Below the pieces are notes generated by a model. That model had not been told where the DNA came from, searched no databases, and was given only the letters and a program-made list of their open reading frames with translations. From Thiohalorhabdus denitrificans (GTDB taxonomy: Bacteria; Pseudomonadota; Gammaproteobacteria; Thiohalorhabdales; Thiohalorhabdaceae), in assembly GCF_001399755.1 (NCBI RefSeq), contig NZ_LJCP01000006.1:248001-312000 (forward strand): a stretch of DNA of 64,000 nt. Reading direction: 5' to 3'. The translations under genes and the position numbers were made by a program. Positions 1-64,000 of the stretch are shown here, piece after piece. Each line of letters opens with the position of its first letter. Within the stretch, counting starts at the first letter, position 1.

Positions 1-854
1 ACAACACCAAGTGGAAGGACGCGCCCATCATCACGCCCGCCAAGGAGCAGCGGGGCGTGCACGGCCGCTACCTCCACTACGGTGTGCGCGAGTTCGGCAT
101 GGCCGCCATCATGAACGGCATCAGCCTGCATCGCGGCTACCGGCCCTACGGCGGCACCTTCCTGATCTTCTCCGACTACATGCGCAACGGCATCCGCATG
201 TCGGCGCTCATGCACCAGCCGGTGACCTACGTGTTCACCCACGATTCCATCGGCCTGGGCGAGGACGGCCCCACCCACCAGCCCGTGGAGCAGGTCTCCA
301 GCCTGCGGGCCATCCCGGGCGTGCACGTGTTCCGCCCCGCCGACGCCGTGGAGACTGCGGTGGGCTGGAAGCTGGCCCTTGGCAGCGGTGACCACCCCTA
401 CGCCCTGGTCCTCACCCGGCAGAAGACCGGTGCCCTGGACCACACCGACGAGACCGTGGCCAACATCGCCAAGGGCGGCTACGTTGTCTCCGAGGCCGAG
501 GGCGGCAGCCCCGAGGGCATCCTGCTGGCCTCCGGCTCCGAGGTGGACCTGGCCCTGAAGGCGCAGGCCGAGCTGGCCAGCCAGGGCAAGAAGGTCCGGG
601 TGGTGTCCATGCCCTGCATGGAGCTGTTCGAGGCCCAGGACGAGGCGTACAAGCAGTCCGTGCTGCCCGACTCCGTTTCCAAGCGGGTGGCCGTGGAGGC
701 CGGACAGCCCATGAGCTGGTACCGCTACGTGGGCCGGGACGGCAAGGCCATCGGCATGGAGCGCTTCGGCGAATCCGCCCCGGGCGACACCCTGTTCGAG
801 AAGTTCGGCTTCGTGCCCGCGACCGTGGTGAGCGCCTACAACGACCTGGGCTGA
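1..854 (+). CDS. tkt: Transketolase, 3' part
   Basis: C-terminal part of transketolase, the thiamine-diphosphate enzyme moving two-carbon units between sugar phosphates in the Calvin cycle and pentose phosphate pathway. The gene enters from the left edge; the first whole codon starts at base 3 and about 283 residues are visible. The motif [20 protein letters not shown] carries the conserved glutamate (in GVRE) that activates the cofactor, and [15 protein letters not shown] is the family substrate/cofactor stretch. The rest is the usual C-terminal domain. GAPDH follows 60 bases downstream, so it heads a carbon-metabolism cluster. Identity is secure; the start cannot be judged. Confidence 0.96.
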
Positions 855-866
855 GCGCGAAGGCCG

Positions 867-882
867 GAACCGAATTCAACGT
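867..882 (+). promoter_or_regulatory. GAATTC-centred motif upstream of gap
   Basis: GAACCGAATTCAACGT lies 32 bases before the GAPDH start. A near copy (GAACGGAATTCTACGT, 14 of 16 identical) lies 36 bases before the class II aldolase start at 4597-4612. The shared core and similar distance suggest a common regulatory or RNA-level site in this cluster. The function is inferred only; two copies may be chance. Confidence 0.3.
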
Positions 883-914
883 ATCAACACTTCGACGTCT
901 GTGGAGGAACGACA

Positions 915-1928
915 ATGAGCATCCGCGTCGCCATTAACGGTTATGGCCGCATCGGCCGCAACGTCCTGCGCGCCATCTACGAAGCCGGCCGGAACAACGA
1001 GGTCCAGGTGGTGGCCCTCAACGATCTCGGCGATGCCGAGACCAACGCCTACCTGACCCGCCACGACACCGTGCACGGCAAGTTCCCCGGCACCGTCGAG
1101 GTGGAGGGCGACAACCTGGTGGTGAACGGCGACAAGATCTCCGTGCTCGCCGAGCGCGACCCCACCAAGCTGCCCTGGGGCGACATGGACGTGGACGTCG
1201 TCATGGAGTGCACCGGCCTGTTCACCGACCGCGACAAGGCGGCCATGCACCTCGAGGCCGGCGCCAAGAAGGTGCTCGTGTCCGCCCCCGCCAAGGGCGA
1301 GGACCTCACCGTGGTGTACGGCGTGAACCAGGACATGATCGACCCGGACAAGCACCAGGTGGTCTCCAACGCCTCCTGCACCACCAACTGCCTGGCGCCG
1401 CTGGTCAAGCCGCTGCACGAGAAGATCGGCGTGAAGCACGGCCTGATGACCACCATCCACAGCTACACCAACGACCAGGTGCTGATCGACGTCTACCACA
1501 GCGACCTGCGCCGGGCCCGTTCCGCGACCCAGTCGCAGATCCCCACCAAGACCGGCGCCGCCGCCGCGGTGGGTAAGGTGCTGCCGGACCTGAACGGCAA
1601 GCTGGACGGTTTCGCCGTGCGCGTGCCGACCACCAACGTCTCCTTCGTGGACCTGACCTTCCAGGCCAACCGCAGCACCTCCGTGGACGAGATCAACGAC
1701 ACCCTGAAGGCGGCCTCCGAGAGCCAGCTCAAGGGCATCCTGGGCTACAACGACGAGCCCCTGGTCTCCCACGACTTCAACCATGACCCCCGCTCCTCCA
1801 TCTACGAGGCGCCCCTGACCCGCATGATCGAGGGCGACTTCATCAAGGTGACCTCCTGGTACGACAACGAGTGGGGCTTCTCCAACCGGATGATCGACAC
1901 CGCTCAGGCCCTGATGGGCGGCAAGTAA
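915..1928 (+). CDS. gap: Type I glyceraldehyde-3-phosphate dehydrogenase
   Basis: Interconverts glyceraldehyde 3-phosphate and 1,3-bisphosphoglycerate in glycolysis and the Calvin cycle. The protein is 337 residues, normal for the family. The N-terminal NGYGRIGR motif (about residues 8-15) is the Rossmann nucleotide-binding loop, and SNASCTTNC carries the catalytic cysteine at residue 155. The start is supported by a GGAGG-type ribosome site (about 902-906). It lies between tkt and pgk, the standard cbb-type arrangement. The residue after the second beta strand (ALNDL) gives no clear NAD versus NADP preference. Confidence 0.97.
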
Positions 1929-1942
1929 GGGAGCGCGTCCGC

Positions 1943-3136
1943 ATGAGCATCATTCGGATGACGGATCTGGACCTGCGCGGCAAGCGGGTCCTGATCCGGG
2001 AGGATCTCAACGTCCCCCAGGACGATGACGGGAGCATCACCGATGCCACCCGCATCGAGGCCAGCCTGCCCACCATCCAGAAGGCCATGGAGATGGGCGG
2101 CAAGGTCCTGCTGATGGCCCACCTGGGTCGGCCCAAGGGCGAGCGGAACGCCAAGTACTCCCTCGCTCCCGTGGCCAAGCGCCTGGGCGAGCTGCTGGGC
2201 ACCGAGGTGCCCCTGATCGAGGACTGGTACGACCAGGTCCCGGCGGAGGTGGAGAACCTGGGCGAGGGTCAGGTGGCCCTGCTGGAGAACGTCCGCTTCC
2301 ACCCGGGGGACACGGAGAACGACGAGGCCTTCTCCAAGCAGATGGCGGCGCTGTGCGACGTCTACGTCAACGACGCCTTCGGCACGGCCCACCGGGCGCA
2401 GGCCTCCACCCACGGGGTGGCCAAGCACGCCCCGGTGGCCGCCGCCGGCCCGCTGCTGGCCAAGGAGATCGACAGCCTCACCGCCGCCCTGGAGAACCCC
2501 AAGCGGCCCCTGGTGGCCATCGTCGGCGGCGCCAAGGTCTCCGGCAAGCTGGAGGTGCTGAAGGCGCTCACCGACAAGGTGGACCAGCTCATCGTCGGCG
2601 GTGGCATCGCCAACACCTTCCTGCTCGCCGAGGGCCGCAACATCGGCGGCTCCCTGGCCGAGCCGGACCTGGTGGACGAGGCCAAGGGCGTGATCGAGGC
2701 GTGCCGGAACAAGGGCGCCGATGTGCCCCTGCCCACCGACGTGGTGGTGGCCAAGGAGTTCGCCGCGGAGGCCCCGGTGCGCACCTGCGCCGTGGAGGAC
2801 GTGCAGGACGACGAGATGATCCTGGACGTGGGCCCCGACACGGCGGCCCGCTTCGCGGAGATCGTGAAGGGCGCCGGCACCATCCTGTGGAACGGTCCCC
2901 TGGGCGCCTTCGAGCTGCCCAAGTGCGCCGAGGGCACCAAGACCCTGGCCCACGCCATCGCCGACAGCGAGGGCTTCAGCGCCGCCGGCGGCGGGGACAC
3001 CCTGGCGGCCATCGCCATGACGGGGATCACCGAGCGGATCTCCTACATCTCTACCGGTGGTGGTGCCTTCCTGGAATGGGTGGAGGGCAAGAAGCTGCCG
3101 GCCATTGCCATTCTTGAGGAGAGGGCGGCCGAATAG
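1943..3136 (+). CDS. pgk: Phosphoglycerate kinase
   Basis: Transfers phosphate between ATP and 3-phosphoglycerate; in carbon fixation it consumes ATP to make 1,3-bisphosphoglycerate. The protein is 397 residues. The N-terminus ([20 protein letters not shown]) is typical, with the RxDLN-like stretch, the GRP loop near residue 60, and a C-terminal nucleotide-binding domain with GGGDT. The frame is open further upstream, but ATG 1943 is preferred because it begins the conserved fold and has AGGGAG just upstream. It starts 14 bases after gap and ends 2 bases before pyk, so gap-pgk-pyk are probably co-transcribed. Confidence 0.97.
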
Positions 3137-3138
3137 GC

Positions 3139-4581
3139 ATGAGGCGAACTAAGATCGTCGCGACACTCGGGCCGGCCACCGACGCGCCGGGAGCCCTCGA
3201 TCGCATGATCGAGGCGGGGGTGGATGTGTTCCGCCTCAACTTCTCCCACGGCGAGTCCTCCGACCACGTCCGGCGGGCCCAGGAGGTCCGTTCGCGGGCG
3301 CAGGCCCACAGCCGGACCATCGGTGTCCTGGCGGACATCCAGGGCCCCAAGCTCCGCATCGGCCGCTTCGAGAACGGCGCCGTGGAGCTGGAGGAGGGCC
3401 AGCAGTTCATCCTGGACACCTTCACGGAGCTCGGCGACGAGAACCGCGTGGGGGTCACTTACAAGCGCCTCCCCGACGACGTCGAGCGGGGCGCCACCCT
3501 GTTGCTCAACGATGGCCTGGTGGCCGTCTGGGTGGAGGAGGTCCGCGGCCAGGAGATCATCGGCCGGGTGGTCAAGGGCGGCACCCTGTCCGACAACAAG
3601 GGGCTCAACCGGGCGGGAGGCGGACTCACCGCCCAGGCCCTTACGGAGAAGGACCGCCGGGACATCCACACGGTAGCCGAGATCGGCGCCGACTACCTCG
3701 CGGTCTCGTTCCCGCGTTCGGCGGACGATCTCAACAAGGCCCGCGAGCTGCTGGAGAAGGCCGGGGGCCATGCCCGGATCCTGGCCAAGATCGAGCGTCC
3801 CGAGGCGGTGGCCGCCATCGACGAGATCATCGACGCCAGCGACGCCATCATGGTGGCCCGCGGCGACCTCGGCCTGGAGATCGGCGACGCCGCCGTGCCG
3901 CCGGTGCAGAAGCGCATCATCCGGCGGGCGCGCATGGCCAACAAGGCCGTGATCACCGCCACGCAGATGATGGAGTCCATGACCCACGCGCCCATCCCCA
4001 CCCGGGCGGAGGTCTCGGACGTGGCCAACGCGGTGCTCGACGGCACCGACGCGGTGATGCTCTCCGGGGAGACCGCTACCGGCGACTACCCCGTGGAGGC
4101 CGCCGGGGCCATGGATCGGGTGTGCCGGGAAACGGAGCGCTCGGCCTTCGAGGAGGACCCCAGCGCGCTGACCGGTTTCGGCACCGAAACGGCCCGGAGC
4201 GTGGACGAGTCCATCGCCCAGTCGGCCCTGGCCATCTCCAACAAGCTGGAGATCTCCGCCATCGCCGCCTTCACCACCAGCGGCCGGACCGCGCTGTGGA
4301 TGTCGCGGGGCGGCACGCGGGCGCCCATCTACGCCCTGTCGCCGAACCAGCGCACCCGGCGCCAGGTGACCATGTACCGCGGGGTGTACCCGATCAGCTT
4401 CCCCATCGATCCGGAGAAGCACACCCCCCGCGAGCTCATCGTCACCGCCGAGGCCGAGCTGCGCCGCCAGGGCGCGGTGCGCGAGGGCGATATGATGATC
4501 CTCACCCTCGGCGAGCCGCTGGGCGAGGAAGGCTCCACCAACACCGTGAAGGTGGTGCGGGTCGGCGAGACGACCGCCTAG
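3139..4581 (+). CDS. pyk: Pyruvate kinase
   Basis: Converts phosphoenolpyruvate and ADP to pyruvate and ATP. It has 480 residues, the standard size. Family signatures are visible: KIVATLGPA at the N-terminus, RLNFSHG, the barrel motifs MVARGDLGLEI and ITATQMMESM, and a C-terminal regulatory domain from about residue 350. ATG follows the pgk stop by two bases, indicating translational coupling. It links the lower Calvin/glycolytic segment to pyruvate. Nothing in the sequence shows which effector it uses. Confidence 0.97.
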   Translation: MRRTKIVATLGPATDAPGALDRMIEAGVDVFRLNFSHGESSDHVRRAQEVRSRAQAHSRTIGVLADIQGPKLRIGRFENGAVELEEGQQFILDTFTELGDENRVGVTYKRLPDDVERGATLLLNDGLVAVWVEEVRGQEIIGRVVKGGTLSDNKGLNRAGGGLTAQALTEKDRRDIHTVAEIGADYLAVSFPRSADDLNKARELLEKAGGHARILAKIERPEAVAAIDEIIDASDAIMVARGDLGLEIGDAAVPPVQKRIIRRARMANKAVITATQMMESMTHAPIPTRAEVSDVANAVLDGTDAVMLSGETATGDYPVEAAGAMDRVCRETERSAFEEDPSALTGFGTETARSVDESIAQSALAISNKLEISAIAAFTTSGRTALWMSRGGTRAPIYALSPNQRTRRQVTMYRGVYPISFPIDPEKHTPRELIVTAEAELRRQGAVREGDMMILTLGEPLGEEGSTNTVKVVRVGETTA

Positions 4582-4596
4582 CCGGTGGCGGGGCCC

Positions 4597-4612
4597 GAAC
4601 GGAATTCTACGT
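4597..4612 (+). promoter_or_regulatory. GAATTC-centred motif upstream of fba
   Basis: GAACGGAATTCTACGT, the partner of the motif at 867-882, ends 36 bases before the class II aldolase start. It lies in the 67-base gap after pyk, followed by a strong AGGAGG ribosome site (about 4637-4642). It may be a shared regulatory or processing site; the role is not shown. Confidence 0.3.
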
Positions 4613-4648
4613 CGCTAATCCTTTGCATGATCGTATAGGAGGCAACCC

Positions 4649-5713
4649 ATGCCTTTGGTATCGATGCGCCAGCTGCTGGACCATGCCGCCGAGAACGGCT
4701 ACGGCATTCCGGCCTTTAACGTGAACAACCTGGAGCAGGTCCAGGCCATTATGGAAGCCGCCAAGGAGGTGGATTCCCCGGTGATCATGCAGGGCTCCGC
4801 GGGTGCCCGCAATTACGCCGGTGAGCCGTTCCTGCGCCACCTCATCCAGGCGGCCGTGGAGCAGTATCCCGAGATCCCCATCGTCATGCACCAGGACCAC
4901 GGTGCCAGCCCGGCGGTGTGCCAGCGCTCCATCCGCTCCGGCTTCACCTCCGTGATGATGGACGGCTCCCTGGAGGCCGACGGCAAGACCCCCGCCTCCT
5001 ACGAGTACAACGCCCGCGTGACCGGCGAGGTCGTGAAATTCGCCCACGCCGTGGGTGTGACCGTCGAGGGTGAGCTGGGCTGCCTGGGCTCCCTGGAGGG
5101 CGGTGCCGGCGAGAAGGAAGACGGCCACGGCGCCGAGGGCGAGCTCTCCATGGACCAGCTCCTCACCGATCCGGAAGAGGCCGCCCAGTTCGTCAAGGAC
5201 ACCCACGTGGACGCCCTCGCGGTGGCCATCGGCACCAGCCACGGCGCCTACAAGTTCACCTCCAAGCCCACCGGCGAGGTGCTGCGGATCGACCGCATCA
5301 AGGAGATCCACGAGCGCATCCCGGACACCCACCTGGTGATGCACGGCTCCAGCTCGGTGCCGCAGGAGTGGCTGGACATCATCAACGAGCACGGCGGTGA
5401 GATTCCCGAGACCTACGGCGTGCCGGTGGAGGAGATCCAGAACGGCATCAAGAGCGGCGTGCGCAAGGTCAACGTGGACACCGACATCCGTCTGGCCATG
5501 ACCGGTGCCGCGCGGAAGCACTTGGCCGAGAACAAGGCCAACTTCGACCCGCGGAAGTTCATGATCGAGGCCCGGAAGGCCGCCAAGCAGATCTGCATGG
5601 ATCGCTACCAGCAGTTCGGCTCCGCCGGTCAGGCTTCCAAGATCAAGGCCGTCGGCGAGGAGGCCATGGTCGCCCGCTACGAGGCCGGCGAGCTGGATCC
5701 CCGGGTGAAGTAA
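4649..5713 (+). CDS. fba: Class II fructose-bisphosphate aldolase (Calvin-cycle type)
   Basis: Zinc-dependent aldolase joining dihydroxyacetone phosphate with glyceraldehyde 3-phosphate or erythrose 4-phosphate. It has 354 residues. The motif MHQDHG (residues 80-85) gives the catalytic aspartate 83 and zinc histidine 84. The later stretches LVMHGSSS and VRKVNVDTD carry the remaining metal and phosphate contacts. The length and style fit the CbbA-like class II subgroup. A perfect AGGAGG stands 6 bases before the ATG. It is the last gene of the cluster, followed by a strong terminator. A class I aldolase of unrelated fold comes next. Confidence 0.96.
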
Positions 5714-5740
5714 CCCGCCTGCGGGAACAGACGAGCCAGG

Positions 5741-5770
5741 AAAGGCCCGGCGAACGCCGGGCCTTTTTTA
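5741..5770 (+). terminator. Rho-independent terminator after fba
   Basis: Twelve-base arms (5741-5752 and 5755-5766) form a GC-rich hairpin with a tiny loop, running into a T-rich tract. It lies 27 bases after the aldolase stop and ends the tkt-gap-pgk-pyk-fba unit. Confidence 0.9.
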
Positions 5771-5963
5771 TTGGTCCCCTTACCCTTTCCCCATCCAAAA
5801 GGCCTTTTGGCCAATTCTTGACCGGGATGGATTCCAGGACCGATCCCGCCCCGAATATTTCTTGAAGGTCCGACGAAGCATCCCAACGTGATTTAGAGGT
5901 CCGTAGCCATCGGTTGCAGGGCGCCGGCGCGGTTTCCTCCCGGGGCCGAGGAGCCGTGTCCCT

Positions 5964-6028
5964 GGACAGGAACCCGCTGTCCGGTTCCCGGGAACAACCG
6001 GGGCCCAGTGTGCGTCCAATCCGATTGG
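5964..6028 (+). promoter_or_regulatory. Cluster of palindromes upstream of class I aldolase
   Basis: Three inverted repeats lie in a row: GGACAG/CTGTCC around a 7-base loop (5964-5982), a perfect 12-base palindrome GTTCCCGGGAAC (5984-5995), and CCAATC/GATTGG (6016-6028). They lie 52-116 bases before the class I aldolase start, in an otherwise gene-free stretch (5771-6079). They could be operators or a structured leader. No convincing -35/-10 pair was found next to them. Confidence 0.35.
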
Positions 6029-6079
6029 CTCCGATACATCCAACCGGTTAGACCAAGCCCACGAAGGGAGGTCGGGACC

Positions 6080-7126
6080 ATGGCGCATTACCCCTGGAAG
6101 CACGCCGAGGAGCTGAAGCAGACCGCCCAGTCCATGGTGGCCAATTACAAGGGCATCCTGGCGGCGGACGAGTCCAACCGGACGGCGACTAAGCGCCTGG
6201 AGGAGGTGGGCATCGAGTCCACCGAGGAGAGCCGGCGCAAGTACCGCCAGCTCTTGTTTACCGCTCCGGACATCGACAAATACATCAGCGGGGTGATCCT
6301 TTTCGAAGAGACTATCCGGCAGAAGGATGACGGCGGCACCCCCTTCCCCGAGCTGTTAAAGGGCCGGGGCATCATCCCCGGCATCAAGGTGGACACTGGT
6401 GCCAAGCCCCTGGCCGGCTCCCCCGACGAGAAGGTCACCGAAGGCCTCGACGGCCTACGGGAGCGCCTGGCCGAGTATTACGAGATGGGCGCCCGATTCT
6501 CCAAGTGGCGGGCGGTGATCACGGTCGGCGACGGCATGCCCACCCGCCAGTGCATGGAGGCCAACGCCCACGCGCTTGCCCGGTACTCCGCACTGTGCCA
6601 GGAGAACGGCCTGGTACCCATCGTGGAGCCGGAAGTGCTGATCAACGGCAGCCACGACATCGACACCTGCGAGGCGGTCACCGAGGAAAACCTGCGCATG
6701 GTTTTCAACGAGCTGTACCGCCACAACGTCATGCCCGAGGGCACGGTGCTGAAGACCTCCATGGTGATCTCCGGCCTGGACGCCCCCAGCCGCGCCGGCG
6801 TGGAGGAGGTGGCCGAACGCACCGTGCAGACCCTGGAGCGGGTGGTGCCGCCGGCCCTGGGCGGCGTGGTGTTCCTCTCCGGCGGCCAGGGCGATGTGGA
6901 GGCTACCCAGCACCTGGACGCCATGAACAAGAAGTACAAGAACCGGGTTCCGTGGCGGCTCACCTTCTCCTACGCCCGGGCCCTGCAGAACCCGGCGCTG
7001 GGCTCCTGGGGCTCCGACATGGCCAACACCGAGCAGGCCCAGAGGGCCTTCGCCTTCCGCGCCAAGCTCAACAGCCTGGCTTCCGAGGGCGAGTACAGCG
7101 AGGACCTGGAGCAGCAAGCCGCCTAA
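6080..7126 (+). CDS. Class I fructose-bisphosphate aldolase
   Basis: Schiff-base aldolase of the animal/plant type, 348 residues. The N-terminal stretch with GILAADES, the LKTSMV segment bearing the Schiff-base lysine, and VVFLSGGQGDVEAT with the phosphate-binding loop are diagnostic. ATG 6080 is chosen over upstream in-frame codons because AAGGGAGG (6064-6071) is well placed and the family N-terminus begins here. It directly follows the class II enzyme but has its own leader and terminator, so the two aldolases are probably controlled separately. Autotrophic proteobacteria sometimes carry both. Confidence 0.95.
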   Translation: MAHYPWKHAEELKQTAQSMVANYKGILAADESNRTATKRLEEVGIESTEESRRKYRQLLFTAPDIDKYISGVILFEETIRQKDDGGTPFPELLKGRGIIPGIKVDTGAKPLAGSPDEKVTEGLDGLRERLAEYYEMGARFSKWRAVITVGDGMPTRQCMEANAHALARYSALCQENGLVPIVEPEVLINGSHDIDTCEAVTEENLRMVFNELYRHNVMPEGTVLKTSMVISGLDAPSRAGVEEVAERTVQTLERVVPPALGGVVFLSGGQGDVEATQHLDAMNKKYKNRVPWRLTFSYARALQNPALGSWGSDMANTEQAQRAFAFRAKLNSLASEGEYSEDLEQQAA

Positions 7127-7143
7127 ACCTCTCCGGTCCTTCC

Positions 7144-7180
7144 CGAAAAAGCCCCGCCCATGTAGCGGGGCTTTTTTCGG
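7144..7180 (+). terminator. Rho-independent terminator after class I aldolase
   Basis: Arms GAAAAAGCCCCGC and GCGGGGCTTTTTTC enclose an 8-base loop and end in a T-run, 18 bases after the stop codon. The A-run on the left arm would let it work in both directions. Confidence 0.9.
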
Positions 7181-7360
7181 TTCCTCCCCCGGACCATTCC
7201 GGAAAAGGAGCCCGGAATCAGGGCATCAAAATCCTCCAAACCCTTCCCAAGGATCCATCGTTCTTCTTCCTTTCCCGCAGCCCGCGTGCCCAGACCGAGC
7301 CGCCAAAGCCTCATCAGCCCGTTGAGATACCGACATAGAGCCTCATTGACCAAATGGTTG

Positions 7361-7390
7361 TTGACAAACCTGTCCGGGCCCTGCTATTTA
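7361..7390 (+). promoter_or_regulatory. Candidate sigma-70 promoter for the RHS gene
   Basis: TTGACA (7361-7366, perfect consensus) and TATTTA (7385-7390) are separated by 18 bases in an AT-richer patch. If used, it gives a leader of about 300 bases before the RHS start at 7705. The rest of 7181-7704 holds no supported gene. Confidence 0.45.
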
Positions 7391-7639
7391 TCTCCCTGTT
7401 TCTGAAGGGGCTTGGTGTCCGGGTAGGGGAAGCCCGGGCGCCGGAAAAGGGGGAAAACATGGAAACGCCAGCCGGTATCCAGCTGGCCCCGATGCGTCGG
7501 GGTCGGAGTCTGCTGACGGCCCCGCCGCGCTGTCTTCGGCGCCCCACCACGCCCCCGTCCCGGCTCCCCTTCCGCCTTTTCGGCGCTCTGTCCGCCGTTC
7601 GCAGAGCCCTGGGCGCTCCGATTTTTACCATTAAGAAAT

Positions 7640-7651
7640 CCAAACGTTTGG
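7640..7651. promoter_or_regulatory. Perfect 12-base palindrome upstream of RHS gene
   Basis: CCAAACGTTTGG lies 53 bases before the RHS start, in an AT-rich patch of an otherwise GC-rich leader. It could be an operator; no regulator gene is adjacent. Confidence 0.3.
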
Positions 7652-7704
7652 TCTCTAAGAACGCCGACCGGCCCCTCACCCCGACCCGACCCGGAGCACG
7701 CACC

Positions 7705-10700
7705 ATGCCCCGCATCGCCGCCGTCCTGGCCCTACTCCTCCTCCCCAATCTGGCCCAGGCGGCCTACAGCTGCGATCCGGGCGGTTGGATCACCACCATC
7801 GGCTTCGAGGCGGTGGCCAAGGAAGAACCCCGGGGCCCGGACACCCCCATCGAATACTATTTCGCCACCCTGGAATGCCGAGGCGGGATGGTCGGCCGCA
7901 TCGTTCACACCAGCGTGCTCATGACCCCCAACCAGGTCGCCGAGGGCGCGGGGGGCGCCATCGACACCTACAACACCCGCGGCCTAGCCACCTCCTGCCA
8001 AACCGCCTTCTACTTCGTCCACAAGTACTACGAAGGCACGGTCACCAACAGCCTGGACGGCCAGCTGGTGACCGTGGACTTCGCCGACAGCCCCTACCCC
8101 GTGGGGGAGATCAGCGAGGCCCCCTTCAACGACACCTTCACCGGCGGCTTCGAGGCCCAGGGCTGCGGGGAGTGCCCGGCCGGGGAAAGCGTCACCGCCA
8201 CCGTCGAGGAAATGCACGACGGCTGCTACAAGGGCTGCGAAGTCACCGACCTCTACCCCACCAAGGAGAACGAATGGGTGCGCACCCTGGAAGGGGAGTA
8301 CACCGGAGACACCTGCGAGGACACCGAGGCGGACGGCGATTCGGACAAGATGTACGCCTGCGCCATCAATGGCGGGGGACCGGATACCAGCACCGACAAC
8401 CCGATCAACTTCGCAACCGGCAACAAGTTCTTCATCGAAAGCGATTACCGCGGCAGCGGCGCCTTTCCCATCACCTTCACCCGCACTTACAACAGCTACG
8501 ACCTCGGCTGGCGCTTCGCCTACACCCAGCGTATCGAGCGGGAGGACGAAGACACCGTCCTCGCGCGCCGGCCCGACGGCCGGACCTTCGCCTTCCGGCG
8601 GGACAACGGCGGGTGGCACCCCGACCCCGACGTCACCGCCCGCCTGCGGCGCCTGACCGCCGATGACGAGCACGGCCCCGGCTGGGTCTACATCCGCCCC
8701 GACCACACCCGCGAACGCTACGACGGCCAGGGCCGCCTCACCGCCCTCCAAAACCCCCAGGGGAAGGAGCAGACCCTATCCTACGCGGAGACCGCCGGCG
8801 GCCCGCAGGTCACCGTCACCGACCCCCACGGCCAGGAGCTCCGGATCGCCCTGAACCCCGCGGGCACCCTCCCGGAGCGCATCACCGATGCTCGGGGCCG
8901 CACCACCGAATACCACTACAAAGACGGCCTCATCCTCACCCGGGTGGACCACCCGGACGGCACCGCCACCGAATACCTGTACGAAGACCCCGAACGCCCC
9001 TGGCTGATCACCGGCGTCCTCGACGAGAACGGCGACCGCAGCCGCCGCGTGGAATACGACGACCAGGGCCGCGCCATCGCCAGCGAGCGGGGCGGCGGGG
9101 CCGAGCGGGTGGAAGTGCGCTACGAGGGGGACGACACCACCACCCTCACCAATGCCCTCGGCAAGCGCACCACCTACCGCTTCGAGACCCTCCACGGCGT
9201 CAAGAAGATCATCCAGGAGCAAAGCCGGGCCACCGCCCACACCGAAGCCACCACCCGGGACTACGCCTACGACGCCAACGGCTACCTCATCGCCGAGACC
9301 GACGCCAAGGGGCACAGCACCTACTACACCCGCGACGAAAACGGCCTGGAGCTGTCCCGCACCGAGGCCCTCGGGGAGCCCGCCGAGCGCACCGTCACCA
9401 CCCAATGGGACACCGACCTACGCAAGCCCCGCGTGGTCACCGAAGGCGACCTCGAGACCCGCTACACCTACGACGACGAAGGCCGCACCGTCTCGCGCAC
9501 GGAGACCGACCTCACCACCGGCGCAACCCGCACCACCCGCTACACCTACACCGCCGACGGCCGCCTGAAAACCGTCGACGGCCCCCGCGACGACGTCGCC
9601 GACGTCACCACCTACCGCTACGACGCCGCCGGCCGCCTGAGCCGGGTCACAAACGCGGCCGGCCACACCACCGAGATCGTCGAGCGCGACGGCCTCGGCC
9701 GCCCCACGCTCATCCGCGACCCCAATGGCCTGGAGACGGCCATGGCCTACGACGGCCGCGGCCGCCTCGTCGAGCGCAGTGTGGGGGGAGAGACCACCGC
9801 CCTGGAATACGACGACGCCGGCAACCTCGTTCGGGTCACCGAGCCCGGTGGCGCCACCCTGGAATACACCTACGACGCCGCCGGCCGCGTCACCGCCCTC
9901 CGCGACGGCGAAGGCAACCGCATCGAATACACGCTCGACGCCGCCGGAAACCGCACCGAGGAGCGGATCTACGACGATACCGGCAGCCTGGCCCGCATCC
10001 ACAAGCGCGCCTTCGACGCCTTGAGCCGGACCCTCAAGAGCATCGGCGCCCGGGGCCAGACTACCCGCCACGCCTACGACGCCAACGGCAACCGCACCCG
10101 CACCACCGACCCCCTCGGCCGCGTGCACCGCAACGCCTACGACGCCCTGAACCGCCTCCTCGAACAGACCGATCCCCTGGGCGGGGAAACCCGGTACGAC
10201 CACGACGACCAGGATCGGGTCACCGCCGTCACCGACCCCAACGGCAACACCACCACCTACGAATACAACGCCTTCGGCGACCGGGTGGAACGGACCAGCC
10301 CCGACACCGGCACCACCACCTACGAATACGACGCGGCCGGCAACCTCGTGGCCGAGACCGACGCCAAGGGCCAGACCACCACCCACACCTACGACGCCCT
10401 CAACCGCCGCACCCGGACCGCCTTCGCCGACGGGTCCGAGATCGTCTACACCTACGATTCCGCCGAAAACGGCATCGGCCGCCTGGCCGAAGTCGAAGAC
10501 CCCAGCGGCCGCACCGAATACCAGTACGACGCCCACGGCCGGGGGACCCGGCGCACCCAGACCATCGCCACCGGAAACGGGAGCACCCAGGCGCTGACCA
10601 CCCGCTACGCCTACAACCGCGCCGGCCAGCTTGCCGAGCTCACCTACCCCTCCGGCATGACCGTGGGCTACGCCTACGAGAACGGCAAGATCCGCAAGGT

Positions 10701-12291
10701 TACCGTCAACGGCGAAACCGTCGTCCGCAACGTTGCGCACGCCCCCTTCGGCCCCGTGGCCGGCTGGACCTGGAGCGACGGGACCCGCCACCGGCGCACC
10801 TACGACCAGGACGGCCGCCTCGTTGAGCAGACCCTGGCCGGCGCCCGCCGGGATCTCGCCTACGACCCCGTGGGCAACATCACCGGCATCACCGACCCCG
10901 CCGACAGCCGGAGTTACGACTACGACGCCCTCGACCGGCTCACCGAAGCCCGGGCGGACACCTTCAACCTTGCCTGGGCCTACGACGCCAACGGCAACCG
11001 CACCGAGCGCACCGACCACCAGACTGGGGAGACCACGGACTACACCATCGCCCCCGACAGCAACCGCCTGCAGGCCGTGGCCGACACCGCCTTCGAGCAC
11101 GACGCCAACGGCAACCTCATCGAAGACGGCGACCACACCTACCACTACAACGCCCGCAACCGCTTGGTGGACGTGGACGACGGCGCCACCGCCCGCTACC
11201 GCTACAATGCCGCCGGCCAGCGCGTCTACAAGCGGGCCCTGCTGGAAGAAGGCGCCGACCCCGACCTAAACGGCGACGGGGAAGTCACCGAAGCCGACCT
11301 CCACGTCCTCCAGGAGTACATTCGCCAAGGCGACGCCCCCGTCTCCGCCGACCTCAACGGCGACGGTGAGGTAAACGGCCAGGACACCCCCTGCATCGCC
11401 ACCCGCATCGGCGCCGACAAGAACCAAGGGCGGGGCAAGGGCCGAAACCGGAAGGCCGAAAGGGCCCACACCCCCGAGCACGACAAAGGCCCCCACGGCT
11501 GCCTGCCGGTGCCCGAGCCCGAGACCCGGCTGTACGCCTACGACGAATGGCGCATGCTGGGCGCCTACGACGCGGACGGCGCCGCCGTCCAGGAAACCGT
11601 CTGGCTCGGGGACCTCCCCATCGCCACCGTGCGCGACGGCAAGGTCTACCACGTCCACACGGACCACCTGGGCACGCCGCGGGCCGTAACCGACCCTACC
11701 AACGGCGCGGCGGTCTGGCGCTGGACCTCCGACCCCTTTGGGCGGGCCAAGGCAAACGAGGACCCCGACGGAAACGGAAAAGAGTTCACCTACAACCTGC
11801 GATTCCCGGGTCAGTACTACGATCAAGAGACGGGGAAGCATTACAATTACTTCCGGGACTACGAGTCTGGGATTGGTGGGTATATTCAACCCGACCCGAT
11901 CGGGTTGAAAGGTGGGTCAACCAACCTTTATGGGTATGTGAAGAACAACCCGGTGAATTTGAGGGACCCTAGGGGGGAAGAAATACCGACGGTCGCCTGG
12001 TGTGGTTTAGCGGCTGCAGTATATGGTGGTACGCAATTGGTTAGTTCGACAGACCAACTATTTGAAAGTACCAAATTGCTCAGAAGGCAGATTGAGAGGA
12101 TAGATAAAAGGATGGCTTCTTGCTCAGTAGAGAAATATAGAGAGCTTGAAAAAATAAAGAGGAGGCTATTAAAAGCGCATCTGAAAGCTGCTTCAAAATA
12201 TGCTGAATCAAATGAAAGTCTGAGTGGTGAGTTAAAAACCGGAATTCTGGCTTCGGGGTGCGCCGTTTTATTAGCGGCCCCTGGGGTATAA
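7705..12291 (+). CDS. Secreted RHS/YD-repeat protein with dockerin-like insert and variable C-terminal tip
   Basis: A 1,528-residue exported repeat protein. ATG 7705 is chosen because it opens a Sec signal peptide (MPRIAAVLALLLLPNLAQA, residues 1-19); the open frame upstream is GC-rich leader. A cysteine-rich N-terminal domain follows (to about residue 225), then a DUF6531-like segment (NPINFATGNKFF), many YD repeats (about 340-1180), two DLNGDGEV calcium loops resembling a type I dockerin (1187-1228), the RHS core (about 1265-1420, ending NPVNLRDPRGE), and a 103-residue tip (1426-1528) with two hydrophobic stretches. Codons become AT-rich near base 11880, as in RHS toxins with exchanged tips. 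An AT-rich membrane gene follows 39 bases later. The tip's activity is not recognised. Confidence 0.9.
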   Translation: MPRIAAVLALLLLPNLAQAAYSCDPGGWITTIGFEAVAKEEPRGPDTPIEYYFATLECRGGMVGRIVHTSVLMTPNQVAEGAGGAIDTYNTRGLATSCQTAFYFVHKYYEGTVTNSLDGQLVTVDFADSPYPVGEISEAPFNDTFTGGFEAQGCGECPAGESVTATVEEMHDGCYKGCEVTDLYPTKENEWVRTLEGEYTGDTCEDTEADGDSDKMYACAINGGGPDTSTDNPINFATGNKFFIESDYRGSGAFPITFTRTYNSYDLGWRFAYTQRIEREDEDTVLARRPDGRTFAFRRDNGGWHPDPDVTARLRRLTADDEHGPGWVYIRPDHTRERYDGQGRLTALQNPQGKEQTLSYAETAGGPQVTVTDPHGQELRIALNPAGTLPERITDARGRTTEYHYKDGLILTRVDHPDGTATEYLYEDPERPWLITGVLDENGDRSRRVEYDDQGRAIASERGGGAERVEVRYEGDDTTTLTNALGKRTTYRFETLHGVKKIIQEQSRATAHTEATTRDYAYDANGYLIAETDAKGHSTYYTRDENGLELSRTEALGEPAERTVTTQWDTDLRKPRVVTEGDLETRYTYDDEGRTVSRTETDLTTGATRTTRYTYTADGRLKTVDGPRDDVADVTTYRYDAAGRLSRVTNAAGHTTEIVERDGLGRPTLIRDPNGLETAMAYDGRGRLVERSVGGETTALEYDDAGNLVRVTEPGGATLEYTYDAAGRVTALRDGEGNRIEYTLDAAGNRTEERIYDDTGSLARIHKRAFDALSRTLKSIGARGQTTRHAYDANGNRTRTTDPLGRVHRNAYDALNRLLEQTDPLGGETRYDHDDQDRVTAVTDPNGNTTTYEYNAFGDRVERTSPDTGTTTYEYDAAGNLVAETDAKGQTTTHTYDALNRRTRTAFADGSEIVYTYDSAENGIGRLAEVEDPSGRTEYQYDAHGRGTRRTQTIATGNGSTQALTTRYAYNRAGQLAELTYPSGMTVGYAYENGKIRKVTVNGETVVRNVAHAPFGPVAGWTWSDGTRHRRTYDQDGRLVEQTLAGARRDLAYDPVGNITGITDPADSRSYDYDALDRLTEARADTFNLAWAYDANGNRTERTDHQTGETTDYTIAPDSNRLQAVADTAFEHDANGNLIEDGDHTYHYNARNRLVDVDDGATARYRYNAAGQRVYKRALLEEGADPDLNGDGEVTEADLHVLQEYIRQGDAPVSADLNGDGEVNGQDTPCIATRIGADKNQGRGKGRNRKAERAHTPEHDKGPHGCLPVPEPETRLYAYDEWRMLGAYDADGAAVQETVWLGDLPIATVRDGKVYHVHTDHLGTPRAVTDPTNGAAVWRWTSDPFGRAKANEDPDGNGKEFTYNLRFPGQYYDQETGKHYNYFRDYESGIGGYIQPDPIGLKGGSTNLYGYVKNNPVNLRDPRGEEIPTVAWCGLAAAVYGGTQLVSSTDQLFESTKLLRRQIERIDKRMASCSVEKYRELEKIKRRLLKAHLKAASKYAESNESLSGELKTGILASGCAVLLAAPGV
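11263..11385 (+). other. Dockerin-like pair of calcium-binding loops inside the RHS protein
   Basis: Encodes residues 1187-1227 with two DLNGDGEV loops spaced 29 residues apart, each followed by a short helix, the pattern of a type I dockerin. They are inserted between the last YD repeats and the basic linker before the RHS core. Dockerins bind cohesins in known systems; no cohesin-like gene is in this window. Structural calcium binding is the simpler alternative. Confidence 0.6.
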
Positions 12292-12330
12292 AAACCTAGA
12301 ATTGTTTTATAAAGCTATAAAGAGCAAGCA

Positions 12331-12759
12331 ATGTTTTTAAAAAAGAATGTTTATTACAGAGTAAAATATATACTTTTGGTTTATATATTGGCTATTTTTG
12401 TTTATTCTATTATTCACCCTGTCAGTCACGGGGTAGGGATGTATAGTATTTTGTATGGAAAGGAGAATCCATTTTCTTTGGAGGATTTGACCAGTAACTA
12501 TTGGGGGATGTTGCTAAGTATATGGGCTGTTGTTATGTTTAAGGTTTTATTGTTATTTTTATTGGGAGTTTTGTTTGTAATAATTGTATACAACGGGAAA
12601 AGTAGTATTTACAGAATAAATCCTAAAAGTATTTTTGCTTATTTTTTGAATTTAAGAACCTTTGAGAAAATGGGTTTCTTCATTTTTATTTTTCTGTCTG
12701 TCTTTGATATTTATAGTTCTTTTGTTTTTTCGAAATATATTATCTTTTCTGTTTCATGA
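12331..12759 (+). CDS. Multi-TM membrane protein, candidate immunity protein for the RHS tip
   Basis: A 142-residue protein with about four hydrophobic segments (near residues 12-27, 60-90, 105-125 and 126-140), unrecognised by family. It starts 39 bases after the RHS stop, in the same orientation, and is very AT-rich, matching the RHS tip and unlike every neighbour. That composition and position are the pattern of an immunity gene that travels with an exchangeable toxin tip. A membrane-embedded partner would suit a tip that acts on the inner membrane. Function is inference. No strong ribosome site is seen, although AAAGAGCAAG lies just upstream. Confidence 0.6.
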   Translation: MFLKKNVYYRVKYILLVYILAIFVYSIIHPVSHGVGMYSILYGKENPFSLEDLTSNYWGMLLSIWAVVMFKVLLLFLLGVLFVIIVYNGKSSIYRINPKSIFAYFLNLRTFEKMGFFIFIFLSVFDIYSSFVFSKYIIFSVS

Positions 12760-12789
12760 ATTTGCGAGGTTGGGGGGGAGGAAGCTGAT

Positions 12790-12799
12790 CAGTTAACTG
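12790..12799. other. Ten-base palindrome downstream of the candidate immunity gene
   Basis: CAGTTAACTG lies 30 bases after the stop of the candidate immunity gene. No clear terminator was seen after that gene. The stretch 12760-13158 holds no gene; besides this palindrome it contains the 7-base tandem repeat and the rpe promoter candidate. Confidence 0.25.
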
Positions 12800-12875
12800 G
12801 CATTGAAAGCTCCGGTATCAGCACCGTTTCGAAAATACAATGACCGTCCTGCTACCTACACCCATCCTGTCTACT

Positions 12876-12910
12876 GCCAGGTGCCAGGTGCCAGGTGCCA
12901 GGTGCCAGGT
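12876..12910 (+). repeat. Five tandem copies of a 7-base unit
   Basis: GCCAGGT is repeated five times without error. The array lies between the accessory RHS island and the housekeeping rpe operon, so it may mark the island edge or be a slippage-prone simple repeat. It has no spacers, so it is not a CRISPR. Confidence 0.9.
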
Positions 12911-13043
12911 TGCACTTAGGATATGAATCTGCCGCCGTTATGTCGCACCAATGTATCTAGAATTATCTGGTAGCTGCCAATTTTTGCCTCGTTTGGGAAT
13001 GAGCCCCCAAAGGAGGCACGGGACCGATCCCTCACCTGCCATA

Positions 13044-13073
13044 TTCGCAATCACCCCCGCTTACGGGTAAAAT
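13044..13073 (+). promoter_or_regulatory. Candidate promoter for rpe
   Basis: TTCGCA (13044-13049) and TAAAAT (13068-13073) are separated by 18 bases, 86 bases before the rpe start. It is the best sigma-70-like pair before the rpe-gph-trp operon, but the -35 is only partly consensus. Confidence 0.35.
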
Positions 13074-13158
13074 TCCGGCTCCGCATGATGAACGCGAACA
13101 CCCCGCCCCTCCGGGACGGTGGGGCTCTTATTGATTTACGGTATCTGAGGGGACGGAA

Positions 13159-13830
13159 ATGGCGGATTTCAAGATTGCTCCGAGCATCCTGTCGGCGGAC
13201 TTCGCCAATCTGGGCGCCGAGGTCCAGGCGGTGGAGAAGGCCGGGGCCGACTACTGCCACTTCGACGTGATGGACAACCACTACGTCCCCAACCTCACCA
13301 TCGGCCCCATGGTCGCCGAGGCCCTGAACCCGGTGACCAACATGCCGTTGGACGTGCACCTGATGATCGAGCCGGTAGACGACATCGTCCCCGAGTTCGC
13401 CAAGGCCGGCGCCGACATCATCACCTTCCACCCGGAGGCCAGCCGGCATCCCCACCGCACCCTCCAGCTCATCAAGAGCCAGGGCTGCCGGGCGGGGATC
13501 TCCCTCAACCCGGGTACCCCGGTGGAGATGCTCGACTACCTCATGGACGAGGTGGACCTGATCCTGGTGATGTCGGTGAACCCGGGCTTCGGCGGCCAGG
13601 CCTTCATCGAGTCGGCCATGGACAAGATTCGCGCCATCCGCGAGCGCATCGATAACTCCGGCCGGGCCATCGAGCTGGAGGTGGACGGCGGCATCAAGGC
13701 CGACAACGTGGCCCGGGTGGCCGAGGCCGGCGCCGATGTCTTCGTCTCCGGCTCCGGCGTCTTCAAGGCCGACGACTACGCCGCCCGGATGAAGGAGTTC
13801 CGCGAGGCGCTGGCAGGAGTGAAGCGGTAA
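13159..13830 (+). CDS. rpe: Ribulose-phosphate 3-epimerase
   Basis: Interconverts ribulose 5-phosphate and xylulose 5-phosphate in the pentose phosphate and Calvin cycles. It has 223 residues and a full TIM barrel. IAPSILSADF starts the fold, HFDVMDNHYVPN holds the metal-binding residues, and LVMSVNPGFGGQ and EVDGGI carry the catalytic aspartate and phosphate loop. GAGGGGACGG precedes the ATG. The stop overlaps the gph start by one base (TAATG), so the pair is translationally coupled; both act on products around RuBisCO. Confidence 0.97.
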   Translation: MADFKIAPSILSADFANLGAEVQAVEKAGADYCHFDVMDNHYVPNLTIGPMVAEALNPVTNMPLDVHLMIEPVDDIVPEFAKAGADIITFHPEASRHPHRTLQLIKSQGCRAGISLNPGTPVEMLDYLMDEVDLILVMSVNPGFGGQAFIESAMDKIRAIRERIDNSGRAIELEVDGGIKADNVARVAEAGADVFVSGSGVFKADDYAARMKEFREALAGVKR

Positions 13831-14540
13831 TGACGGACGCTGGGCAGGAGGGGCCGCTGCCGGCGAAGGCGGTCCTGTTCGATCTGGACGGCACCATCCT
13901 GGAAACCGCCGGGGACCTGGCCACCGCCACCAACCGGACCCTGGCCGACTTCCACCGCGAGGCCGTGGAGGAGGGCCAGGTTCGCGCCTGGATCGGCGAC
14001 GGGGTGCGCGCCCTGGTGCGCTACGCCCTGGAAGCCACCGGCGGCTGCGACGAGGCCCTGCTGGATCAGGCCCACGAGCGGTTCATGGTCCACTACGGCA
14101 AATGCTTCGCCGACCGCAGCCATCCCTTCCCCGGGGTGGTGGAGACCATGGACCGGCTGCGCGAGGCGGGCCTGCCGCTGGCCGTGGTGACCAACAAGGC
14201 CGCGGCCTTCACCGAGCCCCTGCTGGAGGCCTCCGGGCTGGCATCCCGCCTGGACGTGGTCATCTCCGGCGACAGCGTGGATAAGAAGAAGCCCGATCCG
14301 GCCCCGGTCAACGCGGCCCTGGAGCGCCTGGGCGTCACCGCCGAGGAGGCCGTTCTGGTGGGCGACTCCCGCAACGACGTGGAGTCGGCGCTGGCGGCCG
14401 GCTGCCGGGTGATCTGCGTAACCTACGGCTACAACCGCGGCGAGGACGTTACCACCCTGGGCGCCCAGCGCCTGGTGGACGAGTTCGGGACCATCCTGGA
14501 GCTGATCCAGCCCGACGGCCGCACCGCCGAGACCGCCTAG
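13830..14540 (+). CDS. gph: Phosphoglycolate phosphatase
   Basis: HAD-superfamily phosphatase that removes phosphate from 2-phosphoglycolate, the product of RuBisCO oxygenation. It has 236 residues. The DxD motif FDLDGT places the nucleophile at D18 and general acid at D20. A helical cap follows, then VVTNK (motif II), KKPDP (motif III lysine) and GDSRNDVESA (motif IV). It overlaps rpe and sits 18 bases before trpE. Its product glycolate is the substrate of the GlcDEF enzyme encoded at 24.9-28.6 kb. Confidence 0.95.
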   Translation: MTDAGQEGPLPAKAVLFDLDGTILETAGDLATATNRTLADFHREAVEEGQVRAWIGDGVRALVRYALEATGGCDEALLDQAHERFMVHYGKCFADRSHPFPGVVETMDRLREAGLPLAVVTNKAAAFTEPLLEASGLASRLDVVISGDSVDKKKPDPAPVNAALERLGVTAEEAVLVGDSRNDVESALAAGCRVICVTYGYNRGEDVTTLGAQRLVDEFGTILELIQPDGRTAETA

Positions 14541-14558
14541 GAGCCCCCGGACCCCGCC

Positions 14559-16058
14559 ATGTACCGCCCTTCCCGGGAACAGTTCCGCGCCTACGCCGAG
14601 CAGGGCTACGACCGCATCCCGGTGGTGCGCGAGATCCTCTCCGACCTGGAGACCCCGGTGTCGGCCTTTCTCAAGCTCGCCGGCAAGCCGCGGTCTTTCC
14701 TTCTGGAGTCGGTGGAGGGCGGCGAGAAGTGGGGGCGCTACTCCATCCTCGGCCTTCCCGCCCGCGAATGGGTGACCCTGCGCGGGGGGACCTTCCGCCG
14801 CCACATCGACGACCGGGTGGTGGAAGAGGTCGAAGGCGCCGGCATGGACCGGCTGCGGGCCTGGGTGCAGGACGTGCGGGTGGCCCCCGTGGAGGGGCTG
14901 CCGCGCTTCGCCGGGGGCGCGGTGGGCTACTTCAGCTACGACACCGTGCGCCACTTCGAGGCCATTCCGGAGACCAATCCGGACCCGCTGGGGATGGCCG
15001 ACGCCTTCCTGGTGCGCACCGAGCAGCTGCTGGTGTTCGACAACCTCAGCGGCACGCTCCAGCTGATCCAGCCGGCGGATCCCGGCGACGACCCGGAGGC
15101 CGCCTACGTGCGGGCCTGTGAGCAGATCGAGGCCAGCGTGGCCGCGCTGCGGCGCCCTCTGCCCGAGCGCTCCATGCCCGCGCCGGTGGCCATCCGCGAA
15201 GAGGATTTCCACCACCACACCAGCCGGGCGGATTACGAGGCCGCTGTGGAGCGGGCCAAGGAGTACATCCGCGCCGGCGACATCATGCAGGTGGTGCTCT
15301 CCCAGCGCCTGTCGGTGCCCTTCCCCGCGCCGTCCTTCGACGTCTACCGCGCCCTGCGTACCCTCAACCCCAGCCCCTACATGTACTTCCTCGACACCGG
15401 GGAGGCGCAGGTGGTGGGCAGCTCCCCGGAGATCCTGGCGCGGCTGGAGGGCGGTCGGGTCACGGTGCGCCCCATCGCCGGCACCCGCCGCCGGGGCCGC
15501 TCGGAGGAGGAGGATCGCCACCTGGAGCAGGAGCTGCTCGCCGACCCCAAGGAGCGCGCCGAGCACCTCATGCTCCTGGACCTGGCCCGCAACGACGCCG
15601 GCCGGGTCTCGGTCACCGGCACCGTGGCGGTGGACAGCCCCTTCGCCATCGAGCGCTACTCCCACGTCATGCACATGGTCTCCAACGTCCACGGCCACAT
15701 CCGCCCCGACCTCGACGCCTTCGACGCGCTGCGGGCGGCCCTCCCGGCGGGCACCCTCTCCGGGGCCCCCAAGGTGCGCGCTATGGAGATCATCGAGGAG
15801 CTGGAGCCCCTGCGCCGAGGGGTCTACGGCGGGGCGGTGGGCCACATCAGCCACGCTGGTGACCAGATGGACACGGCCATCGCAATCCGCACGGCCGTGA
15901 TCAAGGATGGCTGGTTCCACGTGCAGAGCGGCGCCGGGATCGTCGCCGACTCCGATCCGGCCGCCGAGTACGAGGAGACCATGAGCAAGAGCCGGGCCCT
16001 TTTCCGCGCCGCCGCCATGGCCGCCCAGGGGCTCGAATCTCCCGGGGAGGGGGTCTAG
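14559..16058 (+). CDS. trpE: Anthranilate synthase component I
   Basis: Large subunit that makes anthranilate from chorismate using ammonia supplied by TrpG. It has 499 residues, normal for the family. The chorismate-binding half contains RPIAGTRRRG, the stretch with HLMLLDLARND, and a C-terminal GAGIVADSDP-type motif. The N-terminal feedback domain is present, including the LES element (LLESVEGG). No leader peptide or attenuator is visible, because only 18 bases separate it from gph; regulation is likely from the upstream promoter or by tryptophan feedback. Confidence 0.96.
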   Translation: MYRPSREQFRAYAEQGYDRIPVVREILSDLETPVSAFLKLAGKPRSFLLESVEGGEKWGRYSILGLPAREWVTLRGGTFRRHIDDRVVEEVEGAGMDRLRAWVQDVRVAPVEGLPRFAGGAVGYFSYDTVRHFEAIPETNPDPLGMADAFLVRTEQLLVFDNLSGTLQLIQPADPGDDPEAAYVRACEQIEASVAALRRPLPERSMPAPVAIREEDFHHHTSRADYEAAVERAKEYIRAGDIMQVVLSQRLSVPFPAPSFDVYRALRTLNPSPYMYFLDTGEAQVVGSSPEILARLEGGRVTVRPIAGTRRRGRSEEEDRHLEQELLADPKERAEHLMLLDLARNDAGRVSVTGTVAVDSPFAIERYSHVMHMVSNVHGHIRPDLDAFDALRAALPAGTLSGAPKVRAMEIIEELEPLRRGVYGGAVGHISHAGDQMDTAIAIRTAVIKDGWFHVQSGAGIVADSDPAAEYEETMSKSRALFRAAAMAAQGLESPGEGV

Positions 16059-16210
16059 CGGCCCGCCGGAAACCCCATTCGGGCCCGGTCCCGAGCGGAA
16101 CTTCCGGGCCTCCGGGCCGTCCACCGGCGTGATACCATTTCCCCGGATCCCGCGCGCCCAAGAGGGGATCCGCCGGCCGTTCCGGCGCAACGCACGAGGT
16201 CGGTGCCGCC

Positions 16211-16807
16211 ATGATCCTGATGATCGACAACTACGACTCCTTCACCTACAACCTCGTCCAGTACCTGGGCGAGCTGGGGGCGGAGGTGGTCGTCCGCCGC
16301 AACGACACCATCGGGGTGGCCGACATTGCCGGCATGGATCCGGCCGGCATCGTCCTCTCCCCGGGGCCGTGCTCCCCCGAGCAGGCGGGCATCTCCGTGG
16401 AGACGGTGAAGTCCTACGCCGGACGCATCCCCATCCTCGGCGTCTGCCTCGGCCACCAGTCCATCGCCGCGGCTTACGGTGGCCGGATCGTGCGCGCCCC
16501 GGAGGTCATGCACGGCAAGACCTCGGAGATCCTGCACGACAGTACGGGGGTGTTCGCCGGCCTGCCCAACCCCTTCGAGGCCACCCGCTACCACAGCCTG
16601 ATCGTGGAGCGGGCGAGCCTGCCGGCGGAGCTGGTCGTGCACGCCTGGACCGAGGACGGCACCATCATGGGCCTGCACCACCGCGAGCTGGACGTGGAGG
16701 GGGTGCAGTTCCATCCCGAATCCATCCTCACCGGCTACGGCAAGGACCTGCTGGCCAACTTCCTGGCCCGCACCGGCCACAGCGCGCCCCGGCCGGTGGA
16801 AGCCTGA
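16211..16807 (+). CDS. trpG: Anthranilate synthase component II (glutamine amidotransferase)
   Basis: Class I glutamine amidotransferase subunit delivering ammonia to TrpE, and possibly also to PabB. It has 198 residues. [14 protein letters not shown] opens the fold, GVCLGHQ carries the catalytic cysteine, and VQFHPES carries the histidine and glutamate of the triad. A 152-base gap after trpE is larger than its neighbours' spacings, so a secondary promoter there is possible, though none is obvious. It is followed by trpD 26 bases later. Confidence 0.95.
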
Positions 16808-16833
16808 GGCAGCCCGCGGCGGAAAGGAGCCCC

Positions 16834-17886
16834 ATGCCCGGCGAAATGGACCTCAACGTCCGCACCAAGAACGCCATCGCCCGCCTGGTGGAGCGCGAGG
16901 ACCTCCCCCGCGCCGACATGGAGGAGGTGATGCGCGAGATCATGCGCGGCCAGTCGGCGCCGGAGGAGATCGCCGGCTTCCTCACCGCCCTGCGCATGAA
17001 GGGCGAGACGGTGGAGGAGATCACCGGCGCGGTGGCGGTGATGCGGGAGTTCGCCACCCGCATCGAGGTGGACGCCCCCAACCTGGTGGACACCTGCGGC
17101 ACCGGCGGCGACCTGCGCGGCACCTTCAACATCTCCACCGCCAGCGCCTTCGTCGCCGCCGGGGCCGGCGCCAACGTGGCCAAGCACGGCAACCGCAGCG
17201 TCTCCTCCAAGTCCGGAAGCGCCGACGTGCTCACCGCCCTGGGGGTGGACCTGGACATCGAAGCCGAGGAGGTGGGCCGGGCCATCGACGAGGTGGGCAT
17301 CGGCTTCCTGTTCGCCCCCCGCCACCACGGCGCCATGAAGCACGCCGTGGGCCCGCGCCAGGCGCTCGGCATCCGCACCCTGTTCAACCTGCTCGGCCCC
17401 CTGGCCAACCCGGCCCTGGCGCCCAACCAGGTGCTCGGCGTGTTCGACAGCCATTGGCTGGAGCCCCTGGCACAGGTGCTGCGCGAGCTGGGCAGCCGCC
17501 ACGTGCTGGTGGTGCACGCCGACGACGGCATGGACGAGCTCTCCATCCTCGGCCCCACTCGCATGGCGGAGCTGTTCGACGGCGACATCCTCCACCACGA
17601 CATCGACCCCGAGCAGTTCGGCTTCGAACGGCCCGATGCCGCCGCCCTGCAGGCCGGGGACGCCGACGAGAACGCCGCCATCCTGCGGGCGGTCCTCCAT
17701 GGCGAGGGGGGACCGAAGCGCGACATCGTGCTGCTCAACGCCGGCGCCGCCCTGTACGTGGGCGGCGTGGCCGCCAGCCTGGAGGACGGCGTGGAGGCCG
17801 CCGCCCGCTCCATCGACAGCGGCGCCGCCGCGGGCAAGCTGGAGCAGTTGGCCGCCTTCACCCGGAAGGCGCGCAAGGCGCAATGA
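16834..17886 (+). CDS. trpD: Anthranilate phosphoribosyltransferase
   Basis: Couples anthranilate to PRPP, the second committed tryptophan step. It has 350 residues. VDTCGTGGD is the PRPP-binding loop; KHGNRSVSSKSGSADVL and the acidic DExE-type metal sites further on are family hallmarks. The frame is open far upstream, but ATG 16834 is chosen because AAAGGAG stands 6-7 bases before it and the family N-terminus begins here. The stop overlaps the trpC start (ATGA). Confidence 0.96.
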   Translation: MPGEMDLNVRTKNAIARLVEREDLPRADMEEVMREIMRGQSAPEEIAGFLTALRMKGETVEEITGAVAVMREFATRIEVDAPNLVDTCGTGGDLRGTFNISTASAFVAAGAGANVAKHGNRSVSSKSGSADVLTALGVDLDIEAEEVGRAIDEVGIGFLFAPRHHGAMKHAVGPRQALGIRTLFNLLGPLANPALAPNQVLGVFDSHWLEPLAQVLRELGSRHVLVVHADDGMDELSILGPTRMAELFDGDILHHDIDPEQFGFERPDAAALQAGDADENAAILRAVLHGEGGPKRDIVLLNAGAALYVGGVAASLEDGVEAAARSIDSGAAAGKLEQLAAFTRKARKAQ

Positions 17887-18695
17887 CGGACCGCGGCCGC
17901 GCCACCATCCTGGAGCGGATCCTGGCCCGCAAGGCGGAGGAGCTGGCCGAGCGCCGGGCTTCCTTGCCCGAGGCGGACCTACGGGCCCGCCTGGCCGCGG
18001 GAGAAGCGCCCGAGGCGCGGGACTTTATCGGCGCCCTTCGGGCCAAGGAGCGCCAGGCCCTGCCGGCGGTGATCGCCGAGGTGAAGCGGGCCAGCCCCTC
18101 GGCGGGGGTGATCCGCAGCGACTTCGACCCCGCCGCCATCGCCACCGCCTACGCCCGCAGCGGCGCCGCCGCCCTGTCCGTGCTCACCGACCACGACTTC
18201 TTCGGCGGCAGCGACGCCTACCTGCGGCAGGCCCGCGAGGCCAGCGGCCTGCCCGTCCTGCGCAAGGACTTCACCATCGACCCCTACCAGGTGAGCGAGG
18301 CCCGCCTGCTCGGCGCGGACTGCGTGCTGCTCATCGTCGCCGCCCTGGACGACGACACCCTGGCCGCCTGCCTGGACCGCGCCGCCGAGGAGGGCATCGC
18401 CGCCCTGGTGGAGGTCCACGACGCCGACGAGCTGGACCGCGCCCTGGCCCTGGACGCCGAGCTGGTAGGCATTAACAACCGCGACCTCCACACCTTCGAA
18501 ACCCGCCTGGAGACCAGCCTGGGCCTGGCCGAGCGGGTCCCGGAAGGCGTCACCCTGGTGGCGGAGAGCGGCATCCACAGCCGCGCCGACATCGACAGCC
18601 TCCGGGCCGCCGGCATCCCCGCCTTCCTGGTCGGCGAAGGCCTCATGCGCGCCGACGACCCCGGCGCCGCCCTCGCGGAGCTGCTCACCGGCTGA
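17883..18695 (+). CDS. trpC: Indole-3-glycerol phosphate synthase
   Basis: Closes the indole ring, converting CdRP to indole-3-glycerol phosphate. It has 270 residues, a stand-alone enzyme not fused to TrpF. ILERILARKAEEL is the typical N-terminal extension; AEVKRASPSAG holds the catalytic lysine and substrate loop; LRKDFTID and VAESGI complete the active site. The ATG overlaps the trpD stop. trpF, trpB and trpA are absent from this window and presumably elsewhere, as usual for gammaproteobacteria with split trp genes. Confidence 0.96.
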   Translation: MTDRGRATILERILARKAEELAERRASLPEADLRARLAAGEAPEARDFIGALRAKERQALPAVIAEVKRASPSAGVIRSDFDPAAIATAYARSGAAALSVLTDHDFFGGSDAYLRQAREASGLPVLRKDFTIDPYQVSEARLLGADCVLLIVAALDDDTLAACLDRAAEEGIAALVEVHDADELDRALALDAELVGINNRDLHTFETRLETSLGLAERVPEGVTLVAESGIHSRADIDSLRAAGIPAFLVGEGLMRADDPGAALAELLTG

Positions 18696-18848
18696 GAGCA
18701 TTCCCGCAGCCTCTCCCGGCATCGCCGTGCCCGTAACGGGTTGTGCCCACCTACGCCGCCCTTCAGGGTCGGGGAGGTGCAAGCGATCCGTACCGGGCCC
18801 GTAAGGGGGGCGTTGCGGTCGAGGCAGTGAATGGGAGGCGAGACAGGT

Positions 18849-19544
18849 ATGGCAGGCATGGATGGCGCCGTCATCCGTTTCAAGGCGCGTTGGGCCGGCT
18901 GGACCCGGCCCGAGCGCCTGCAGTTCGTGGTCGCCGTGCTGCTGCAGCTGGCCCTGCTCGGCGCCCTCGTGGGGGCCCTGGTGGAGCAGCGCTGGCTGGT
19001 GGCCTTCACCGCCGGCGTGGTTCTGGTGCTGACCTTCCTGCCCGCCGTTTTGGAGCGGGGGCTGGAGGTGCAGCTGCCCGTGGAGCTGACCCTGATCACC
19101 GCCCTGTTCCTGTATGCCTCCTTCGGTCTGGGCGAGGTGCGGGACTTCTACTACCGCTTCTGGTGGTGGGACAACATGCTGCACGGTCTGTCCGCCGTGG
19201 TGCTGGGACTCACCGGCTTTCTGCTCGTCTACACCTTCCACTTCACCCGGCGCGTGGTCCTGCCCCCGGTGTACTTCGGCCTTACCGCCTTCGGCTTCGC
19301 CGTGACCCTGGGCACCTTGTGGGAGATCTTCGAGTTCCTCATGGACTGGGGCTTCGGCTTCAACATGCAGAAGTCCGGGCTGGACGACACCATGACCGAC
19401 CTCATGGTGAACGCGGCCGGAGCCGCCCTGGCCGGCTGGAGCGGCTACCGCTACGTCCGCGGTGGAGACTCCCTGCTAGCCGATCGCATGCTGCGCCGCC
19501 TCGCCGCCAAAAACCCCCGTCTCTTCGGGGATGCCCCCGACTAA
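18849..19544 (+). CDS. YjdF/DUF2238-like inner-membrane protein
   Basis: A 231-residue integral membrane protein with about six hydrophobic segments. The motif WWWDNMLHGLSAVVLG resembles the conserved W-x-D-x-x-x-H core of the YjdF (DUF2238) family, whose function is unknown. ATG 18849 is preferred because GGGAGGCG (18832-18839) is at the right distance; ATG 18858 is also possible. It stands alone between trpC and the carbonic-anhydrase-fold gene, both on the same strand. The family call rests on this motif pattern only. Confidence 0.7.
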   Translation: MAGMDGAVIRFKARWAGWTRPERLQFVVAVLLQLALLGALVGALVEQRWLVAFTAGVVLVLTFLPAVLERGLEVQLPVELTLITALFLYASFGLGEVRDFYYRFWWWDNMLHGLSAVVLGLTGFLLVYTFHFTRRVVLPPVYFGLTAFGFAVTLGTLWEIFEFLMDWGFGFNMQKSGLDDTMTDLMVNAAGAALAGWSGYRYVRGGDSLLADRMLRRLAAKNPRLFGDAPD

Positions 19545-19575
19545 CCCAGGTCCAACCTTTGGTTTCCTAAGGGAT

Positions 19576-19590
19576 TTCCCTGATAGGGAA
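19576..19590. other. Small inverted repeat before the carbonic-anhydrase-like gene
   Basis: TTCCCT-GAT-AGGGAA lies 32 bases after the YjdF-like stop. It has no T-run, so it is more likely a structured leader or operator than a terminator. Confidence 0.3.
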
Positions 19591-19677
19591 GGTACGGATC
19601 TTCCTCCACTATGGTGACTTCAGGACAGCGGGACAGTCTTTGTCCGCTGCGTGTCAGGCCAACCAGGAGGATGTCCC

Positions 19678-20283
19678 ATGACCCTCAAGCACCAGCTCGA
19701 AAGCGATTTCCAGCAGCAGAGCAACTGGTCCCTGCGCCGCCAGATGGGGATTCCCAACAATCGCCGCCTTTGGGTCTGCGCCTGCATGGACGAACGGCTG
19801 CCCGTGGACGAGGCCCTGGGGATCCGAGGTGACCATGGCGACGCCCACGTCTTTCGCAACGCCGGTGGGATCATCACCGACGACGCCATCCGCTCGGCCA
19901 TGCTCACCTGCAACTTCTTCGGCACCGAAGAGATCGTCATCATCAACCACACCGAGTGCGGCATGATGTCCGCCCACACGGACACCCTCCTGAAGGCCTT
20001 CCAGGAAAAGGGCGTGGACACCGACAATGTCCAGGTCGACCCCGCCACGCCGGAGCTGAAGCTGGAGCAGGGCTCCTTCGGCAAGTGGATCCGCATGTTC
20101 GACAACAAGTCCGTGGACGACATCTGCGCGGAGCAGGTGGAGTACGTCCGCAACCACCCCCTGATCCCCGACCACGTCACCGTGAGCGGCTGGATCTGGG
20201 AGGTGGAAACCGGCCACCTCCGCCCGCCGCACCAGCGCCTCTCCGAGAAGGTGAACAGCGGCAAGGAGATGGGCGCGAAGTAG
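19678..20283 (+). CDS. Beta-carbonic anhydrase-fold protein (carbonic anhydrase or related hydrolase)
   Basis: A 201-residue beta-carbonic anhydrase fold. Zinc ligands are C36 in CACMDER and H91/C94 in NHTECGM; D38-R40 is the catalytic dyad. The CMDxR style and short length place it near the Rv1284-like (clade D) branch rather than the classical plant type. Carbonyl sulfide hydrolase of Thiobacillus thioparus is, to my knowledge, also a clade D enzyme, so substrate cannot be fixed from sequence. ATG 19678 has AGGAGG at 19665-19670. In an autotroph, bicarbonate/CO2 exchange is the default role. Confidence 0.8.
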   Translation: MTLKHQLESDFQQQSNWSLRRQMGIPNNRRLWVCACMDERLPVDEALGIRGDHGDAHVFRNAGGIITDDAIRSAMLTCNFFGTEEIVIINHTECGMMSAHTDTLLKAFQEKGVDTDNVQVDPATPELKLEQGSFGKWIRMFDNKSVDDICAEQVEYVRNHPLIPDHVTVSGWIWEVETGHLRPPHQRLSEKVNSGKEMGAK

Positions 20284-20418
20284 GCCGCACCTCCGCTTCT
20301 CCCCTCGCCCCCGGCGGCGGCCCTGTTAGGGGCCCTCCGGGGGTTGTTTCGTTGGGGGGCCGTCCCTACCTCGGTAATAGAGGGTTTTGCAAGCAGCCAG
20401 CCGAAAGGAGGGTTTGCC

Positions 20419-20916
20419 ATGGCGGAAGAGCAGAAACAGGGTCAGGAGGTGCAGCGTTCCCCGTCCCGGGGTATGACCCCCTTCGACGAGATGGAGCGGA
20501 TGTTCGAGGAGCTCATGCCGCGGGGCTGGATGCGGCCCTTCGCCGGCGGCTTCCCCGGGCGCATGAGCGAGCTGGCGCCCTTCGAGGGCCGTACGCCCCG
20601 GGTGGACGTCCAAGATCGGGAAAGCGACATCCTGGTGCGCGCCGAGCTGCCGGGGGTGAAGAAGGACGACCTCGACGTTTCCCTCTCCGAGAACACGGTG
20701 ACCATCAAGGCCACCACCCGCCAGGAGAAGGAAGAGGGCGAGAAGGAAGGCGACTACTACCGCCGCGAGATCTCCAGCGGCTCCTTCGCCCGCACCGTGG
20801 CCCTGCCCGGGGACGTGGACGGCGACAACGCCAAGGCCCAATTCGAGGACGGCATCCTGGAGCTGACCCTGCCCAAGCGCGAGCAGGCCAAGCGGCGCCG
20901 GATCAAGGTAGAATAG
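20419..20916 (+). CDS. Small heat-shock protein, Hsp20/alpha-crystallin family
   Basis: ATP-independent chaperone that holds unfolding proteins. It has 165 residues: a variable N-terminal arm rich in Met/Phe/Pro (residues 1-60), the alpha-crystallin domain from about residue 60 (PRVDVQDRESDILVRAELPG) through the GILELTLPK signature, and a short basic tail. AAAGGAGGG precedes ATG 20419. It is followed by a strong terminator, so it is probably a single-gene unit. No clear sigma-32 promoter was found upstream. Hsp33 lies 1.4 kb downstream. Confidence 0.93.
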   Translation: MAEEQKQGQEVQRSPSRGMTPFDEMERMFEELMPRGWMRPFAGGFPGRMSELAPFEGRTPRVDVQDRESDILVRAELPGVKKDDLDVSLSENTVTIKATTRQEKEEGEKEGDYYRREISSGSFARTVALPGDVDGDNAKAQFEDGILELTLPKREQAKRRRIKVE

Positions 20917-20944
20917 ACCCGTTCCCCGATCCGGTGAGGACCCG

Positions 20945-20982
20945 GCGCCCGGCGGCTCCCTACGCCGGGCGCTTCCTTTTTT
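20945..20982 (+). terminator. Rho-independent terminator after hsp20
   Basis: GCGCCCGGCG (20945-20954) pairs with CGCCGGGCGC (20963-20972) around an 8-base loop, followed by TTCCTTTTTT. Confidence 0.88.
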
Positions 20983-21002
20983 GAAGGGGCCGGAGGCGGC
21001 CG

Positions 21003-22271
21003 ATGGACCTCGTGGGCACCCCGTACATCCCGGGCCGGGGCAGGGGGCGGATCTCGTATCGGGCCCCCGAGGACCCGAGCGGGCGCGTCCTCGTCCTGCG
21101 CCAGAAGGACCTGGCGAGCCTGGGCCGGGAGGCCCTTCCCGCCGCCCTGGTGATGCTCGACGGTGCCCCGCTGGCCCATCCCCTGATCCGGCTGTTCGAT
21201 TTCGGCGTCCCCGTCGTCCTGCTCGACGCGGCGCAGGTTGCCGCTTTGCCGGAGGGTAGGGAGGCGGTGGTGGACGGGACGCTGGGGCGCGTGGCCGATC
21301 CGGGTTGGCTGCCGGGTCCGGCCGAGGGACCGGCGACGCCGCCCGCCCACGAGGGGACGGTACGGACCGCCGACGGGATCCCGGTGGATCTGGGCGCTAG
21401 CGTGGGCGGCCCCGGGGCGGCGCGGCGGGCGCGGGAGAACGGCGCCGGGGCCATCGGACTGCTGCGGTCGGAGTACCTGCACGCGGAGGAGGCCGGTACC
21501 CCCGATGCGATCCGCTATCGGGAGGCCCTGCGGGACGTGCTGGAGTTGGCCCGGCCGCTGCCCGTCACAGTGCGTCTCCCCGACCTGGCCCCGGACAAGG
21601 CGGTCCAGTGGCGGCCCTCCGCCGCCCAGAGCGGTCCCCTGGGCCTGCGCGGCGCCCGCCTCTACGCCTACGAGCCAGTGCGCAGCGCCTGCCGGGCGGA
21701 GGCGCGGGCCCTGGGGGATCTGGCCCGGGATTTCCCCCTGGCTGTGCTGGTTCCCTTCCTCACCGAGGTGGCCGAGCTGCGCCGGCTACGGCGGGAGCTG
21801 GCGGACGAGCTCCCGGATGACCTGCCGGTGGGGGCCATGCTGGAGACTCCCGCCGCCGCCCAGGAGATAGCCGCCTTCCTGAAGGAGGGGGACCATGCGG
21901 CCATAGGCTGCAACGACCTGATGCAGGGACTGTTCGCCGCCGACCGAGACCTCCCCGAGGTGGCCAGTCTCCTCGATCCCTACTCCCCGGTGACCTTCCG
22001 CTTCCTGCGGGGCGTGGCCGAGTCCGCGGGGGCGGGGATCGGCCGCGTCACCGTCTGCGGCCTGCTGCCCCAGATGCCGGGCCTGCTACCGGTGCTGCTC
22101 GGCCTGGGCTTCCGGGCCTTCTCCGTGGAACCGGCCATGCTGCCCCGCCTGGCCGGGGAGGTGGCGGCCACCAGCGGGGCCCGGGCCGGGGAGCAAGCGG
22201 CGGCGGTGTGTCGGGCCGCCGACGCCGCCGAGGTGCGGGCCGTTTTGGGGATCGGCGAACGTTCCCCCTGA
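21003..22271 (+). CDS. Minimal PTS enzyme I-like PEP-utilising protein
   Basis: A 422-residue protein with a short swivel domain and the PEP-binding barrel of enzyme I, but lacking the helical HPr-binding part (full enzyme I is about 575). H59 in GAPLAHPLI aligns with the phospho-histidine motif. The barrel keeps R155 (GLLRSEYL), R191 (VRLPDLAPDK), E281 (AMLETPAA), N304/D305 (CNDLMQGLFAADR), R315 and C352 (VCGLLPQMPG), matching the known PEP, metal and catalytic residues. It may therefore bind PEP and phosphorylate itself, but its partner is unknown; no HPr or EII gene is here. GGAGG lies just before the ATG. PEP synthase-like or PPDK-like origin is less likely given the motif order. Confidence 0.75.
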   Translation: MDLVGTPYIPGRGRGRISYRAPEDPSGRVLVLRQKDLASLGREALPAALVMLDGAPLAHPLIRLFDFGVPVVLLDAAQVAALPEGREAVVDGTLGRVADPGWLPGPAEGPATPPAHEGTVRTADGIPVDLGASVGGPGAARRARENGAGAIGLLRSEYLHAEEAGTPDAIRYREALRDVLELARPLPVTVRLPDLAPDKAVQWRPSAAQSGPLGLRGARLYAYEPVRSACRAEARALGDLARDFPLAVLVPFLTEVAELRRLRRELADELPDDLPVGAMLETPAAAQEIAAFLKEGDHAAIGCNDLMQGLFAADRDLPEVASLLDPYSPVTFRFLRGVAESAGAGIGRVTVCGLLPQMPGLLPVLLGLGFRAFSVEPAMLPRLAGEVAATSGARAGEQAAAVCRAADAAEVRAVLGIGERSP

Positions 22272-22355
22272 GCCGGCGCGCCGGTGCATTGGCCGGGCGG
22301 GCCGCGTGCGCGAAAATGGGAACTTCCCGTTCATCCGCCCATCCCAGAAGGCACC

Positions 22356-23231
22356 ATGCACGATACCCTGAACCGTTTCCTGTTCGACAACACCAACGTT
22401 CGCGGGCGCCACGTGGACCTCGACGCCACCTGGAAGGCCGCCCTCGAGAACACCGACTACCCCGCCCCAGTGCGGGATGTGCTCGGCGAGCTTATGGCGG
22501 CCTCCGTGCTCCTCATCGGCACCCTGAAGTTCCGGGGCACGCTGAAGGTGGAGGCGCGCGGCGACGGTCCCCTGTCCCTGGTGGTGGTGCAGGCCTCCAG
22601 CGAGCGGACCGTGCGCGGCCTGGCCCGCTGGCACGGGCCGGTGCCCGCCGACGGCGACCTCCAGGAGCGCATGGGGGAGAACGGCTATCTGGTGCTGACC
22701 CTGGAGCCGGCCGACGAGGGGCAGACGTACCAGGGCATCGTGGGCCTGGAGGGCGGCAGCGTGGCCTCCGCCCTGGAGGAGTACTTCGTCCGCTCCGAGC
22801 AACTGCCCACCCGCATTTGGCTGGCCGCCGACGACAGCCACGCCGGTGGCCTGCTCCTCCAGCGCATGCCGGACCAGGAGAACCAGGACCCCGATGCCTG
22901 GGACCGCACCGTCCACCTCGCCAGCACCCTGACCAATCGCGAGCTCCTGGGCCTGCCCGCCAACGACCTCCTCTACCGCCTGTTCCACGAGGAGGAGGTC
23001 CGGGTCTTCGACCCCGAGTACGTGAACTTCCGCTGCAGCTGCTCGCGGGAGAAGGTGGCCGGCATGCTGCGCGGCCTGGGCCGCCAGGAGGTCCAGGAGA
23101 CCCTGGACCAGGAGGGCGAGGTGCGGGTGAGCTGCGACTTCTGCGGCAAGGCCTACGTATTCGACGCCGTGGACGCCGAGCAGCTGTTCGCCAGGATGTC
23201 GCCCGCCGACGGCTCCGACACCACCCATTAG
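22356..23231 (+). CDS. hslO: Hsp33 redox-regulated chaperone
   Basis: Cytosolic holdase activated by oxidative unfolding. It has 291 residues. The C-terminal zinc switch has four cysteines in FRCSCS and CDFCGK, about 85% along the protein, as in the family. ATG 22356 begins the conserved DTLNRFLFDNTNVRGRHV stretch; upstream in-frame codons are rejected for lack of family similarity. It lies 84 bases after the enzyme I-like gene and may be read from the same transcript. With Hsp20 nearby, the region has a stress flavour. Confidence 0.95.
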   Translation: MHDTLNRFLFDNTNVRGRHVDLDATWKAALENTDYPAPVRDVLGELMAASVLLIGTLKFRGTLKVEARGDGPLSLVVVQASSERTVRGLARWHGPVPADGDLQERMGENGYLVLTLEPADEGQTYQGIVGLEGGSVASALEEYFVRSEQLPTRIWLAADDSHAGGLLLQRMPDQENQDPDAWDRTVHLASTLTNRELLGLPANDLLYRLFHEEEVRVFDPEYVNFRCSCSREKVAGMLRGLGRQEVQETLDQEGEVRVSCDFCGKAYVFDAVDAEQLFARMSPADGSDTTH

Positions 23232-23264
23232 GTCTTTCGGTAGCCTCCCCCAAGATGCCGGCGC

Positions 23265-23341
23265 AGGAGCCCGCTTAAGCGGGCGATGGCGTTAATCGGC
23301 CACCGAGCCCCATCGCGGATAGCCCGCTAAAGCGGGCTCCT
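23265..23341. repeat. REP/BIME-like inverted repeat pair
   Basis: AGGAGCCCGCTT (23265-23276) and its exact reverse complement (23330-23341) enclose two short palindromes, GCCCGCTTAAGCGGGC (23269-23284) and GCCCGCTAAAGCGGGC (23322-23337). This is the layout of a bacterial interspersed mosaic element between convergent genes. No transposase was seen nearby. Confidence 0.75.
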
Positions 23342-23411
23342 ACCGGGCTAAGGCCCCTCCCGAGCAGCCCCGAGGCTGGGTGCCGAGAACCCGGAAGAGC
23401 GAAGGGGGGTA

Positions 23412-23442
23412 ACAAAAAGGGCGGCCCCTCGGGGCCGCCCTT
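23412..23442 (-). terminator. Terminator of the glyoxylate aminotransferase gene
   Basis: Arms 23417-23428 and 23431-23442 (AAGGGCGGCCCC and its complement) form a strong hairpin. Read on the minus strand it is followed by TTTTTG, starting 26 bases after the stop of the aminotransferase gene. Confidence 0.85.
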
Positions 23443-23467
23443 GTGCGTGGGCAGGCGGAGGCGGAGG

Positions 23468-24652
23468 CTAGCCGAGCTTGGCCATGGCCGCGGAGATCGC
23501 CTTGCCGGTGGTGATGTCGGCGCCCATGTCGGAGAGCACGCCCTCCAGCGCCCCCAGGCAGTTCAGGATGTTGGTGGGGTTGGCGGAGTGGCCCATGAGG
23601 CCGATGCGCCAGATCTTGCCGGCCATGGAGCCGAGCCCGGCGCCGATCTCCAGGTTGTACTGCTCCAGCAGGCGGGTGCGCACCGCGGCCTCGTCGTCGA
23701 TGCCGGCGGGGATGGTCACCGAATTGAGCTGCGGCAGGCGGTGGGGCTCCTCCACAAAGAAGGACAGACCCATGGCCTCGATGCCCGCCTTCAGGGCCTC
23801 ATGCATGCGCTGGTGGCGGTCCCAGGTGTTTTCCAGGCCCTCCTCCTGGAGGATGGTCAGCGCCTCGTGCAGGCCGTAGAGCGGGTTGATGGGGGCGGTG
23901 TGGTGGTAGGCGCGCTTGCCGCCGCCGCTGCCCCAGTAGCCCATCACTAGGTTCAGGTCGAGGAACCAGCTCTGCACCTTGGTGGAGCGGGCCTGAATGG
24001 CGTCCACGGCGCGCTGGCTGAAGGTCACCGGCGACAGGCCGGGGACGCAGGAGAGGCACTTCTGGGTGCCGCTGTAGACCGCGTCCAGGCCCCACTCGTC
24101 CACCTTCAGCGGGCTGCCGCCCAGGGAGGTCACGGTATCCACGATGGTCAGGCAGTCGTGGTCGCGGGCCAGCTTGGCCAGGGTGGCCGCGTCGGACTGG
24201 GCGCCGGTGGAGGTCTCGGCGTGGACGAAGGCCAGGATCTTGGCCTCGGGGTGCGCCTTGAGGGCCTCCTCGGCGCGGGCGGGGTCCACGGGGGCGCCCC
24301 ACTCCTCCTCCACCATTACCGGAGTGCCGCCGCAGCGCTCCACGTTCTCCTTCATGCGCTCGCCGAACACGCCGTTCTTGCACACCACCACGGTGTCGCC
24401 GGGCTCCACCAGGTTGGCGAAGCACATCTCCATGCCGGCGGAGCCGGGGGCGGAGACCGGAAGGGTGAGCGCGTTTTCGGTCTGGAAGGCGTACTGCAGC
24501 AGGCCCTTCACCTCCTCCATCATGCCCACGAACACGGGGTCCAGGTGGCCGATGGTGGGGCGCGACAGGGCCTCGAGGATGCGCGGGTGCACATCCGAAG
24601 GCCCGGGGCCCATGAGGGTGCGTTCCGGCGGGTGGAAGGAATTGGCGGTCAT
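23468..24652 (-). CDS. Serine/alanine-glyoxylate aminotransferase (class V)
   Basis: PLP enzyme of the class V family, 394 residues, probably transferring an amino group from serine or alanine to glyoxylate to make glycine. MGPGPSDVHPRILEAL is the usual N-terminus, SAPGSAGMEM binds cofactor phosphate, VDTVTSLGG carries the PLP aspartate, and K198 in SGTQKCL is the Schiff-base lysine. It faces glcD divergently across 201 bases. Since GlcDEF makes glyoxylate, the pair forms a glycolate-to-glycine route. The amino donor cannot be decided from sequence. Confidence 0.88.
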   Translation of the reverse strand: MTANSFHPPERTLMGPGPSDVHPRILEALSRPTIGHLDPVFVGMMEEVKGLLQYAFQTENALTLPVSAPGSAGMEMCFANLVEPGDTVVVCKNGVFGERMKENVERCGGTPVMVEEEWGAPVDPARAEEALKAHPEAKILAFVHAETSTGAQSDAATLAKLARDHDCLTIVDTVTSLGGSPLKVDEWGLDAVYSGTQKCLSCVPGLSPVTFSQRAVDAIQARSTKVQSWFLDLNLVMGYWGSGGGKRAYHHTAPINPLYGLHEALTILQEEGLENTWDRHQRMHEALKAGIEAMGLSFFVEEPHRLPQLNSVTIPAGIDDEAAVRTRLLEQYNLEIGAGLGSMAGKIWRIGLMGHSANPTNILNCLGALEGVLSDMGADITTGKAISAAMAKLG

Positions 24653-24853
24653 GGGGAATGCCCTTGTGTCGTCGTGCGCGATAGTCGGAAAATGGGAATG
24701 ATTTTAAATTGCCCCAATCTGGAGGGGCAAGCAGCCGCGTCGGCCCCGCCTATTCCCGGTCCGGCCCGGGATCAGGGGCCGAATGCCGGGCTGTTCACGG
24801 AGCCGGAGGCGGATTATACTCGACCGCCCCGCTGAGGAATACGGGCCTCCCGA

Positions 24854-26338
24854 ATGAACCGAACCGCAGACACCGCCGAACCCGCCGAGGCCGACCTCCT
24901 CGCCCGCCGCTTCCGGCGCTTCCTGCCGGAGGAGGCGGTGATCACCAGGGAGGAGGAGCTGCGGCCCTACGAGTGCGACGGCCTCTCCGCCTACCGCCAG
25001 CTGCCCATGGTGGTGGTCATTCCCGAGACCTACGAGCAGGTGGCCGGCGTCCTGGCGGTGTGCAGCGAGCTCCGGGTGCCGGTGGTGGCGCGCGGCGCCG
25101 GCACCAGCCTCTCCGGCGGGGCCATGCCCCTGGAGCACGGGGTCCTGCTGTCGCTGGCCAAGTTCAACCGCATCCTGGAGGTGGACCCCGACAACCGCTG
25201 CGCGCGGGTGGAGCCGGGGGTGCGCAACCTGGCCGTGTCCCAGGCCGCCCGGCCCCACGGCCTGTTCTACGCCCCCGACCCCTCGTCGCAGATCGCCTGC
25301 ACCATCGGCGGCAATGTGGCGGAGAACTCCGGCGGTGTCCACTGCCTGAAATACGGCCTGACCGTTCACAACGTCCTCGGCCTCAAGGTCCTGACCATGG
25401 ACGGCGAGTGGCTGGAGCTGGGCGGCAAGGGCCTCGACGGGCCCGGTTACGACCTGCTGGCGCTGATGAACGGTTCCGAGGGCATGCTGGGGCTGGTGAT
25501 GGAGGCCACCGTGCGCTTGACCCCCGTCCCGGAACGGGAGCAGGTGCTGCTGGCCGCCTTCGATGACCTGGGGGCCGCGGGCCAGGCGGTGGCGGACGTG
25601 ATCGCCGAGGGGGTGGTCCCGGCGGGGCTAGAGATGATGGACAACCCGGCCATCCGCGCCGCCGAGGACTACGTCCACGCCGGCTACCCCACGGACGCCG
25701 CCGCCATCCTGCTGTGCGAGCTGGACGGCACCAACCGCGAGGTCTCCGAGGAGCTGGCCCGGGTGCGGAACCTGCTGCTCCGCGCCGGGGCCACCGAGGT
25801 GCGCACCGCCGAGACCGCGGAGGAGGCGGCCACCTTCTGGTCGGGGCGCAAGGCGGCCTTCCCCGCCACCGGCCGCCTGGCCCCCGACTACTACTGCATC
25901 GACGGCACCATCCCGCGCAAGCATCTGGGCGAGGTGCTCGCCCGCATCGGCGAGATCTGCGCCGAGCATGGCCTGCAGTCGGCCAACGTCTTCCACGCCG
26001 GCGACGGCAACCTCCATCCCCTGGTGCTGTACGACGCCAACAAGGAGGGCGACCTGGAGCGCGCCGAGGCGGCGGGTCTGCGCATCCTGGAGCTGTGCGT
26101 GGAGAAGGGCGGCACCATCACCGGCGAGCACGGCGTGGGCGTGGAGAAGCTCGACGCCATGTGCAGCCAGTTCGCCGGCCCGGAGCTCGCCCAGTTCCAC
26201 GCCGTGAAGGCGGCCTTCGACCCGGAGGGCCTGCTCAATCCCGGCAAGGCGGTGCCGACGCTCAAGCGCTGCGCCGAGTACGGCGGTATGCACGTCCACC
26301 ACGGCGAGCTGCCCTTCCCCGACCTGCCGCGGTTCTGA
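24854..26338 (+). CDS. glcD: Glycolate oxidase FAD subunit GlcD
   Basis: FAD-linked subunit that oxidises glycolate to glyoxylate. It has 494 residues: an N-terminal PCMH-type FAD domain (VPVVARGAGTSLSGGAMPL near residues 75-95, and IACTIGGNVAENSGG) and a C-terminal cap domain with GDGNLHP and GTITGEHGVG. It is followed three bases after its stop by glcE and then glcF. Substrate supply from Gph and a neighbouring aminotransferase supports glycolate rather than lactate. Confidence 0.93.
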   Translation: MNRTADTAEPAEADLLARRFRRFLPEEAVITREEELRPYECDGLSAYRQLPMVVVIPETYEQVAGVLAVCSELRVPVVARGAGTSLSGGAMPLEHGVLLSLAKFNRILEVDPDNRCARVEPGVRNLAVSQAARPHGLFYAPDPSSQIACTIGGNVAENSGGVHCLKYGLTVHNVLGLKVLTMDGEWLELGGKGLDGPGYDLLALMNGSEGMLGLVMEATVRLTPVPEREQVLLAAFDDLGAAGQAVADVIAEGVVPAGLEMMDNPAIRAAEDYVHAGYPTDAAAILLCELDGTNREVSEELARVRNLLLRAGATEVRTAETAEEAATFWSGRKAAFPATGRLAPDYYCIDGTIPRKHLGEVLARIGEICAEHGLQSANVFHAGDGNLHPLVLYDANKEGDLERAEAAGLRILELCVEKGGTITGEHGVGVEKLDAMCSQFAGPELAQFHAVKAAFDPEGLLNPGKAVPTLKRCAEYGGMHVHHGELPFPDLPRF

Positions 26339-26341
26339 GAA

Positions 26342-27415
26342 ATGCCCGAGATCCCCGAGAACGACCGCACCGAAGCGCTCCAGGCGGAGGTGCGTGCCGC
26401 CCTCGCCGACGGCGAGCCCCTGGCCGTCCGCGGCGGCGGCACCAAGCAATTCTACGGCCGGGAGGTGGACGGCCGGCCCCTGAATGTGAGCGGTCACTCC
26501 GGGGTGGTGAGCTACGAGCCCACGGAGCTGGTGGTAACGGCGCGGGCGGGGACGCGCCTCGCGGAGCTGGAGGCCCTCCTGGCCGAGCACGGGCAGCAGC
26601 TGGCCTGCGAGCCCCCCCATTTCGGGGCCGAGGCCACGGTGGGCGGCATGGTGGCGGCGGGACTGGCCGGGCCCCGCCGACCCTGGGGCGGGGCGGTGCG
26701 GGATGCCGTGCTCGGCGCCAAGGTTCTGAACGGAGCCGGCGAGGTGCTGTCCTTTGGGGGGGAGGTGATGAAGAACGTGGCCGGCTACGACCTCTCCCGC
26801 CTCCTGGTCGGCTCCCTGGGTACCCTGGGCGTGCTCCTGGAGGTGTCCCTCAAGGTCCTGCCGCGGCCGGCCGCGGAGCGCACCCGGGTGCTGGAGGTGG
26901 ACGCCGGCACGGCTCTGGCGCGGCTGGCCCGGTGGGGCCGGCAGCCCCTGCCCATCACCGGGGCCGCCCACCTGGACGGCCGCCTCCATGTCCGCCTGGC
27001 GGGCAACGAGGCGGCGGTGGCGGAGGCCGGCGAGCGCCTCGGCGGCGAGGAGCCGGCGGGCGGTCCGGAATTCTGGGCGGACCTGCGCGAGCAGCGCCTG
27101 GAGTTCTTCGCCGGCGAGGCGCCCCTGTGGCGGCTGAGCGTGCCACCCGCCGCGCCGCCCCTGGACCACGATGGCTCCCAGCTCATCGACTGGGGCGGCG
27201 CCCAGCGTTGGCTGCGCGGCGACGCCCCGGCCGAGGCGGTGCGGGCGGCCGCGGCGGAGGCGGGCGGCCACGCCACCCTGTTCCGCGGCGGCGACCGCAC
27301 CGGGGAGGTGTTCCATCCCCTGCCCGGTGCCCTGCTGAGCGTCCACAGGAACCTCAAACGGGCCCTGGACCCCCATGGGCTTTTCCATCCCGGCCGGATG
27401 TACGGGGCACTCTAG
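26342..27415 (+). CDS. glcE: Glycolate oxidase FAD subunit GlcE
   Basis: Second FAD-binding subunit of the glycolate oxidase complex, 357 residues, shorter than GlcD. The FAD domain is recognisable from VRGGGTKQFYG, TVGGMVAAGLAGPRR and VMKNVAGYDLSRLL. It starts three bases after the glcD stop and ends two bases before glcF, so the three are one translational unit. The C-terminal HPxGLFHPGRMYG-type ending is typical of GlcE. Confidence 0.93.
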   Translation: MPEIPENDRTEALQAEVRAALADGEPLAVRGGGTKQFYGREVDGRPLNVSGHSGVVSYEPTELVVTARAGTRLAELEALLAEHGQQLACEPPHFGAEATVGGMVAAGLAGPRRPWGGAVRDAVLGAKVLNGAGEVLSFGGEVMKNVAGYDLSRLLVGSLGTLGVLLEVSLKVLPRPAAERTRVLEVDAGTALARLARWGRQPLPITGAAHLDGRLHVRLAGNEAAVAEAGERLGGEEPAGGPEFWADLREQRLEFFAGEAPLWRLSVPPAAPPLDHDGSQLIDWGGAQRWLRGDAPAEAVRAAAAEAGGHATLFRGGDRTGEVFHPLPGALLSVHRNLKRALDPHGLFHPGRMYGAL

Positions 27416-27417
27416 CC

Positions 27418-28641
27418 ATGCAGACCAACCTGCTCCAAGAGCTGCAGGCCACCCCGGAAGGGGCGGAGGCGGAGCGCATCCTGCGCAACTGCGTGCACTG
27501 CGGCTTCTGCAACGCCACCTGCCCTACCTACCAGCTCCTCGGCGACGAGCTAGACGGCCCGCGCGGCCGCATCTACCTGATGAAGGACATGCTCGAGGGC
27601 GGCGAGGTGAGCCGGCACACCCAGCGCCACCTCGACCGCTGCCTCACCTGCCGCAACTGCGAGACCACCTGCCCATCCGGGGTGGAGTACGGCAAGCTGG
27701 TGGACATCGGCCGCGAGCTGGTGGAGGAGCGGGTGCGGCGCCCCTGGCGCGAGCGCCTGTTCCGCGGCCTGCTGCGCCGCGTGCTGCCCGAGCCGGGCCG
27801 GTTCGCGCCCTTGCTGGGCGCCGGCCGGGCGGCCCGGCCGCTGCTGCCCGCCGGCCTGAAGGCCAAGGTTCCCGAGAAACCGGCGGTCCCCGCCTGGCCG
27901 GAGCCCCGCCACCCCCGGCGCATGGTGGTGCTGGAGGGCTGCGTCCAGCCCGCCCTGTCGCCGCAGATCAACGCCCACGCCGCCCGGATCCTGGACCGCC
28001 TGGGCATCTCCCTGGTGACGGCGCCGGGCGCGGGCTGCTGCGGGGCCGTGGACCAGCATCTGGGCGCGCCGGAGGCGGCGGCGGAGCGCATGCGCGCCAA
28101 CATCGACGCCTGGTGGCCCCACATCGAGGCCGGGGCCGAGGCGGTGGTCATGACCGCCAGCGGCTGCGGGGCCCTGGTGCGGGAATACGCCCACCACCTG
28201 CGCGACGATCCGGACTACGCCGAGCGCGCCGCCCGCATCAGCGCCCTGACCCGCGACCTCGGCGAGGTTCTGGCCGCGGAGGACCTGGCCCCCCTCCGTC
28301 CGGAGCGGCCACCCCGGGTCGCCTTCCAATCCCCCTGCACCCTCCAGCACGCCCAGGGCCTGAACGGCGTGGTGGAGGACGTCCTGCGCCGGCTCGGGCT
28401 GGAGCTGACGCCGGTGGCCGAGCCCCACCTCTGCTGCGGGTCGGCGGGCACCTACTCCCTCCTCCAGCCGGAGCTGGCCGCCTCCCTGCGGGATCGCAAG
28501 CTGGCCAACCTGGGCGCGGGGGAGCCGGAGGCCATCGCCACCGCCAACATCGGCTGCCTGCACCATCTGGACGCGGCGAGCCCGGTCCCCGTCCGGCACT
28601 GGGCCGAGCTGCTGGACACCTCCCTCCCCCCGACCGCCTGA
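27418..28641 (+). CDS. glcF: Glycolate oxidase iron-sulfur subunit GlcF
   Basis: Carries electrons from the flavin subunits to the membrane quinone pool. It has 407 residues. Two [4Fe-4S] motifs are C25/C28/C31/C35 (CVHCGFCNATCP) and C75/C78/C81/C85 (CLTCRNCETTCP). Two CCG-type domains follow (GAGCCGAVDQH and HLCCGSAGTY). The frame is open far upstream, but ATG 27418 directly follows the glcE stop and starts the conserved protein. It ends the glcDEF operon; no terminator is evident before the rhomboid gene 114 bases on. Confidence 0.94.
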   Translation: MQTNLLQELQATPEGAEAERILRNCVHCGFCNATCPTYQLLGDELDGPRGRIYLMKDMLEGGEVSRHTQRHLDRCLTCRNCETTCPSGVEYGKLVDIGRELVEERVRRPWRERLFRGLLRRVLPEPGRFAPLLGAGRAARPLLPAGLKAKVPEKPAVPAWPEPRHPRRMVVLEGCVQPALSPQINAHAARILDRLGISLVTAPGAGCCGAVDQHLGAPEAAAERMRANIDAWWPHIEAGAEAVVMTASGCGALVREYAHHLRDDPDYAERAARISALTRDLGEVLAAEDLAPLRPERPPRVAFQSPCTLQHAQGLNGVVEDVLRRLGLELTPVAEPHLCCGSAGTYSLLQPELAASLRDRKLANLGAGEPEAIATANIGCLHHLDAASPVPVRHWAELLDTSLPPTA

Positions 28642-28755
28642 CCTCCCTTTACGTAGCGGAAAGATGGGATCTTTGCCAGGATAAGGCTTGTCCGGTCCTT
28701 GTCCGGACGCCGTCCCGGAAGGTCTCGGGCACCGCATCAAAAGGGGGGGAAGGGG

Positions 28756-30246
28756 ATGCTGTTCCTGCCATTGGCCCGCAAGCCGGACTGGCGGCACCCG
28801 CCGGTGGTCACCCTGCTGCTGGTGGCCGTGAACGTGGCGGTGTTCTTCCTGCTGCAGACCGACGACCACCGCCAATACCACGCGGCGCAGGAGTTCTACC
28901 TGGGCTCGCCGCTTCCGGAACTCGAGTTGCCCCGCTACGCCGAATTCCTCAAGGAGCAGGGCCGCTACGGCCGCGCCCGCGAGGTACGCGAGGCCGTGGA
29001 GGAAGGTCGGGAGGCCCGGGCCTGGGCGCTCTGGGAGCTGCAGGGCGACGGGCGCTTCCTGGAGCGGCTGCACGGCGGAGGGGTGGTGCGGCCGGAGGAT
29101 CCGGGGCACGCGGAATGGCGCCGGGCCCGCGCGGAATTCGAGGAGCGCCTGGAGGCGGTGACCGCCCAGCGCTGGGGATTCAAGCCGGCCCAGCCGGCGG
29201 CCGAGGACGCGCTGGTGCACATGTTCCTCCACGGGGGCATCGGCCACCTCGTCGGCAACATGGTGTTCCTGGTGCTGGTGGGCTACGTGGTGGAGGCGGT
29301 GGTGGGCCGCCTGCTCTTCCTCGGGGTCTACCTGCTCGGCGGCCTCCTGGCCACCGCCGCCTTCGCCGCCGTGTACAGCCACAGCGCCGTGCCGCTGGTG
29401 GGCGCCTCCGGGGCCATCTCCGGCCTGATGGGGGCCTACGTGGTGCTGTTCGGCCGGCGTCGCATCCCCTTCTTCTACTCCCTGGGCTTCTACTTCGACT
29501 TCGCCCGGGCGCCCGCCATCCTGCTCCTCCCCGTCTGGGTGGGCCTGGAGGCCTACCAGCTGCTGTTCGGCGGGGTCTCCCAGGTGGCCTACGTGGCCCA
29601 TATCGGCGGTCTGGTGGGCGGGGCCCTGCTGGGGGCGGTCCTGCACGGCACCGGGCGGGTGGACCTGGAGTTCCTCGATCGCGACGAGCAGGAGGAGCGG
29701 GATACGGCGGACCTTGAGCAGGGCCTGGAGCACCTGGGCAAGCTGGAGCTGGACGCCGCGCGGGCCTGTTTCGCGGCCCTGCTCGAGCGCCGCCCGGGCC
29801 ACCGGGAGGCCCTGGCCAAGCTCTACACGGTGGCCCGGTACCAGCCGCACAGCGAGGAATACCACCAGATGGCCCACCGGATCTTCGCGCTGCCCGAGAA
29901 CGACCCGGCCACCCTGCGCTTCAAGCGGGAGACCTTCCGGGATTACGTGGCCACGGCCAAGCCGCGGACCCGTTTCGACCCTGGGCAGTTCGTGGAGCTC
30001 GCCAGCCGCTTCGCCACCGGCGGTTACCCGGAGGAGGCGGTGCCCATGGTCGACGCCCTGCTGCGGCAGGGAAGGGTGCACCCCCGCCTGCCCCGGATGC
30101 TGGTGGTGGTGGCCCGGGCCCTGACGCGCGAGGGGCAACGCGAGCGTGCCCGGGGGTATCTCCAGGCCCTGGTGGAGCGCTTTCCCGATTCCGAGGAGGC
30201 CCTGGAGGCGCAGGAGCTACTGGGGCACCCGGACCCCGCCGGCTAG
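28756..30246 (+). CDS. Rhomboid-family membrane protein with C-terminal helical-repeat module
   Basis: A 496-residue protein. One TM segment (residues 16-34) is followed by a charged insert (35-145) and a rhomboid core with H159, H164, N168, the catalytic S218 in GASGAISGLMGAY and H282 in AHIGGLVGG, so an active serine protease is likely. From about residue 310 a soluble helical, TPR-like module follows. That module aligns with the C-termini of the next two genes (FxPxxxxxLA...RxALxLx and FPxxxxAxEAxxLL). AGGGGA precedes ATG 28756. Its 3' end overlaps the convergent gene by four bases. Rhomboid identity is secure; substrate is unknown. Confidence 0.87.
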   Translation: MLFLPLARKPDWRHPPVVTLLLVAVNVAVFFLLQTDDHRQYHAAQEFYLGSPLPELELPRYAEFLKEQGRYGRAREVREAVEEGREARAWALWELQGDGRFLERLHGGGVVRPEDPGHAEWRRARAEFEERLEAVTAQRWGFKPAQPAAEDALVHMFLHGGIGHLVGNMVFLVLVGYVVEAVVGRLLFLGVYLLGGLLATAAFAAVYSHSAVPLVGASGAISGLMGAYVVLFGRRRIPFFYSLGFYFDFARAPAILLLPVWVGLEAYQLLFGGVSQVAYVAHIGGLVGGALLGAVLHGTGRVDLEFLDRDEQEERDTADLEQGLEHLGKLELDAARACFAALLERRPGHREALAKLYTVARYQPHSEEYHQMAHRIFALPENDPATLRFKRETFRDYVATAKPRTRFDPGQFVELASRFATGGYPEEAVPMVDALLRQGRVHPRLPRMLVVVARALTREGQRERARGYLQALVERFPDSEEALEAQELLGHPDPAG

Positions 30247-31706
30247 GACCCGGCCCCGGAAGCCGGCTCCGGGGTTCCGATGGCCCGGAGGAGGTGGCGG
30301 GCCTCGGCGGCGGCGGGATCCTCGGGGAAGTGGCGCAGCACGCTCTCCAGCAGAGGACGGGCCTTGGCGTTTTGGTTCAGGTCCTCGGACAGGATCCGGG
30401 CGGCGAGCATGGTGAGGGCGGGCAGATCGGGGTGCCCGGGGTGGGCCTTCCCGAACCCGTTCATGAGCCGCAGGGCCAGGTGGGGCTGCCCTCCCTCGCG
30501 GGCCGCACGGGCCAGGGGCAGGATCTGCTCGGGCTTGGCCGGGCGAAAGCCGGGTTCCCGCTCCAGGGCCTCCGCCACCACCCGCATGGCCGGCCCCGCC
30601 CTGCGCTCCAGCAGCAGGGCCGAGATGTAGTCCTTGCTCTCCTCCACCAGGCGCCCGTCGTCCCCGCCCGCCTGCAGCACCCGGTAGTAGCGCTGCCAGG
30701 CCTCCAGGTCCGTGGGCTGTTGGTCGATGCGCTTGCGCAGCAGCTCCTCGGCCCGCCCCAGCTCGCCCTCCTTCAGCAGCACGTCCACCTGCCCCAACAG
30801 CTCGTCGGTGCCGCCGGGCAGCGCCGGACGCGCCTCCCCGCCCGACTCGTCGGCGCGCACGTCCACCTCGTAGCCGAGCTCCTCGTGGTACTGGTAGATC
30901 ACGTAGCCCAGGAGGTGGAAGGTCACCAGATGCATGTAGCTCCAGCCGAAGGCGATGGCCGCCGGGGCGGCCCAGGAGGGGGCCAGGGCGGCGAGGAGCA
31001 CCGCCAGCTGGGTACCGGCCCCCGACAGCAGCTGCATGAACAGGAACAGAAGCAGGTAGGCCGGGCCGATCCGCACGGCGAGCGCCACCAGGGACACGGG
31101 GTTCAGGGCCCGCAGCAGGATGCGCAGCAGACCCTGCTCCAGGCCGACGAACAGGATGCTCGCCGGCAGCATGAGGCTGAAGAACAGGCTGGCGGCGAGA
31201 TAGCCGACGAAGCCCAGGTACCCGCCGGCCAGGACCGAGAGGAGGAACGTCGCGGCATAGACCGCCCCCAGGGCCAGCACCCGCGGCATGGTGTCCTCTT
31301 CGTTCCGGCTCACGGAGACCGCGGGCGGCTCCATGTGGCCGTCCGCCGTATGGGCCAGGACCCGGAAGCTGTACTGGAGTACGGCCAGCCCCACCAGGAG
31401 CGGCACGGCAAGCCCCACGAGCGGAAAGGCGGTGGCCAGGGCCAGCAGAGCCAGCCCCAGCAGGTAGGTCAGGGGGGTGGAGTGCAGGGGATAGGCGAAA
31501 ATGCGCGGCAGGCGCCGCCAGAAGGGCACGATGACGTTGCCCAGGCCCAGGGACCGCGCCGGGCGCTCGCACAGGGGACAATCCGGGGCTTCCTGGAGGG
31601 GGGCGGGGGGCCGGCGCACGCATCCCGGACACAGAGACACCTCGCAGCGGGGACAGTGCCAGCGGGCGGCGGTACGTGGATGGTACTTGCATGAAATGCG
31701 CTGCAT
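30243..31706 (-). CDS. Zinc-finger membrane protein with C-terminal helical-repeat module (paralogue 1)
   Basis: A 487-residue protein of unrecognised function. The N-terminus is a B-box-like zinc finger (C6, H9, C18, C21, C26, C29, then CPLC). About six TM segments span residues 60-285, and a soluble helical module covers roughly 315-487. The module matches the ends of the rhomboid and of the next gene. ATG 31706 is chosen because GGAGGGGG stands just upstream; an earlier ATG at 31751 lacks a site. It may act with the convergent rhomboid protein, but nothing shows this directly. Confidence 0.8.
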   Translation of the reverse strand: MQRISCKYHPRTAARWHCPRCEVSLCPGCVRRPPAPLQEAPDCPLCERPARSLGLGNVIVPFWRRLPRIFAYPLHSTPLTYLLGLALLALATAFPLVGLAVPLLVGLAVLQYSFRVLAHTADGHMEPPAVSVSRNEEDTMPRVLALGAVYAATFLLSVLAGGYLGFVGYLAASLFFSLMLPASILFVGLEQGLLRILLRALNPVSLVALAVRIGPAYLLLFLFMQLLSGAGTQLAVLLAALAPSWAAPAAIAFGWSYMHLVTFHLLGYVIYQYHEELGYEVDVRADESGGEARPALPGGTDELLGQVDVLLKEGELGRAEELLRKRIDQQPTDLEAWQRYYRVLQAGGDDGRLVEESKDYISALLLERRAGPAMRVVAEALEREPGFRPAKPEQILPLARAAREGGQPHLALRLMNGFGKAHPGHPDLPALTMLAARILSEDLNQNAKARPLLESVLRHFPEDPAAAEARHLLRAIGTPEPASGAGS

Positions 31707-31851
31707 GGCCCCCTCCTGATGCCCAATTTTGGACATTTGTCCCAGAACCAAGCATACGGTCGGTCAAAACGGTCCGCAACGAATCCGGCCCCCCGCTTCC
31801 GCGGTAGGCCGGGACCGTGTCCCGGAGGCAGAGGCGCCCGGCGTATGTGGG

Positions 31852-33255
31852 TTAGGAGGCCTGGTCGAGGTCGGCGAGCATCTTGCGGGCCTCGGCGGAG
31901 GCGGGGTGGTCCGGGAAGAGCCGGAGGAGGTGGTCCAGGGTCTGGCGGGCCTGCTCCGTCTGGCGGAAGTCCTCCCGGAGGATGCGGGCGGACAGCAGAA
32001 AGACCAGGGGAGTATCGGAATGGTCGGGGTGGTGGTGGCTGAAGCGGTTCATCAGGCGCAGGGCCAGGCGGGGCCGTCCCGCCCGCCGGGCGGCCAAGGC
32101 CAGGCGGCGGATCTGCTCGGGACGGGCGGGCCGGAATGCCTCGTCCACGTTGAGGGCGTCCTGGGCAACCTCCAGGGCCCGTTCCTCCTGCCCCGCCCCA
32201 AGCAGGGTGGTGATGAAGGCCCGGCTCCCGGCCAGGAAGGGTTTGTCGTCCTCCCGGGCACGCAGCACCTCGTAGAGCTGCTCCCAGCGGTTCAGGTCGG
32301 TGGGGTGGTCGGCGACCTCCGCGCGCAGGAGCTCCGTCGCTTCGGCGAGCCGCTCCTCCCGTACCAGCTTTGTGATCCGCTCGCGGCGGGAAGGCTCGGG
32401 CTTTTTCGGGGGGCGGGCCGGCTGTTTGGGTCGCTGGCGGGTGACGTACCCGAGCTCCCGGTGGTGGGGGGCGGCCAGCTCCCCCGCCGTCCGGAAGGTG
32501 AAGATCAGCGAATAGGCAGCCAGGGAGGTGGCCAGGGCGAGGAGGCCCCAGAGGGGGATCCGCCCTGACAGCAGCACGACGGCGAGCCCCGTGGCCCCCG
32601 CCAGGAGCAGGAGGGTAAGCGCCGTCCCCAGGAGCGGGCGGCCTATGGTGCGAATGACCGCCGCCAGGCGCAGGGGATGGAAACCGGCCTCCATGGCCGG
32701 GAACAGGCCTTCCTCCCGCCCGATCACCAGGGCGGTGGCGGGAAGGAGAACCGCCCAGGCCAGGGCCCAGGGCAGGAGCGCCAGCGGACCCACCGCCACC
32801 AGGGACCCCACCCCCAGGGCCCCGTGGGCCATCAGCGCTCCCAGCAGCCCCACCACCCGGACCAGGGTCGGTCCGTGGGGCTGCAGGAAGGAGGGCGCGT
32901 CGGCGGGGTTTCCCCGTGCCGTCCGGTCGAGGACCTGAAAGCCGAAGTGCAGGACCGCCACGGTGACGACCAAGCCCACAAAGATGCCCAGCACGGGCAG
33001 GGCCATGGCCGGCCCCAGTACCCCCGAGGCCGCCAGGAAAGCCAGGGCCCAGCCCCGGAGCGGGTAGAGCGCGGTCCCCGGGTCGGGCGGGAAGTTCCAG
33101 TCCGCGCCCTGTCCCAGCCGCTCGGGCGGCTGGTGGCAGCGCGGGCAGCGGCGGCCGGTCTTCTCGAGGCAGCGTTCACACAGACGCACCCCGCAGGCGG
33201 CGCAGAACCAGTCCGCCGCCTGTCCGGCGTGCGTGGAGCAATGGGTCGAGGTCAT
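31852..33255 (-). CDS. Zinc-finger membrane protein with C-terminal helical-repeat module (paralogue 2)
   Basis: A 467-residue paralogue of the preceding gene. It has the same zinc-finger spacing (C6, H9, C18, C21, C26, C29, then CPRC), about six TM segments (residues 65-260), a basic proline-rich linker with PKQPARPPKKP, and a C-terminal helical module (about 275-467). Closely related stretches are FRPARPEQIRRLALAARRAG here and FRPAKPEQILPLARAAREGG in paralogue 1. It lies 145 bases upstream of that gene on the same strand. The pair probably arose by tandem duplication; function is unknown. Confidence 0.8.
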   Translation of the reverse strand: MTSTHCSTHAGQAADWFCAACGVRLCERCLEKTGRRCPRCHQPPERLGQGADWNFPPDPGTALYPLRGWALAFLAASGVLGPAMALPVLGIFVGLVVTVAVLHFGFQVLDRTARGNPADAPSFLQPHGPTLVRVVGLLGALMAHGALGVGSLVAVGPLALLPWALAWAVLLPATALVIGREEGLFPAMEAGFHPLRLAAVIRTIGRPLLGTALTLLLLAGATGLAVVLLSGRIPLWGLLALATSLAAYSLIFTFRTAGELAAPHHRELGYVTRQRPKQPARPPKKPEPSRRERITKLVREERLAEATELLRAEVADHPTDLNRWEQLYEVLRAREDDKPFLAGSRAFITTLLGAGQEERALEVAQDALNVDEAFRPARPEQIRRLALAARRAGRPRLALRLMNRFSHHHPDHSDTPLVFLLSARILREDFRQTEQARQTLDHLLRLFPDHPASAEARKMLADLDQAS

Positions 33256-33374
33256 CGGGCTCCCCCCCTTTGGTACCCGAAGGGGACAACCCTAGAGGTC
33301 CGCCGGGGGTTGCGCAACTGTCGCCGTGTGGCGCCAAATCCGGGGTCGAAGGTGTCGGGAGGGCCGTGCCCCGG

Positions 33375-34115
33375 TCAGACCGGCAGGGCGGTTTCCTCTT
33401 CCGGCTGCCGGGGGTCGTGGTCGGCGTGGGGGAAGATCTCGGTGAAGCTGGCGTAGGCGGCCCCCGCCCCCACTGGCCCGAGGACCAGAAAGCCCAGCCC
33501 GTAGGGGATGGCGGCCACGGCCGCGAGGGCGGCGTAGACCAGACCGAACAGCAGCAGGGGCAGGAGGTTACGGAGGACGGCCCGGAGGCTGGCTCCCAGG
33601 GCCCCGGGGAGGCGGCTGGCCGTGAAGGCCACCAGGGGGGTGGCGAAGTAGAAGGCCGCCGCAGCGCTCAGCCCGAGGAGCAGGATCAGCAGCCCCCCGA
33701 GACCGCTTTCCGCCCAAAAGGGGCCCTGGGCCGGCGGAGCGCTCGGCTCGGGCAGGGTCTCCGCCATGGCGAGGAACAGGCCGGCCAGGAGGAAGGTGGC
33801 GGCGAGGGCCAGGCCCCCCAGGCCCAGCAGGCGGCCCCGGGTGCGGGCGTCGGTGAGCCCCTCGAAGAGGTGGCCCAGCCGCACCGGGTCCCCGCGGGAG
33901 CCGTCCCGCGCGGCGAGCAGCAGGCCGGCCCCGAAGGCCGGGGCCAGTAGCGTGGCCACCAGTCCGCCGAGGACAGGGATGAGGTTCAGGGCCAGGACGA
34001 CGACCACGTAGAGGAGGAACAGGGCGATCCAGGGGCCCGGCTGGGCGCGGAATCCGTTCCAGCCCTGGGCGAACCAGGCGAAGGCCCGGCCGATTCCGAC
34101 ACGTTGGGAATGCAT
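33375..34115 (-). CDS. BPSS1780-type multi-TM membrane protein
   Basis: A 246-residue inner-membrane protein with about six TM segments and the opening AFAWFAQGWNGFRAQPGPWI, typical of the BPSS1780 family (function unknown). ATG 34115 has CAGGAGG upstream and is preferred over 34166. A paralogue with the same WSAFRSAPGPWV opening is at 35978-36709, so two copies flank the isoaspartyl peptidase. It lies 119 bases upstream of zinc-finger paralogue 2 on the same strand and may be co-transcribed with it. Confidence 0.78.
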   Translation of the reverse strand: MHSQRVGIGRAFAWFAQGWNGFRAQPGPWIALFLLYVVVVLALNLIPVLGGLVATLLAPAFGAGLLLAARDGSRGDPVRLGHLFEGLTDARTRGRLLGLGGLALAATFLLAGLFLAMAETLPEPSAPPAQGPFWAESGLGGLLILLLGLSAAAAFYFATPLVAFTASRLPGALGASLRAVLRNLLPLLLFGLVYAALAAVAAIPYGLGFLVLGPVGAGAAYASFTEIFPHADHDPRQPEEETALPV

Positions 34116-34297
34116 GCGGCCTCCTGGGGATGCGTGGAAAGGGCGTCCGACCCGGGGAGCGCACATTATAGGGCGGACCGCCCGGGAGGTCAGCTTGGCC
34201 CCTCAATGGGGTGCACCAGAAGGCCCTTCCCGGGCCGGGAAGGGCCTTACGAACAGGAGGACGCCCCCGTAGCAGGAGGGATATTCCCCCGGTACGG

Positions 34298-34334
34298 GTT
34301 TTTCCCCACAGCATCTGTGGAGAACCTTGTGGAG
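34298..34334 (+). repeat. Box-cluster repeat, copy 1
   Basis: GTTTTTCCCCACAGC followed by ATCTGTGGAGAACC and TTGTGGAG. Similar to copies at 34520 and 57361. It contains the inverted repeat CCACAG/CTGTGG around a short loop. Confidence 0.75.
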
Positions 34335-34477
34335 TTCTGCGGGAGATTGCCTCGGAAGCACCGCCTGGCAGGGACTTTGGCACTTTGGACCAATTTCTGG
34401 TCAGTATTTTTAGTCAATAAAAACAGGATATTAAATGAGACGTTGCGGAGGGCCTGGCGGGGCGGCCCCTGCCACGC

Positions 34478-34498
34478 GAGTGAATGCTCGCTTGTGGA
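34478..34498 (+). repeat. Inverted repeat plus TGTGGA, copy 1
   Basis: GAGTGAATGCTCGC then TTGTGGA. It matches the element at 34698-34718 in 17 of 21 bases, at a 220-base distance. GCGAG/CTCGC arms (34476-34491) flank a 6-base loop. Confidence 0.65.
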
Positions 34499-34519
34499 TG
34501 TTGGGCAGTCCGGCGACCC

Positions 34520-34555
34520 GTTTTTCCCACAGCACTTGTGGAAAACCCTGTGCAA
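34520..34555 (+). repeat. Box-cluster repeat, copy 2
   Basis: GTTTTTCCCACAGCAC followed by TTGTGGAAAACC and CTGTGCAA. It lies 222 bases after copy 1. TGTGGAAAA read on the other strand is TTTTCCACA, a DnaA-box-like 9-mer. Confidence 0.75.
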
Positions 34556-34697
34556 TTTCCCGGGAAAGGTTGGCTTAGCCCCGGCGCGCCAAGGGGCTCC
34601 GCGGTTTGGTACAGTTCATAGGCATAAAAAAGGTTCTTTAAAACCAGCTATTTGCACGCATTTCCCTGATTGGCTGGATGTTGCCCGGATTTCGCAT

Positions 34698-34718
34698 GAG
34701 TGAGCACTCGCCTGTGGA
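34698..34718 (+). repeat. Inverted repeat plus TGTGGA, copy 2
   Basis: GAGTGAGCACTCGC then CTGTGGA. GAGTG/CACTC form a hairpin stem. It is the partner of 34478-34498. Confidence 0.65.
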
Positions 34719-34768
34719 GAGAGGGTTGCGCCCGGTTGCTGCCGCTGGCAGGACAGCCCGGGGTAGGG

Positions 34769-35734
34769 CTACGCCGGGGCGGGGCCCTTGGGGGGATCGT
34801 CCCCGGTACGGCCGGTGTGCACCAGGGCACTGCGGATTTCCTCCGTGCCCTCACGCGCCACCGCGTGGGGCATGTGGGGGGTGCGGTGGGCGATGATCGG
34901 CTCCCCGGCGGGGTCGACACCGATGATCCCCACCTCCGATCCCAGGTGGTGCTCCAGGTCGTCGAGGGTCGCCGCGATGGCCTCCCGGAGGCTCTCACCG
35001 GCGCCGACGCGACAGGCCGTCACTCGGGCCGTGCCGTGCCGCATCATGAGCTCGCCCTGCCCGGTGGCGGCCACGGCGCAGCGGTCGTCGGCGAAGTGGC
35101 CGCTGCCGGGGAGCGGGGAGTCACCCACCCGCCCGGGCAGCTTGAGCGCCACCCCGCCGGTGGAGGTGGCCGAGGCCAGGGCGCCCTGCCCGTCGACGGC
35201 CACCGCCCCCACCGTATCCCCCTCGAGGTCGGGGTGGTCACGCAGGAGCCCGGAGAGGCGCCCGAACTCCCCGGGGCTGTCCTCCAGCCGCGCGCGCAGC
35301 CGACTCCAGCGGTTGCGCGCCGCCGCGGTGACGGGGTTGTAGTCCGCGTAGCCCAGGCTCCGGGCGAACTGCAGCGCCCCGGGACCGGCCAGCAAGGCGT
35401 GGTCGCTCCGCTCCATGACCGCCCGGGCGACGAGGACGGGGTTGCGCACCCGCGGCAGGGCCGCGACGTTGCCGGTGGCCCACCTCGGGCCCCACATGAC
35501 GCCGGCGTCCATCTCCACGCTCCCCGGCAGGCTCAGGGTGGAGCCGGTGCCGGCGTTGAACAGGGGATCGTCCTCCAGGGCGCGCACCGCGGCGGTCACC
35601 GCCTCCAGGGCCGAGTGCCCCGCCGCTAGCAGGTCTCTGCCCGCCTCGGCCGCCACGCGGACCCCGTAGGTGATCTCCCGCTCTCGCTCCGGCGGCCAGC
35701 TGCCCGCGCCTCCGTGAACCACAATGGCGTACAT
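34769..35734 (-). CDS. Isoaspartyl peptidase / plant-type L-asparaginase
   Basis: N-terminal nucleophile hydrolase that splits isoaspartyl peptides or asparagine, helping to repair or recycle damaged proteins. It has 321 residues. IVVHGGAGSW opens the fold and FNAGTGSTL is the conserved glycine-rich loop. GDTVGAVAVD carries the threonine that becomes the nucleophile after autocleavage, and ATSTGG follows. ATG 35734 starts the conserved protein; an earlier in-frame ATG (35809) is not supported. It is flanked by two BPSS1780-type paralogues, with no obvious functional link. Confidence 0.92.
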   Translation of the reverse strand: MYAIVVHGGAGSWPPEREREITYGVRVAAEAGRDLLAAGHSALEAVTAAVRALEDDPLFNAGTGSTLSLPGSVEMDAGVMWGPRWATGNVAALPRVRNPVLVARAVMERSDHALLAGPGALQFARSLGYADYNPVTAAARNRWSRLRARLEDSPGEFGRLSGLLRDHPDLEGDTVGAVAVDGQGALASATSTGGVALKLPGRVGDSPLPGSGHFADDRCAVAATGQGELMMRHGTARVTACRVGAGESLREAIAATLDDLEHHLGSEVGIIGVDPAGEPIIAHRTPHMPHAVAREGTEEIRSALVHTGRTGDDPPKGPAPA

Positions 35735-35807
35735 GGGTTTCCCCCGCTGACGGTATCGCCTCCGGCGTGCATGGTGGGTAGACGGCGCCACCCCGGGAGG
35801 GGTTCCC

Positions 35808-36023
35808 ATGGGTAGTCCCTGGATCTGGCTCGTCTCGGTAGCCTTCGCCGCGCTGCTGGCCCGGGGGGCCGCCCGCCGGGGCGGGAATCCCGTCCTCTGG
35901 GGCGGTCTGGGATTCTTCTTCGGCCCGCTGCCCCTGCCCTTCCTGCTGCTGGTCCCCGTGCGCCGGCCCGGCCGGGCCTATTCGGCGGACTCCTCCGGGG
36001 GTTCCGGGAAGACCTCCCGGTAG
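35808..36023 (+). CDS. Small hydrophobic protein, 71 residues
   Basis: Predicted two-TM mini-protein (hydrophobic residues 6-20 and 29-50) with a basic loop (RGAARRGGN) and a polar tail. GGGAGGGG stands just before ATG 35808. Its last 46 bases overlap the 3' end of the convergent membrane gene at 35978. The isoaspartyl peptidase starts divergently at 35734. No family is recognised. It could be a real small membrane protein or a chance frame; the ribosome site and membrane pattern favour the former. Confidence 0.55.
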   Translation: MGSPWIWLVSVAFAALLARGAARRGGNPVLWGGLGFFFGPLPLPFLLLVPVRRPGRAYSADSSGGSGKTSR

Positions 36024-36709
36024 GCCCGGTAAGCGGCGGCCATCCCCACCGGCAGGAGGAGGAGGAAGCCCAGTCCCATGGGCAGCACGGCCACGAACCC
36101 CAGGATCAGATAGAGCACCAGGAAGAGCAGTACGGCTCCGAGGTTGCGCAGGCAGGCCCCGAAGCTCTCCCGCATGGCCGCCACCGGGTCCAGGTCCCGG
36201 AAGGTCACCAGGGGAATGGCGAAGAACAGGGCAAAGCTGACCGCCAGCATGACGAGGAGGGTGGCGATCAGGGCCCCCATGGGCGGGGGTCCGCCGGGCA
36301 TGGGCTCGGTGGGGCCGCCGGGCCCCATGCCGCCCCCCGGGGCCACCTCGCCAGGAGCGGTATAGACGAGGATCAGCCCCGCCAACAGGGTGGCGGCCAG
36401 GGCCACGGCGCCCAGCACCAGCAGTGGGCCGCGGCTCTGGGCGTCGCCGAGGGCCTGGAACAGCATGCCCGCCCGGACGTCCGTGCCATCCTCGGCCGCC
36501 CGGGCCATGAGCAGGAACCCCGCCAGCAGGCCGGGCCCGATCACCGCCCCCGCGATGGGCCCGATCAGGGGGATGAAGTTGAGGAGCAGGGTGATGAGCA
36601 GGTAGCCGGCCGCGGCGAGGACCCAAGGGCCCGGTGCGGACCGGAAGGCGGACCAGCCGTCGGCGTACCAGCCGGCCCCCCGGGCCCCAGCAACACGATG
36701 ATTGGCCAT
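35978..36709 (-). CDS. BPSS1780-type multi-TM membrane protein (second copy)
   Basis: A 243-residue paralogue of the gene at 33375-34115. Shared features are the opening GWSAFRSAPGPWVLAA, the IPLIGPIAGAVIGPGLLAGF segment and the closing LPMGLGFLLLLPVGMAAAY. About six TM segments are present, with a Gly/Pro/Met-rich loop (GGGMGPGGPTEPMPGGPPPM) in the middle. AAGGAAGG precedes ATG 36709. Its end overlaps the small gene on the other strand. Function is unknown for the family. Confidence 0.78.
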   Translation of the reverse strand: MANHRVAGARGAGWYADGWSAFRSAPGPWVLAAAGYLLITLLLNFIPLIGPIAGAVIGPGLLAGFLLMARAAEDGTDVRAGMLFQALGDAQSRGPLLVLGAVALAATLLAGLILVYTAPGEVAPGGGMGPGGPTEPMPGGPPPMGALIATLLVMLAVSFALFFAIPLVTFRDLDPVAAMRESFGACLRNLGAVLLFLVLYLILGFVAVLPMGLGFLLLLPVGMAAAYRAYREVFPEPPEESAE

Positions 36710-36927
36710 GGCGCCTTCCTTCCCCCGGTGGATGGTGGTGCGGCGGGGTGTCGTCCGGACGTGTCCGGCCCCCTATCGGCAACGTAAGGCGGCTCCGGTA
36801 CGGCGTCAATCGGCGGAACCTCCCTACTGTCAAGGCCCGATGGGGACTTCCGGACAAAAGGGGAGCTCCCCTGGACAGGGCCGTCTTAGGGACCGGGCGC
36901 GGGTACGTCCTGGCGGGGCGGGTTCGG

Positions 36928-36933
36928 TACAAT
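36928..36933 (+). promoter_or_regulatory. -10-like element before the MFS gene
   Basis: TACAAT lies 37 bases before the TTG start of the transporter gene, with TCCTGG-type sequence rather than a good -35 upstream. Weak support. The stretch 36710-36969 holds nothing else. Confidence 0.3.
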
Positions 36934-36969
36934 CCGGGTCCGTTCCGATCGGACCCCGGGAGCACCGCC

Positions 36970-38211
36970 TTGGAGTATCTCCGCTTCGTCCGCGCCAACG
37001 GCCGTTTCCTGGGCTTCGGCCTGCTGGCCGTGGCCCTGTCAGGCTTCGGCCAGACCTATTTCATCTCCCTGTTCGGCGGGGAAATCCGGGCCGCCTTCGA
37101 CCTCGGTCACGGCGCGTTCGGCGGCGTCTATTCGGCGGCCACCCTGGCGAGCGGGGTGCTCCTGCTCTGGGCCGGGCAGCAGCTGGACCGCCTGGACCTG
37201 CGGCTGGTGGCCGCCCTGGTGGTGGTCGGCGTGGCGGCGGGCAGCCTGCTGATGGCGGCGGCCGGCGGCGTCCTGGCGCTGGCGGCGGCCATGTTCCTGC
37301 TGCGCTTCGCCGGCCAGGGGCTCATGACCCACATGGCCTTCACCAGCATGGGCCGGTATTTCGAGGCGGGGCGCGGCAAGGCCGTGAGCATCGCCGGCAT
37401 GGGCATGCCCCTCGGCGAGGCGCTTCTGCCGGCCGCGGCGGTTTCGGTGACCGCCGTCCTGGGCTGGCGGGGTGCCTGGACCGCCGCGGCGGTGTTCCTG
37501 GTTGGGGTGGCGCTGCCCCTGCTTCTGGGCCTGCTGCGGGGCCACGGCGCACGGCGCCGGGAGCTGAGCGCCCGGGAGTCCGCACACCCGGAACGGGAGG
37601 GAGACGGCCGAGGCCAATGGACCCGGGCCGAGGTGCTGCGCGATCCCCGCTTCTACCTGCTCCTGCCGGCGGTGCTGGCGGCCCCCCTCATCGCCACCGC
37701 GTTGTTTTTCCATCAGGTGCATCTGGCCGACGCCAAGGGCTGGGCCCTCTCCTGGCTGGCCTCGAGCTTCCCCGCCTTCGCCGCCACCCATGTACTGGGG
37801 CTGCTGGTTTCGGGTCCCCTGGTGGACCGGGTGGGGGCCCGCCGCCTGCTGCCGGTGTTCCTCCTGCCTATGGCCGCGGGCCTGGCGGTCCTGGCCGCCT
37901 TCGACCAGGCGGCGGTGGCGCCGGTGTACCTGGCGCTGATGGGAGCCTCCATGGGGGCCACGGGCACCCTGCTGGGCGCGCTGTGGCCCGAGCTCTACGG
38001 GGTGGCGCACCTGGGGGCCATCCGGGCGGTGGTGCAATCGGCCATGGTGCTCTCCACGGCCATCGCCCCCGCGGCCGCGGGCCTGCTCATCGATTGGGGC
38101 CTTCCCATGGAGGCCCTGGCGCTCCTGCTGGATCTCTATATCGCCGGGGCGATCACCCTGGTCCTGGTGGCCCTGCGCCTAAGGCCGGCGGGGGCGCACG
38201 CGGGGTCCTGA
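36970..38211 (+). CDS. MFS transporter
   Basis: Major facilitator superfamily permease, 413 residues with 12 predicted TM segments. GGVYSAATLASG and LLLWAGQQLDRLDLR resemble the loop 2-3 signature region. It starts with TTG 36970, preceded by GGGAG at about 36958-36962; upstream in-frame ATGs lie in divergent leader and give non-membrane sequence. The substrate is not predictable. It lies divergent to the BPSS1780-type gene and convergent with nhaA. Confidence 0.85.
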   Translation: MEYLRFVRANGRFLGFGLLAVALSGFGQTYFISLFGGEIRAAFDLGHGAFGGVYSAATLASGVLLLWAGQQLDRLDLRLVAALVVVGVAAGSLLMAAAGGVLALAAAMFLLRFAGQGLMTHMAFTSMGRYFEAGRGKAVSIAGMGMPLGEALLPAAAVSVTAVLGWRGAWTAAAVFLVGVALPLLLGLLRGHGARRRELSARESAHPEREGDGRGQWTRAEVLRDPRFYLLLPAVLAAPLIATALFFHQVHLADAKGWALSWLASSFPAFAATHVLGLLVSGPLVDRVGARRLLPVFLLPMAAGLAVLAAFDQAAVAPVYLALMGASMGATGTLLGALWPELYGVAHLGAIRAVVQSAMVLSTAIAPAAAGLLIDWGLPMEALALLLDLYIAGAITLVLVALRLRPAGAHAGS

Positions 38212-38222
38212 GCTACCAACGA

Positions 38223-38255
38223 CAAGCGCCCCACCGGGGACCGGCGGGGCGCTTG
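38223..38255. terminator. Hairpin between convergent MFS and nhaA genes
   Basis: CAAGCGCCCC and GGGGCGCTTG arms, with an inner CCGG/CCGG pair, form a long stem 12 bases after the MFS stop. No T-run is present, so it may be a weak bidirectional terminator. Confidence 0.55.
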
Positions 38256-38285
38256 GACCGGAAGCGTCCGGAGGGGCTGGCCGGG

Positions 38286-39677
38286 TCAGGCGGTTCCGCC
38301 CTCCTCTTGGGGCACTGCCTCCAGCGCTTCCTGATCGCGCCGAGAGGCGGCGACCAGCCAGAACGTGCCGCCCAGACCCGCCATCAGCGAGGCCGCCAGG
38401 ATGCCGGTCTTGGCGAGGACGATGGTCTCCTCCATGCCGGCGAAGCCAAGGTTGGCGATGAAGATGGACATGGTGAAGCCGATGCCGCTCAGCATTCCCG
38501 CCCCCACCACGTGGGCGGTGCGGACGCCGGCGGGCAGCTCGCCGATCCCCAGGCGGGCGGCCAGCAGGGCGCCGCCGGCCACCCCGAGGGGCTTGCCCAC
38601 CACCAGGCCCAGGATGATGCCCAGGGTCACCGGCTCGGACACCACGTTGCCCAGCTCTTCCAGGTGCAGCGGGATGCCCGCGTTGGCGAAGGCGAAGATG
38701 GGGATCACCAGCAGCGCCACGGGCAGGTGGAAGAGGTGCTCCAGGCGTTGCAGCGGGGTCTCCACCTGGTGGACGCCGTTCTCCAGCGTCTGCACCAGGG
38801 CGTGCTGGTCGGGGTTGTGGATCAGGCTGCGGCCGGGGCTGACCTTCTGGTCGAACCGGTCCATGAGCTGGCGCACCAGGCGGCTGAAGGTTCGGGGGTC
38901 GAACTTGGGCCGCGCCGGGATGGTCCAGGCGGTGAGGATGCCGGCCAGGGTGGCGTGGATGCCGGACTGCAGCATGGCCAGCCACAGGAAGATGCCCACC
39001 AGGAAATAGGGCCACGGCTTGCGGATCCCCAGCAGGTTGAAGGCCACCAGCGTCCCCAGGAACAGCCCGCCCAGGCCCAGGGCGCCCAGGGCGATGTCCT
39101 CGGTGTAGAACAGGGCGATCACCGCCACCGCGCCGAGGTCGTCAACGATGGCCAGGGCCACCAGGAAGGTGAGCAGGGTCTTGGGCACCCGGGAGCCCAG
39201 CAGCACCATGATCCCCACCGCGAAGGCGATGTCGGTGGCCATGGGGATGGCCCAGCCGGCCGCCATGGGGCCCTCCGGGTTGATGAGGAAGTAGATCCCC
39301 GCCGGAACGAGCATGCCGCCGATGGCGGCCACGATGGGCACGGCGGCCTGCCGCACCGAGGCCAGCTCGCCCACCAGCACCTCGCGCTTGATCTCCAGGC
39401 CCACCACGAAGAAGAACAGCCCCATCAGGCCGTCGTTGATCCAGTGGTGGAGGGAGTGCTCCAGGGTCCAGGGGCCGATGCTGAAAGCGATGGGGATGTG
39501 CAGCAGATCGTGGTAGAAGTGCCCCAGGACGCTGTTGGCCGCCACCAGAGCCAGGAGGGTGGTGGCGATGAGCAGCAGCCCGCTGGCGCTCTCCTGGTGG
39601 ATGAACTCCTCGAACGGCGTGGCGATACGCTCGAAGGTGGGCTCGAGCGGGGCCTGATAGTCCCCCTCTTTCTTCAT
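38286..39677 (-). CDS. nhaA: Na+/H+ antiporter NhaA
   Basis: Electrogenic sodium/proton antiporter of the inner membrane, important for pH and salt tolerance. It has 463 residues, longer than E. coli NhaA (388), with extra tail residues and a loop insert (about 260-300). GLMGLFFFVVGLEIKREV, IPMATDIAFAVGIM (transport aspartates in ATDIAF) and ALAIVDDLGAVAVIALFY (paired aspartates VDD) are diagnostic. ATG 39677 (MKKEGDY) has GGGAG upstream. Presence fits a halophilic or alkaliphilic lifestyle but is not proof. Confidence 0.94.
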   Translation of the reverse strand: MKKEGDYQAPLEPTFERIATPFEEFIHQESASGLLLIATTLLALVAANSVLGHFYHDLLHIPIAFSIGPWTLEHSLHHWINDGLMGLFFFVVGLEIKREVLVGELASVRQAAVPIVAAIGGMLVPAGIYFLINPEGPMAAGWAIPMATDIAFAVGIMVLLGSRVPKTLLTFLVALAIVDDLGAVAVIALFYTEDIALGALGLGGLFLGTLVAFNLLGIRKPWPYFLVGIFLWLAMLQSGIHATLAGILTAWTIPARPKFDPRTFSRLVRQLMDRFDQKVSPGRSLIHNPDQHALVQTLENGVHQVETPLQRLEHLFHLPVALLVIPIFAFANAGIPLHLEELGNVVSEPVTLGIILGLVVGKPLGVAGGALLAARLGIGELPAGVRTAHVVGAGMLSGIGFTMSIFIANLGFAGMEETIVLAKTGILAASLMAGLGGTFWLVAASRRDQEALEAVPQEEGGTA

Positions 39678-39761
39678 CTTGGCTCCCTGGTTGCGTGCGG
39701 ACCGAAAAGAAGCGGCACTGTTTAGCAGGTGGCCGGGTTCCATGCAAGTCGGCTATGGGGT

Positions 39762-39776
39762 ATTCCTTTAAGGAAT
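39762..39776. promoter_or_regulatory. Inverted repeat between nhaA and a small membrane gene
   Basis: ATTCCTTTAAGGAAT has 7-base arms around one base, 85 bases upstream of the nhaA start on its far side. It is an AT-rich operator-like site in the divergent gap 39678-39879; no regulator gene is adjacent. Confidence 0.35.
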
Positions 39777-39840
39777 TTCCCGGCCCTCCGGGCACAGCTG
39801 GGGCGCCCGGGACTCGACCCGCTGGCCGCGAGCCGCTAAG

Positions 39841-39865
39841 GTATGGGCCTTCCCGAATCCCATAC
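39841..39865 (+). promoter_or_regulatory. Hairpin just before the ribosome site of a small gene
   Basis: GTATGGG and CCCATAC form perfect 7-base arms around an 11-base loop, ending 2-3 bases before the GAGGAGG ribosome site of the next gene. This position could modulate translation. Confidence 0.35.
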
Positions 39866-39879
39866 TCGAGGAGGAGCAA

Positions 39880-40071
39880 TTGGCCCCACCGGCACCCAAG
39901 CAGCCCAAGGTCTTCTGCCAGTTTCCCGTGCAGCTCGTCATCGAGGCGATCCTGCTGGTGATCGCCGCCAGCGTCTCCTTCGAGCTCGCCCTGCCGCTGG
40001 TCCTGGTGGCGATCGTCTTCCCCGCCTACTGCTTCGCCAAGGCCGAGCCGCCCGAGTCCGCCTCCAGCTAG
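39880..40071 (+). CDS. Small membrane protein, 63 residues
   Basis: Starts with TTG, preceded by GAGGAGG (39868-39874). Its two hydrophobic segments are at about residues 15-32 and 35-52, and the short ends are polar. It is divergent from nhaA and may be coregulated with it. No family is recognised. The strong ribosome site and the membrane pattern support a real gene, although nothing shows its role. Confidence 0.55.
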   Translation: MAPPAPKQPKVFCQFPVQLVIEAILLVIAASVSFELALPLVLVAIVFPAYCFAKAEPPESASS

Positions 40072-40087
40072 GGGCCCTCTAGGGCCC
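40072..40087. terminator. Hairpin between the small gene and queF
   Basis: GGGCCC-TCTA-GGGCCC immediately follows the stop codon of the small gene and lies 72 bases beyond the convergent queF stop. It has no T-run. Possible bidirectional terminator. Confidence 0.4.
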
Positions 40088-40159
40088 AGCCGCGCCCTCC
40101 TCTATCTCGGCCCGGGGTGGTCCCGGGGCGGGCGCGTGCGTCCCGGCCTTCGTCGGGTC

Positions 40160-40621
40160 TCAGCCCCGGCCTCGGTAGGGGGGCACGCCCTGGTCGGGGA
40201 TCCATACCCCGGCCGGGGGCTCCCCCGTCTGGTAGAAGACGTCGATGGGAATGCCCCCGCGCGGGTACCAGTAGCCGCCGATGCGCAGCCACTTGGGCTG
40301 GATGGCGGCCTGGATGCGCTTGGCGATGAGCAGGGTACAGTCCTCGTGGAAGGCGCCGTGGTTGCGGAAGGCGCCCAGGAACAGCTTGAGCGACTTGCTC
40401 TCCACGATCAGCCCGTCGGGGACGTAGTCCACCACGAGGTGGGCGAAATCGGGCTGCCCGGTCACCGGGCACAGGGAGGTGAACTCGGGGACGGTGAAGC
40501 GGACCAGGTAGTCGATGTCCGCGTGGGGGTCGGGGACGGCCTCCAGCTCAGTCTGCTCCGGGCTCTCCGGCAGGGGGGAGTCCGTCTGGCCGAGGTAGCG
40601 AAGATCGTGGTAATCGGGCAT
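40160..40621 (-). CDS. queF: NADPH-dependent preQ0 reductase QueF
   Basis: Reduces 7-cyano-7-deazaguanine (preQ0) to preQ1 in queuosine synthesis. It has 153 residues, the short unimodular type. [13 protein letters not shown] carries the catalytic cysteine and aspartate, and [20 protein letters not shown] is the family signature. It ends the minus-strand run queC-queD-queE-OMP-queF. The family identity is certain; the spacing (103 bases after the OMP gene) leaves it open whether it shares a transcript. Confidence 0.95.
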
Positions 40622-40724
40622 GGGTCGCGGCGGCTCGGGAGCGCGGGGCGGCGCCCCGCGGTTGGAATTCGGGCCCCATCATACCAGGGCCCGGGCCATA
40701 AGGCCGAGCCGCCGCCCCCGGCGT

Positions 40725-41342
40725 TCAGAAGTGGAACAGCACCGAGGCGCTGATGAGGGAGGCGTCGCGGTCGCGGTTGCCGTCGTCGCCCAGCTCGATG
40801 CGCTCGTACTCGCCCCGGATGGAGACGTTCGCCGGCAGGTTCACCTGCGCCCCCAGCCCCCAGGCGAAGTCCGTGCCGTCATGGGAGACGCCGAGGTCGG
40901 CCTGATTGGGCCCGGTATCCAGGTCCGTGTCCACCTCCCAGGCGGCCACTCCTACCTTGCCGAAGAAGTCGAAGGCGTCCGCCACCGGCAAATAGCCGGT
41001 CACGTAGCCGAACCAGGCGTCGGCGTCCGCGTCCAGGCGGTCGCCGAGCACGTCCTCGTCGATGCCGCCACCGGGCTCGCCCAGGTCGGCGTAGGCCAGC
41101 TCAACCCCCAGGAAGGGCAGGAACCGGTACCCGGCGAACAGCTTGTAGGCGGTATCCGATTCATCGAAGGAATACTGGACGTCCTGCACCTCGCCCTCTT
41201 CCTCGTACTGGAAATCGCCCACGCCCCCGCCCAGGTAGAACCCCTGCCAGCCCGGCGCGGGGTTGGATCCCTGGGCGGCCACTGCTCCGGGGGCCAGCAG
41301 CAAGGCGGCCCCCAGACCGAAAACGCGGTAATGGGTGCGCAT
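40725..41342 (-). CDS. Outer-membrane beta-barrel protein (OmpA/OmpW-like)
   Basis: A 205-residue secreted protein. A signal peptide covers about residues 1-23 (ending GAVAAQ), and alternating aromatic strands run to a terminal phenylalanine (VLFHF), as in an 8-stranded barrel. GWQGFYLGGGVGDF begins the barrel. ATG 41342 has a GGGGGAG ribosome site and starts the signal peptide. It is inserted between queE and queF. It could be an unrelated passenger, or could carry queuine or other queuosine precursors; the latter is speculation. Confidence 0.8.
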   Translation of the reverse strand: MRTHYRVFGLGAALLLAPGAVAAQGSNPAPGWQGFYLGGGVGDFQYEEEGEVQDVQYSFDESDTAYKLFAGYRFLPFLGVELAYADLGEPGGGIDEDVLGDRLDADADAWFGYVTGYLPVADAFDFFGKVGVAAWEVDTDLDTGPNQADLGVSHDGTDFAWGLGAQVNLPANVSIRGEYERIELGDDGNRDRDASLISASVLFHF

Positions 41343-41478
41343 GGCTCCCCCCTCTCGCATGGGTCCGAAGATTCGCACCACTGTAGGCGCGGCGGAGGGA
41401 GGGACCAATCGGGAGCGCTCCTGCGGGTGGCGGGGGCGACCCCTATTCCTGAGAGGTATGGTTCGGGGGCGGAGGGCG

Positions 41479-42195
41479 CTACACGCCCCGCTGGTTGCCC
41501 CAAGCCAGCACGTGCAGCTGCGGGAGCACGGTGGCGGCGTACCAGCGGTCGTTCGTGACCCGCTCCACCAGCCAGCGGTAGCGAGCCATCAGGTCGGCGG
41601 GATCGGGCTCCCCCACGGGCTCGGGGTTGCCCACCTGGAGGTAGAAGGGATGGCCCGGGTAGTTGGCGGCCAGCTCGCGGGCGTAGCCGTAGTCGGCCTC
41701 GTCGAAGACCACCACCTTGAAGGTGGTCTCCGGTCCCTCCCCCGCGGCGTCGAGGCAGGCCTCCAGCTCGGCGAGGCGGGTGATGTGGCCGCTGGAGGGT
41801 CCCTTGGGGGAGAGGGTCAGGCTGTCCAGGGCCGCAAACCACGCGGCGGCCACCGAGCCCTGGGTCTCCAGGGTGAAGCTGTGGCCGCGCTCGTGGCCGG
41901 CCGCGATCAGCCCGCCGAGCGGCTGCAGGGCGGGATTGCCCCCGGACAGGCTCACCAGGATGGGCTCGCCGGCGAGGCGGTCCACCTCGGCGAGCACCTC
42001 TTCGGGATCCATGGGGGCCCACTCCCCGCGGTGCTCCGGCAGCACCGCGAACAGCGTGTCGCACCAACGGCACCGGTAATCACAACCTCCGGTGCGCACG
42101 AACACCGTGGGCTCGCCGATATGACGGCCCTCGCCCTGCACCGTGGGGCCGAAAATCTCGGAGATGCGCAGGCGCTCTTCGCGGTCAGAGGTCAT
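41479..42195 (-). CDS. queE: 7-carboxy-7-deazaguanine synthase QueE
   Basis: Radical SAM enzyme that converts 6-carboxytetrahydropterin to CDG in the queuosine pathway. It has 238 residues. The cluster motif [10 protein letters not shown] gives C38-x3-C42-x2-C45, and GPTVQGEG before it and [10 protein letters not shown] after it are family hallmarks. It overlaps queD by 11 bases, so translation is coupled. Confidence 0.94.
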
Positions 42196-42712
42196 TGATG
42201 CTGCCGTCGGGACGCCGCCACCAGGGCGGGTCGGGGAAGCGAACGCCGGGCAGGACCAGCTCCGGGTCGCCGTCGAAGGTCACCGTGTTGGTGGGGGTTT
42301 CCTCGATGGTCACCTCCACGCAGCGCAGATCGCCGCCCTGCTCGGCGAGGAAGGCGTTCACCTTGGCCATGAAGCAGGCCGCCAGGGCCTCGGTGGAGGG
42401 GTCGCCCGGGGTCACCAGGATGCGGTCGAGCAGCGCGGGCTCCTGCGCCTGGAAATAGGTGAGCAGCGGGTCGCGGTCGGAGAGCTGCAGGGCATGGTCC
42501 ACCCGTTCGTCGATCCAGGCATGCCAGCGTTTCTTGGCGGCGTGGAAGGGGGTGACCAGATTGGCCTCGCCGTCCAGCGGCTCCGGGTGGCGGGCCTGCA
42601 GGCGCACGGTGACGTGCTCGTTGTGGCCGTGCGGCACCCCGCAGGGGCCGTTGTAGAGGGACAGGAGCCTGTGGCTCATGCTGTAGCGGCGGGTGAAGGC
42701 GAGGGTGAACAT
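42185..42712 (-). CDS. queD: 6-carboxytetrahydropterin synthase QueD
   Basis: Makes 6-carboxy-tetrahydropterin from dihydroneopterin triphosphate. Zinc histidines H14, H28 and H30 lie in SMSHRLL and GVPHGHNEH, and C24 is the catalytic cysteine. It has 175 residues, longer than the E. coli enzyme (about 120), with extra sequence around residues 45-85. It overlaps queE by 11 bases and lies 4 bases after queC, forming a tight queC-queD-queE block. Confidence 0.9.
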
Positions 42713-42716
42713 GGCT

Positions 42717-43412
42717 TCAGGCCTTCTCGCGCACGGCGTGGCGCCAGTAGTCGGGGTCGGCGTAGGCGGTGGGGTCGGCCACCCCCGCCAGGTGGAAGGC
42801 CTCGCGGCGCTCCACGCAGGTGCCGCAGCGCCCGCAGTGGACCTCCCCGCCCTGGTAGCACGACCAGGTCTCGGCGAAGGGGACCCCCAGCCCCGCCCCC
42901 GCGGCGACGATGTCCGCCTTGGAGCGCTCCACGTAGGGGGTGTGGAAGGCCACCTCCCCCATCCCCGCCAGGGCGCGGCGCTCCATCTCGGCGAAGGCGT
43001 CCACGAACTCCGGCCGGCAGTCCGGGTAGACGAAGTGGTCGCCGCCGTGGACGGCCGCCGCCACCCGGTCCCAACCGCGCGCGTTGGCGATGCCGAAGGC
43101 GATGGTGAACAGGATCGGGTTGCGGTTGGGCACCACGGTTACGGCCATGTTGTCGGCGGCGTAGTGGCCTTCCGGGACGTCCACCGCGTCGGTGAGCGCC
43201 GAACCGGACAGGTGGCGGCCCAGGGCGGCGAGGTCCACCACGTCGTGGCCCACCCCCAGGCGCTCGGCGGCGCGCCGGGCGAATTCCAGCTCCTTGCGGT
43301 GGCGCTGGCCGTAGTCGAAGGTCACCAGGCCGGCCAGGTCGCCCTCGGCGGCCACCTGCTCCGCCAGGGTTACCGAGTCCAGTCCGCCCGAGCAGACCAC
43401 CAGGGTGGGCAT
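42717..43412 (-). CDS. queC: 7-cyano-7-deazaguanine synthase QueC
   Basis: ATP-dependent enzyme turning CDG into preQ0. It has 231 residues. The PP-loop SGGLDS is at residues 8-13; C-terminal zinc cysteines lie in CYQGGEVHCGRCGTC. ATG 43412 is preferred over an earlier in-frame ATG (43439) because GAGGAA stands upstream and the family starts with MPTLVVCSGG. The first gene of the queC-D-E block; 112 bases separate it from the GGDEF-EAL gene. Confidence 0.94.
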   Translation of the reverse strand: MPTLVVCSGGLDSVTLAEQVAAEGDLAGLVTFDYGQRHRKELEFARRAAERLGVGHDVVDLAALGRHLSGSALTDAVDVPEGHYAADNMAVTVVPNRNPILFTIAFGIANARGWDRVAAAVHGGDHFVYPDCRPEFVDAFAEMERRALAGMGEVAFHTPYVERSKADIVAAGAGLGVPFAETWSCYQGGEVHCGRCGTCVERREAFHLAGVADPTAYADPDYWRHAVREKA

Positions 43413-43441
43413 GCGTCCAGTTCCTCGTGTGGGGGGCATCC

Positions 43442-43468
43442 CCTTGGAGCCGTTGCGTTCCCCAAGGT
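43442..43468. promoter_or_regulatory. Hairpin in the queC leader
   Basis: CCTTGG (43442-43447) and CCAAGG (43463-43468) could form a stem upstream of queC. I looked for preQ1 riboswitch features and saw none convincing. On the minus strand a GATAAT (43475-43480) could serve as -10 for queC, without a good -35. Confidence 0.3.
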
Positions 43469-43524
43469 TCAGGAATTATCGCACAGGCCCGCCCGGGTTC
43501 CGCTAGGTCGGGGTGGCGTAGGCC

Positions 43525-45957
43525 TCAGTGCTCCACGGTGGTGCCCAGGCGGCGCAGGGTCTCCAGGAAATCGGCGGATGACTGGGGGTGGCCGAAGAGG
43601 AAGCCCTGCACCTCCTGGCAGAACAGGCCGGCCAGATAGTCCGCCTCGGCGTGGGTCTCCACGCCCTCGGCAGTGACCCGGTAGCCGAAGCCGTCGGCGA
43701 GCACCAGGAGGGAGCGCAGGATGGTCTGGTTGTCGGGGTCGCTGTCGATGCCGCTGATGAAGTTGCGGTCGATCTTCATGCGGCTGGCCGGGAAGCGCTT
43801 GAGGTAGGCGGGGGAGGAGAAGCCGGTGCCGAAGTCGTCCAGGGCGATGGCAATCCCCATGCCCTGCAGGGTGGCGAGCTGCTGGAGCGGCGCGGGGTCG
43901 TCCCCCAGCAGGGTCTCCTCGGTAACTTCCAGCTCCAGGTGCTGGGGCGCCAGGCCGTGGCGGGCCAGGACCCCCTCGATCCGTGCGGGGAGGGAGTCGG
44001 CGTGCAGCTGCACGGGGGAGAGATTCACGGCCACCCGCTCCAGGGGGAAACCCGCGTCCCACCAGGCGCGGAAAGCCGCGCAGGCCTGCTCCAGCACCTG
44101 CGCGCCCACCTCGTGGATGAGACCGGTCTCCTCCGCCACGGGGATGAACCGGGCCGGGGAGACCCACCCCGCGTCGGGGCACCAGCAGCGGGCCAGGGCC
44201 TCGGCCCCCACCACCCGGCCCTCCGCCAGGTCGAAAATGGGCTGGAAATGGGCCTGGACACCGCCGTCGTCCAGGGCGCACCGGAGGCTCTTCTCCGCGT
44301 AGAACCGCTCCGCCGCGGCGCGCGACAGGCTCAGCGAGAAGAAGCGGTACTGGCTGCCGCCCTCCTTCTTGGCCTCGAACATGGCGGTATCCGCGTGCTG
44401 CAGCAGGGAGGAGATCTCCCGCCCGTCCTGCGGAAAGAGCGTGATGCCCAGGCTGGCCCCGGCCGGAAAGGAATGCCCCGCCACCTGGAAGGGGCGGCGC
44501 AGGGCGCCGAGCACCGTCTCCGCCATCCGCCCGGCCTCCTCCGCATCCACCGGCCGGTCGAGGAACAGCACGAACTCGTCGCCGCCCAGGCGGGCCACCA
44601 GGTCCGAGTCCTCGGTCTGGTCCTCCAGCCGCCGCGCCACCAGGCGCAGCAGATCGTCCCCGGCCGAGTGGCCAAGGGTGTCGTTGAGGTACTTGAAGCC
44701 GTCCAGGTCCAGCAGGATCAGGGCCTTGCCCTCTTCCCCCACGGTCAGGGCCTGGGACAGGCGCTCCTCCAGGTGGGCGCGGTTGGGCAGGCTGGTGAGG
44801 GGGTCGAAGTAGGCCAGCCGGCGGAGCCGCTCCTCCAGGGCGAGCCGCTCGGTGACGTCGCGTCCGGTGCCGATGTAGTGGGTGACCGCCCCCGCCTCGT
44901 TGTGCACCGGCGAGAGGGTCTCGTCGATGTGGATCTCGCGGCCGTGGCGGGCGCGGTAGACGAGGACCTCCCGGTGGGGCCGGTCCCGGCGCAATTGCTC
45001 CCGAAGCCGGGCATAGAAGGCCTGCTCGTCCCGGTCCGAGCGCAGCAGCTGGCCCATCCGCCGGCCCCGCGCCTCCGCCGCCGAGAAGCCGGTGGTGCGC
45101 TCGAAGGCCGGGTTGACGTATTCCAGGCGGCCCGCGGTGTCGGTGATCCACACCATGTCCGCCGCCTGGTCCAGCGCGCGGGACAGCTTGTGCAGCTCCT
45201 CCTGGGCCTCCAGGGAGGGGCGCAGGTCGCGGGCGATGATGGAGAAGTACCGGCCGCCGTCGTTGCGGTCGCGGTGGGCCAGGATGGTCTGCCGCACGGG
45301 CACCTCCCGGTTCTCCGCGCCGAGGAGGGCGGTTTCCCCCTCCCAGGATCCCGTGCGGTCGGCGGCGTCGAGGGCCTCCCGGAGTACCTTCCGGGCCACC
45401 CGTCGGGGGTGGATGTTGGCCAGGTTCCGGTGCCGGGTGGGGCCGTCCTCCGGCGCCCCCAGGAGGCGCAGGGCGGAGCGGTTGAGGTAGAGGATCTCCC
45501 CGTCGGTGTCGGCGATGGCCACGAAATCGGGAGTGGCCTCCAGGATCTCGGCGAGGCGGCGGTGCTGCTCCTGGAGCCGCTGGCGCTTGGTCAGGTCGGT
45601 AAGGATGGCCACGAAATGGGTCTCGCCGTTAAGGTCGATGCGGGCGATGCTGGCCTCGGCCGGGAAGAGTGAGCCGTCCCGGCGGCGCCCCTGGATCCCC
45701 ATCTGCTCGCTCATGCGGCGGGTGGTCTCGCCGCTGCTCGCGAAGCCCGCCACCATCTCCCGGTGGGCGGTCCGCGCCTCCTCGGGGAGCAGGCGGTCCA
45801 GGGGCTCGCCCACCATCGCCGCGGCGGGGTGGCCGAACATCTCCTCCGCCGCCGGGTTGAAATAGCGGATGGTCTGCGCCGCGTCGATGAGGACCACCGC
45901 GTGGGGTGTCTCGCGCAGGATCGGCGGGCCGATCAGTTGCTCCAGCGAAACGGCCAT
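43525..45957 (-). CDS. PAS-GGDEF-EAL protein (cyclic-di-GMP turnover)
   Basis: An 810-residue sensory protein. Three PAS domains (about 12-130, 135-255 and 258-375) feed a GGDEF domain (380-545, intact RLGGDEF) and an EAL domain (555-800, intact EAL, NLSP, DDFGTGFSS, KIDRNF and AEGVET). Both catalytic domains look active, so it may make or break c-di-GMP in response to the PAS ligands. No TM segment or signal peptide is seen, so it is cytosolic. AAAGGA precedes ATG 45957. It sits between queG (51 bases upstream) and queC on the same strand. Confidence 0.9.
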   Translation of the reverse strand: MAVSLEQLIGPPILRETPHAVVLIDAAQTIRYFNPAAEEMFGHPAAAMVGEPLDRLLPEEARTAHREMVAGFASSGETTRRMSEQMGIQGRRRDGSLFPAEASIARIDLNGETHFVAILTDLTKRQRLQEQHRRLAEILEATPDFVAIADTDGEILYLNRSALRLLGAPEDGPTRHRNLANIHPRRVARKVLREALDAADRTGSWEGETALLGAENREVPVRQTILAHRDRNDGGRYFSIIARDLRPSLEAQEELHKLSRALDQAADMVWITDTAGRLEYVNPAFERTTGFSAAEARGRRMGQLLRSDRDEQAFYARLREQLRRDRPHREVLVYRARHGREIHIDETLSPVHNEAGAVTHYIGTGRDVTERLALEERLRRLAYFDPLTSLPNRAHLEERLSQALTVGEEGKALILLDLDGFKYLNDTLGHSAGDDLLRLVARRLEDQTEDSDLVARLGGDEFVLFLDRPVDAEEAGRMAETVLGALRRPFQVAGHSFPAGASLGITLFPQDGREISSLLQHADTAMFEAKKEGGSQYRFFSLSLSRAAAERFYAEKSLRCALDDGGVQAHFQPIFDLAEGRVVGAEALARCWCPDAGWVSPARFIPVAEETGLIHEVGAQVLEQACAAFRAWWDAGFPLERVAVNLSPVQLHADSLPARIEGVLARHGLAPQHLELEVTEETLLGDDPAPLQQLATLQGMGIAIALDDFGTGFSSPAYLKRFPASRMKIDRNFISGIDSDPDNQTILRSLLVLADGFGYRVTAEGVETHAEADYLAGLFCQEVQGFLFGHPQSSADFLETLRRLGTTVEH

Positions 45958-46008
45958 GGGGATCCTTTCGGCACGGGGTTCCCGTTGTGTAAGCCCCTCA
46001 TTTATACC

Positions 46009-47166
46009 TTATGAATCCTTTTGCGGGGACCCCGGGCCCGGCCCTTCCTGGCCGGCGAGCGCCGCGTCCCACTCCGCCCGGACGTCGGGATCCCCCTCCC
46101 CGCCGCGGTGCCGGGCCGCCTCCCTGGCCAGCCGGGCGGGGTCCAACTCGCCCAGCGCCCAGACGGCCATGGCCCGCACCAGCGCGGAGCCGTCCGCCAG
46201 GAGCCCGGCGGCCACCTCCGCCAGCCCGGGATCGCCGCTGTTGCCCAGGGCGATCAGCACGTTGCGCACGAAGCGGTCGCGGCCCAGCCGCTTGACCGGC
46301 GAGCCGGAGAACCGCGCGCGGAAGGCGGGGTCGTCCAGCCGGGCCAGCTCCGCCAGGGCGGGGCGGTTCAGAGACTCCCGGGCCTGCAGCCACTCGTTGC
46401 GGGCCCGGGAGGCGAACTTGTTCCAGGGACACACCGCCAAGCAGTCGTCGCAGCCGTAGATGCGGTTGCCCAGGGCGGCGCGGAATTCCCGCGGGATGTG
46501 GCCGGGGTGCTCGATGGTCAGGTAGGAGATGCAGCGGGTGGCGTCGAGCTGGTACGGGGCGGGGAAGGCGTTCGTGGGGCAGGCGTCCAGGCAGCGGTGG
46601 CAGCTCCCGCAGAAATCCCCCTCCGGGTCATCGGGGGCCAGCTCCAAAGTGGTAAAGACCTCGCCGAGGAACAGCCACGAGCCGAAGGCCCGCGACACCA
46701 GGTTGGTGTGCTTGCCCTGCCAGCCCACCCCGGCGGCCTGCCCCAGCGGCTTCTCCATCACCGGGGCCGTGTCCACGAACACCTTGATCTCACCGCCCCA
46801 CTGGTCGATGAGCCAGCGCCCCAGCTGCTTGAGGCGTTTCTTCACCACGTCGTGGTAGTCCCGGCCGCGGGCGTACACGGAGACCGTGCCCGTGTCCCGG
46901 TGCTCCAGGTCCTCCAGCGGGTCGTGGTCGGGGCCGTAGTTCATGCCCAGCACGATCACCGTGGCCGCCTCCGGCCACAGGGTGCGGGGGTCGCCGCGGC
47001 GGTCCGTGTTGCGCGCCAGCCAGCCCATGTCGCCGTGGCGGCCCCGGCCGAGGAACTCGGCGAGGTTGGCCCGCGCCTCCGCCGACAGCTCCGCGCGGGC
47101 GAAGCCTACGGCGTCGAATCCCACCTCCAGGGCCTTGGCTCGGATGCTTTCCTTGGGGTCGCGCAT
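46009..47166 (-). CDS. queG: Epoxyqueuosine reductase QueG
   Basis: Cobalamin-dependent iron-sulfur enzyme that reduces epoxyqueuosine to queuosine in tRNA. It has 385 residues. Two [4Fe-4S] motifs appear as [12 protein letters not shown] and [12 protein letters not shown]. The N-terminal half carries the cobalamin domain ([11 protein letters not shown]), and the C-terminal end has HEAT-like repeats. ATG 47166 with GGGAAGC upstream starts the conserved sequence; the frame is open further upstream. It heads the minus-strand run to queF. Confidence 0.93.
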
Positions 47167-47375
47167 GGGTGCTTCCCGGATGGGGGAATGGTTGCGGACG
47201 GTTGGACCGCCCGCCGCGCCAACATTCTGCTTGTCCCGGCAAGATTTTGCAGGGGGTTCCGCCCTATCGGGCCGATCCGCCGGCCCCGCCCATGGCCGGT
47301 CCGGGTCGGCGGCGGGATAATGGGGCAACGGCCGCCTTCCGTCAGGGAAGGAGGATCCCGGTGCCCGGCAACAAC

Positions 47376-47400
47376 GGTCGCGGCTGATAGCCGCTCCCAC
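47376..47400. repeat. REP-like palindrome
   Basis: GGTCGCGGCTGATAGCCGCT followed by CCCAC is related to the units at 54283, 54401, 55571, 55614 and 55712 (GTGGGAGCGG...CCGCGAC). It lies in the divergent gap between queG and the deaminase; the rest of 47167-47451 shows no gene. Confidence 0.7.
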
Positions 47401-47451
47401 AGCCCCCTCTCGGCTCGAAGTTGCCCGGAAAACAAGAAACGAAGGAGCCCC

Positions 47452-48033
47452 ATGAGCGACCCCGCGATCCATCTGCAGCTCCCCTACTGGGTGGGCCACA
47501 TGGCCCCGCAGGGGGCCTGCTTCCCCGACGCTGAGGCGCGCATGCGCCTGGCCGTCGCCCTGGCCGATGCCAGTGTGGCGCACGGCGGCGGACCCTTCGG
47601 CGCGGCGGTGGTGGAGCGTTCCAGCGGCCGGCTGGTGGCCCCAGGCGTGAACCTAGTGGAGCCGGCCAACCTCTCGGTGGCCCACGCAGAGGTGGTGGCC
47701 CTGTCCCTTGCCCAGCAGCGGTTGGGCACCTACGACCTGGGGGCCGGGGAGGCCGGCGCCTACGAACTGGTGACCAGCGCCGAGCCATGCATCCAGTGTT
47801 TCGGGGCGGTGATCTGGGCGGGGGTGTGTTCGCTGGTATGCGGGGCACGTTCCGAGGATGCGGAAGCCGCCGGCTTTGACGAGGGGCCCAAGCCGCAGGA
47901 CTGGGTGGCCCAACTGGAAGCCCGGGGCATCGCCGTGCGACGGGACGTCTTCCGGGCTGAGGCGGCCCAGGTGATCCGGGACTATGCCGACAGCGGGGGA
48001 GCCATTTACAACCCCCGGCGGGGGGATTCCTGA
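47452..48033 (+). CDS. Nucleoside/guanine deaminase-like protein
   Basis: Cytidine/deoxycytidylate deaminase superfamily, 193 residues. Zinc motifs are VAHAEVVAL (H-A-E) and SAEPCIQC (PCxxC), with [10 protein letters not shown] before them. The length and motif spacing suggest a free nucleobase or nucleoside deaminase (guanine deaminase-like) rather than tRNA deaminase TadA. AAGGAG precedes ATG 47452. It stands between que genes, but direct participation in queuosine synthesis is not indicated. Substrate is unresolved. Confidence 0.8.
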
Positions 48034-48084
48034 GGATCGGGCCCGGCTTGGAACCGGAAGAACTCAGGGGATCGTGCGCCTGTC

Positions 48085-49623
48085 CTATTCCAGGTTGGCC
48101 AGCAGCCGGTCCGCCTCGGACCGGATCGCTCTGACCTCCGAGGCGGACAGGCGTTGCAGATTGCGCCACTGCAGGGCGGTGCGGGGTTGTCCGGCGAAGC
48201 GCTCGCGGTGGCGGTCCAGAAAGGCCCAGTACAGGGTCGTGAATGGGCAGGCGCCCTCCCCCGTTGTCTGGCCGGGCTCGAAGGGACAGTTCCGGCAGTA
48301 ATTGCTCATGCGCTGGATATAGCGGCCACTGGCAACGTAGGGCTTGGAGGCCATAAGCCCCCCATCGGCGTATTGGGACATGCCGAGAGTGTTGGGGAGC
48401 TCCACCCACTCCACCGCGTCGGCATAGACGGCCAGGTACCACTCGTGAACCGCCCGGGGCTGGACCCCCGCCAACAGCGCGAACAGTCCGGTAACCATGA
48501 GGCGCTGGATATGGTGCGCGTAGGCCCGCTCCAGGGTCTGGCCGATAGTTGCCTGGAGGCAGGCCATGGCCGTATCCCCGGTCCAGTAGAAGGCCGGCAG
48601 GGGGGCCTCCGCGCCGAGGACGTTCCAGTCCAGCCAGTCCGGCATGTTTCGCCAGTACAGGCCGCGGACGTACTCGCGCCACCCCATGATCTGGCGTGCG
48701 AAGCCCTCCACCGAGGCCAGGGGAGCCAGGCCGTTCCGGTAGGCCGCCTCCGCCGCGGAAAGGGCTTCACGAGGCGGGATCAGTTTGAGGTTCAGGGCCG
48801 CCGAAAGCCGGGAATGGAACAGGTAGGGCTCGCCGGTCCACATGGCGTCCTGATAGGCCCCGAAATGGGGCAGGCGGTGGGCGACGAATTCCGCCAGGGC
48901 GGATCGGGCCTGGGTCGGGGTGACCGGCCAGTCGAAGCGGGCCAGGGAACCGGGGTGGTCGGGGAAGTGGGTTTCCACGGCCTTCAGGGCCTGGCGGGTC
49001 ACCGCATCCGGGGGGAAAGAAGACGGGGTGGGAACCGGAGGGGGGCCGTGCCGCCCGAAGGTCTTCCGGTTTTCGGTATCGAAGTTCCAGTGCCCTCCGG
49101 CGGGCTCGTCGCCCTCCATGAGAACCCCGGTGGCGCGCCGTGCGGTCCGGTAGAAGTGCTCCATGCGCAGGGCCTTGCGCCCCGTTGCCCAGCTACCAAA
49201 AAAATCGTCCCCGAACAGGAAGTGCTGGTCGGGCCAGACCTCGAAGGGCACCCCCATCGCGCTTGCCGTTGCCCGCAGGGCTTGCAGGACCCTGTGCTCC
49301 CCCGGCTGGGTGACCCGAATCACCGAGGGGGGCGAGGCGCTCAGCTCCGCAGCCAGGGTGGCCTGCAAGGAAGGATGGGGGTGCTCCCCCAGGGCCCAGT
49401 AGTGCACGGTCATGCCCCAGGCCGCCAAATCGTCGCGGAAATGACGCATGGCGGAGAGAAACAGAGCGATGCGCACCTTGTGGGACCAGACTGCCTCCGC
49501 CTCCCCCGGGACCTCCGCCATCCATACCGCGTCCCGTGCAGGGTCCAGTTTCTTAAGGAGGGGGGCCTCCCGGTCGAGCTGGTCGCCCAGCACCACGGCC
49601 AAGACCCGCCGCCCGCCCTCCAC
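48085..49623 (-). CDS. Iron-sulfur bacterial cryptochrome/photolyase (PhrB-type, (6-4) repair)
   Basis: A 512-residue FAD photolyase. C355, C443, C446 and C459 match the four [4Fe-4S] ligands of Agrobacterium PhrB (C350, C438, C441, C454) with one constant offset. Other marks are VLGDQL at the N-terminus, GWREYVRG and NTLGMSQYADGG. This family repairs (6-4) photoproducts. It starts with GTG three bases after the wbuC-like stop, so the two are likely co-transcribed. Length and ligand spacing make the call firm. Confidence 0.93.
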   Translation of the reverse strand: MEGGRRVLAVVLGDQLDREAPLLKKLDPARDAVWMAEVPGEAEAVWSHKVRIALFLSAMRHFRDDLAAWGMTVHYWALGEHPHPSLQATLAAELSASPPSVIRVTQPGEHRVLQALRATASAMGVPFEVWPDQHFLFGDDFFGSWATGRKALRMEHFYRTARRATGVLMEGDEPAGGHWNFDTENRKTFGRHGPPPVPTPSSFPPDAVTRQALKAVETHFPDHPGSLARFDWPVTPTQARSALAEFVAHRLPHFGAYQDAMWTGEPYLFHSRLSAALNLKLIPPREALSAAEAAYRNGLAPLASVEGFARQIMGWREYVRGLYWRNMPDWLDWNVLGAEAPLPAFYWTGDTAMACLQATIGQTLERAYAHHIQRLMVTGLFALLAGVQPRAVHEWYLAVYADAVEWVELPNTLGMSQYADGGLMASKPYVASGRYIQRMSNYCRNCPFEPGQTTGEGACPFTTLYWAFLDRHRERFAGQPRTALQWRNLQRLSASEVRAIRSEADRLLANLE

Positions 49624-49626
49624 AGC

Positions 49627-50130
49627 TCAGGTCCCGCTCCGGCATCCGGCGGCGGCTCCCACCGGTGCGCTCCGCAGCCAGCGCTCCATGGCCACGGCCC
49701 CGGCCTCCCCCTCGGCCGGTGCCCACGCCGCGAAGTCCTTGTCCGTGAGCGGGGCGTAGGGGCCCGGCTTGATCTCGAACAGCACCGTGCCCGGCTCCAG
49801 GGCGGCCACGCTGTGCCACGCCCCGGCGGGGATCTCCACCCCGTACAGCGGCCCGCCGGCGCGGATCTCGCAGCGCTCCGTGACGGTGCCGGCCTCGTCG
49901 AAGGTGAGGCAGGCCGCCGCGCCCGAAAGCGCCAGGAACAGCTCCCACTTGGGGGGATCGCCGTGGCGATGGGGGCGCACGTAGGTCCCCGGCTCGAAGG
50001 CGTTGAGCATGCGCTGCACCGGGTCGGCCAGCTCCGGGTGCAGGTTGTCGTTGGCCCGCAGCCGCTCCCGCCCCTGGGCGGCGTCGCTCAGGCGCGCGAC
50101 CCGCTGGTCGTCGATGGGGGTGATGGGCAA
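49627..50130 (-). CDS. WbuC-family cupin-fold protein
   Basis: A 167-residue cupin resembling WbuC. The stretches NDNLHPELADPVQRMLNAFE and GTYVRPHRHGDPPKWELF carry the likely metal ligands. TTG 50130 is preferred because GGGAGGAG lies just before it and the family N-terminus follows; an upstream ATG (50226) overlaps the hydrolase gene. In other bacteria WbuC occurs in O-antigen clusters, but no such genes are seen here. Metal-binding is likely; reaction unknown. It precedes the photolyase gene by three bases. Confidence 0.8.
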   Translation of the reverse strand: MPITPIDDQRVARLSDAAQGRERLRANDNLHPELADPVQRMLNAFEPGTYVRPHRHGDPPKWELFLALSGAAACLTFDEAGTVTERCEIRAGGPLYGVEIPAGAWHSVAALEPGTVLFEIKPGPYAPLTDKDFAAWAPAEGEAGAVAMERWLRSAPVGAAAGCRSGT

Positions 50131-50191
50131 GGTCTCCTCCCGATTGGTTGGGCCCGGGGCGCCGATTCCGGCGCAGGGCCGCCACTCAGGC

Positions 50192-51151
50192 CTACGCCAG
50201 GGCCTCCCCGGCCAGCACCGGCTCAACGAAGCCGCGGATGGCCGCCAGCACCTCGGGGGTGGTGGCGGGGCTCAGCAGGTCCCCGGCGAGGGTGTGGCGG
50301 GCGGGGTCCTCGGGCTCCTCGACGGGCACCAGCTCCTTGCGGGCGGCCCCCAGCCGGCGGTAGGCGGCGCGAATGGCCGAGGGCGCGACCACCCGGTCCC
50401 CGGGGCAGTACAGCACCTGGGTGGGCCGGCACACGCGCCCCAGGTCCAGGGCCCGAACCAGGCCCACCAGGCGCATCATGGGTACCAGGGCCGGGGTGGG
50501 GAAAGCCGGCGTGACCAGGCGGGCGTGCTCCTCGGTGGCCGGGGTGAAGCGGTGGGTGGCGCCGTGGATCCACGGCGACCACCGCTCGGCGCCCGGCAGC
50601 AGCAGGAGCTCCGCCAGGAGGTGGCGGGGGCCGAAGTTGGGGGAGACCAGCACGTAGGCGGCCACCTCCGGCGGGTCCACGGCGGCCGCCAGCCAGGTGG
50701 CCAGGGTCCCGCCGGTGGAGGTGCCCACCACCACGACCCGCTCCCCCAGCCGCTTCCCCACCGCCAGGGCCTCCCGGGCATCGGCCAGCCAGTCCGCCGT
50801 GCCCACCTCGGCCAGGGCCGCGCCGTCGCGGCCGTGCCCGGCGAGCCGGGTATGGAAGACGTTAGCCTCCCATTCCCCCGCGAGACGCTCGCACACCGGC
50901 ACCAGCTCGCGGTGGGACCCGGCGAACCCGTGCAGGTAGACAATGGCGACGGGCGCCCGCGCGGGGCGCTCGGGGTGCGCCCAGCGGATGGTCTTGGCCA
51001 AGTGGGGCCGGAGGTCCGGCACCGCCGCCTCCCGCTCCTCGATGTAGCGCTGCAGTGCCGTCGGCTCCTGCGGCACCTGCGGCGGCGGGGGCACCGCCAC
51101 CGCCGGCGGCCGCGCCATTCCCAGGGCCGCGCTTACCGCGCCGATGGGCAT
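50192..51151 (-). CDS. Alpha/beta hydrolase
   Basis: A 319-residue serine hydrolase. The oxyanion stretch YLHGFAGSH and the nucleophile elbow GTSTGG are clear. Aspartate (CPGDRVV) and histidine (EDPARHTLAGD) late in the sequence complete the triad. It starts with a proline-rich N-terminal stretch (to residue 30). GGGAGGGG precedes ATG 51151. Serine ester or lipid hydrolysis is likely but the substrate is not identifiable. It lies between purU and the wbuC-like gene on the same strand. Confidence 0.82.
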   Translation of the reverse strand: MPIGAVSAALGMARPPAVAVPPPPQVPQEPTALQRYIEEREAAVPDLRPHLAKTIRWAHPERPARAPVAIVYLHGFAGSHRELVPVCERLAGEWEANVFHTRLAGHGRDGAALAEVGTADWLADAREALAVGKRLGERVVVVGTSTGGTLATWLAAAVDPPEVAAYVLVSPNFGPRHLLAELLLLPGAERWSPWIHGATHRFTPATEEHARLVTPAFPTPALVPMMRLVGLVRALDLGRVCRPTQVLYCPGDRVVAPSAIRAAYRRLGAARKELVPVEEPEDPARHTLAGDLLSPATTPEVLAAIRGFVEPVLAGEALA

Positions 51152-51188
51152 GGTTCCCCTCCCTTTTCCATTGCGGGGCCCCGGATAG

Positions 51189-52052
51189 TCAGGTCCCGAA
51201 CACCACCGTGCGGTTGCCCCACACGGCGACGCGGTCCTCCAGGTGCCAGCGCACCGCCCGGGCCAGGACGCTGCGCTCCACCTCGCGGCCGCGCTCGCGC
51301 AGGTCGGCCACGCCGTCGCGGTGGGAGACGCGGATGACGTCCTGCTCGATCACCGGCCCGGCGTCCAGCTCGCTTGTGGCGTAGTGGGCGGTGGCGCCGA
51401 TGAGCTTCACCCCCCGCTCGAAGGCCTGGCGGTAGGGGTCGGAGCCGGCGAAGGCGGGCAGGAAGGAGTGGTGGATGTTGATGATGCGGCTGGGGTACTG
51501 GGCCACGAACCCCGGCGACAGGATGCGCATGTAGCGGGCCAGCACCACCAGCTCGGCCCCCCACTCCCCAAGCTGGTCGAGCATGGCCGCCTCGGCTTCC
51601 TCCTGCGCCCCCTGCTCCACAGGGATGTGGCGGTAGGGCAGGCCGAAGGCCTCCACCGCCTCTCGGTGGTCGGGGTGGTTGCTGATGACCCCGGCGAGCT
51701 CCGCCGGTAGCTCCCCCCGCGACCAGCGCCACAGCAGTTCCAGCAGAGCGTGGTCGGGCCGGGAAACCAGGATCGCCATGCGCTTGTGCTCGGCGGCGAA
51801 GGAGAGGTGCCAGTCCATTTCAAAGGGCTCGGCCACCTCGCGGCGGAATTCCGCCCGCAGCCAGTTGCCCGGCGGCTCCACATCGGGGCTGCGGAAGGCC
51901 ACCCGCATGAAAAAGCAGCCCTGCTCCGGGTCGGTGGTGTGCTGGTCGAGGGCGGTGATGTTTCCCCTGTACTGGGTCAGGAACCCGGATACGGCGGCCA
52001 CGATGCCCGGGCGGTCGGTGCAGGTGATCAGCAGGCGGGCATGGCCCTCCAT
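51189..52052 (-). CDS. purU: Formyltetrahydrofolate deformylase
   Basis: Hydrolyses 10-formyl-THF to THF and formate, balancing one-carbon pools and supplying formate for PurT. It has 287 residues: an N-terminal ACT domain (about 1-80) and a formyltransferase-like domain with NIHHSFLPAF and GATAHYATSELDAGPII-type sequence (here DAGPVIEQD). The start at 52052 has GGAGG six bases upstream; ATG 52064 lacks a site. Adjacent glycine-forming photorespiratory genes would feed one-carbon pools, but no operon link is seen. Confidence 0.93.
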   Translation of the reverse strand: MEGHARLLITCTDRPGIVAAVSGFLTQYRGNITALDQHTTDPEQGCFFMRVAFRSPDVEPPGNWLRAEFRREVAEPFEMDWHLSFAAEHKRMAILVSRPDHALLELLWRWSRGELPAELAGVISNHPDHREAVEAFGLPYRHIPVEQGAQEEAEAAMLDQLGEWGAELVVLARYMRILSPGFVAQYPSRIINIHHSFLPAFAGSDPYRQAFERGVKLIGATAHYATSELDAGPVIEQDVIRVSHRDGVADLRERGREVERSVLARAVRWHLEDRVAVWGNRTVVFGT

Positions 52053-52117
52053 AATGGCCTCCATAACCGGCTTCAATTTCCCCACGCTACGTAGGGAGAC
52101 GCCCCGCGGCAAGCACG

Positions 52118-52867
52118 TTAGCGGGTGCGCCCGCCCGGGGTGCGCAGGTCGGCAAAGCCGCCGTCCACCGCGAGCACCTGCCCCGTAATCCACCCGGCCT
52201 CCTCGGACAACAGCCAGGCCATGGCCGCGGCGGCATCCGCGGGGGTGCCATAGCGGCCCAGGGGGTACTGCTCGGCGATGCTCCGCTCCGCCTCGGGGGA
52301 GCGGAACATGGGCTCGGTGGCCGGGCCGCGCAGCAGACCCGGGGCGACGGCGTTGATGCGGATGCCGTCGCGCGCGTAGGTGGCAGCGGCGCTGCGCGCC
52401 AGGCCCTCCACGGCGGCCTTGGCAGCAGCCACCGCCTCGTGGTTGGGCACACCGGCCCGGGCCACGGTGGAGCTTACCAAAACGGCGGCTCCCTCCCCTC
52501 CGGCTCGGCGCAATTCCGCCACCCACGCTTGTAGGGTGAAGAAGGCGCTGTCCAGGTTGGCCGCCAAGCAATCGCGGTAGGCGGCGGTGTTGGTACGGTG
52601 CAGGGGCTTGATCAGCCGGGAACCGGCACAGTGGGCCAAGGCGTGGGGCGGGCCGTCCGCTCCGGAGGCTTCGGTAACCGCGTGCTGTGCGCCCTCCGGG
52701 GTGGAGACATCAGCATGGATCAGGACGGCGCCCCATGAGGCCGCCTGCTCCTTCAAGGCCTCCGGGGCGCGGGTGGCCAGGGCCAGCTCCCACCCCTGCG
52801 CATAGAGGTGGGCGGCAAGCGCTTTTCCGAGGCCGCCGCTAGCACCGGTGATAAGGGTCCGGGCCAT
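52118..52867 (-). CDS. Short-chain dehydrogenase-like protein lacking the catalytic tyrosine
   Basis: SDR fold, 249 residues. TGASGGLG (residues 7-14) binds NAD(P); N104, S132/S133 and K150 are in place, but the Tyr of YxxxK is V146 (sequence HEAVAAAK). The rest, including the VDGGF C-terminal stretch, looks normal. It may bind cofactor without usual dehydrogenase activity, or use another residue. It lies between purU and tgt on the same strand. Similar HEA.AAAK sequences occur, to my recollection, in other gammaproteobacterial SDRs. Confidence 0.82.
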   Translation of the reverse strand: MARTLITGASGGLGKALAAHLYAQGWELALATRAPEALKEQAASWGAVLIHADVSTPEGAQHAVTEASGADGPPHALAHCAGSRLIKPLHRTNTAAYRDCLAANLDSAFFTLQAWVAELRRAGGEGAAVLVSSTVARAGVPNHEAVAAAKAAVEGLARSAAATYARDGIRINAVAPGLLRGPATEPMFRSPEAERSIAEQYPLGRYGTPADAAAAMAWLLSEEAGWITGQVLAVDGGFADLRTPGGRTR

Positions 52868-53044
52868 CCACGCTCCTCCGCGGCCAGGTGGCGGGAATTC
52901 CTCTTCAAGCTGTTAGCAAGTGGCGAGCGTGGGGGCAAGGCGGGGGAGCCGGTTCTCTAGTGGGGGCTCTCCCGCCCCCGGCCCTTTGGAAGGTTTCAGG
53001 ACAGGCGGGACGGGCGCGGCGAGGACGCCACTTCGGGGATTTGG

Positions 53045-54181
53045 TTATGCCCCGGCCTGCTTGGGCTTCGCCTGGCGCTCCCGGAAGGCGGCGGCGAAAT
53101 CGGCGAATCGCCCCTCCTCCACGGCCGCCCGCATGGCGGCCATGAGCTCCTGGTAGAAGTGCAGGTTGTGCCAGGTGAGTAGCACCCAGCCCAGCAGCTC
53201 CCCGGAGCGGAACAGGTGATGGAGGTAGCCCTTGGAATAGTCGCGGGAGGCGGGGCAGCTGGAGTTGGGATCCAGGGGCTCGTGGTCGTCGCGGAAGCGG
53301 GCGTTGGTGAGCTTGAGGTCCCCGCCCCAGGTGAAGGCTAGGCCGCGCCGCCCGGAGCGGGTGGGCAGAACGCAGTCGAACATGTCGATGCCACGCTCCA
53401 CCGCGTCCACCAGGTCCACCGGCTTGCCCACGCCCATCAGGTAGCGCGGCCGGTCCGTGGGCAGCACGGGGGTGGTCACCTCCAGGGTGTGGTTGCGCTC
53501 CGCCGCGGGCTCCCCCACCGCCAGCCCGCCCACGGCGTAGCCGTGGAAGCCCATCTCCACCAGTCGCCGTGCCGACTCCTCGCGCAGGTGGTCGTGCACC
53601 CCGCCCTGGACGATGCCGAACAGGCCGTAGCCGGGTCGATTCTCGAAGGCGGCCTTGGAGCGCTCCGCCCAGCGCAGGGTCAGGTCCAGGGAGCGCTTGG
53701 CCTCGTCCTCCTCGCAGGGATAGGGCGGGCACTCGTCGAAGACCATGGTGATGTCGGCGTCGAGCAGGCGCTGGATCTCCACCGACGACTCCGGGGTCAT
53801 CTCCCAGTAGCTGCCGTCGATGTGGCTGCGGAAGGTGACGCCGTTCTCGTCGAGCTTGCGGAGGTCCGTGAGCGACAGCACCTGGTAGCCGCCGGAGTCG
53901 GTGAGGATGGGGCCGTCCCAGTTCATGAACCGGTGCAGGCCGCCGAACTCCGCCACCCGCTCCGCGCCCGGGCGCAGCATGAGGTGGTAGGCGTTGCCGA
54001 GCAGGATCTGCGCCCCGGTGGCCGCCACCTGCTCGGGAAGCATGCCCTTCACCGTGCCGGCGGTGCCCACGGGCATGAAGGCGGGGGTGTCGATGGGGCC
54101 GCGGCCCGTGACCACCCGGCCGCGCCGGGCGGCGCCGTCGGTGGCGAGGAGGTCGAAGGAGAAGTCGGGGGTATCGGTCAC
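53045..54181 (-). CDS. tgt: tRNA-guanine transglycosylase Tgt with altered zinc site
   Basis: Exchanges guanine-34 for preQ1 in GUN-anticodon tRNAs. It has 378 residues. The catalytic D95 (ILTDSGG), nucleophile D269 ([10 protein letters not shown]), GNAYHL and GIVQGGVH are intact. In the zinc motif normally C-x-C-x2-C, the residues are S307, C309 and S312 ([13 protein letters not shown]), with H338 still present. Two of three cysteines are thus serine, so zinc binding may be lost. It lies with queA in the queuosine region. Identity is certain; effect of the altered site is unknown. Confidence 0.93.
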
Positions 54182-54282
54182 GGAGATCCCTCAAAAAGGC
54201 GAAAACGGCCACGGGAGAAAACGCCAAGGCGCCAAGAAGCCAAGGAAGAAAGCAAAAAAAGCCGACCCATGCTCATAGGCCC

Positions 54283-54428
54283 GTAGGAGCGGCGGCCCCC
54301 GCCGCGACCACCGGGCAAGCATCCCCGGCCTGAGCCCTGGCCACCTCTGCAAAACAAAGCCCGAGACGGGGGCAAGTGCAGAGTGGGGCTCCTTATGCCA
54401 GGTCGCGGCGGGGGCCGCCGCTCCTACC
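54283..54428. repeat. BIME-like pair of inverted REP units
   Basis: GTAGGAGCGGCGGCCC..CCGCGACC (54283-54309) recurs as an exact 27-base reverse complement at 54401-54427. Each unit is itself a palindrome with a short central variation. The 91 bases between hold no gene. The element fills the gap between queA and tgt. Confidence 0.8.
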
Positions 54429-54447
54429 GGCTAATTCGGAAGCCCCC

Positions 54448-55482
54448 TCAGTCCTTCTCCGGATGCAGCAGGCACGCATCCCCGTAGGAATAGAACCGGT
54501 ATTCGGCCTCCACCGCGTGCGCGTAGGCGGCCTTGATCCGCTCCAGGCCGGAGAAGGCGGCCACCAGCATGAGCAGGGTGGACTTGGGCAAGTGGAAGTT
54601 GGTGACCATGAGGTCCGCGGCCCGGAAGCGGTAGCCCGGAGTGATGAAGATGTCCGTCTCGCCGCTCCAGGGCCGCAGTACGCCGTCCTCCCCGGCGGCG
54701 GTCTCCAGCAGGCGCAGGCTGGTGGTGCCCACCGGCACGATGCGCCCGCCCGCTGCTCTCACCGCGTTGACCCGCTCCGCCGTGGCTGCCTCCACCACCC
54801 CGTACTCGGCGTGCATTATGTGGTCGCGGGTGTCCTCCACCTTCACCGGCAGGAAGGTGCCCGCCCCCACGTGCAGGGTGACGGTGGTCCACTCGATGCC
54901 GGCGGCCTCCAGCTCCGCCATGAGCCGGTCGGTGAAGTGCAGGGCGGCCGTGGGGGCGGCCACGGCCCCGGGCTTGGCGGCGAAGCGGGTCTGGTAGTCG
55001 GCGCGGTCCGCGGCCTCGTCCTCCCCGCCGCGGATGTAGGGGGGCAGGGGCATGTGGCCGTGGGCGTCCAGGGCGGCCATGAGCGCCGCGCCCTCCCGGT
55101 CGAATTCCAGCACCACCTCGCCGCCGTCGCGTTTCTCGGCCACCTCGGCGGCGAAATCCTCGGCGATGCGCACCGTCTGTCCGGGCTTGAGGCGCTTGGC
55201 CGGGCGGGCGAAGGCGGCCCAGCGCGGTCCGCCCAGCGGCTTGTGCAGGGTCAGCTCCACGCGCACCGCGTCCCGGTGCCCCACCAGGCGCGCCGGGATC
55301 ACCTGGGTGTCGTTGAACACCAGCAGGTCCCCGGGCCGCAGCAGCCGGGGCAGGTCGCGGACCCCGTAATCGCCGAGGCCGTCGGGCCGCACCTCCAGCA
55401 GGCGCGCGGCGTCCGCCGGGCGCGCGGGATGCTGGGCGATGCGGTCCTCGGGGAGCTGGAAGTCGAATTCGTCGATGCGCAT
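54448..55482 (-). CDS. queA: S-adenosylmethionine:tRNA ribosyltransferase-isomerase
   Basis: Transfers and isomerises the ribosyl moiety of SAM onto preQ1 in tRNA, giving epoxyqueuosine. It has 344 residues. [14 protein letters not shown] opens the fold, [14 protein letters not shown] and [12 protein letters not shown] are family signatures, and [15 protein letters not shown] follows near the end. ATG 55482 (MRIDEFD) starts the conserved sequence. Genes queA-tgt sit as in many proteobacteria, though separated by a 266-base repeat-filled gap. Confidence 0.95.
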
Positions 55483-55570
55483 TGGATTCGTCGGTTTGCA
55501 GGGAGGGCCAATTGTACGGGGTGGCGGCAGGGGCTGCATCCGCGGCCCGGCCACCCTTCCATGACTCGTT

Positions 55571-55637
55571 GTGGGAGCGGTCCGTGACCGCGACCAACGG
55601 GCCCCCGGGACGAGTCGCGGCTGGTAGCCGCTCCCAC
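55571..55637. repeat. REP-like pair
   Basis: GTGGGAGCGGTCCGTGACCG + CGAC (55571-55594) and the near reverse complement GTCGCGGCTGGTAGCCGCTC + CCAC (55614-55637) form an inverted pair upstream of queA. Same family as the units at 47376, 54283 and 55712. Confidence 0.75.
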
Positions 55638-55711
55638 CTCCCCAATTCCACACACCGGCCTAACCCGCGTAGCCGGGAATCGCGGCATTCGCCCGTCGGG
55701 GAGCAGAGCTT

Positions 55712-55780
55712 GTGGGAGCGGCCAGTGACCGCGACGCCGTTGCCGATCCGAGGCAGTCGCGACGGATAGCCGCTTGCATG
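55712..55780. repeat. REP-like pair, second one degenerate
   Basis: GTGGGAGCGGCCAGTGACCG + CGAC (55712-55735) and a degenerate inverse GTCGCGACGGATAGCCGCTT (55756-55775) lie before the aminopeptidase gene. Together with the preceding pair they fill 55483-55881; no gene is seen in that stretch. Confidence 0.7.
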
Positions 55781-55881
55781 TAGGAACGGGACATCAGCTG
55801 CCGCTTCCTACCGGGGGGACTCCTCACCTTCGCGCCCGGTTCGGTAGGATGGGGCTTTTCCCCCGCAAGAAGGCGCAGCGC

Positions 55882-57231
55882 ATGAACGAGCAGGATCGCC
55901 GCCAGACCGCCCAGGACCTCCTGGACTACATCGACGCCAGCCCCAGCCCCTGGCACGCCGTGGCCAACGCCATGGAGGCGCTGGAGCGCCGGGGCTACCA
56001 GCGGCTGTGGGAGGAGGAGACCTGGGACCTGCTTCCGGGACGGGCCTACTACGTGGTTCGCGACGACTCCAGCCTCATCGCCTTCCGCATCGGGAACGCC
56101 GCCCTGGAGGACGCCGGGTTCCGCATCGTGGGGGCCCACACCGACTCCCCCGGCTTCCGGGTCAAGCCCAACGCGGCCTTCGCCAAGGGCCCCCTGGCCG
56201 TGCTGGGTACCGAGATCTACGGCGGTCCCATCCTGGCCACCTTCACCGACCGCGACCTGACCCTGGCGGGCCGGGTCTTCGTGCGGGACAAGGACGCCGA
56301 GACCGGCGTGTCGCCCGTGCTGGTGAACTTCGCCCGCCCGCTGCTGCGCCTGCCCAACCTCGCCATCCACATGAACCGGGAGGTGAACAAGGAGGGGCTC
56401 AAGCTCGATTACCAGGAGCAGCTACCCCTGTTCCTGAGCGCCCTGTCCGAGGAGCTGCCCCCGGAGCGGCAGTTCCGGCGCCTGCTCGCGGAGCAAGCGG
56501 GGGTCAAGGAAGAGGACCTGGTCTCCTGGGGCCTGGCGGTGGCGGACACCCAGCCCGGCGCCTTCTGGGGCCCCGACAACGAGTTCCTCGCCGACAGCCA
56601 GGTCGACAACCTGGCCTCCTGCCACGCCGCGCTGGCGGCGCTGCCCGAGGAGACCGCCGACGCCGGCGTGGCCGTGGCGGCCCTGTTCGACCACGAGGAG
56701 GTGGGCAGCGAGTCCTACAAGGGCGCGGCGGGCAACTTCCTGGAGAGCGTCCTGGCGCGCATCGCCGAGGAGCTGGAGCTGAGCGAGGGCGGCTACCGGT
56801 CCGCCCTGGCGCGCAGCTGGCTGCTGTCCGCGGACATGGCCCACGCCACCCATCCCCACTACCCCGGCCACCACGAGCCCCAGCACCCCGTGAAGGTCAA
56901 CGAGGGGCCGGTGATCAAGATCAACGCCGCCCAACGCTACGCCACCGACGAGCTGGGCGAGGCCTTCTTCGTCCATCTTTGCGAGGCGAGCGGCGTTCCC
57001 CACCAGCGCTACATCCACCGCAACGATCTGCCCTGCGGCTCCACCATCGGCCCCATGATGGCGGCGCGTCTCGGCCTGCGAACGGTGGATGTAGGCAACC
57101 CCATGTGGGCCATGCACTCCCTCCGCGAGAGCGCCGGCGCCCTGGACCACGGCGCCCTGATCCGGGTGCTGGAGACCTTCTACACCACCGGACAAGGTGG
57201 TGTGGGCGGGTCCTTGGACATCCTGCCCTAG
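55882..57231 (+). CDS. apeB: M18 family aminopeptidase
   Basis: Zinc-dependent cytosolic aminopeptidase, 449 residues. VGAHTDSPGFRVKP, FDHEEVGSES, VDNLASCHAAL and the closing HRNDLPCGSTIGPM are family motifs carrying the metal and catalytic residues. ATG 55882 (MNEQDRRQ) is chosen; an ATG at 55849 would add 11 basic residues and lacks a better site. It belongs to the DNPEP/aspartyl-aminopeptidase branch of M18. It stands alone, between queA (divergent) and the repeat-rich gap. Confidence 0.93.
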   Translation: MNEQDRRQTAQDLLDYIDASPSPWHAVANAMEALERRGYQRLWEEETWDLLPGRAYYVVRDDSSLIAFRIGNAALEDAGFRIVGAHTDSPGFRVKPNAAFAKGPLAVLGTEIYGGPILATFTDRDLTLAGRVFVRDKDAETGVSPVLVNFARPLLRLPNLAIHMNREVNKEGLKLDYQEQLPLFLSALSEELPPERQFRRLLAEQAGVKEEDLVSWGLAVADTQPGAFWGPDNEFLADSQVDNLASCHAALAALPEETADAGVAVAALFDHEEVGSESYKGAAGNFLESVLARIAEELELSEGGYRSALARSWLLSADMAHATHPHYPGHHEPQHPVKVNEGPVIKINAAQRYATDELGEAFFVHLCEASGVPHQRYIHRNDLPCGSTIGPMMAARLGLRTVDVGNPMWAMHSLRESAGALDHGALIRVLETFYTTGQGGVGGSLDILP

Positions 57232-57326
57232 CCGGAGCCGGGTGCAACGTCCTCCTGACTGTCCCGCTGTCTGTCCCGGCCAAGGTCCAGTCAGGGGTGT
57301 GCCTTCGAGGTACGGGTGATTACGAA

Positions 57327-57352
57327 GGGTCTAGGGGAAATCCCTTAGACCC
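57327..57352. other. Strong hairpin downstream of apeB
   Basis: GGGTCTAGGGG and CCCTTAGACCC form an 11-base stem (one G-T wobble) around an AAAT loop. No T-run follows. It may terminate apeB transcription or belong to the repeat unit that starts just after it. Confidence 0.5.
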
Positions 57353-57360
57353 CCTGGGAA

Positions 57361-57394
57361 GTTTTCCACGCAGGCTGTGGAAAACCTTGTGGAA
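57361..57394 (+). repeat. Box-cluster repeat, copy 3
   Basis: GTTTTCCACGCAGGCTGTGG followed by AAAACCTTGTGGAA. It matches the blocks at 34298 and 34520. TGTGGAAAA on the opposite strand (TTTTCCACA) fits the DnaA-box consensus, and TTCCACAAG-type matches flank it. Confidence 0.75.
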
Positions 57395-57439
57395 GAATGA
57401 GTTCGGGCCCCAGGGGAAAGGGGACGAAGACCGTCCTGC

Positions 57440-57491
57440 CTAATCTTTAATCACATTAAACAATTTAAAAACAAAGACTTACTTATAAGTC
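57440..57491. other. AT-rich tract with hairpin after box-cluster copy 3
   Basis: About 50 bases of strongly AT-rich sequence (with ATTAAA and TTTAAAAAC) end in GACTTA-CTTA-TAAGTC (57476-57491). It lies 46 bases after copy 3 and mirrors the AT-rich tracts after copies 1 and 2. The rest of 57232-57704 has no gene; TGTCCAGGACA (57632-57642) is a further palindrome. Confidence 0.5.
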
Positions 57492-57631
57492 CTTGCGTGG
57501 CCTGGATCCTCGCGATCCTTGACAGGGGGGTCCGGGTTGTGGACTGGACATGGGGATGTCCTCTAGGGGCCTACCCCGGACCGCTCCCCCGACGCCAGCC
57601 GCGCCGCATGTCCCCGAGCCTGGCATGGGAC

Positions 57632-57642
57632 TGTCCAGGACA
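57632..57642. promoter_or_regulatory. Palindrome and -10 upstream of an unknown gene
   Basis: TGTCCAGGACA (57632-57642) lies just before TATAGT (57657-57662), a possible -10, 43 bases before the GTG start of the next gene. It could be an operator. Confidence 0.3.
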
Positions 57643-57704
57643 TGGGGAATTTCCGGTATAGTTACTGCCTCGGGTTCCCTTTGATGTCCAGGCAGGAAGT
57701 TGCC

Positions 57705-58550
57705 GTGAGCCATTCCTATTATCCGATCAAGCAGCTTTGTCCCCCGGACAACTGCCCCTCGCTGAGTAGCTGCGAGACCGCGGACCAGGCCGTGCAGATG
57801 CTGCGCAACCGCCTGGTGGCGGCGGCCATGGAGGAGCCGGACCAGCGCCTGGATCCCGAGGCCATCGCTCGGCTCACCAACGCCTTCATGGACGAGCTGT
57901 CCCTCCTCAAGGGCCCGGACTGCCTCTCCTCCATGGGCAGCACCGGGATGCTGTCCAACCGCCGGCAGCTCCTTTTCGAGCGGATCCTGGTGGCGCGCTT
58001 CGAGGACTTCCTGACCGACGACCCGCCCGGCCCCACCGAGCCGGAGGGCCCGCGCATCTCCCGCCGGCTCTTGCCGGGCCTGTTCCGGGCCCTGGAGGAC
58101 CTGGCCGGCACTGGGCTGCTGGAGGAGTACCGGCAGCGCGCCCGGGAGGTGTGCGAGGAGATCGTCGCGGAGGGGGGCAGCGAGGGCCTCTGGGCACGCC
58201 TGCCCCGCGATCCCCGCGCCCGGGACCTGGCCAACGACTTCGCCGCCGAGCTCGCCCCCCTGTTCAGCGAGCCCGCCGACCCCTACCCGGTGTTCGTGCG
58301 GCGCATCATCAACGCCCTGCCCGTAGGGGCGGCGGACGAGGACCCCGGGTTGCTGTTCCGCTGGTCCCACTATCTCCTGGTGGTGCGCGCCCTGTTCGCC
58401 GATTTCCGCGACGCCTACCGCAACGCGGGCCTGGAGAAGCGCCTGGAGCTGCGCTTCGACGCCGAGCGCCGCGCCCACATCGCCCGGGCCCTGCTGGCTC
58501 TGGACAAGGCCAACAAGGAGGTGGCCCGGGAGGGCGCGGGGGCTTTGTGA
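57705..58550 (+). CDS. Hypothetical protein, cysteine-rich N-terminus
   Basis: A 281-residue soluble protein, mostly helical by composition, no family recognised. The N-terminus has a cysteine pattern (C12, C17, C23 in LCPPDNCPSLSSC) that could bind metal. GTG 57705 is preferred because AGGAAG lies at 57694-57699; ATG 57684 has no site. No signal peptide or TM segment is seen. It precedes the histidine kinase gene by 223 bases on the same strand, so a regulatory role is only a guess. Confidence 0.65.
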   Translation: MSHSYYPIKQLCPPDNCPSLSSCETADQAVQMLRNRLVAAAMEEPDQRLDPEAIARLTNAFMDELSLLKGPDCLSSMGSTGMLSNRRQLLFERILVARFEDFLTDDPPGPTEPEGPRISRRLLPGLFRALEDLAGTGLLEEYRQRAREVCEEIVAEGGSEGLWARLPRDPRARDLANDFAAELAPLFSEPADPYPVFVRRIINALPVGAADEDPGLLFRWSHYLLVVRALFADFRDAYRNAGLEKRLELRFDAERRAHIARALLALDKANKEVAREGAGAL

Positions 58551-58773
58551 GCCCATCCGGAAATCGTACTGGCGTAGATCCCGCCGATCCGACCCAGCTT
58601 CCGGGGTGAAGGCCCCGGCCTGCCGCGGATTCGGGGGTTCCCTTCTTCTCGAGAACCGCTCGGAATTCCGTTTTCCCTTCTTGCCTGCTGAACCTTTTTC
58701 CCGGTAAAGACTCCCTGTTGAAATGGGAAAATTCCCTCCGGGAATACGCCCCCCTCCCGCGAAGAGGTCGGCA

Positions 58774-60627
58774 GTGCAAGAAAAGGATCAGGCGGGCCAT
58801 TCGGAAGAGCAGCTGCTTTTCACCAACGCCCTGCTGCATGCCCAGCTGGAGACTTCCCCCGACGGCATCCTGGTGGCCGACCGGTCCAACCGGATGCTGG
58901 CCTGGAACCAGCGCTTCGTGGCCATGTGGGACATCCCCCAGGCGGTAATGGAGGGCGAGGATGGCCTCGCCGCGATCCAGGCCGTGCTGGACCGGGTGGT
59001 GGACCCGGAGGCCTTCCGCAGGGAAATCATCCGGTTGTACGAGGCCCTGGAGGAGCCCGAGACGGGGGTGGAGGTCCGCCTCAAGGACGGCCGGGTCCTG
59101 GAGCGCCATTCCCGCGGCGTCCAGGATGAGCGGGGGACCTATTGGGGCCGGGCCTGGTTCTACCGGGACGTCACGGAGAAGAAGCAAGCCGAGGCAGACC
59201 TGGAGGCCAGCGAGCAGCGCTTCCGGGCCATCTTCGAGCAGGCCGCCCTGGGCATCGGCGTGGCGGATCCGGAGGGCCGGATTCGGGCGGCCAATCCGGC
59301 TCTGGAGCGCATGCTGGGCCGCCCGGCGGAGGAGCTTTACGGCAAGAGCATCCTGGAATTTACCCACCCGGAGGATCGGGAGACCGACCGCCAGGCCTTC
59401 GAGGATCTGGTCGCCGGCCGCCGGGAAAGCTATGGACGGGAAAAGCGCTATCTGACCGCCGACGGGCGGGTGGTGTGGGGACGGATGTCCGCCTCCACCA
59501 TTCCGGGCTGGTCCGGCGGGGAAGGGCGCTGGTTCCTGGGGCTGGTGGAGGACGTCACCGATTACCACGAGCTGCTGGGCGAGCTGTGCCTGCTGGCGGA
59601 GGTGTTCCGTACCGCCAATGCGGTGATGATCACCGACGCCGAGGGGCAGATCCTGCGCGTTAACCAGGGCTTCTGCGACATCACCGGCTACCGGGCCGAG
59701 GAGGTGGTGGGCCGGACTCCGAATCTGCTGCAATCGGGTTTCCACGGCGCGGAATTCTACCGGGACCTCTGGGAGACCCTGGAGGCTCAGGGGCACTGGG
59801 AGGGGGAGATCTGGAATCGCCGCAAGGACGGCAGCCTCTACCCCCAATGGGAGACCATTACCGCGGTGCGGAACGAAAGTGGGCAGGTGGCCCATTTCGT
59901 GGCCACCTTCTCCGACATCACCGAGCGCAAGCTGCTGGAGAGCGAGCGGCAACGCCGGGCTTCGGCGGTGGGGGAGATGGGCCGCATCCTGGCTCACCAG
60001 CTCAACCAGCCCCTGGCGGCCATCGGCTCCTACGTGGAGGGATGTCTGCTGCGTCTGCGCCGGGAGGACCCGGATACGGACGAGGTGGCCGCCGGGCTCG
60101 AGCGGATCCGGAGCGAGAGCGAGCGGGCCAGGGGGGTCATCGACGATGTCCGCCACTACCTGCGCGGCGAGCGCCCTGAATTCCGCCTCACGGATATCAA
60201 CGCCCTCCTCCACTCTGTGCTGCCCGCGGGCGGCAAGATGGTTCCCCGGGTGGAGCTGGATCTGGCCGACGACCTGCCCCGGATTCCCGGGGATCCCGTC
60301 GCCCTGCAGGAGTGCCTGCTGAACCTGGTGAACAACGCCGTGGAGTCGGCCCGGGAACACCAGGGGGATAAGGCCCTCCTGGGCGTCACCACCCGGCGGC
60401 GGGACGGCCGGGTGGAGGTGGTGGTCCGGGACAACGGCCCGGGCATCCCGCCCGGGCTGGAGGAGGAGGTCTTCCGGCCGCTGTTCACCTCCAAGGAGGA
60501 GGGAACCGGCCTGGGGCTGCCCATCTGCCGGTCGGTGGTCCAGAGCCACGGAGGCGAGCTATGGGTGGAGGCCAGCGAGCCGGGGACCGGCGCCGCCTTC
60601 CACATGTCCCTGCCGGTGGATTCCTGA
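58774..60627 (+). CDS. PAS-domain sensor histidine kinase (orphan)
   Basis: A 617-residue cytosolic kinase with three or more PAS domains (about 20-140, 145-255 and 265-385), a dimerisation/phosphoacceptor helix with H408 (LAHQLNQPLAAI) and a HATPase domain with NLVNNAVESA, VRDNGPGIP and GTGLGL. The H-box resembles the FixL/NtrB-like subgroup. GTG 58774 is preferred because GAAGAGG precedes it; ATG 58723 lacks a site. No response regulator is adjacent. The absence of TM segments suggests an intracellular signal, such as redox or a small molecule. Confidence 0.88.
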   Translation: MQEKDQAGHSEEQLLFTNALLHAQLETSPDGILVADRSNRMLAWNQRFVAMWDIPQAVMEGEDGLAAIQAVLDRVVDPEAFRREIIRLYEALEEPETGVEVRLKDGRVLERHSRGVQDERGTYWGRAWFYRDVTEKKQAEADLEASEQRFRAIFEQAALGIGVADPEGRIRAANPALERMLGRPAEELYGKSILEFTHPEDRETDRQAFEDLVAGRRESYGREKRYLTADGRVVWGRMSASTIPGWSGGEGRWFLGLVEDVTDYHELLGELCLLAEVFRTANAVMITDAEGQILRVNQGFCDITGYRAEEVVGRTPNLLQSGFHGAEFYRDLWETLEAQGHWEGEIWNRRKDGSLYPQWETITAVRNESGQVAHFVATFSDITERKLLESERQRRASAVGEMGRILAHQLNQPLAAIGSYVEGCLLRLRREDPDTDEVAAGLERIRSESERARGVIDDVRHYLRGERPEFRLTDINALLHSVLPAGGKMVPRVELDLADDLPRIPGDPVALQECLLNLVNNAVESAREHQGDKALLGVTTRRRDGRVEVVVRDNGPGIPPGLEEEVFRPLFTSKEEGTGLGLPICRSVVQSHGGELWVEASEPGTGAAFHMSLPVDS

Positions 60628-60732
60628 GCCCGCGGGCAGGCCGCCGTCCGGGAAGTTGCGGAATTCCGCGGCTTGTGCGGGGCCAGGGGGGGCAAATAGG
60701 ATACGACCAAAAGCCGTGGCCAAGAGGAATAC

Positions 60733-61107
60733 ATGAGCGAACAGAAAGCGCGCAACGTCCTGGGCGGTGAGCTGGAGCCCTGCGGCATCGACCCACCGGC
60801 GGGCTTCTACCGCACGGGGCGCTGCGACACCGGCCTCCAGGACCTGGGCAACCACTCGGTGTGCGCCGAGGTGACCGAGGAGTTCCTGGAACACACCGCC
60901 GCCCGGGGCAACGACCTGGCCACGCCGGTGCCGGAATTCGGCTTCCCGGGCCTGGAGCCGGGGGACCGCTGGTGCCTGTGCGCCGCCCGCTGGCAGGAGG
61001 CCCTGGAGACCGGGCAGGCGCCGCCGGTGCGGCTGGCCTCCACCGAGGAGAACGCCCTGGAGGTGGTGCGGTTGGCGGATCTCCGGGCCCACGCCATCGA
61101 CGGGTAG
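60733..61107 (+). CDS. DUF2237 family protein
   Basis: A 124-residue soluble protein of the DUF2237 (COG3651) family, function unknown. Family marks seen are NVLGGELEPC near the N-terminus, TGFYRxGxC-like sequence (GFYRTGRCDT) and GDRWCLCAARW. GAGGAA precedes ATG 60733. It lies 105 bases after the histidine kinase gene on the same strand and ends 15 bases from a convergent hypothetical gene. Confidence 0.85.
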   Translation: MSEQKARNVLGGELEPCGIDPPAGFYRTGRCDTGLQDLGNHSVCAEVTEEFLEHTAARGNDLATPVPEFGFPGLEPGDRWCLCAARWQEALETGQAPPVRLASTEENALEVVRLADLRAHAIDG

Positions 61108-61122
61108 GCGGGCCCGCCCGGA

Positions 61123-61854
61123 TCACCGGTTCGGCGAGGTTCGCTCCAGCTCGAAGCCGAGCAGCTGGAAGGCCTGGAACCGGCCGCGGGGGTCGTAGGT
61201 GCGGATGGTGGCGGTGCCCCGGGCGAAGAAGCCGAGCGCCGGGACGAACCAGCCGGTGTCGTGGCACTTTACGCGCGCACCGTCCGGCTCCGTCCGCTCA
61301 CGGATGTCCTCCACCTTGAACGCCGGGAGCTCCCCCACCCCGGTCTCCAGCGCGCGGGCGGCGAGGACGCTGATGGTCCCCTCCTCCGCCGCGCCGCTTT
61401 CGTACTCCAGACGCCGCTGCGTCCGGTAGCCGGGGTACAGGGTGCCCGGCAGGTAGCGCGCGGGCCCGTGGCGCAGCGGGCCGTCCGCTTCGGTGCCCTG
61501 CTCCACCAGGGACCGGTCCGCCTCCTGGTGGAAGTAGGTGGCGCCGCGGTCGGCGAAGGACCGCCCGCCCCCCGCAAGGTGCAGGGCGTAGGCAAGGGCG
61601 AGGCCCTCCACCTCTCCGGCTCCGGCCAGCGCGGCGTAGGTGAGCCGCCCGGACACGGGCAGGACCCGGAACCCCCCGGCGAAGAATCCCGTCACCGAAT
61701 ATTCCCAGACATCTCCATGCCGGATGGGTCGGGTGCGGATGGCGGCGGCTTCCGGGGCGCGGTCCATATTCGTGACGATCCCTTCCTCGTTGTCCGCAGC
61801 GGCCCGCTTCGGACATCCAAGCATGAAAGCCAGACGCGCAGGCTCCCCCTTCAT
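61123..61854 (-). CDS. Hypothetical protein
   Basis: A 243-residue protein without recognised family. Beta-strand-rich composition (for example DVWEYSVTGFF, TYAALAG and TGWFVPALGFF) suggests a lipocalin- or beta-sandwich-like fold, which is only an impression. ATG 61854 has GGGGGAG upstream; ATG 61767 is an alternative with AGGAAGGG 9-10 bases ahead. No signal peptide or TM segment is seen with either start. It lies between DUF2237 and the encapsulin gene. Confidence 0.6.
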   Translation of the reverse strand: MKGEPARLAFMLGCPKRAAADNEEGIVTNMDRAPEAAAIRTRPIRHGDVWEYSVTGFFAGGFRVLPVSGRLTYAALAGAGEVEGLALAYALHLAGGGRSFADRGATYFHQEADRSLVEQGTEADGPLRHGPARYLPGTLYPGYRTQRRLEYESGAAEEGTISVLAARALETGVGELPAFKVEDIRERTEPDGARVKCHDTGWFVPALGFFARGTATIRTYDPRGRFQAFQLLGFELERTSPNR

Positions 61855-62031
61855 GGCTCCCCCTCGCACCCTTTTCGACCGGGTGGCAATGTCGATGGGA
61901 CACAAGTCCACGTTGGTCCGCTTTACACCCGGTGACAACCGGGTGTGTCCGGCTACCTGTTCGGAATCAAATTGGGGGTGTGTCCGGGAGACGGCGCCCG
62001 GAGGGCGGGGCAGGCGCCGGGGAAGGGAGGC

Positions 62032-62832
62032 TCAGGCGGTCAGGGTGCACACGGCCCCGGGCTCCTGGAGTTGCAGGACGATGCTCTCGTTGACGAACAG
62101 GTGGTAGTGGATGCCGTCGTTGGAGTCGTAGCCCACCATCAGATCCTGGCCCTGCACCAGCCGGCCCACGTGCGAATCCACCACCGCCGCGCCGCGGACG
62201 GGCGCCTTGAACACCCCCAGCTCGCACAGGCTCTTCAGGTGCTGGAGCTGGAGCATGTCCGTGCCCTCGTAGCGGCGGAACAGGTTGTTGTAGTGGGTGG
62301 GGTCCGCCACCAGCGCGTAGGGGCCGTGGTAGCCGGACTCCTCCAGCTTCTCCACCGCCGCCAGGAGGTCGTTCAGGGCCTGGTCGCTCTGGGTCCAGTC
62401 GCTGAGCTTGGCCTCGTTGCGGTTCGGGGCGTTCATCAGGCCGTAGAGGTGGAAGTCTGGCTGGCCGTAGTAGAGGAGCTCCTCCTCGCGGGCGGCCACC
62501 GCCTCCGCGGCGTCCTCCACCGGGGAGAGGTCCAGCAGCTGGCCCATGTCCAGGTAGGCCTGGATGCGGCGCACGGAGAGCTGGCAGCTCTTGCGCACCA
62601 TGGGCACGGAGATGGCCTTGCTCATCACCGCCCCGGCCTCGCCCTTCTCCGGCGTGCGGCAGTAATCGTCCGTTCCCACCTCGATGGAGGTCAGCCCCAG
62701 GCCGTAGGGGCCGTCCAGGTCCAGGAAGCGCCGGCCGGTCAGGCGCTCCCGTGCGGCGCTCCGGGCCGTCTCGTCGATCCCCTCCCACAGGTCCGGGGGC
62801 AGAGCGGCCTGCTCACGGTTCAGGTAGTGCAC
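62032..62832 (-). CDS. Encapsulin shell protein (family 1)
   Basis: HK97-fold protein forming a protein nanocompartment, 266 residues. The N-terminal LWEGIDETARSAARERLTGR and RRFLDLDGPYGLG stretches match the family (compare the classical GRKFVDVEGPYG), and the DLMVGYDS and ESIVLQLQEP endings fit. It starts with GTG 62832, three bases after the cargo stop, with AAAGGAG inside the cargo end. The partner cargo is the encapsulated ferritin just upstream. It stores iron or limits oxidative stress in known relatives. Confidence 0.92.
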   Translation of the reverse strand: MHYLNREQAALPPDLWEGIDETARSAARERLTGRRFLDLDGPYGLGLTSIEVGTDDYCRTPEKGEAGAVMSKAISVPMVRKSCQLSVRRIQAYLDMGQLLDLSPVEDAAEAVAAREEELLYYGQPDFHLYGLMNAPNRNEAKLSDWTQSDQALNDLLAAVEKLEESGYHGPYALVADPTHYNNLFRRYEGTDMLQLQHLKSLCELGVFKAPVRGAAVVDSHVGRLVQGQDLMVGYDSNDGIHYHLFVNESIVLQLQEPGAVCTLTA

Positions 62833-62835
62833 GGC

Positions 62836-63186
62836 TCACGCTCCTTTCAGGGGGCCGATGGTGGATTGGGCGTTGCCGCCGCCGGATCCCTCCTCGGCCT
62901 CCGTGATGGATCCCTCGGTGAACAGGTACTGGCGCAGCTGGCTGTCGAAATCGGCGCTGTTGCGCCGCAGCCACTCCAGCACCATGGCGGCGTGTTCCAC
63001 CTCCTCGCGCATGTTGTGCAGCAGGACCCCGGCAAGCTCCTCGTCCGGGGCGGCCTCCGCGCGCTGCTGGTACCAGTCCACCGCCTCCAGCTCCTCCTGG
63101 AGGGAGACCAGGGCGCGGTGCATGTTCAGGGTGTTCTCCGAAAGCCGCTCCAGCGGCTCGTGGAAGGAATCGCTCGCTCCCGCCAT
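62836..63186 (-). CDS. Encapsulated ferritin-like protein (EncFtn)
   Basis: A 116-residue helical protein of the EncFtn family. The two-helix ferroxidase pattern is seen in EEVEHAAMVLEWL (Glu/His metal ligands) and EAVDWYQQR before it. The C-terminal tail ends STIGPLKGA, close to the encapsulin targeting signal (consensus like LTVGSLKG), so it should be packed inside the shell. ATG 63186 is chosen because GGAGGAG precedes it; an earlier ATG (63228) lacks a site. It is followed by the shell gene. Confidence 0.9.
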   Translation of the reverse strand: MAGASDSFHEPLERLSENTLNMHRALVSLQEELEAVDWYQQRAEAAPDEELAGVLLHNMREEVEHAAMVLEWLRRNSADFDSQLRQYLFTEGSITEAEEGSGGGNAQSTIGPLKGA

Positions 63187-63559
63187 GGGGCTCCTCCGGG
63201 ACGTTGGCTGATGGTTCCCCAGTCCCAACGGGCCATACCGGGCGGGCGGCGTCCATCGGGAGGGTTACGGGGAGCCGATGCCGGCGGCGCGGAGCTTCCT
63301 TGGGGAGGGGCGATAGGGTTGTCCCGGATCCACAGGAGGATGGGGCGGGTCGCTGGAAAACAGGCGCGGAGCGGGACGTGCCGGCGCCTCTTGCGCCTGG
63401 GCGCAAGGCCCATGGGGCCGGGAGGCGCCCTTTCGGGCCCGGAAACCCCTATTCCCGGCGGGGCAAAAAGGCCCCCACAGGGGAAGTTGCGGGGTGTTGC
63501 CCGTAAGGGACACCGGGTATAGGTTTGAAGGGAATACCTTATCCAAAAAGGGGAAGCAG
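63187..63559. other. Intergenic region upstream of encFtn and a small secreted protein
   Basis: A divergent gap of 373 bases. No gene is supported. A weak -10-like TATAGG (63518-63523) with TTGCCC 15 bases upstream may serve the gene at 63560. I saw no obvious Fur box for the encapsulin operon. Confidence 0.4.
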
Positions 63560-63835
63560 ATGCTGGCTAGGCTGTTGACGGCGGCGGCCTTGCTCCTGCC
63601 CCCGGCCGGGCCGGCCCTGGCGTGGATGTGTCATTCCCCCCTGGAGGGGGAGCGCTCCCACGAGATGTACATAAACGGATCCAAGGCGGGCAAGATCCAG
63701 GAAGAGGACGGGAAGGGCTGGTCCGCCTACTGCATGGCGGGGAACCGCTTCGTGCGCGAGGACGGCGAGAAGTTCTACGGGGAGGACTTCTCCGAGGCCG
63801 CCCAGGCCTTCTGCGACCACTGCGAGGAGCCCTGA
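63560..63835 (+). CDS. Small secreted cysteine-containing protein
   Basis: A 91-residue exported protein. A signal peptide covers about residues 1-21 (LLTAAALLLPPAGPALA), then a small acidic domain with C24, C58, C85 and C88 (CDHC), which could form two disulfides or bind metal. GGGGAAGC precedes ATG 63560. No family is recognised. It is divergent from the encapsulin operon; a periplasmic redox or metal role is possible but not shown. Confidence 0.6.
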   Translation: MLARLLTAAALLLPPAGPALAWMCHSPLEGERSHEMYINGSKAGKIQEEDGKGWSAYCMAGNRFVREDGEKFYGEDFSEAAQAFCDHCEEP

Positions 63836-63898
63836 AACGCCGGCCCCGAGACCCGTCCCACGTTCCCGGCCGCGGCACCCCGCACCGAATCCCGCCCC

Positions 63899-64000
63899 CT
63901 ACTCCTCCAAGCCCGCCCGCACCATGGCCGAACGCAGGGCCGAGGCCGCCGCGCTCCGGCCGATATCGTCCTGGGCCGCCTCCAGGACCTCCTCGAGCAG
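63899..64000 (-). CDS. C-terminal fragment of a gene that runs off the right edge
   Basis: Thirty-three codons on the minus strand end at the stop 63899-63901. The visible tail is helical, with LLEEVLEAAQDDIG and SAAASALRSAMVRAG. It could be the end of almost any soluble protein; too short to identify. Frame and stop position are clear, and codon bias (G/C third positions) resembles the genuine genes. Confidence 0.5.
   Translation of the reverse strand: MLEEVLEAAQDDIGRSAAASALRSAMVRAGLEE

Follow-up and report, generated by a model that had tools for sequence, protein, structure and literature searches.

A TPR-tailed rhomboid protease and a DUF4013-like membrane protein as a genetically associated pair in two bacterial classes

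To our knowledge, neither a substrate nor a regulator or pathway has been established for most of the rhomboids of bacteria. Judged by architecture, the nearest known analogue of the rhomboid analyzed here is YqgP (GluP) of Bacillus subtilis, a rhomboid with a C-terminal TPR domain that acts as an FtsH adaptor and cleaves MgtE (Began et al. 2020, PMC7231995). Both are polytopic rhomboids with a C-terminal TPR domain and extramembrane domains beside the catalytic core, and YqgP provides a precedent for a rhomboid working with a partner in membrane-protein quality control. The two also differ. The TPR domain of YqgP is described as extracellular, whereas the tail of our rhomboid is predicted to be cytosolic, and YqgP has a large (~177 aa) cytosolic metal-binding N-terminal domain, which our rhomboid lacks, as its TM1 starts at residue 17. 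Our rhomboid, in turn, differs in its six-TM core, in an extra helical periplasmic L1 domain and in a dedicated DUF4013-like TPR partner, while the part of the YqgP paper considered mentions no DUF4013-type partner.

GlpG and the rhombosortases share the Ser-His dyad with our rhomboid, and GlpG chains in the PDB match it weakly, yet these proteins have neither a TPR tail nor a DUF4013-TPR partner. The corresponding equivalog models, TIGR04239 (GlpG) and TIGR03902 (rhombosortase), scored below their NCBIfam cut-offs (15.8 vs 250 and 16.3 vs 84 bits). What distinguishes the partners from DUF4013 proteins (PF13197) is the additional TPR tail and, in many of them, a B-box-like zinc finger. Both tails have their closest counterparts, as far as solved structures and described natural families go, in the TPRs of CpoB/YbgF and BamD. 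CpoB and BamD are, however, periplasmic proteins, whereas the tails in question are carried by inner-membrane anchors and are predicted to be cytosolic. A further lead, and only a lead, is mycobacterial Rv0110, for which a weak zf-B_box match (E 0.00021) is reported within a rhomboid-containing polypeptide (PMC2989971); in this actinobacterial case the zinc finger is fused in cis, and the part of the paper considered describes no TPR partner. Our literature search of open-licence full texts (rhomboid with TPR or zinc finger, DUF4013, YqgP and B-box) revealed no paper on the rhomboid-partner pair, and this conserved two-gene membrane-protease system is apparently undescribed in the searched literature.

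The locus lies within a 64-kb stretch of DNA (the window) from a genome of 2.87 Mb, in a class that also includes Thiohalophilus, which makes the source a member of the Gammaproteobacteria as GTDB defines them. Three genes had been predicted here to encode a rhomboid and two zinc-finger membrane paralogues with a common C-terminal module. All three are found exactly at the predicted positions, and the shared motifs quoted in the original prediction are present in their translations. The features considered are as follows:

28756..30246, plus strand: predicted rhomboid protease gene, 496 aa, with TM1, L1 domain, TM2-TM6 core and TPR tail
29668..30243, plus strand: TPR tail of the rhomboid, residues 305-496, from the profile-profile match to partner tails
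30243..31706, minus strand: zfA, the conserved partner, 487 aa from a likely ATG at 31706 (the ORF is open from 31751)
30246..30866, minus strand: TPR tail of zfA, residues 281-487, from the TPR_14 match and the AlphaFold2 model
30243..30246, no strand: CTAG overlap of the rhomboid and zfA, with both stop codons inside the 4 common bases
31852..33255, minus strand: zfB, 467 aa, a lineage-specific zfA paralogue that shares the zfA architecture
33375..34166, minus strand: BPSS1780-family membrane protein (NCBIfam NF041043, 4e-44), upstream of zfB and outside the conserved pair
35978..36709, minus strand: second BPSS1780-family membrane protein, likewise upstream of zfB

The rhomboid and zfA genes are thus convergent and overlap by 4 bases at their stop codons, which leaves no space for a terminator between them. 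The exact 4-base convergent overlap recurs at L054, L056, L069, L077, L078, L112, L113, L115 and L116. This spacing of -4 was seen in many distant genomes and the convergent order is kept in two major groups; without co-transcription, such conservation of both order and overlap is unusual. Upstream of the rhomboid, three genes on the plus strand (24854-28641) resemble, by eye, the glycolate oxidase set glcD/glcE/glcF; such genes were not seen as conserved rhomboid neighbours in the other loci. A search for plasmid carriage gave no match.

The rhomboid is a predicted active serine protease with Ser218 and His282 as catalytic residues. Pfam Rhomboid (PF01694) matches it with an E-value of 6e-25 (88.5 bits, against a curated cut-off of 22.6), and the GxSG serine, the TM6 histidine and the HxxxN motif of the oxyanion region are all present. 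His164, Asn168 and Ser218 are invariant in 73/73 homologues, and His282 is kept in all 72 that cover that position. In residue terms, TM1 (17-34) is followed by the helical L1 domain (~36-147), the TM2-TM6 core that holds Ser218/His282, and a TPR tail (~305-490) with a TPR_14 match (E 7e-08). The AlphaFold2 model (mean pLDDT 94.7) presents six TM helices, an all-helical L1 insertion and a helical tail. In rhomboid architecture, L1 and the active site lie outside and six helices place both ends inside; with six modelled TM helices, the tail is therefore predicted to be cytosolic. Loop charges broadly fit the six-TM topology, but the segment after TM6 is acidic. Two rhomboids (L092:2919-4097 and L093:5989-7200) lack the ~110-residue periplasmic L1 domain, with 20 residues left, yet retain both the TPR tail and an adjoining partner gene, which makes the tail the more constant feature. 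Homologues with short or absent tails mostly run into contig ends. One apparently tail-less long rhomboid (G223:C7:2405-3577) matches the profile only to position 401/491, and its genome has no partner; absence of both is the pattern expected if tail and partner were lost together.

The partner, zfA, consists of a B-box-like zinc finger (~4-45), a six-helix DUF4013-like membrane domain (~63-272) and a TPR tail (~281-487), in which TPR_14 matches with an E-value of 4e-12 and the AlphaFold2 pLDDT of the repeats is mostly >95. DUF4013 (PF13197), a Pfam family without known function, was matched at E <= 0.01 by 11/54 partner-family members (best 6e-06), zfA not being listed among them. Near-invariant Pro181, Pro203, Gly214 and Gly267 mark the partner membrane domains. 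The zfA model has six TM helices with cytosolic termini, in broad agreement with loop charges, when the DSSP helix at 134-189 is taken as two TM segments; taken as a single segment, it would turn the tail towards the periplasm. As for the zinc finger, both zfA and zfB show the Cys/His pattern, although their zf-B_box (PF00643) scores of 17.6 and 22.5 are below the curated cut-off of 24.1. The finger is present in 32/58 partners and absent in 26/58, so the 'zinc-finger adapter' of the original prediction does not define the partner. What all partners have in common is the TPR tail and a DUF4013-like membrane domain of six helices.

The three C-termini are homologous, colinear TPR tails of ~185-200 residues, and in this respect the predicted common module is confirmed for all three proteins. 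The zfA and zfB tails share 46% identity along 168 aa (E 4e-39) and the rhomboid and zfA tails 33% along 91 aa (E 5e-10), while the rhomboid-zfB match is weak (27% along 85 aa, E 0.005); in 500 shuffles, none of the three pairwise alignment scores was reached. With family profiles built from 47 rhomboids and 54 partners, hhalign placed the rhomboid and partner tails in register across 208 columns (99.1%, E 2e-18), which covers the whole module and supports homology along its full length. This likeness does not, however, exceed that seen among unrelated CpoB/BamD TPRs. When profiles of equal depth, made for CpoB, BamD and LapB of related genomes, were used as controls, rhomboid and partner tails matched with an E-value of 4e-17 (181 columns), the partner tail and CpoB with 1e-16 (122 columns), and CpoB and BamD with 5e-17 (126 columns); LapB comparisons were much weaker. 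Since control TPRs match equally well, the shared tail is weak evidence when taken alone, and it is the co-occurrence of the genes that carries the case. By its sequence profile, the module is a CpoB/BamD-like TPR solenoid rather than a fold unique to the locus. In the structure search, the YbgF TPR domain gave a TM-score of 0.74 by target. Assigning a function by fold was tried and abandoned, as the Foldseek hits of both models in the PDB were for the most part generic TPR proteins, and their TM-scores were low.

Comparison of the tails at the DNA level revealed nothing above chance, so recent copying does not account for their likeness; the same result led us to reject gene conversion, or an inverted duplication, as the origin of the convergent tails. 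The rhomboid tail of the window scores up to 357 against other rhomboid tails and 120 against the tail of its own zfA. With the window left out, tail pairs from the same genome score slightly above mismatched pairs (48.9 vs 43.5, with 0/5000 permutations as high), an excess that may partly be due to composition.

To examine the association of the two genes, the collection was scanned with a three-sequence rhomboid profile, which yielded 80 named loci. The long-form rhomboid (E <1e-50) is present in 72 of these, 7 of which were too near a contig edge to judge, leaving 65 informative loci. A zfA-type gene adjoins the rhomboid in 58 of the 65, with 53 pairs convergent and 5 co-directional (4 with the partner upstream, 1 downstream); convergent pairs are often <=20 bases apart or overlapping. 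As most pairs are convergent and do not form an operon, the arrangement does not imply co-expression. In 6 of the seven non-adjacent loci, the partner is found elsewhere in the genome, the seventh being a draft MAG. No third conserved neighbour gene was found, with the largest neighbour clusters reaching 10/80 loci and generic in appearance, such as response regulators.

Among the 369 genomes of the window's class, 31 carry the rhomboid, 31 the partner and 28 both, where ~2.6 would be expected (Fisher 2e-35). By coordinates, the genes are adjacent in 25 of these 28 genomes; in G003, both stop at contig ends. In the deltaproteobacterial class (that of MAG G372; 192 genomes), the rhomboid is found in 24, a partner of full length in 23, and the two together in 22 (Fisher 1e-25), and in 5 of these 22 the two genes lie on different contigs. 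It should be considered that only rhomboid-linked members went into the training of the partner profile, which so favours finding linked ones. Exceptions exist in both directions: a partner without a long rhomboid is found in G001 (a zfB), G182, G341 and G559, and a rhomboid without a partner in G223, G244, G339, G445, G534 and the draft MAG G374. The rhomboid and partner gene trees have their main clades in common, and pairwise distances correlate (Mantel r 0.89, 57 pairs), as joint inheritance would lead one to expect. The co-occurrence anticipated in the original prediction is thus seen in two classes for the rhomboid and the zfA-type gene, and these two are well supported as a genetic association.

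The same cannot be said of zfB. The paralogy of zfA and zfB extends along their full length (35% in BLASTP across 475 aa, E 1e-65). In the partner tree they form a clade of zfA with zfB plus the congener protein (support 100/97), in which the latter two share a long stem (length 1.13 for zfB). The congener G001, which is 99% complete, carries only a zfB orthologue (53% identical), and neither the long rhomboid nor zfA was found in it. Joint absence of the rhomboid and zfA with persistence of zfB is in line with a pairing of these two and speaks against a role of zfB as second adapter of the protease. In G001 (L007), as in the window, zfB adjoins a BPSS1780-family gene, which suggests that zfB now belongs to a unit apart from the rhomboid. 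From these sequence relations, zfB is a lineage-specific, fast-diverging duplicate of the partner, which may now work apart from the protease or may have changed its client. Of the proposed undescribed system, a protease with two zinc-finger adapters, what stands is a conserved pair for which no description was found; the unit is the rhomboid with one partner, whereas zfB, with its long branch, is a duplicate of local origin.

How might the pair work? We give about an even chance to a two-protein intramembrane-protease system of rhomboid and zfA, a candidate complex held by the tails in which the partner recruits or gates substrates. The active site of the rhomboid would face the periplasm, with the helical L1 domain on the same side, while zfA would serve as a dedicated six-helix DUF4013-like partner, in many cases bearing a zinc finger in the cytosol. 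Both proteins would extend homologous TPR tails into the cytosol and could form a complex through them, and the partner may recruit or gate membrane-protein substrates by its membrane domain and, where present, its N-terminal zinc module. Cleavage may serve membrane-protein quality control or regulated release. The most likely role of the partner is that of a regulatory or substrate-presenting subunit, joined to the rhomboid through the cytosolic TPR tails.

Several other readings of the same data need to be considered. The two proteins might instead dock separately, through their like tails, on a third cytosolic protein, such as the AAA+ protease FtsH or a chaperone. Binding to the peptide tails of other proteins is common for TPR domains, and here two unlike membrane anchors carry tails that are homologous and colinear; YqgP passes its substrate to FtsH (PMC7231995). 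However, no third gene is conserved beside the rhomboid-partner pair, and the common docking partner of the original prediction is not needed, as tail-to-tail contact of two proteins is simpler; we regard docking on a third protein as unlikely. Rather unlikely, too, is that the partner is the dedicated substrate of the rhomboid, cut at a periplasm-facing TM segment so that its TPR/zinc-finger module is released or destroyed, the genes being kept as an enzyme-substrate pair. One-to-one co-occurrence, unlinked cases included, would follow from this, rhomboids can cut polytopic proteins (YqgP cuts MgtE between TMH1 and TMH2; PMC7231995), and the near-invariant Pro and Gly residues of the partner membrane domain (Pro181, Pro203, Gly214 and Gly267) would suit a cleaved protein. 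A plain substrate, however, needs no TPR tail homologous to that of its protease, and Pro203 and Gly214 are in a loop assigned as cytosolic rather than periplasmic.

That the main output is not proteolytic, with the rhomboid as a membrane scaffold and the DUF4013-like partner as an effector in, for example, membrane lipid or transport homeostasis, seems improbable to us. Such a role recalls the adaptor function of YqgP, which does not depend on protease activity (PMC7231995), and DUF4013 leaves room for it as a family of unknown function, but every homologue in which these positions are covered keeps the catalytic Ser and His. Least of all do we expect a chance, non-functional neighbourhood, in which the tails were gained independently and adjacency is passive. 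Although the tails are common CpoB-like TPRs and convergent pairs are not transcribed together, an association at p ~1e-35 and ~1e-25 in two classes, in both orientations and persisting where the genes are unlinked, makes this very hard to credit.

Returning to the two-protein protease with paired tails, a broader form of it can be offered more tentatively, somewhat short of an even chance: that the system is a widespread two-subunit intramembrane protease of Pseudomonadota and deltaproteobacterial lineages, in which an obligate DUF4013-TPR subunit controls the rhomboid via paired cytosolic tails and the zinc finger is an interchangeable sensing or docking module. If true, the dedicated subunit would represent a new type of rhomboid partner. 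Since in two large groups this rhomboid subfamily is nearly always passed on together with a single membrane partner, it offers a handle on substrate choice and control, and the DUF4013 membrane domain gains apparently its first strong functional association. The pair is carried by the culturable Marinobacter, Aromatoleum, Comamonas, Methylobacter and Desulfosarcina.

Some loci vary in their zinc modules. In L091:3489-5420, an N-terminal domain and a zinc ribbon are fused to the partner, while in L113:4536-5912 a like domain and zinc ribbon are part of a separate DUF805/glutaredoxin protein beside the rhomboid. This DUF805/glutaredoxin protein adjoins the rhomboid in the Aromatoleum/Pseudothauera loci. 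With the ribbon fused in one case and separate in the other, the zinc module appears interchangeable, and the two arrangements possibly represent a fusion-type link to a third component.
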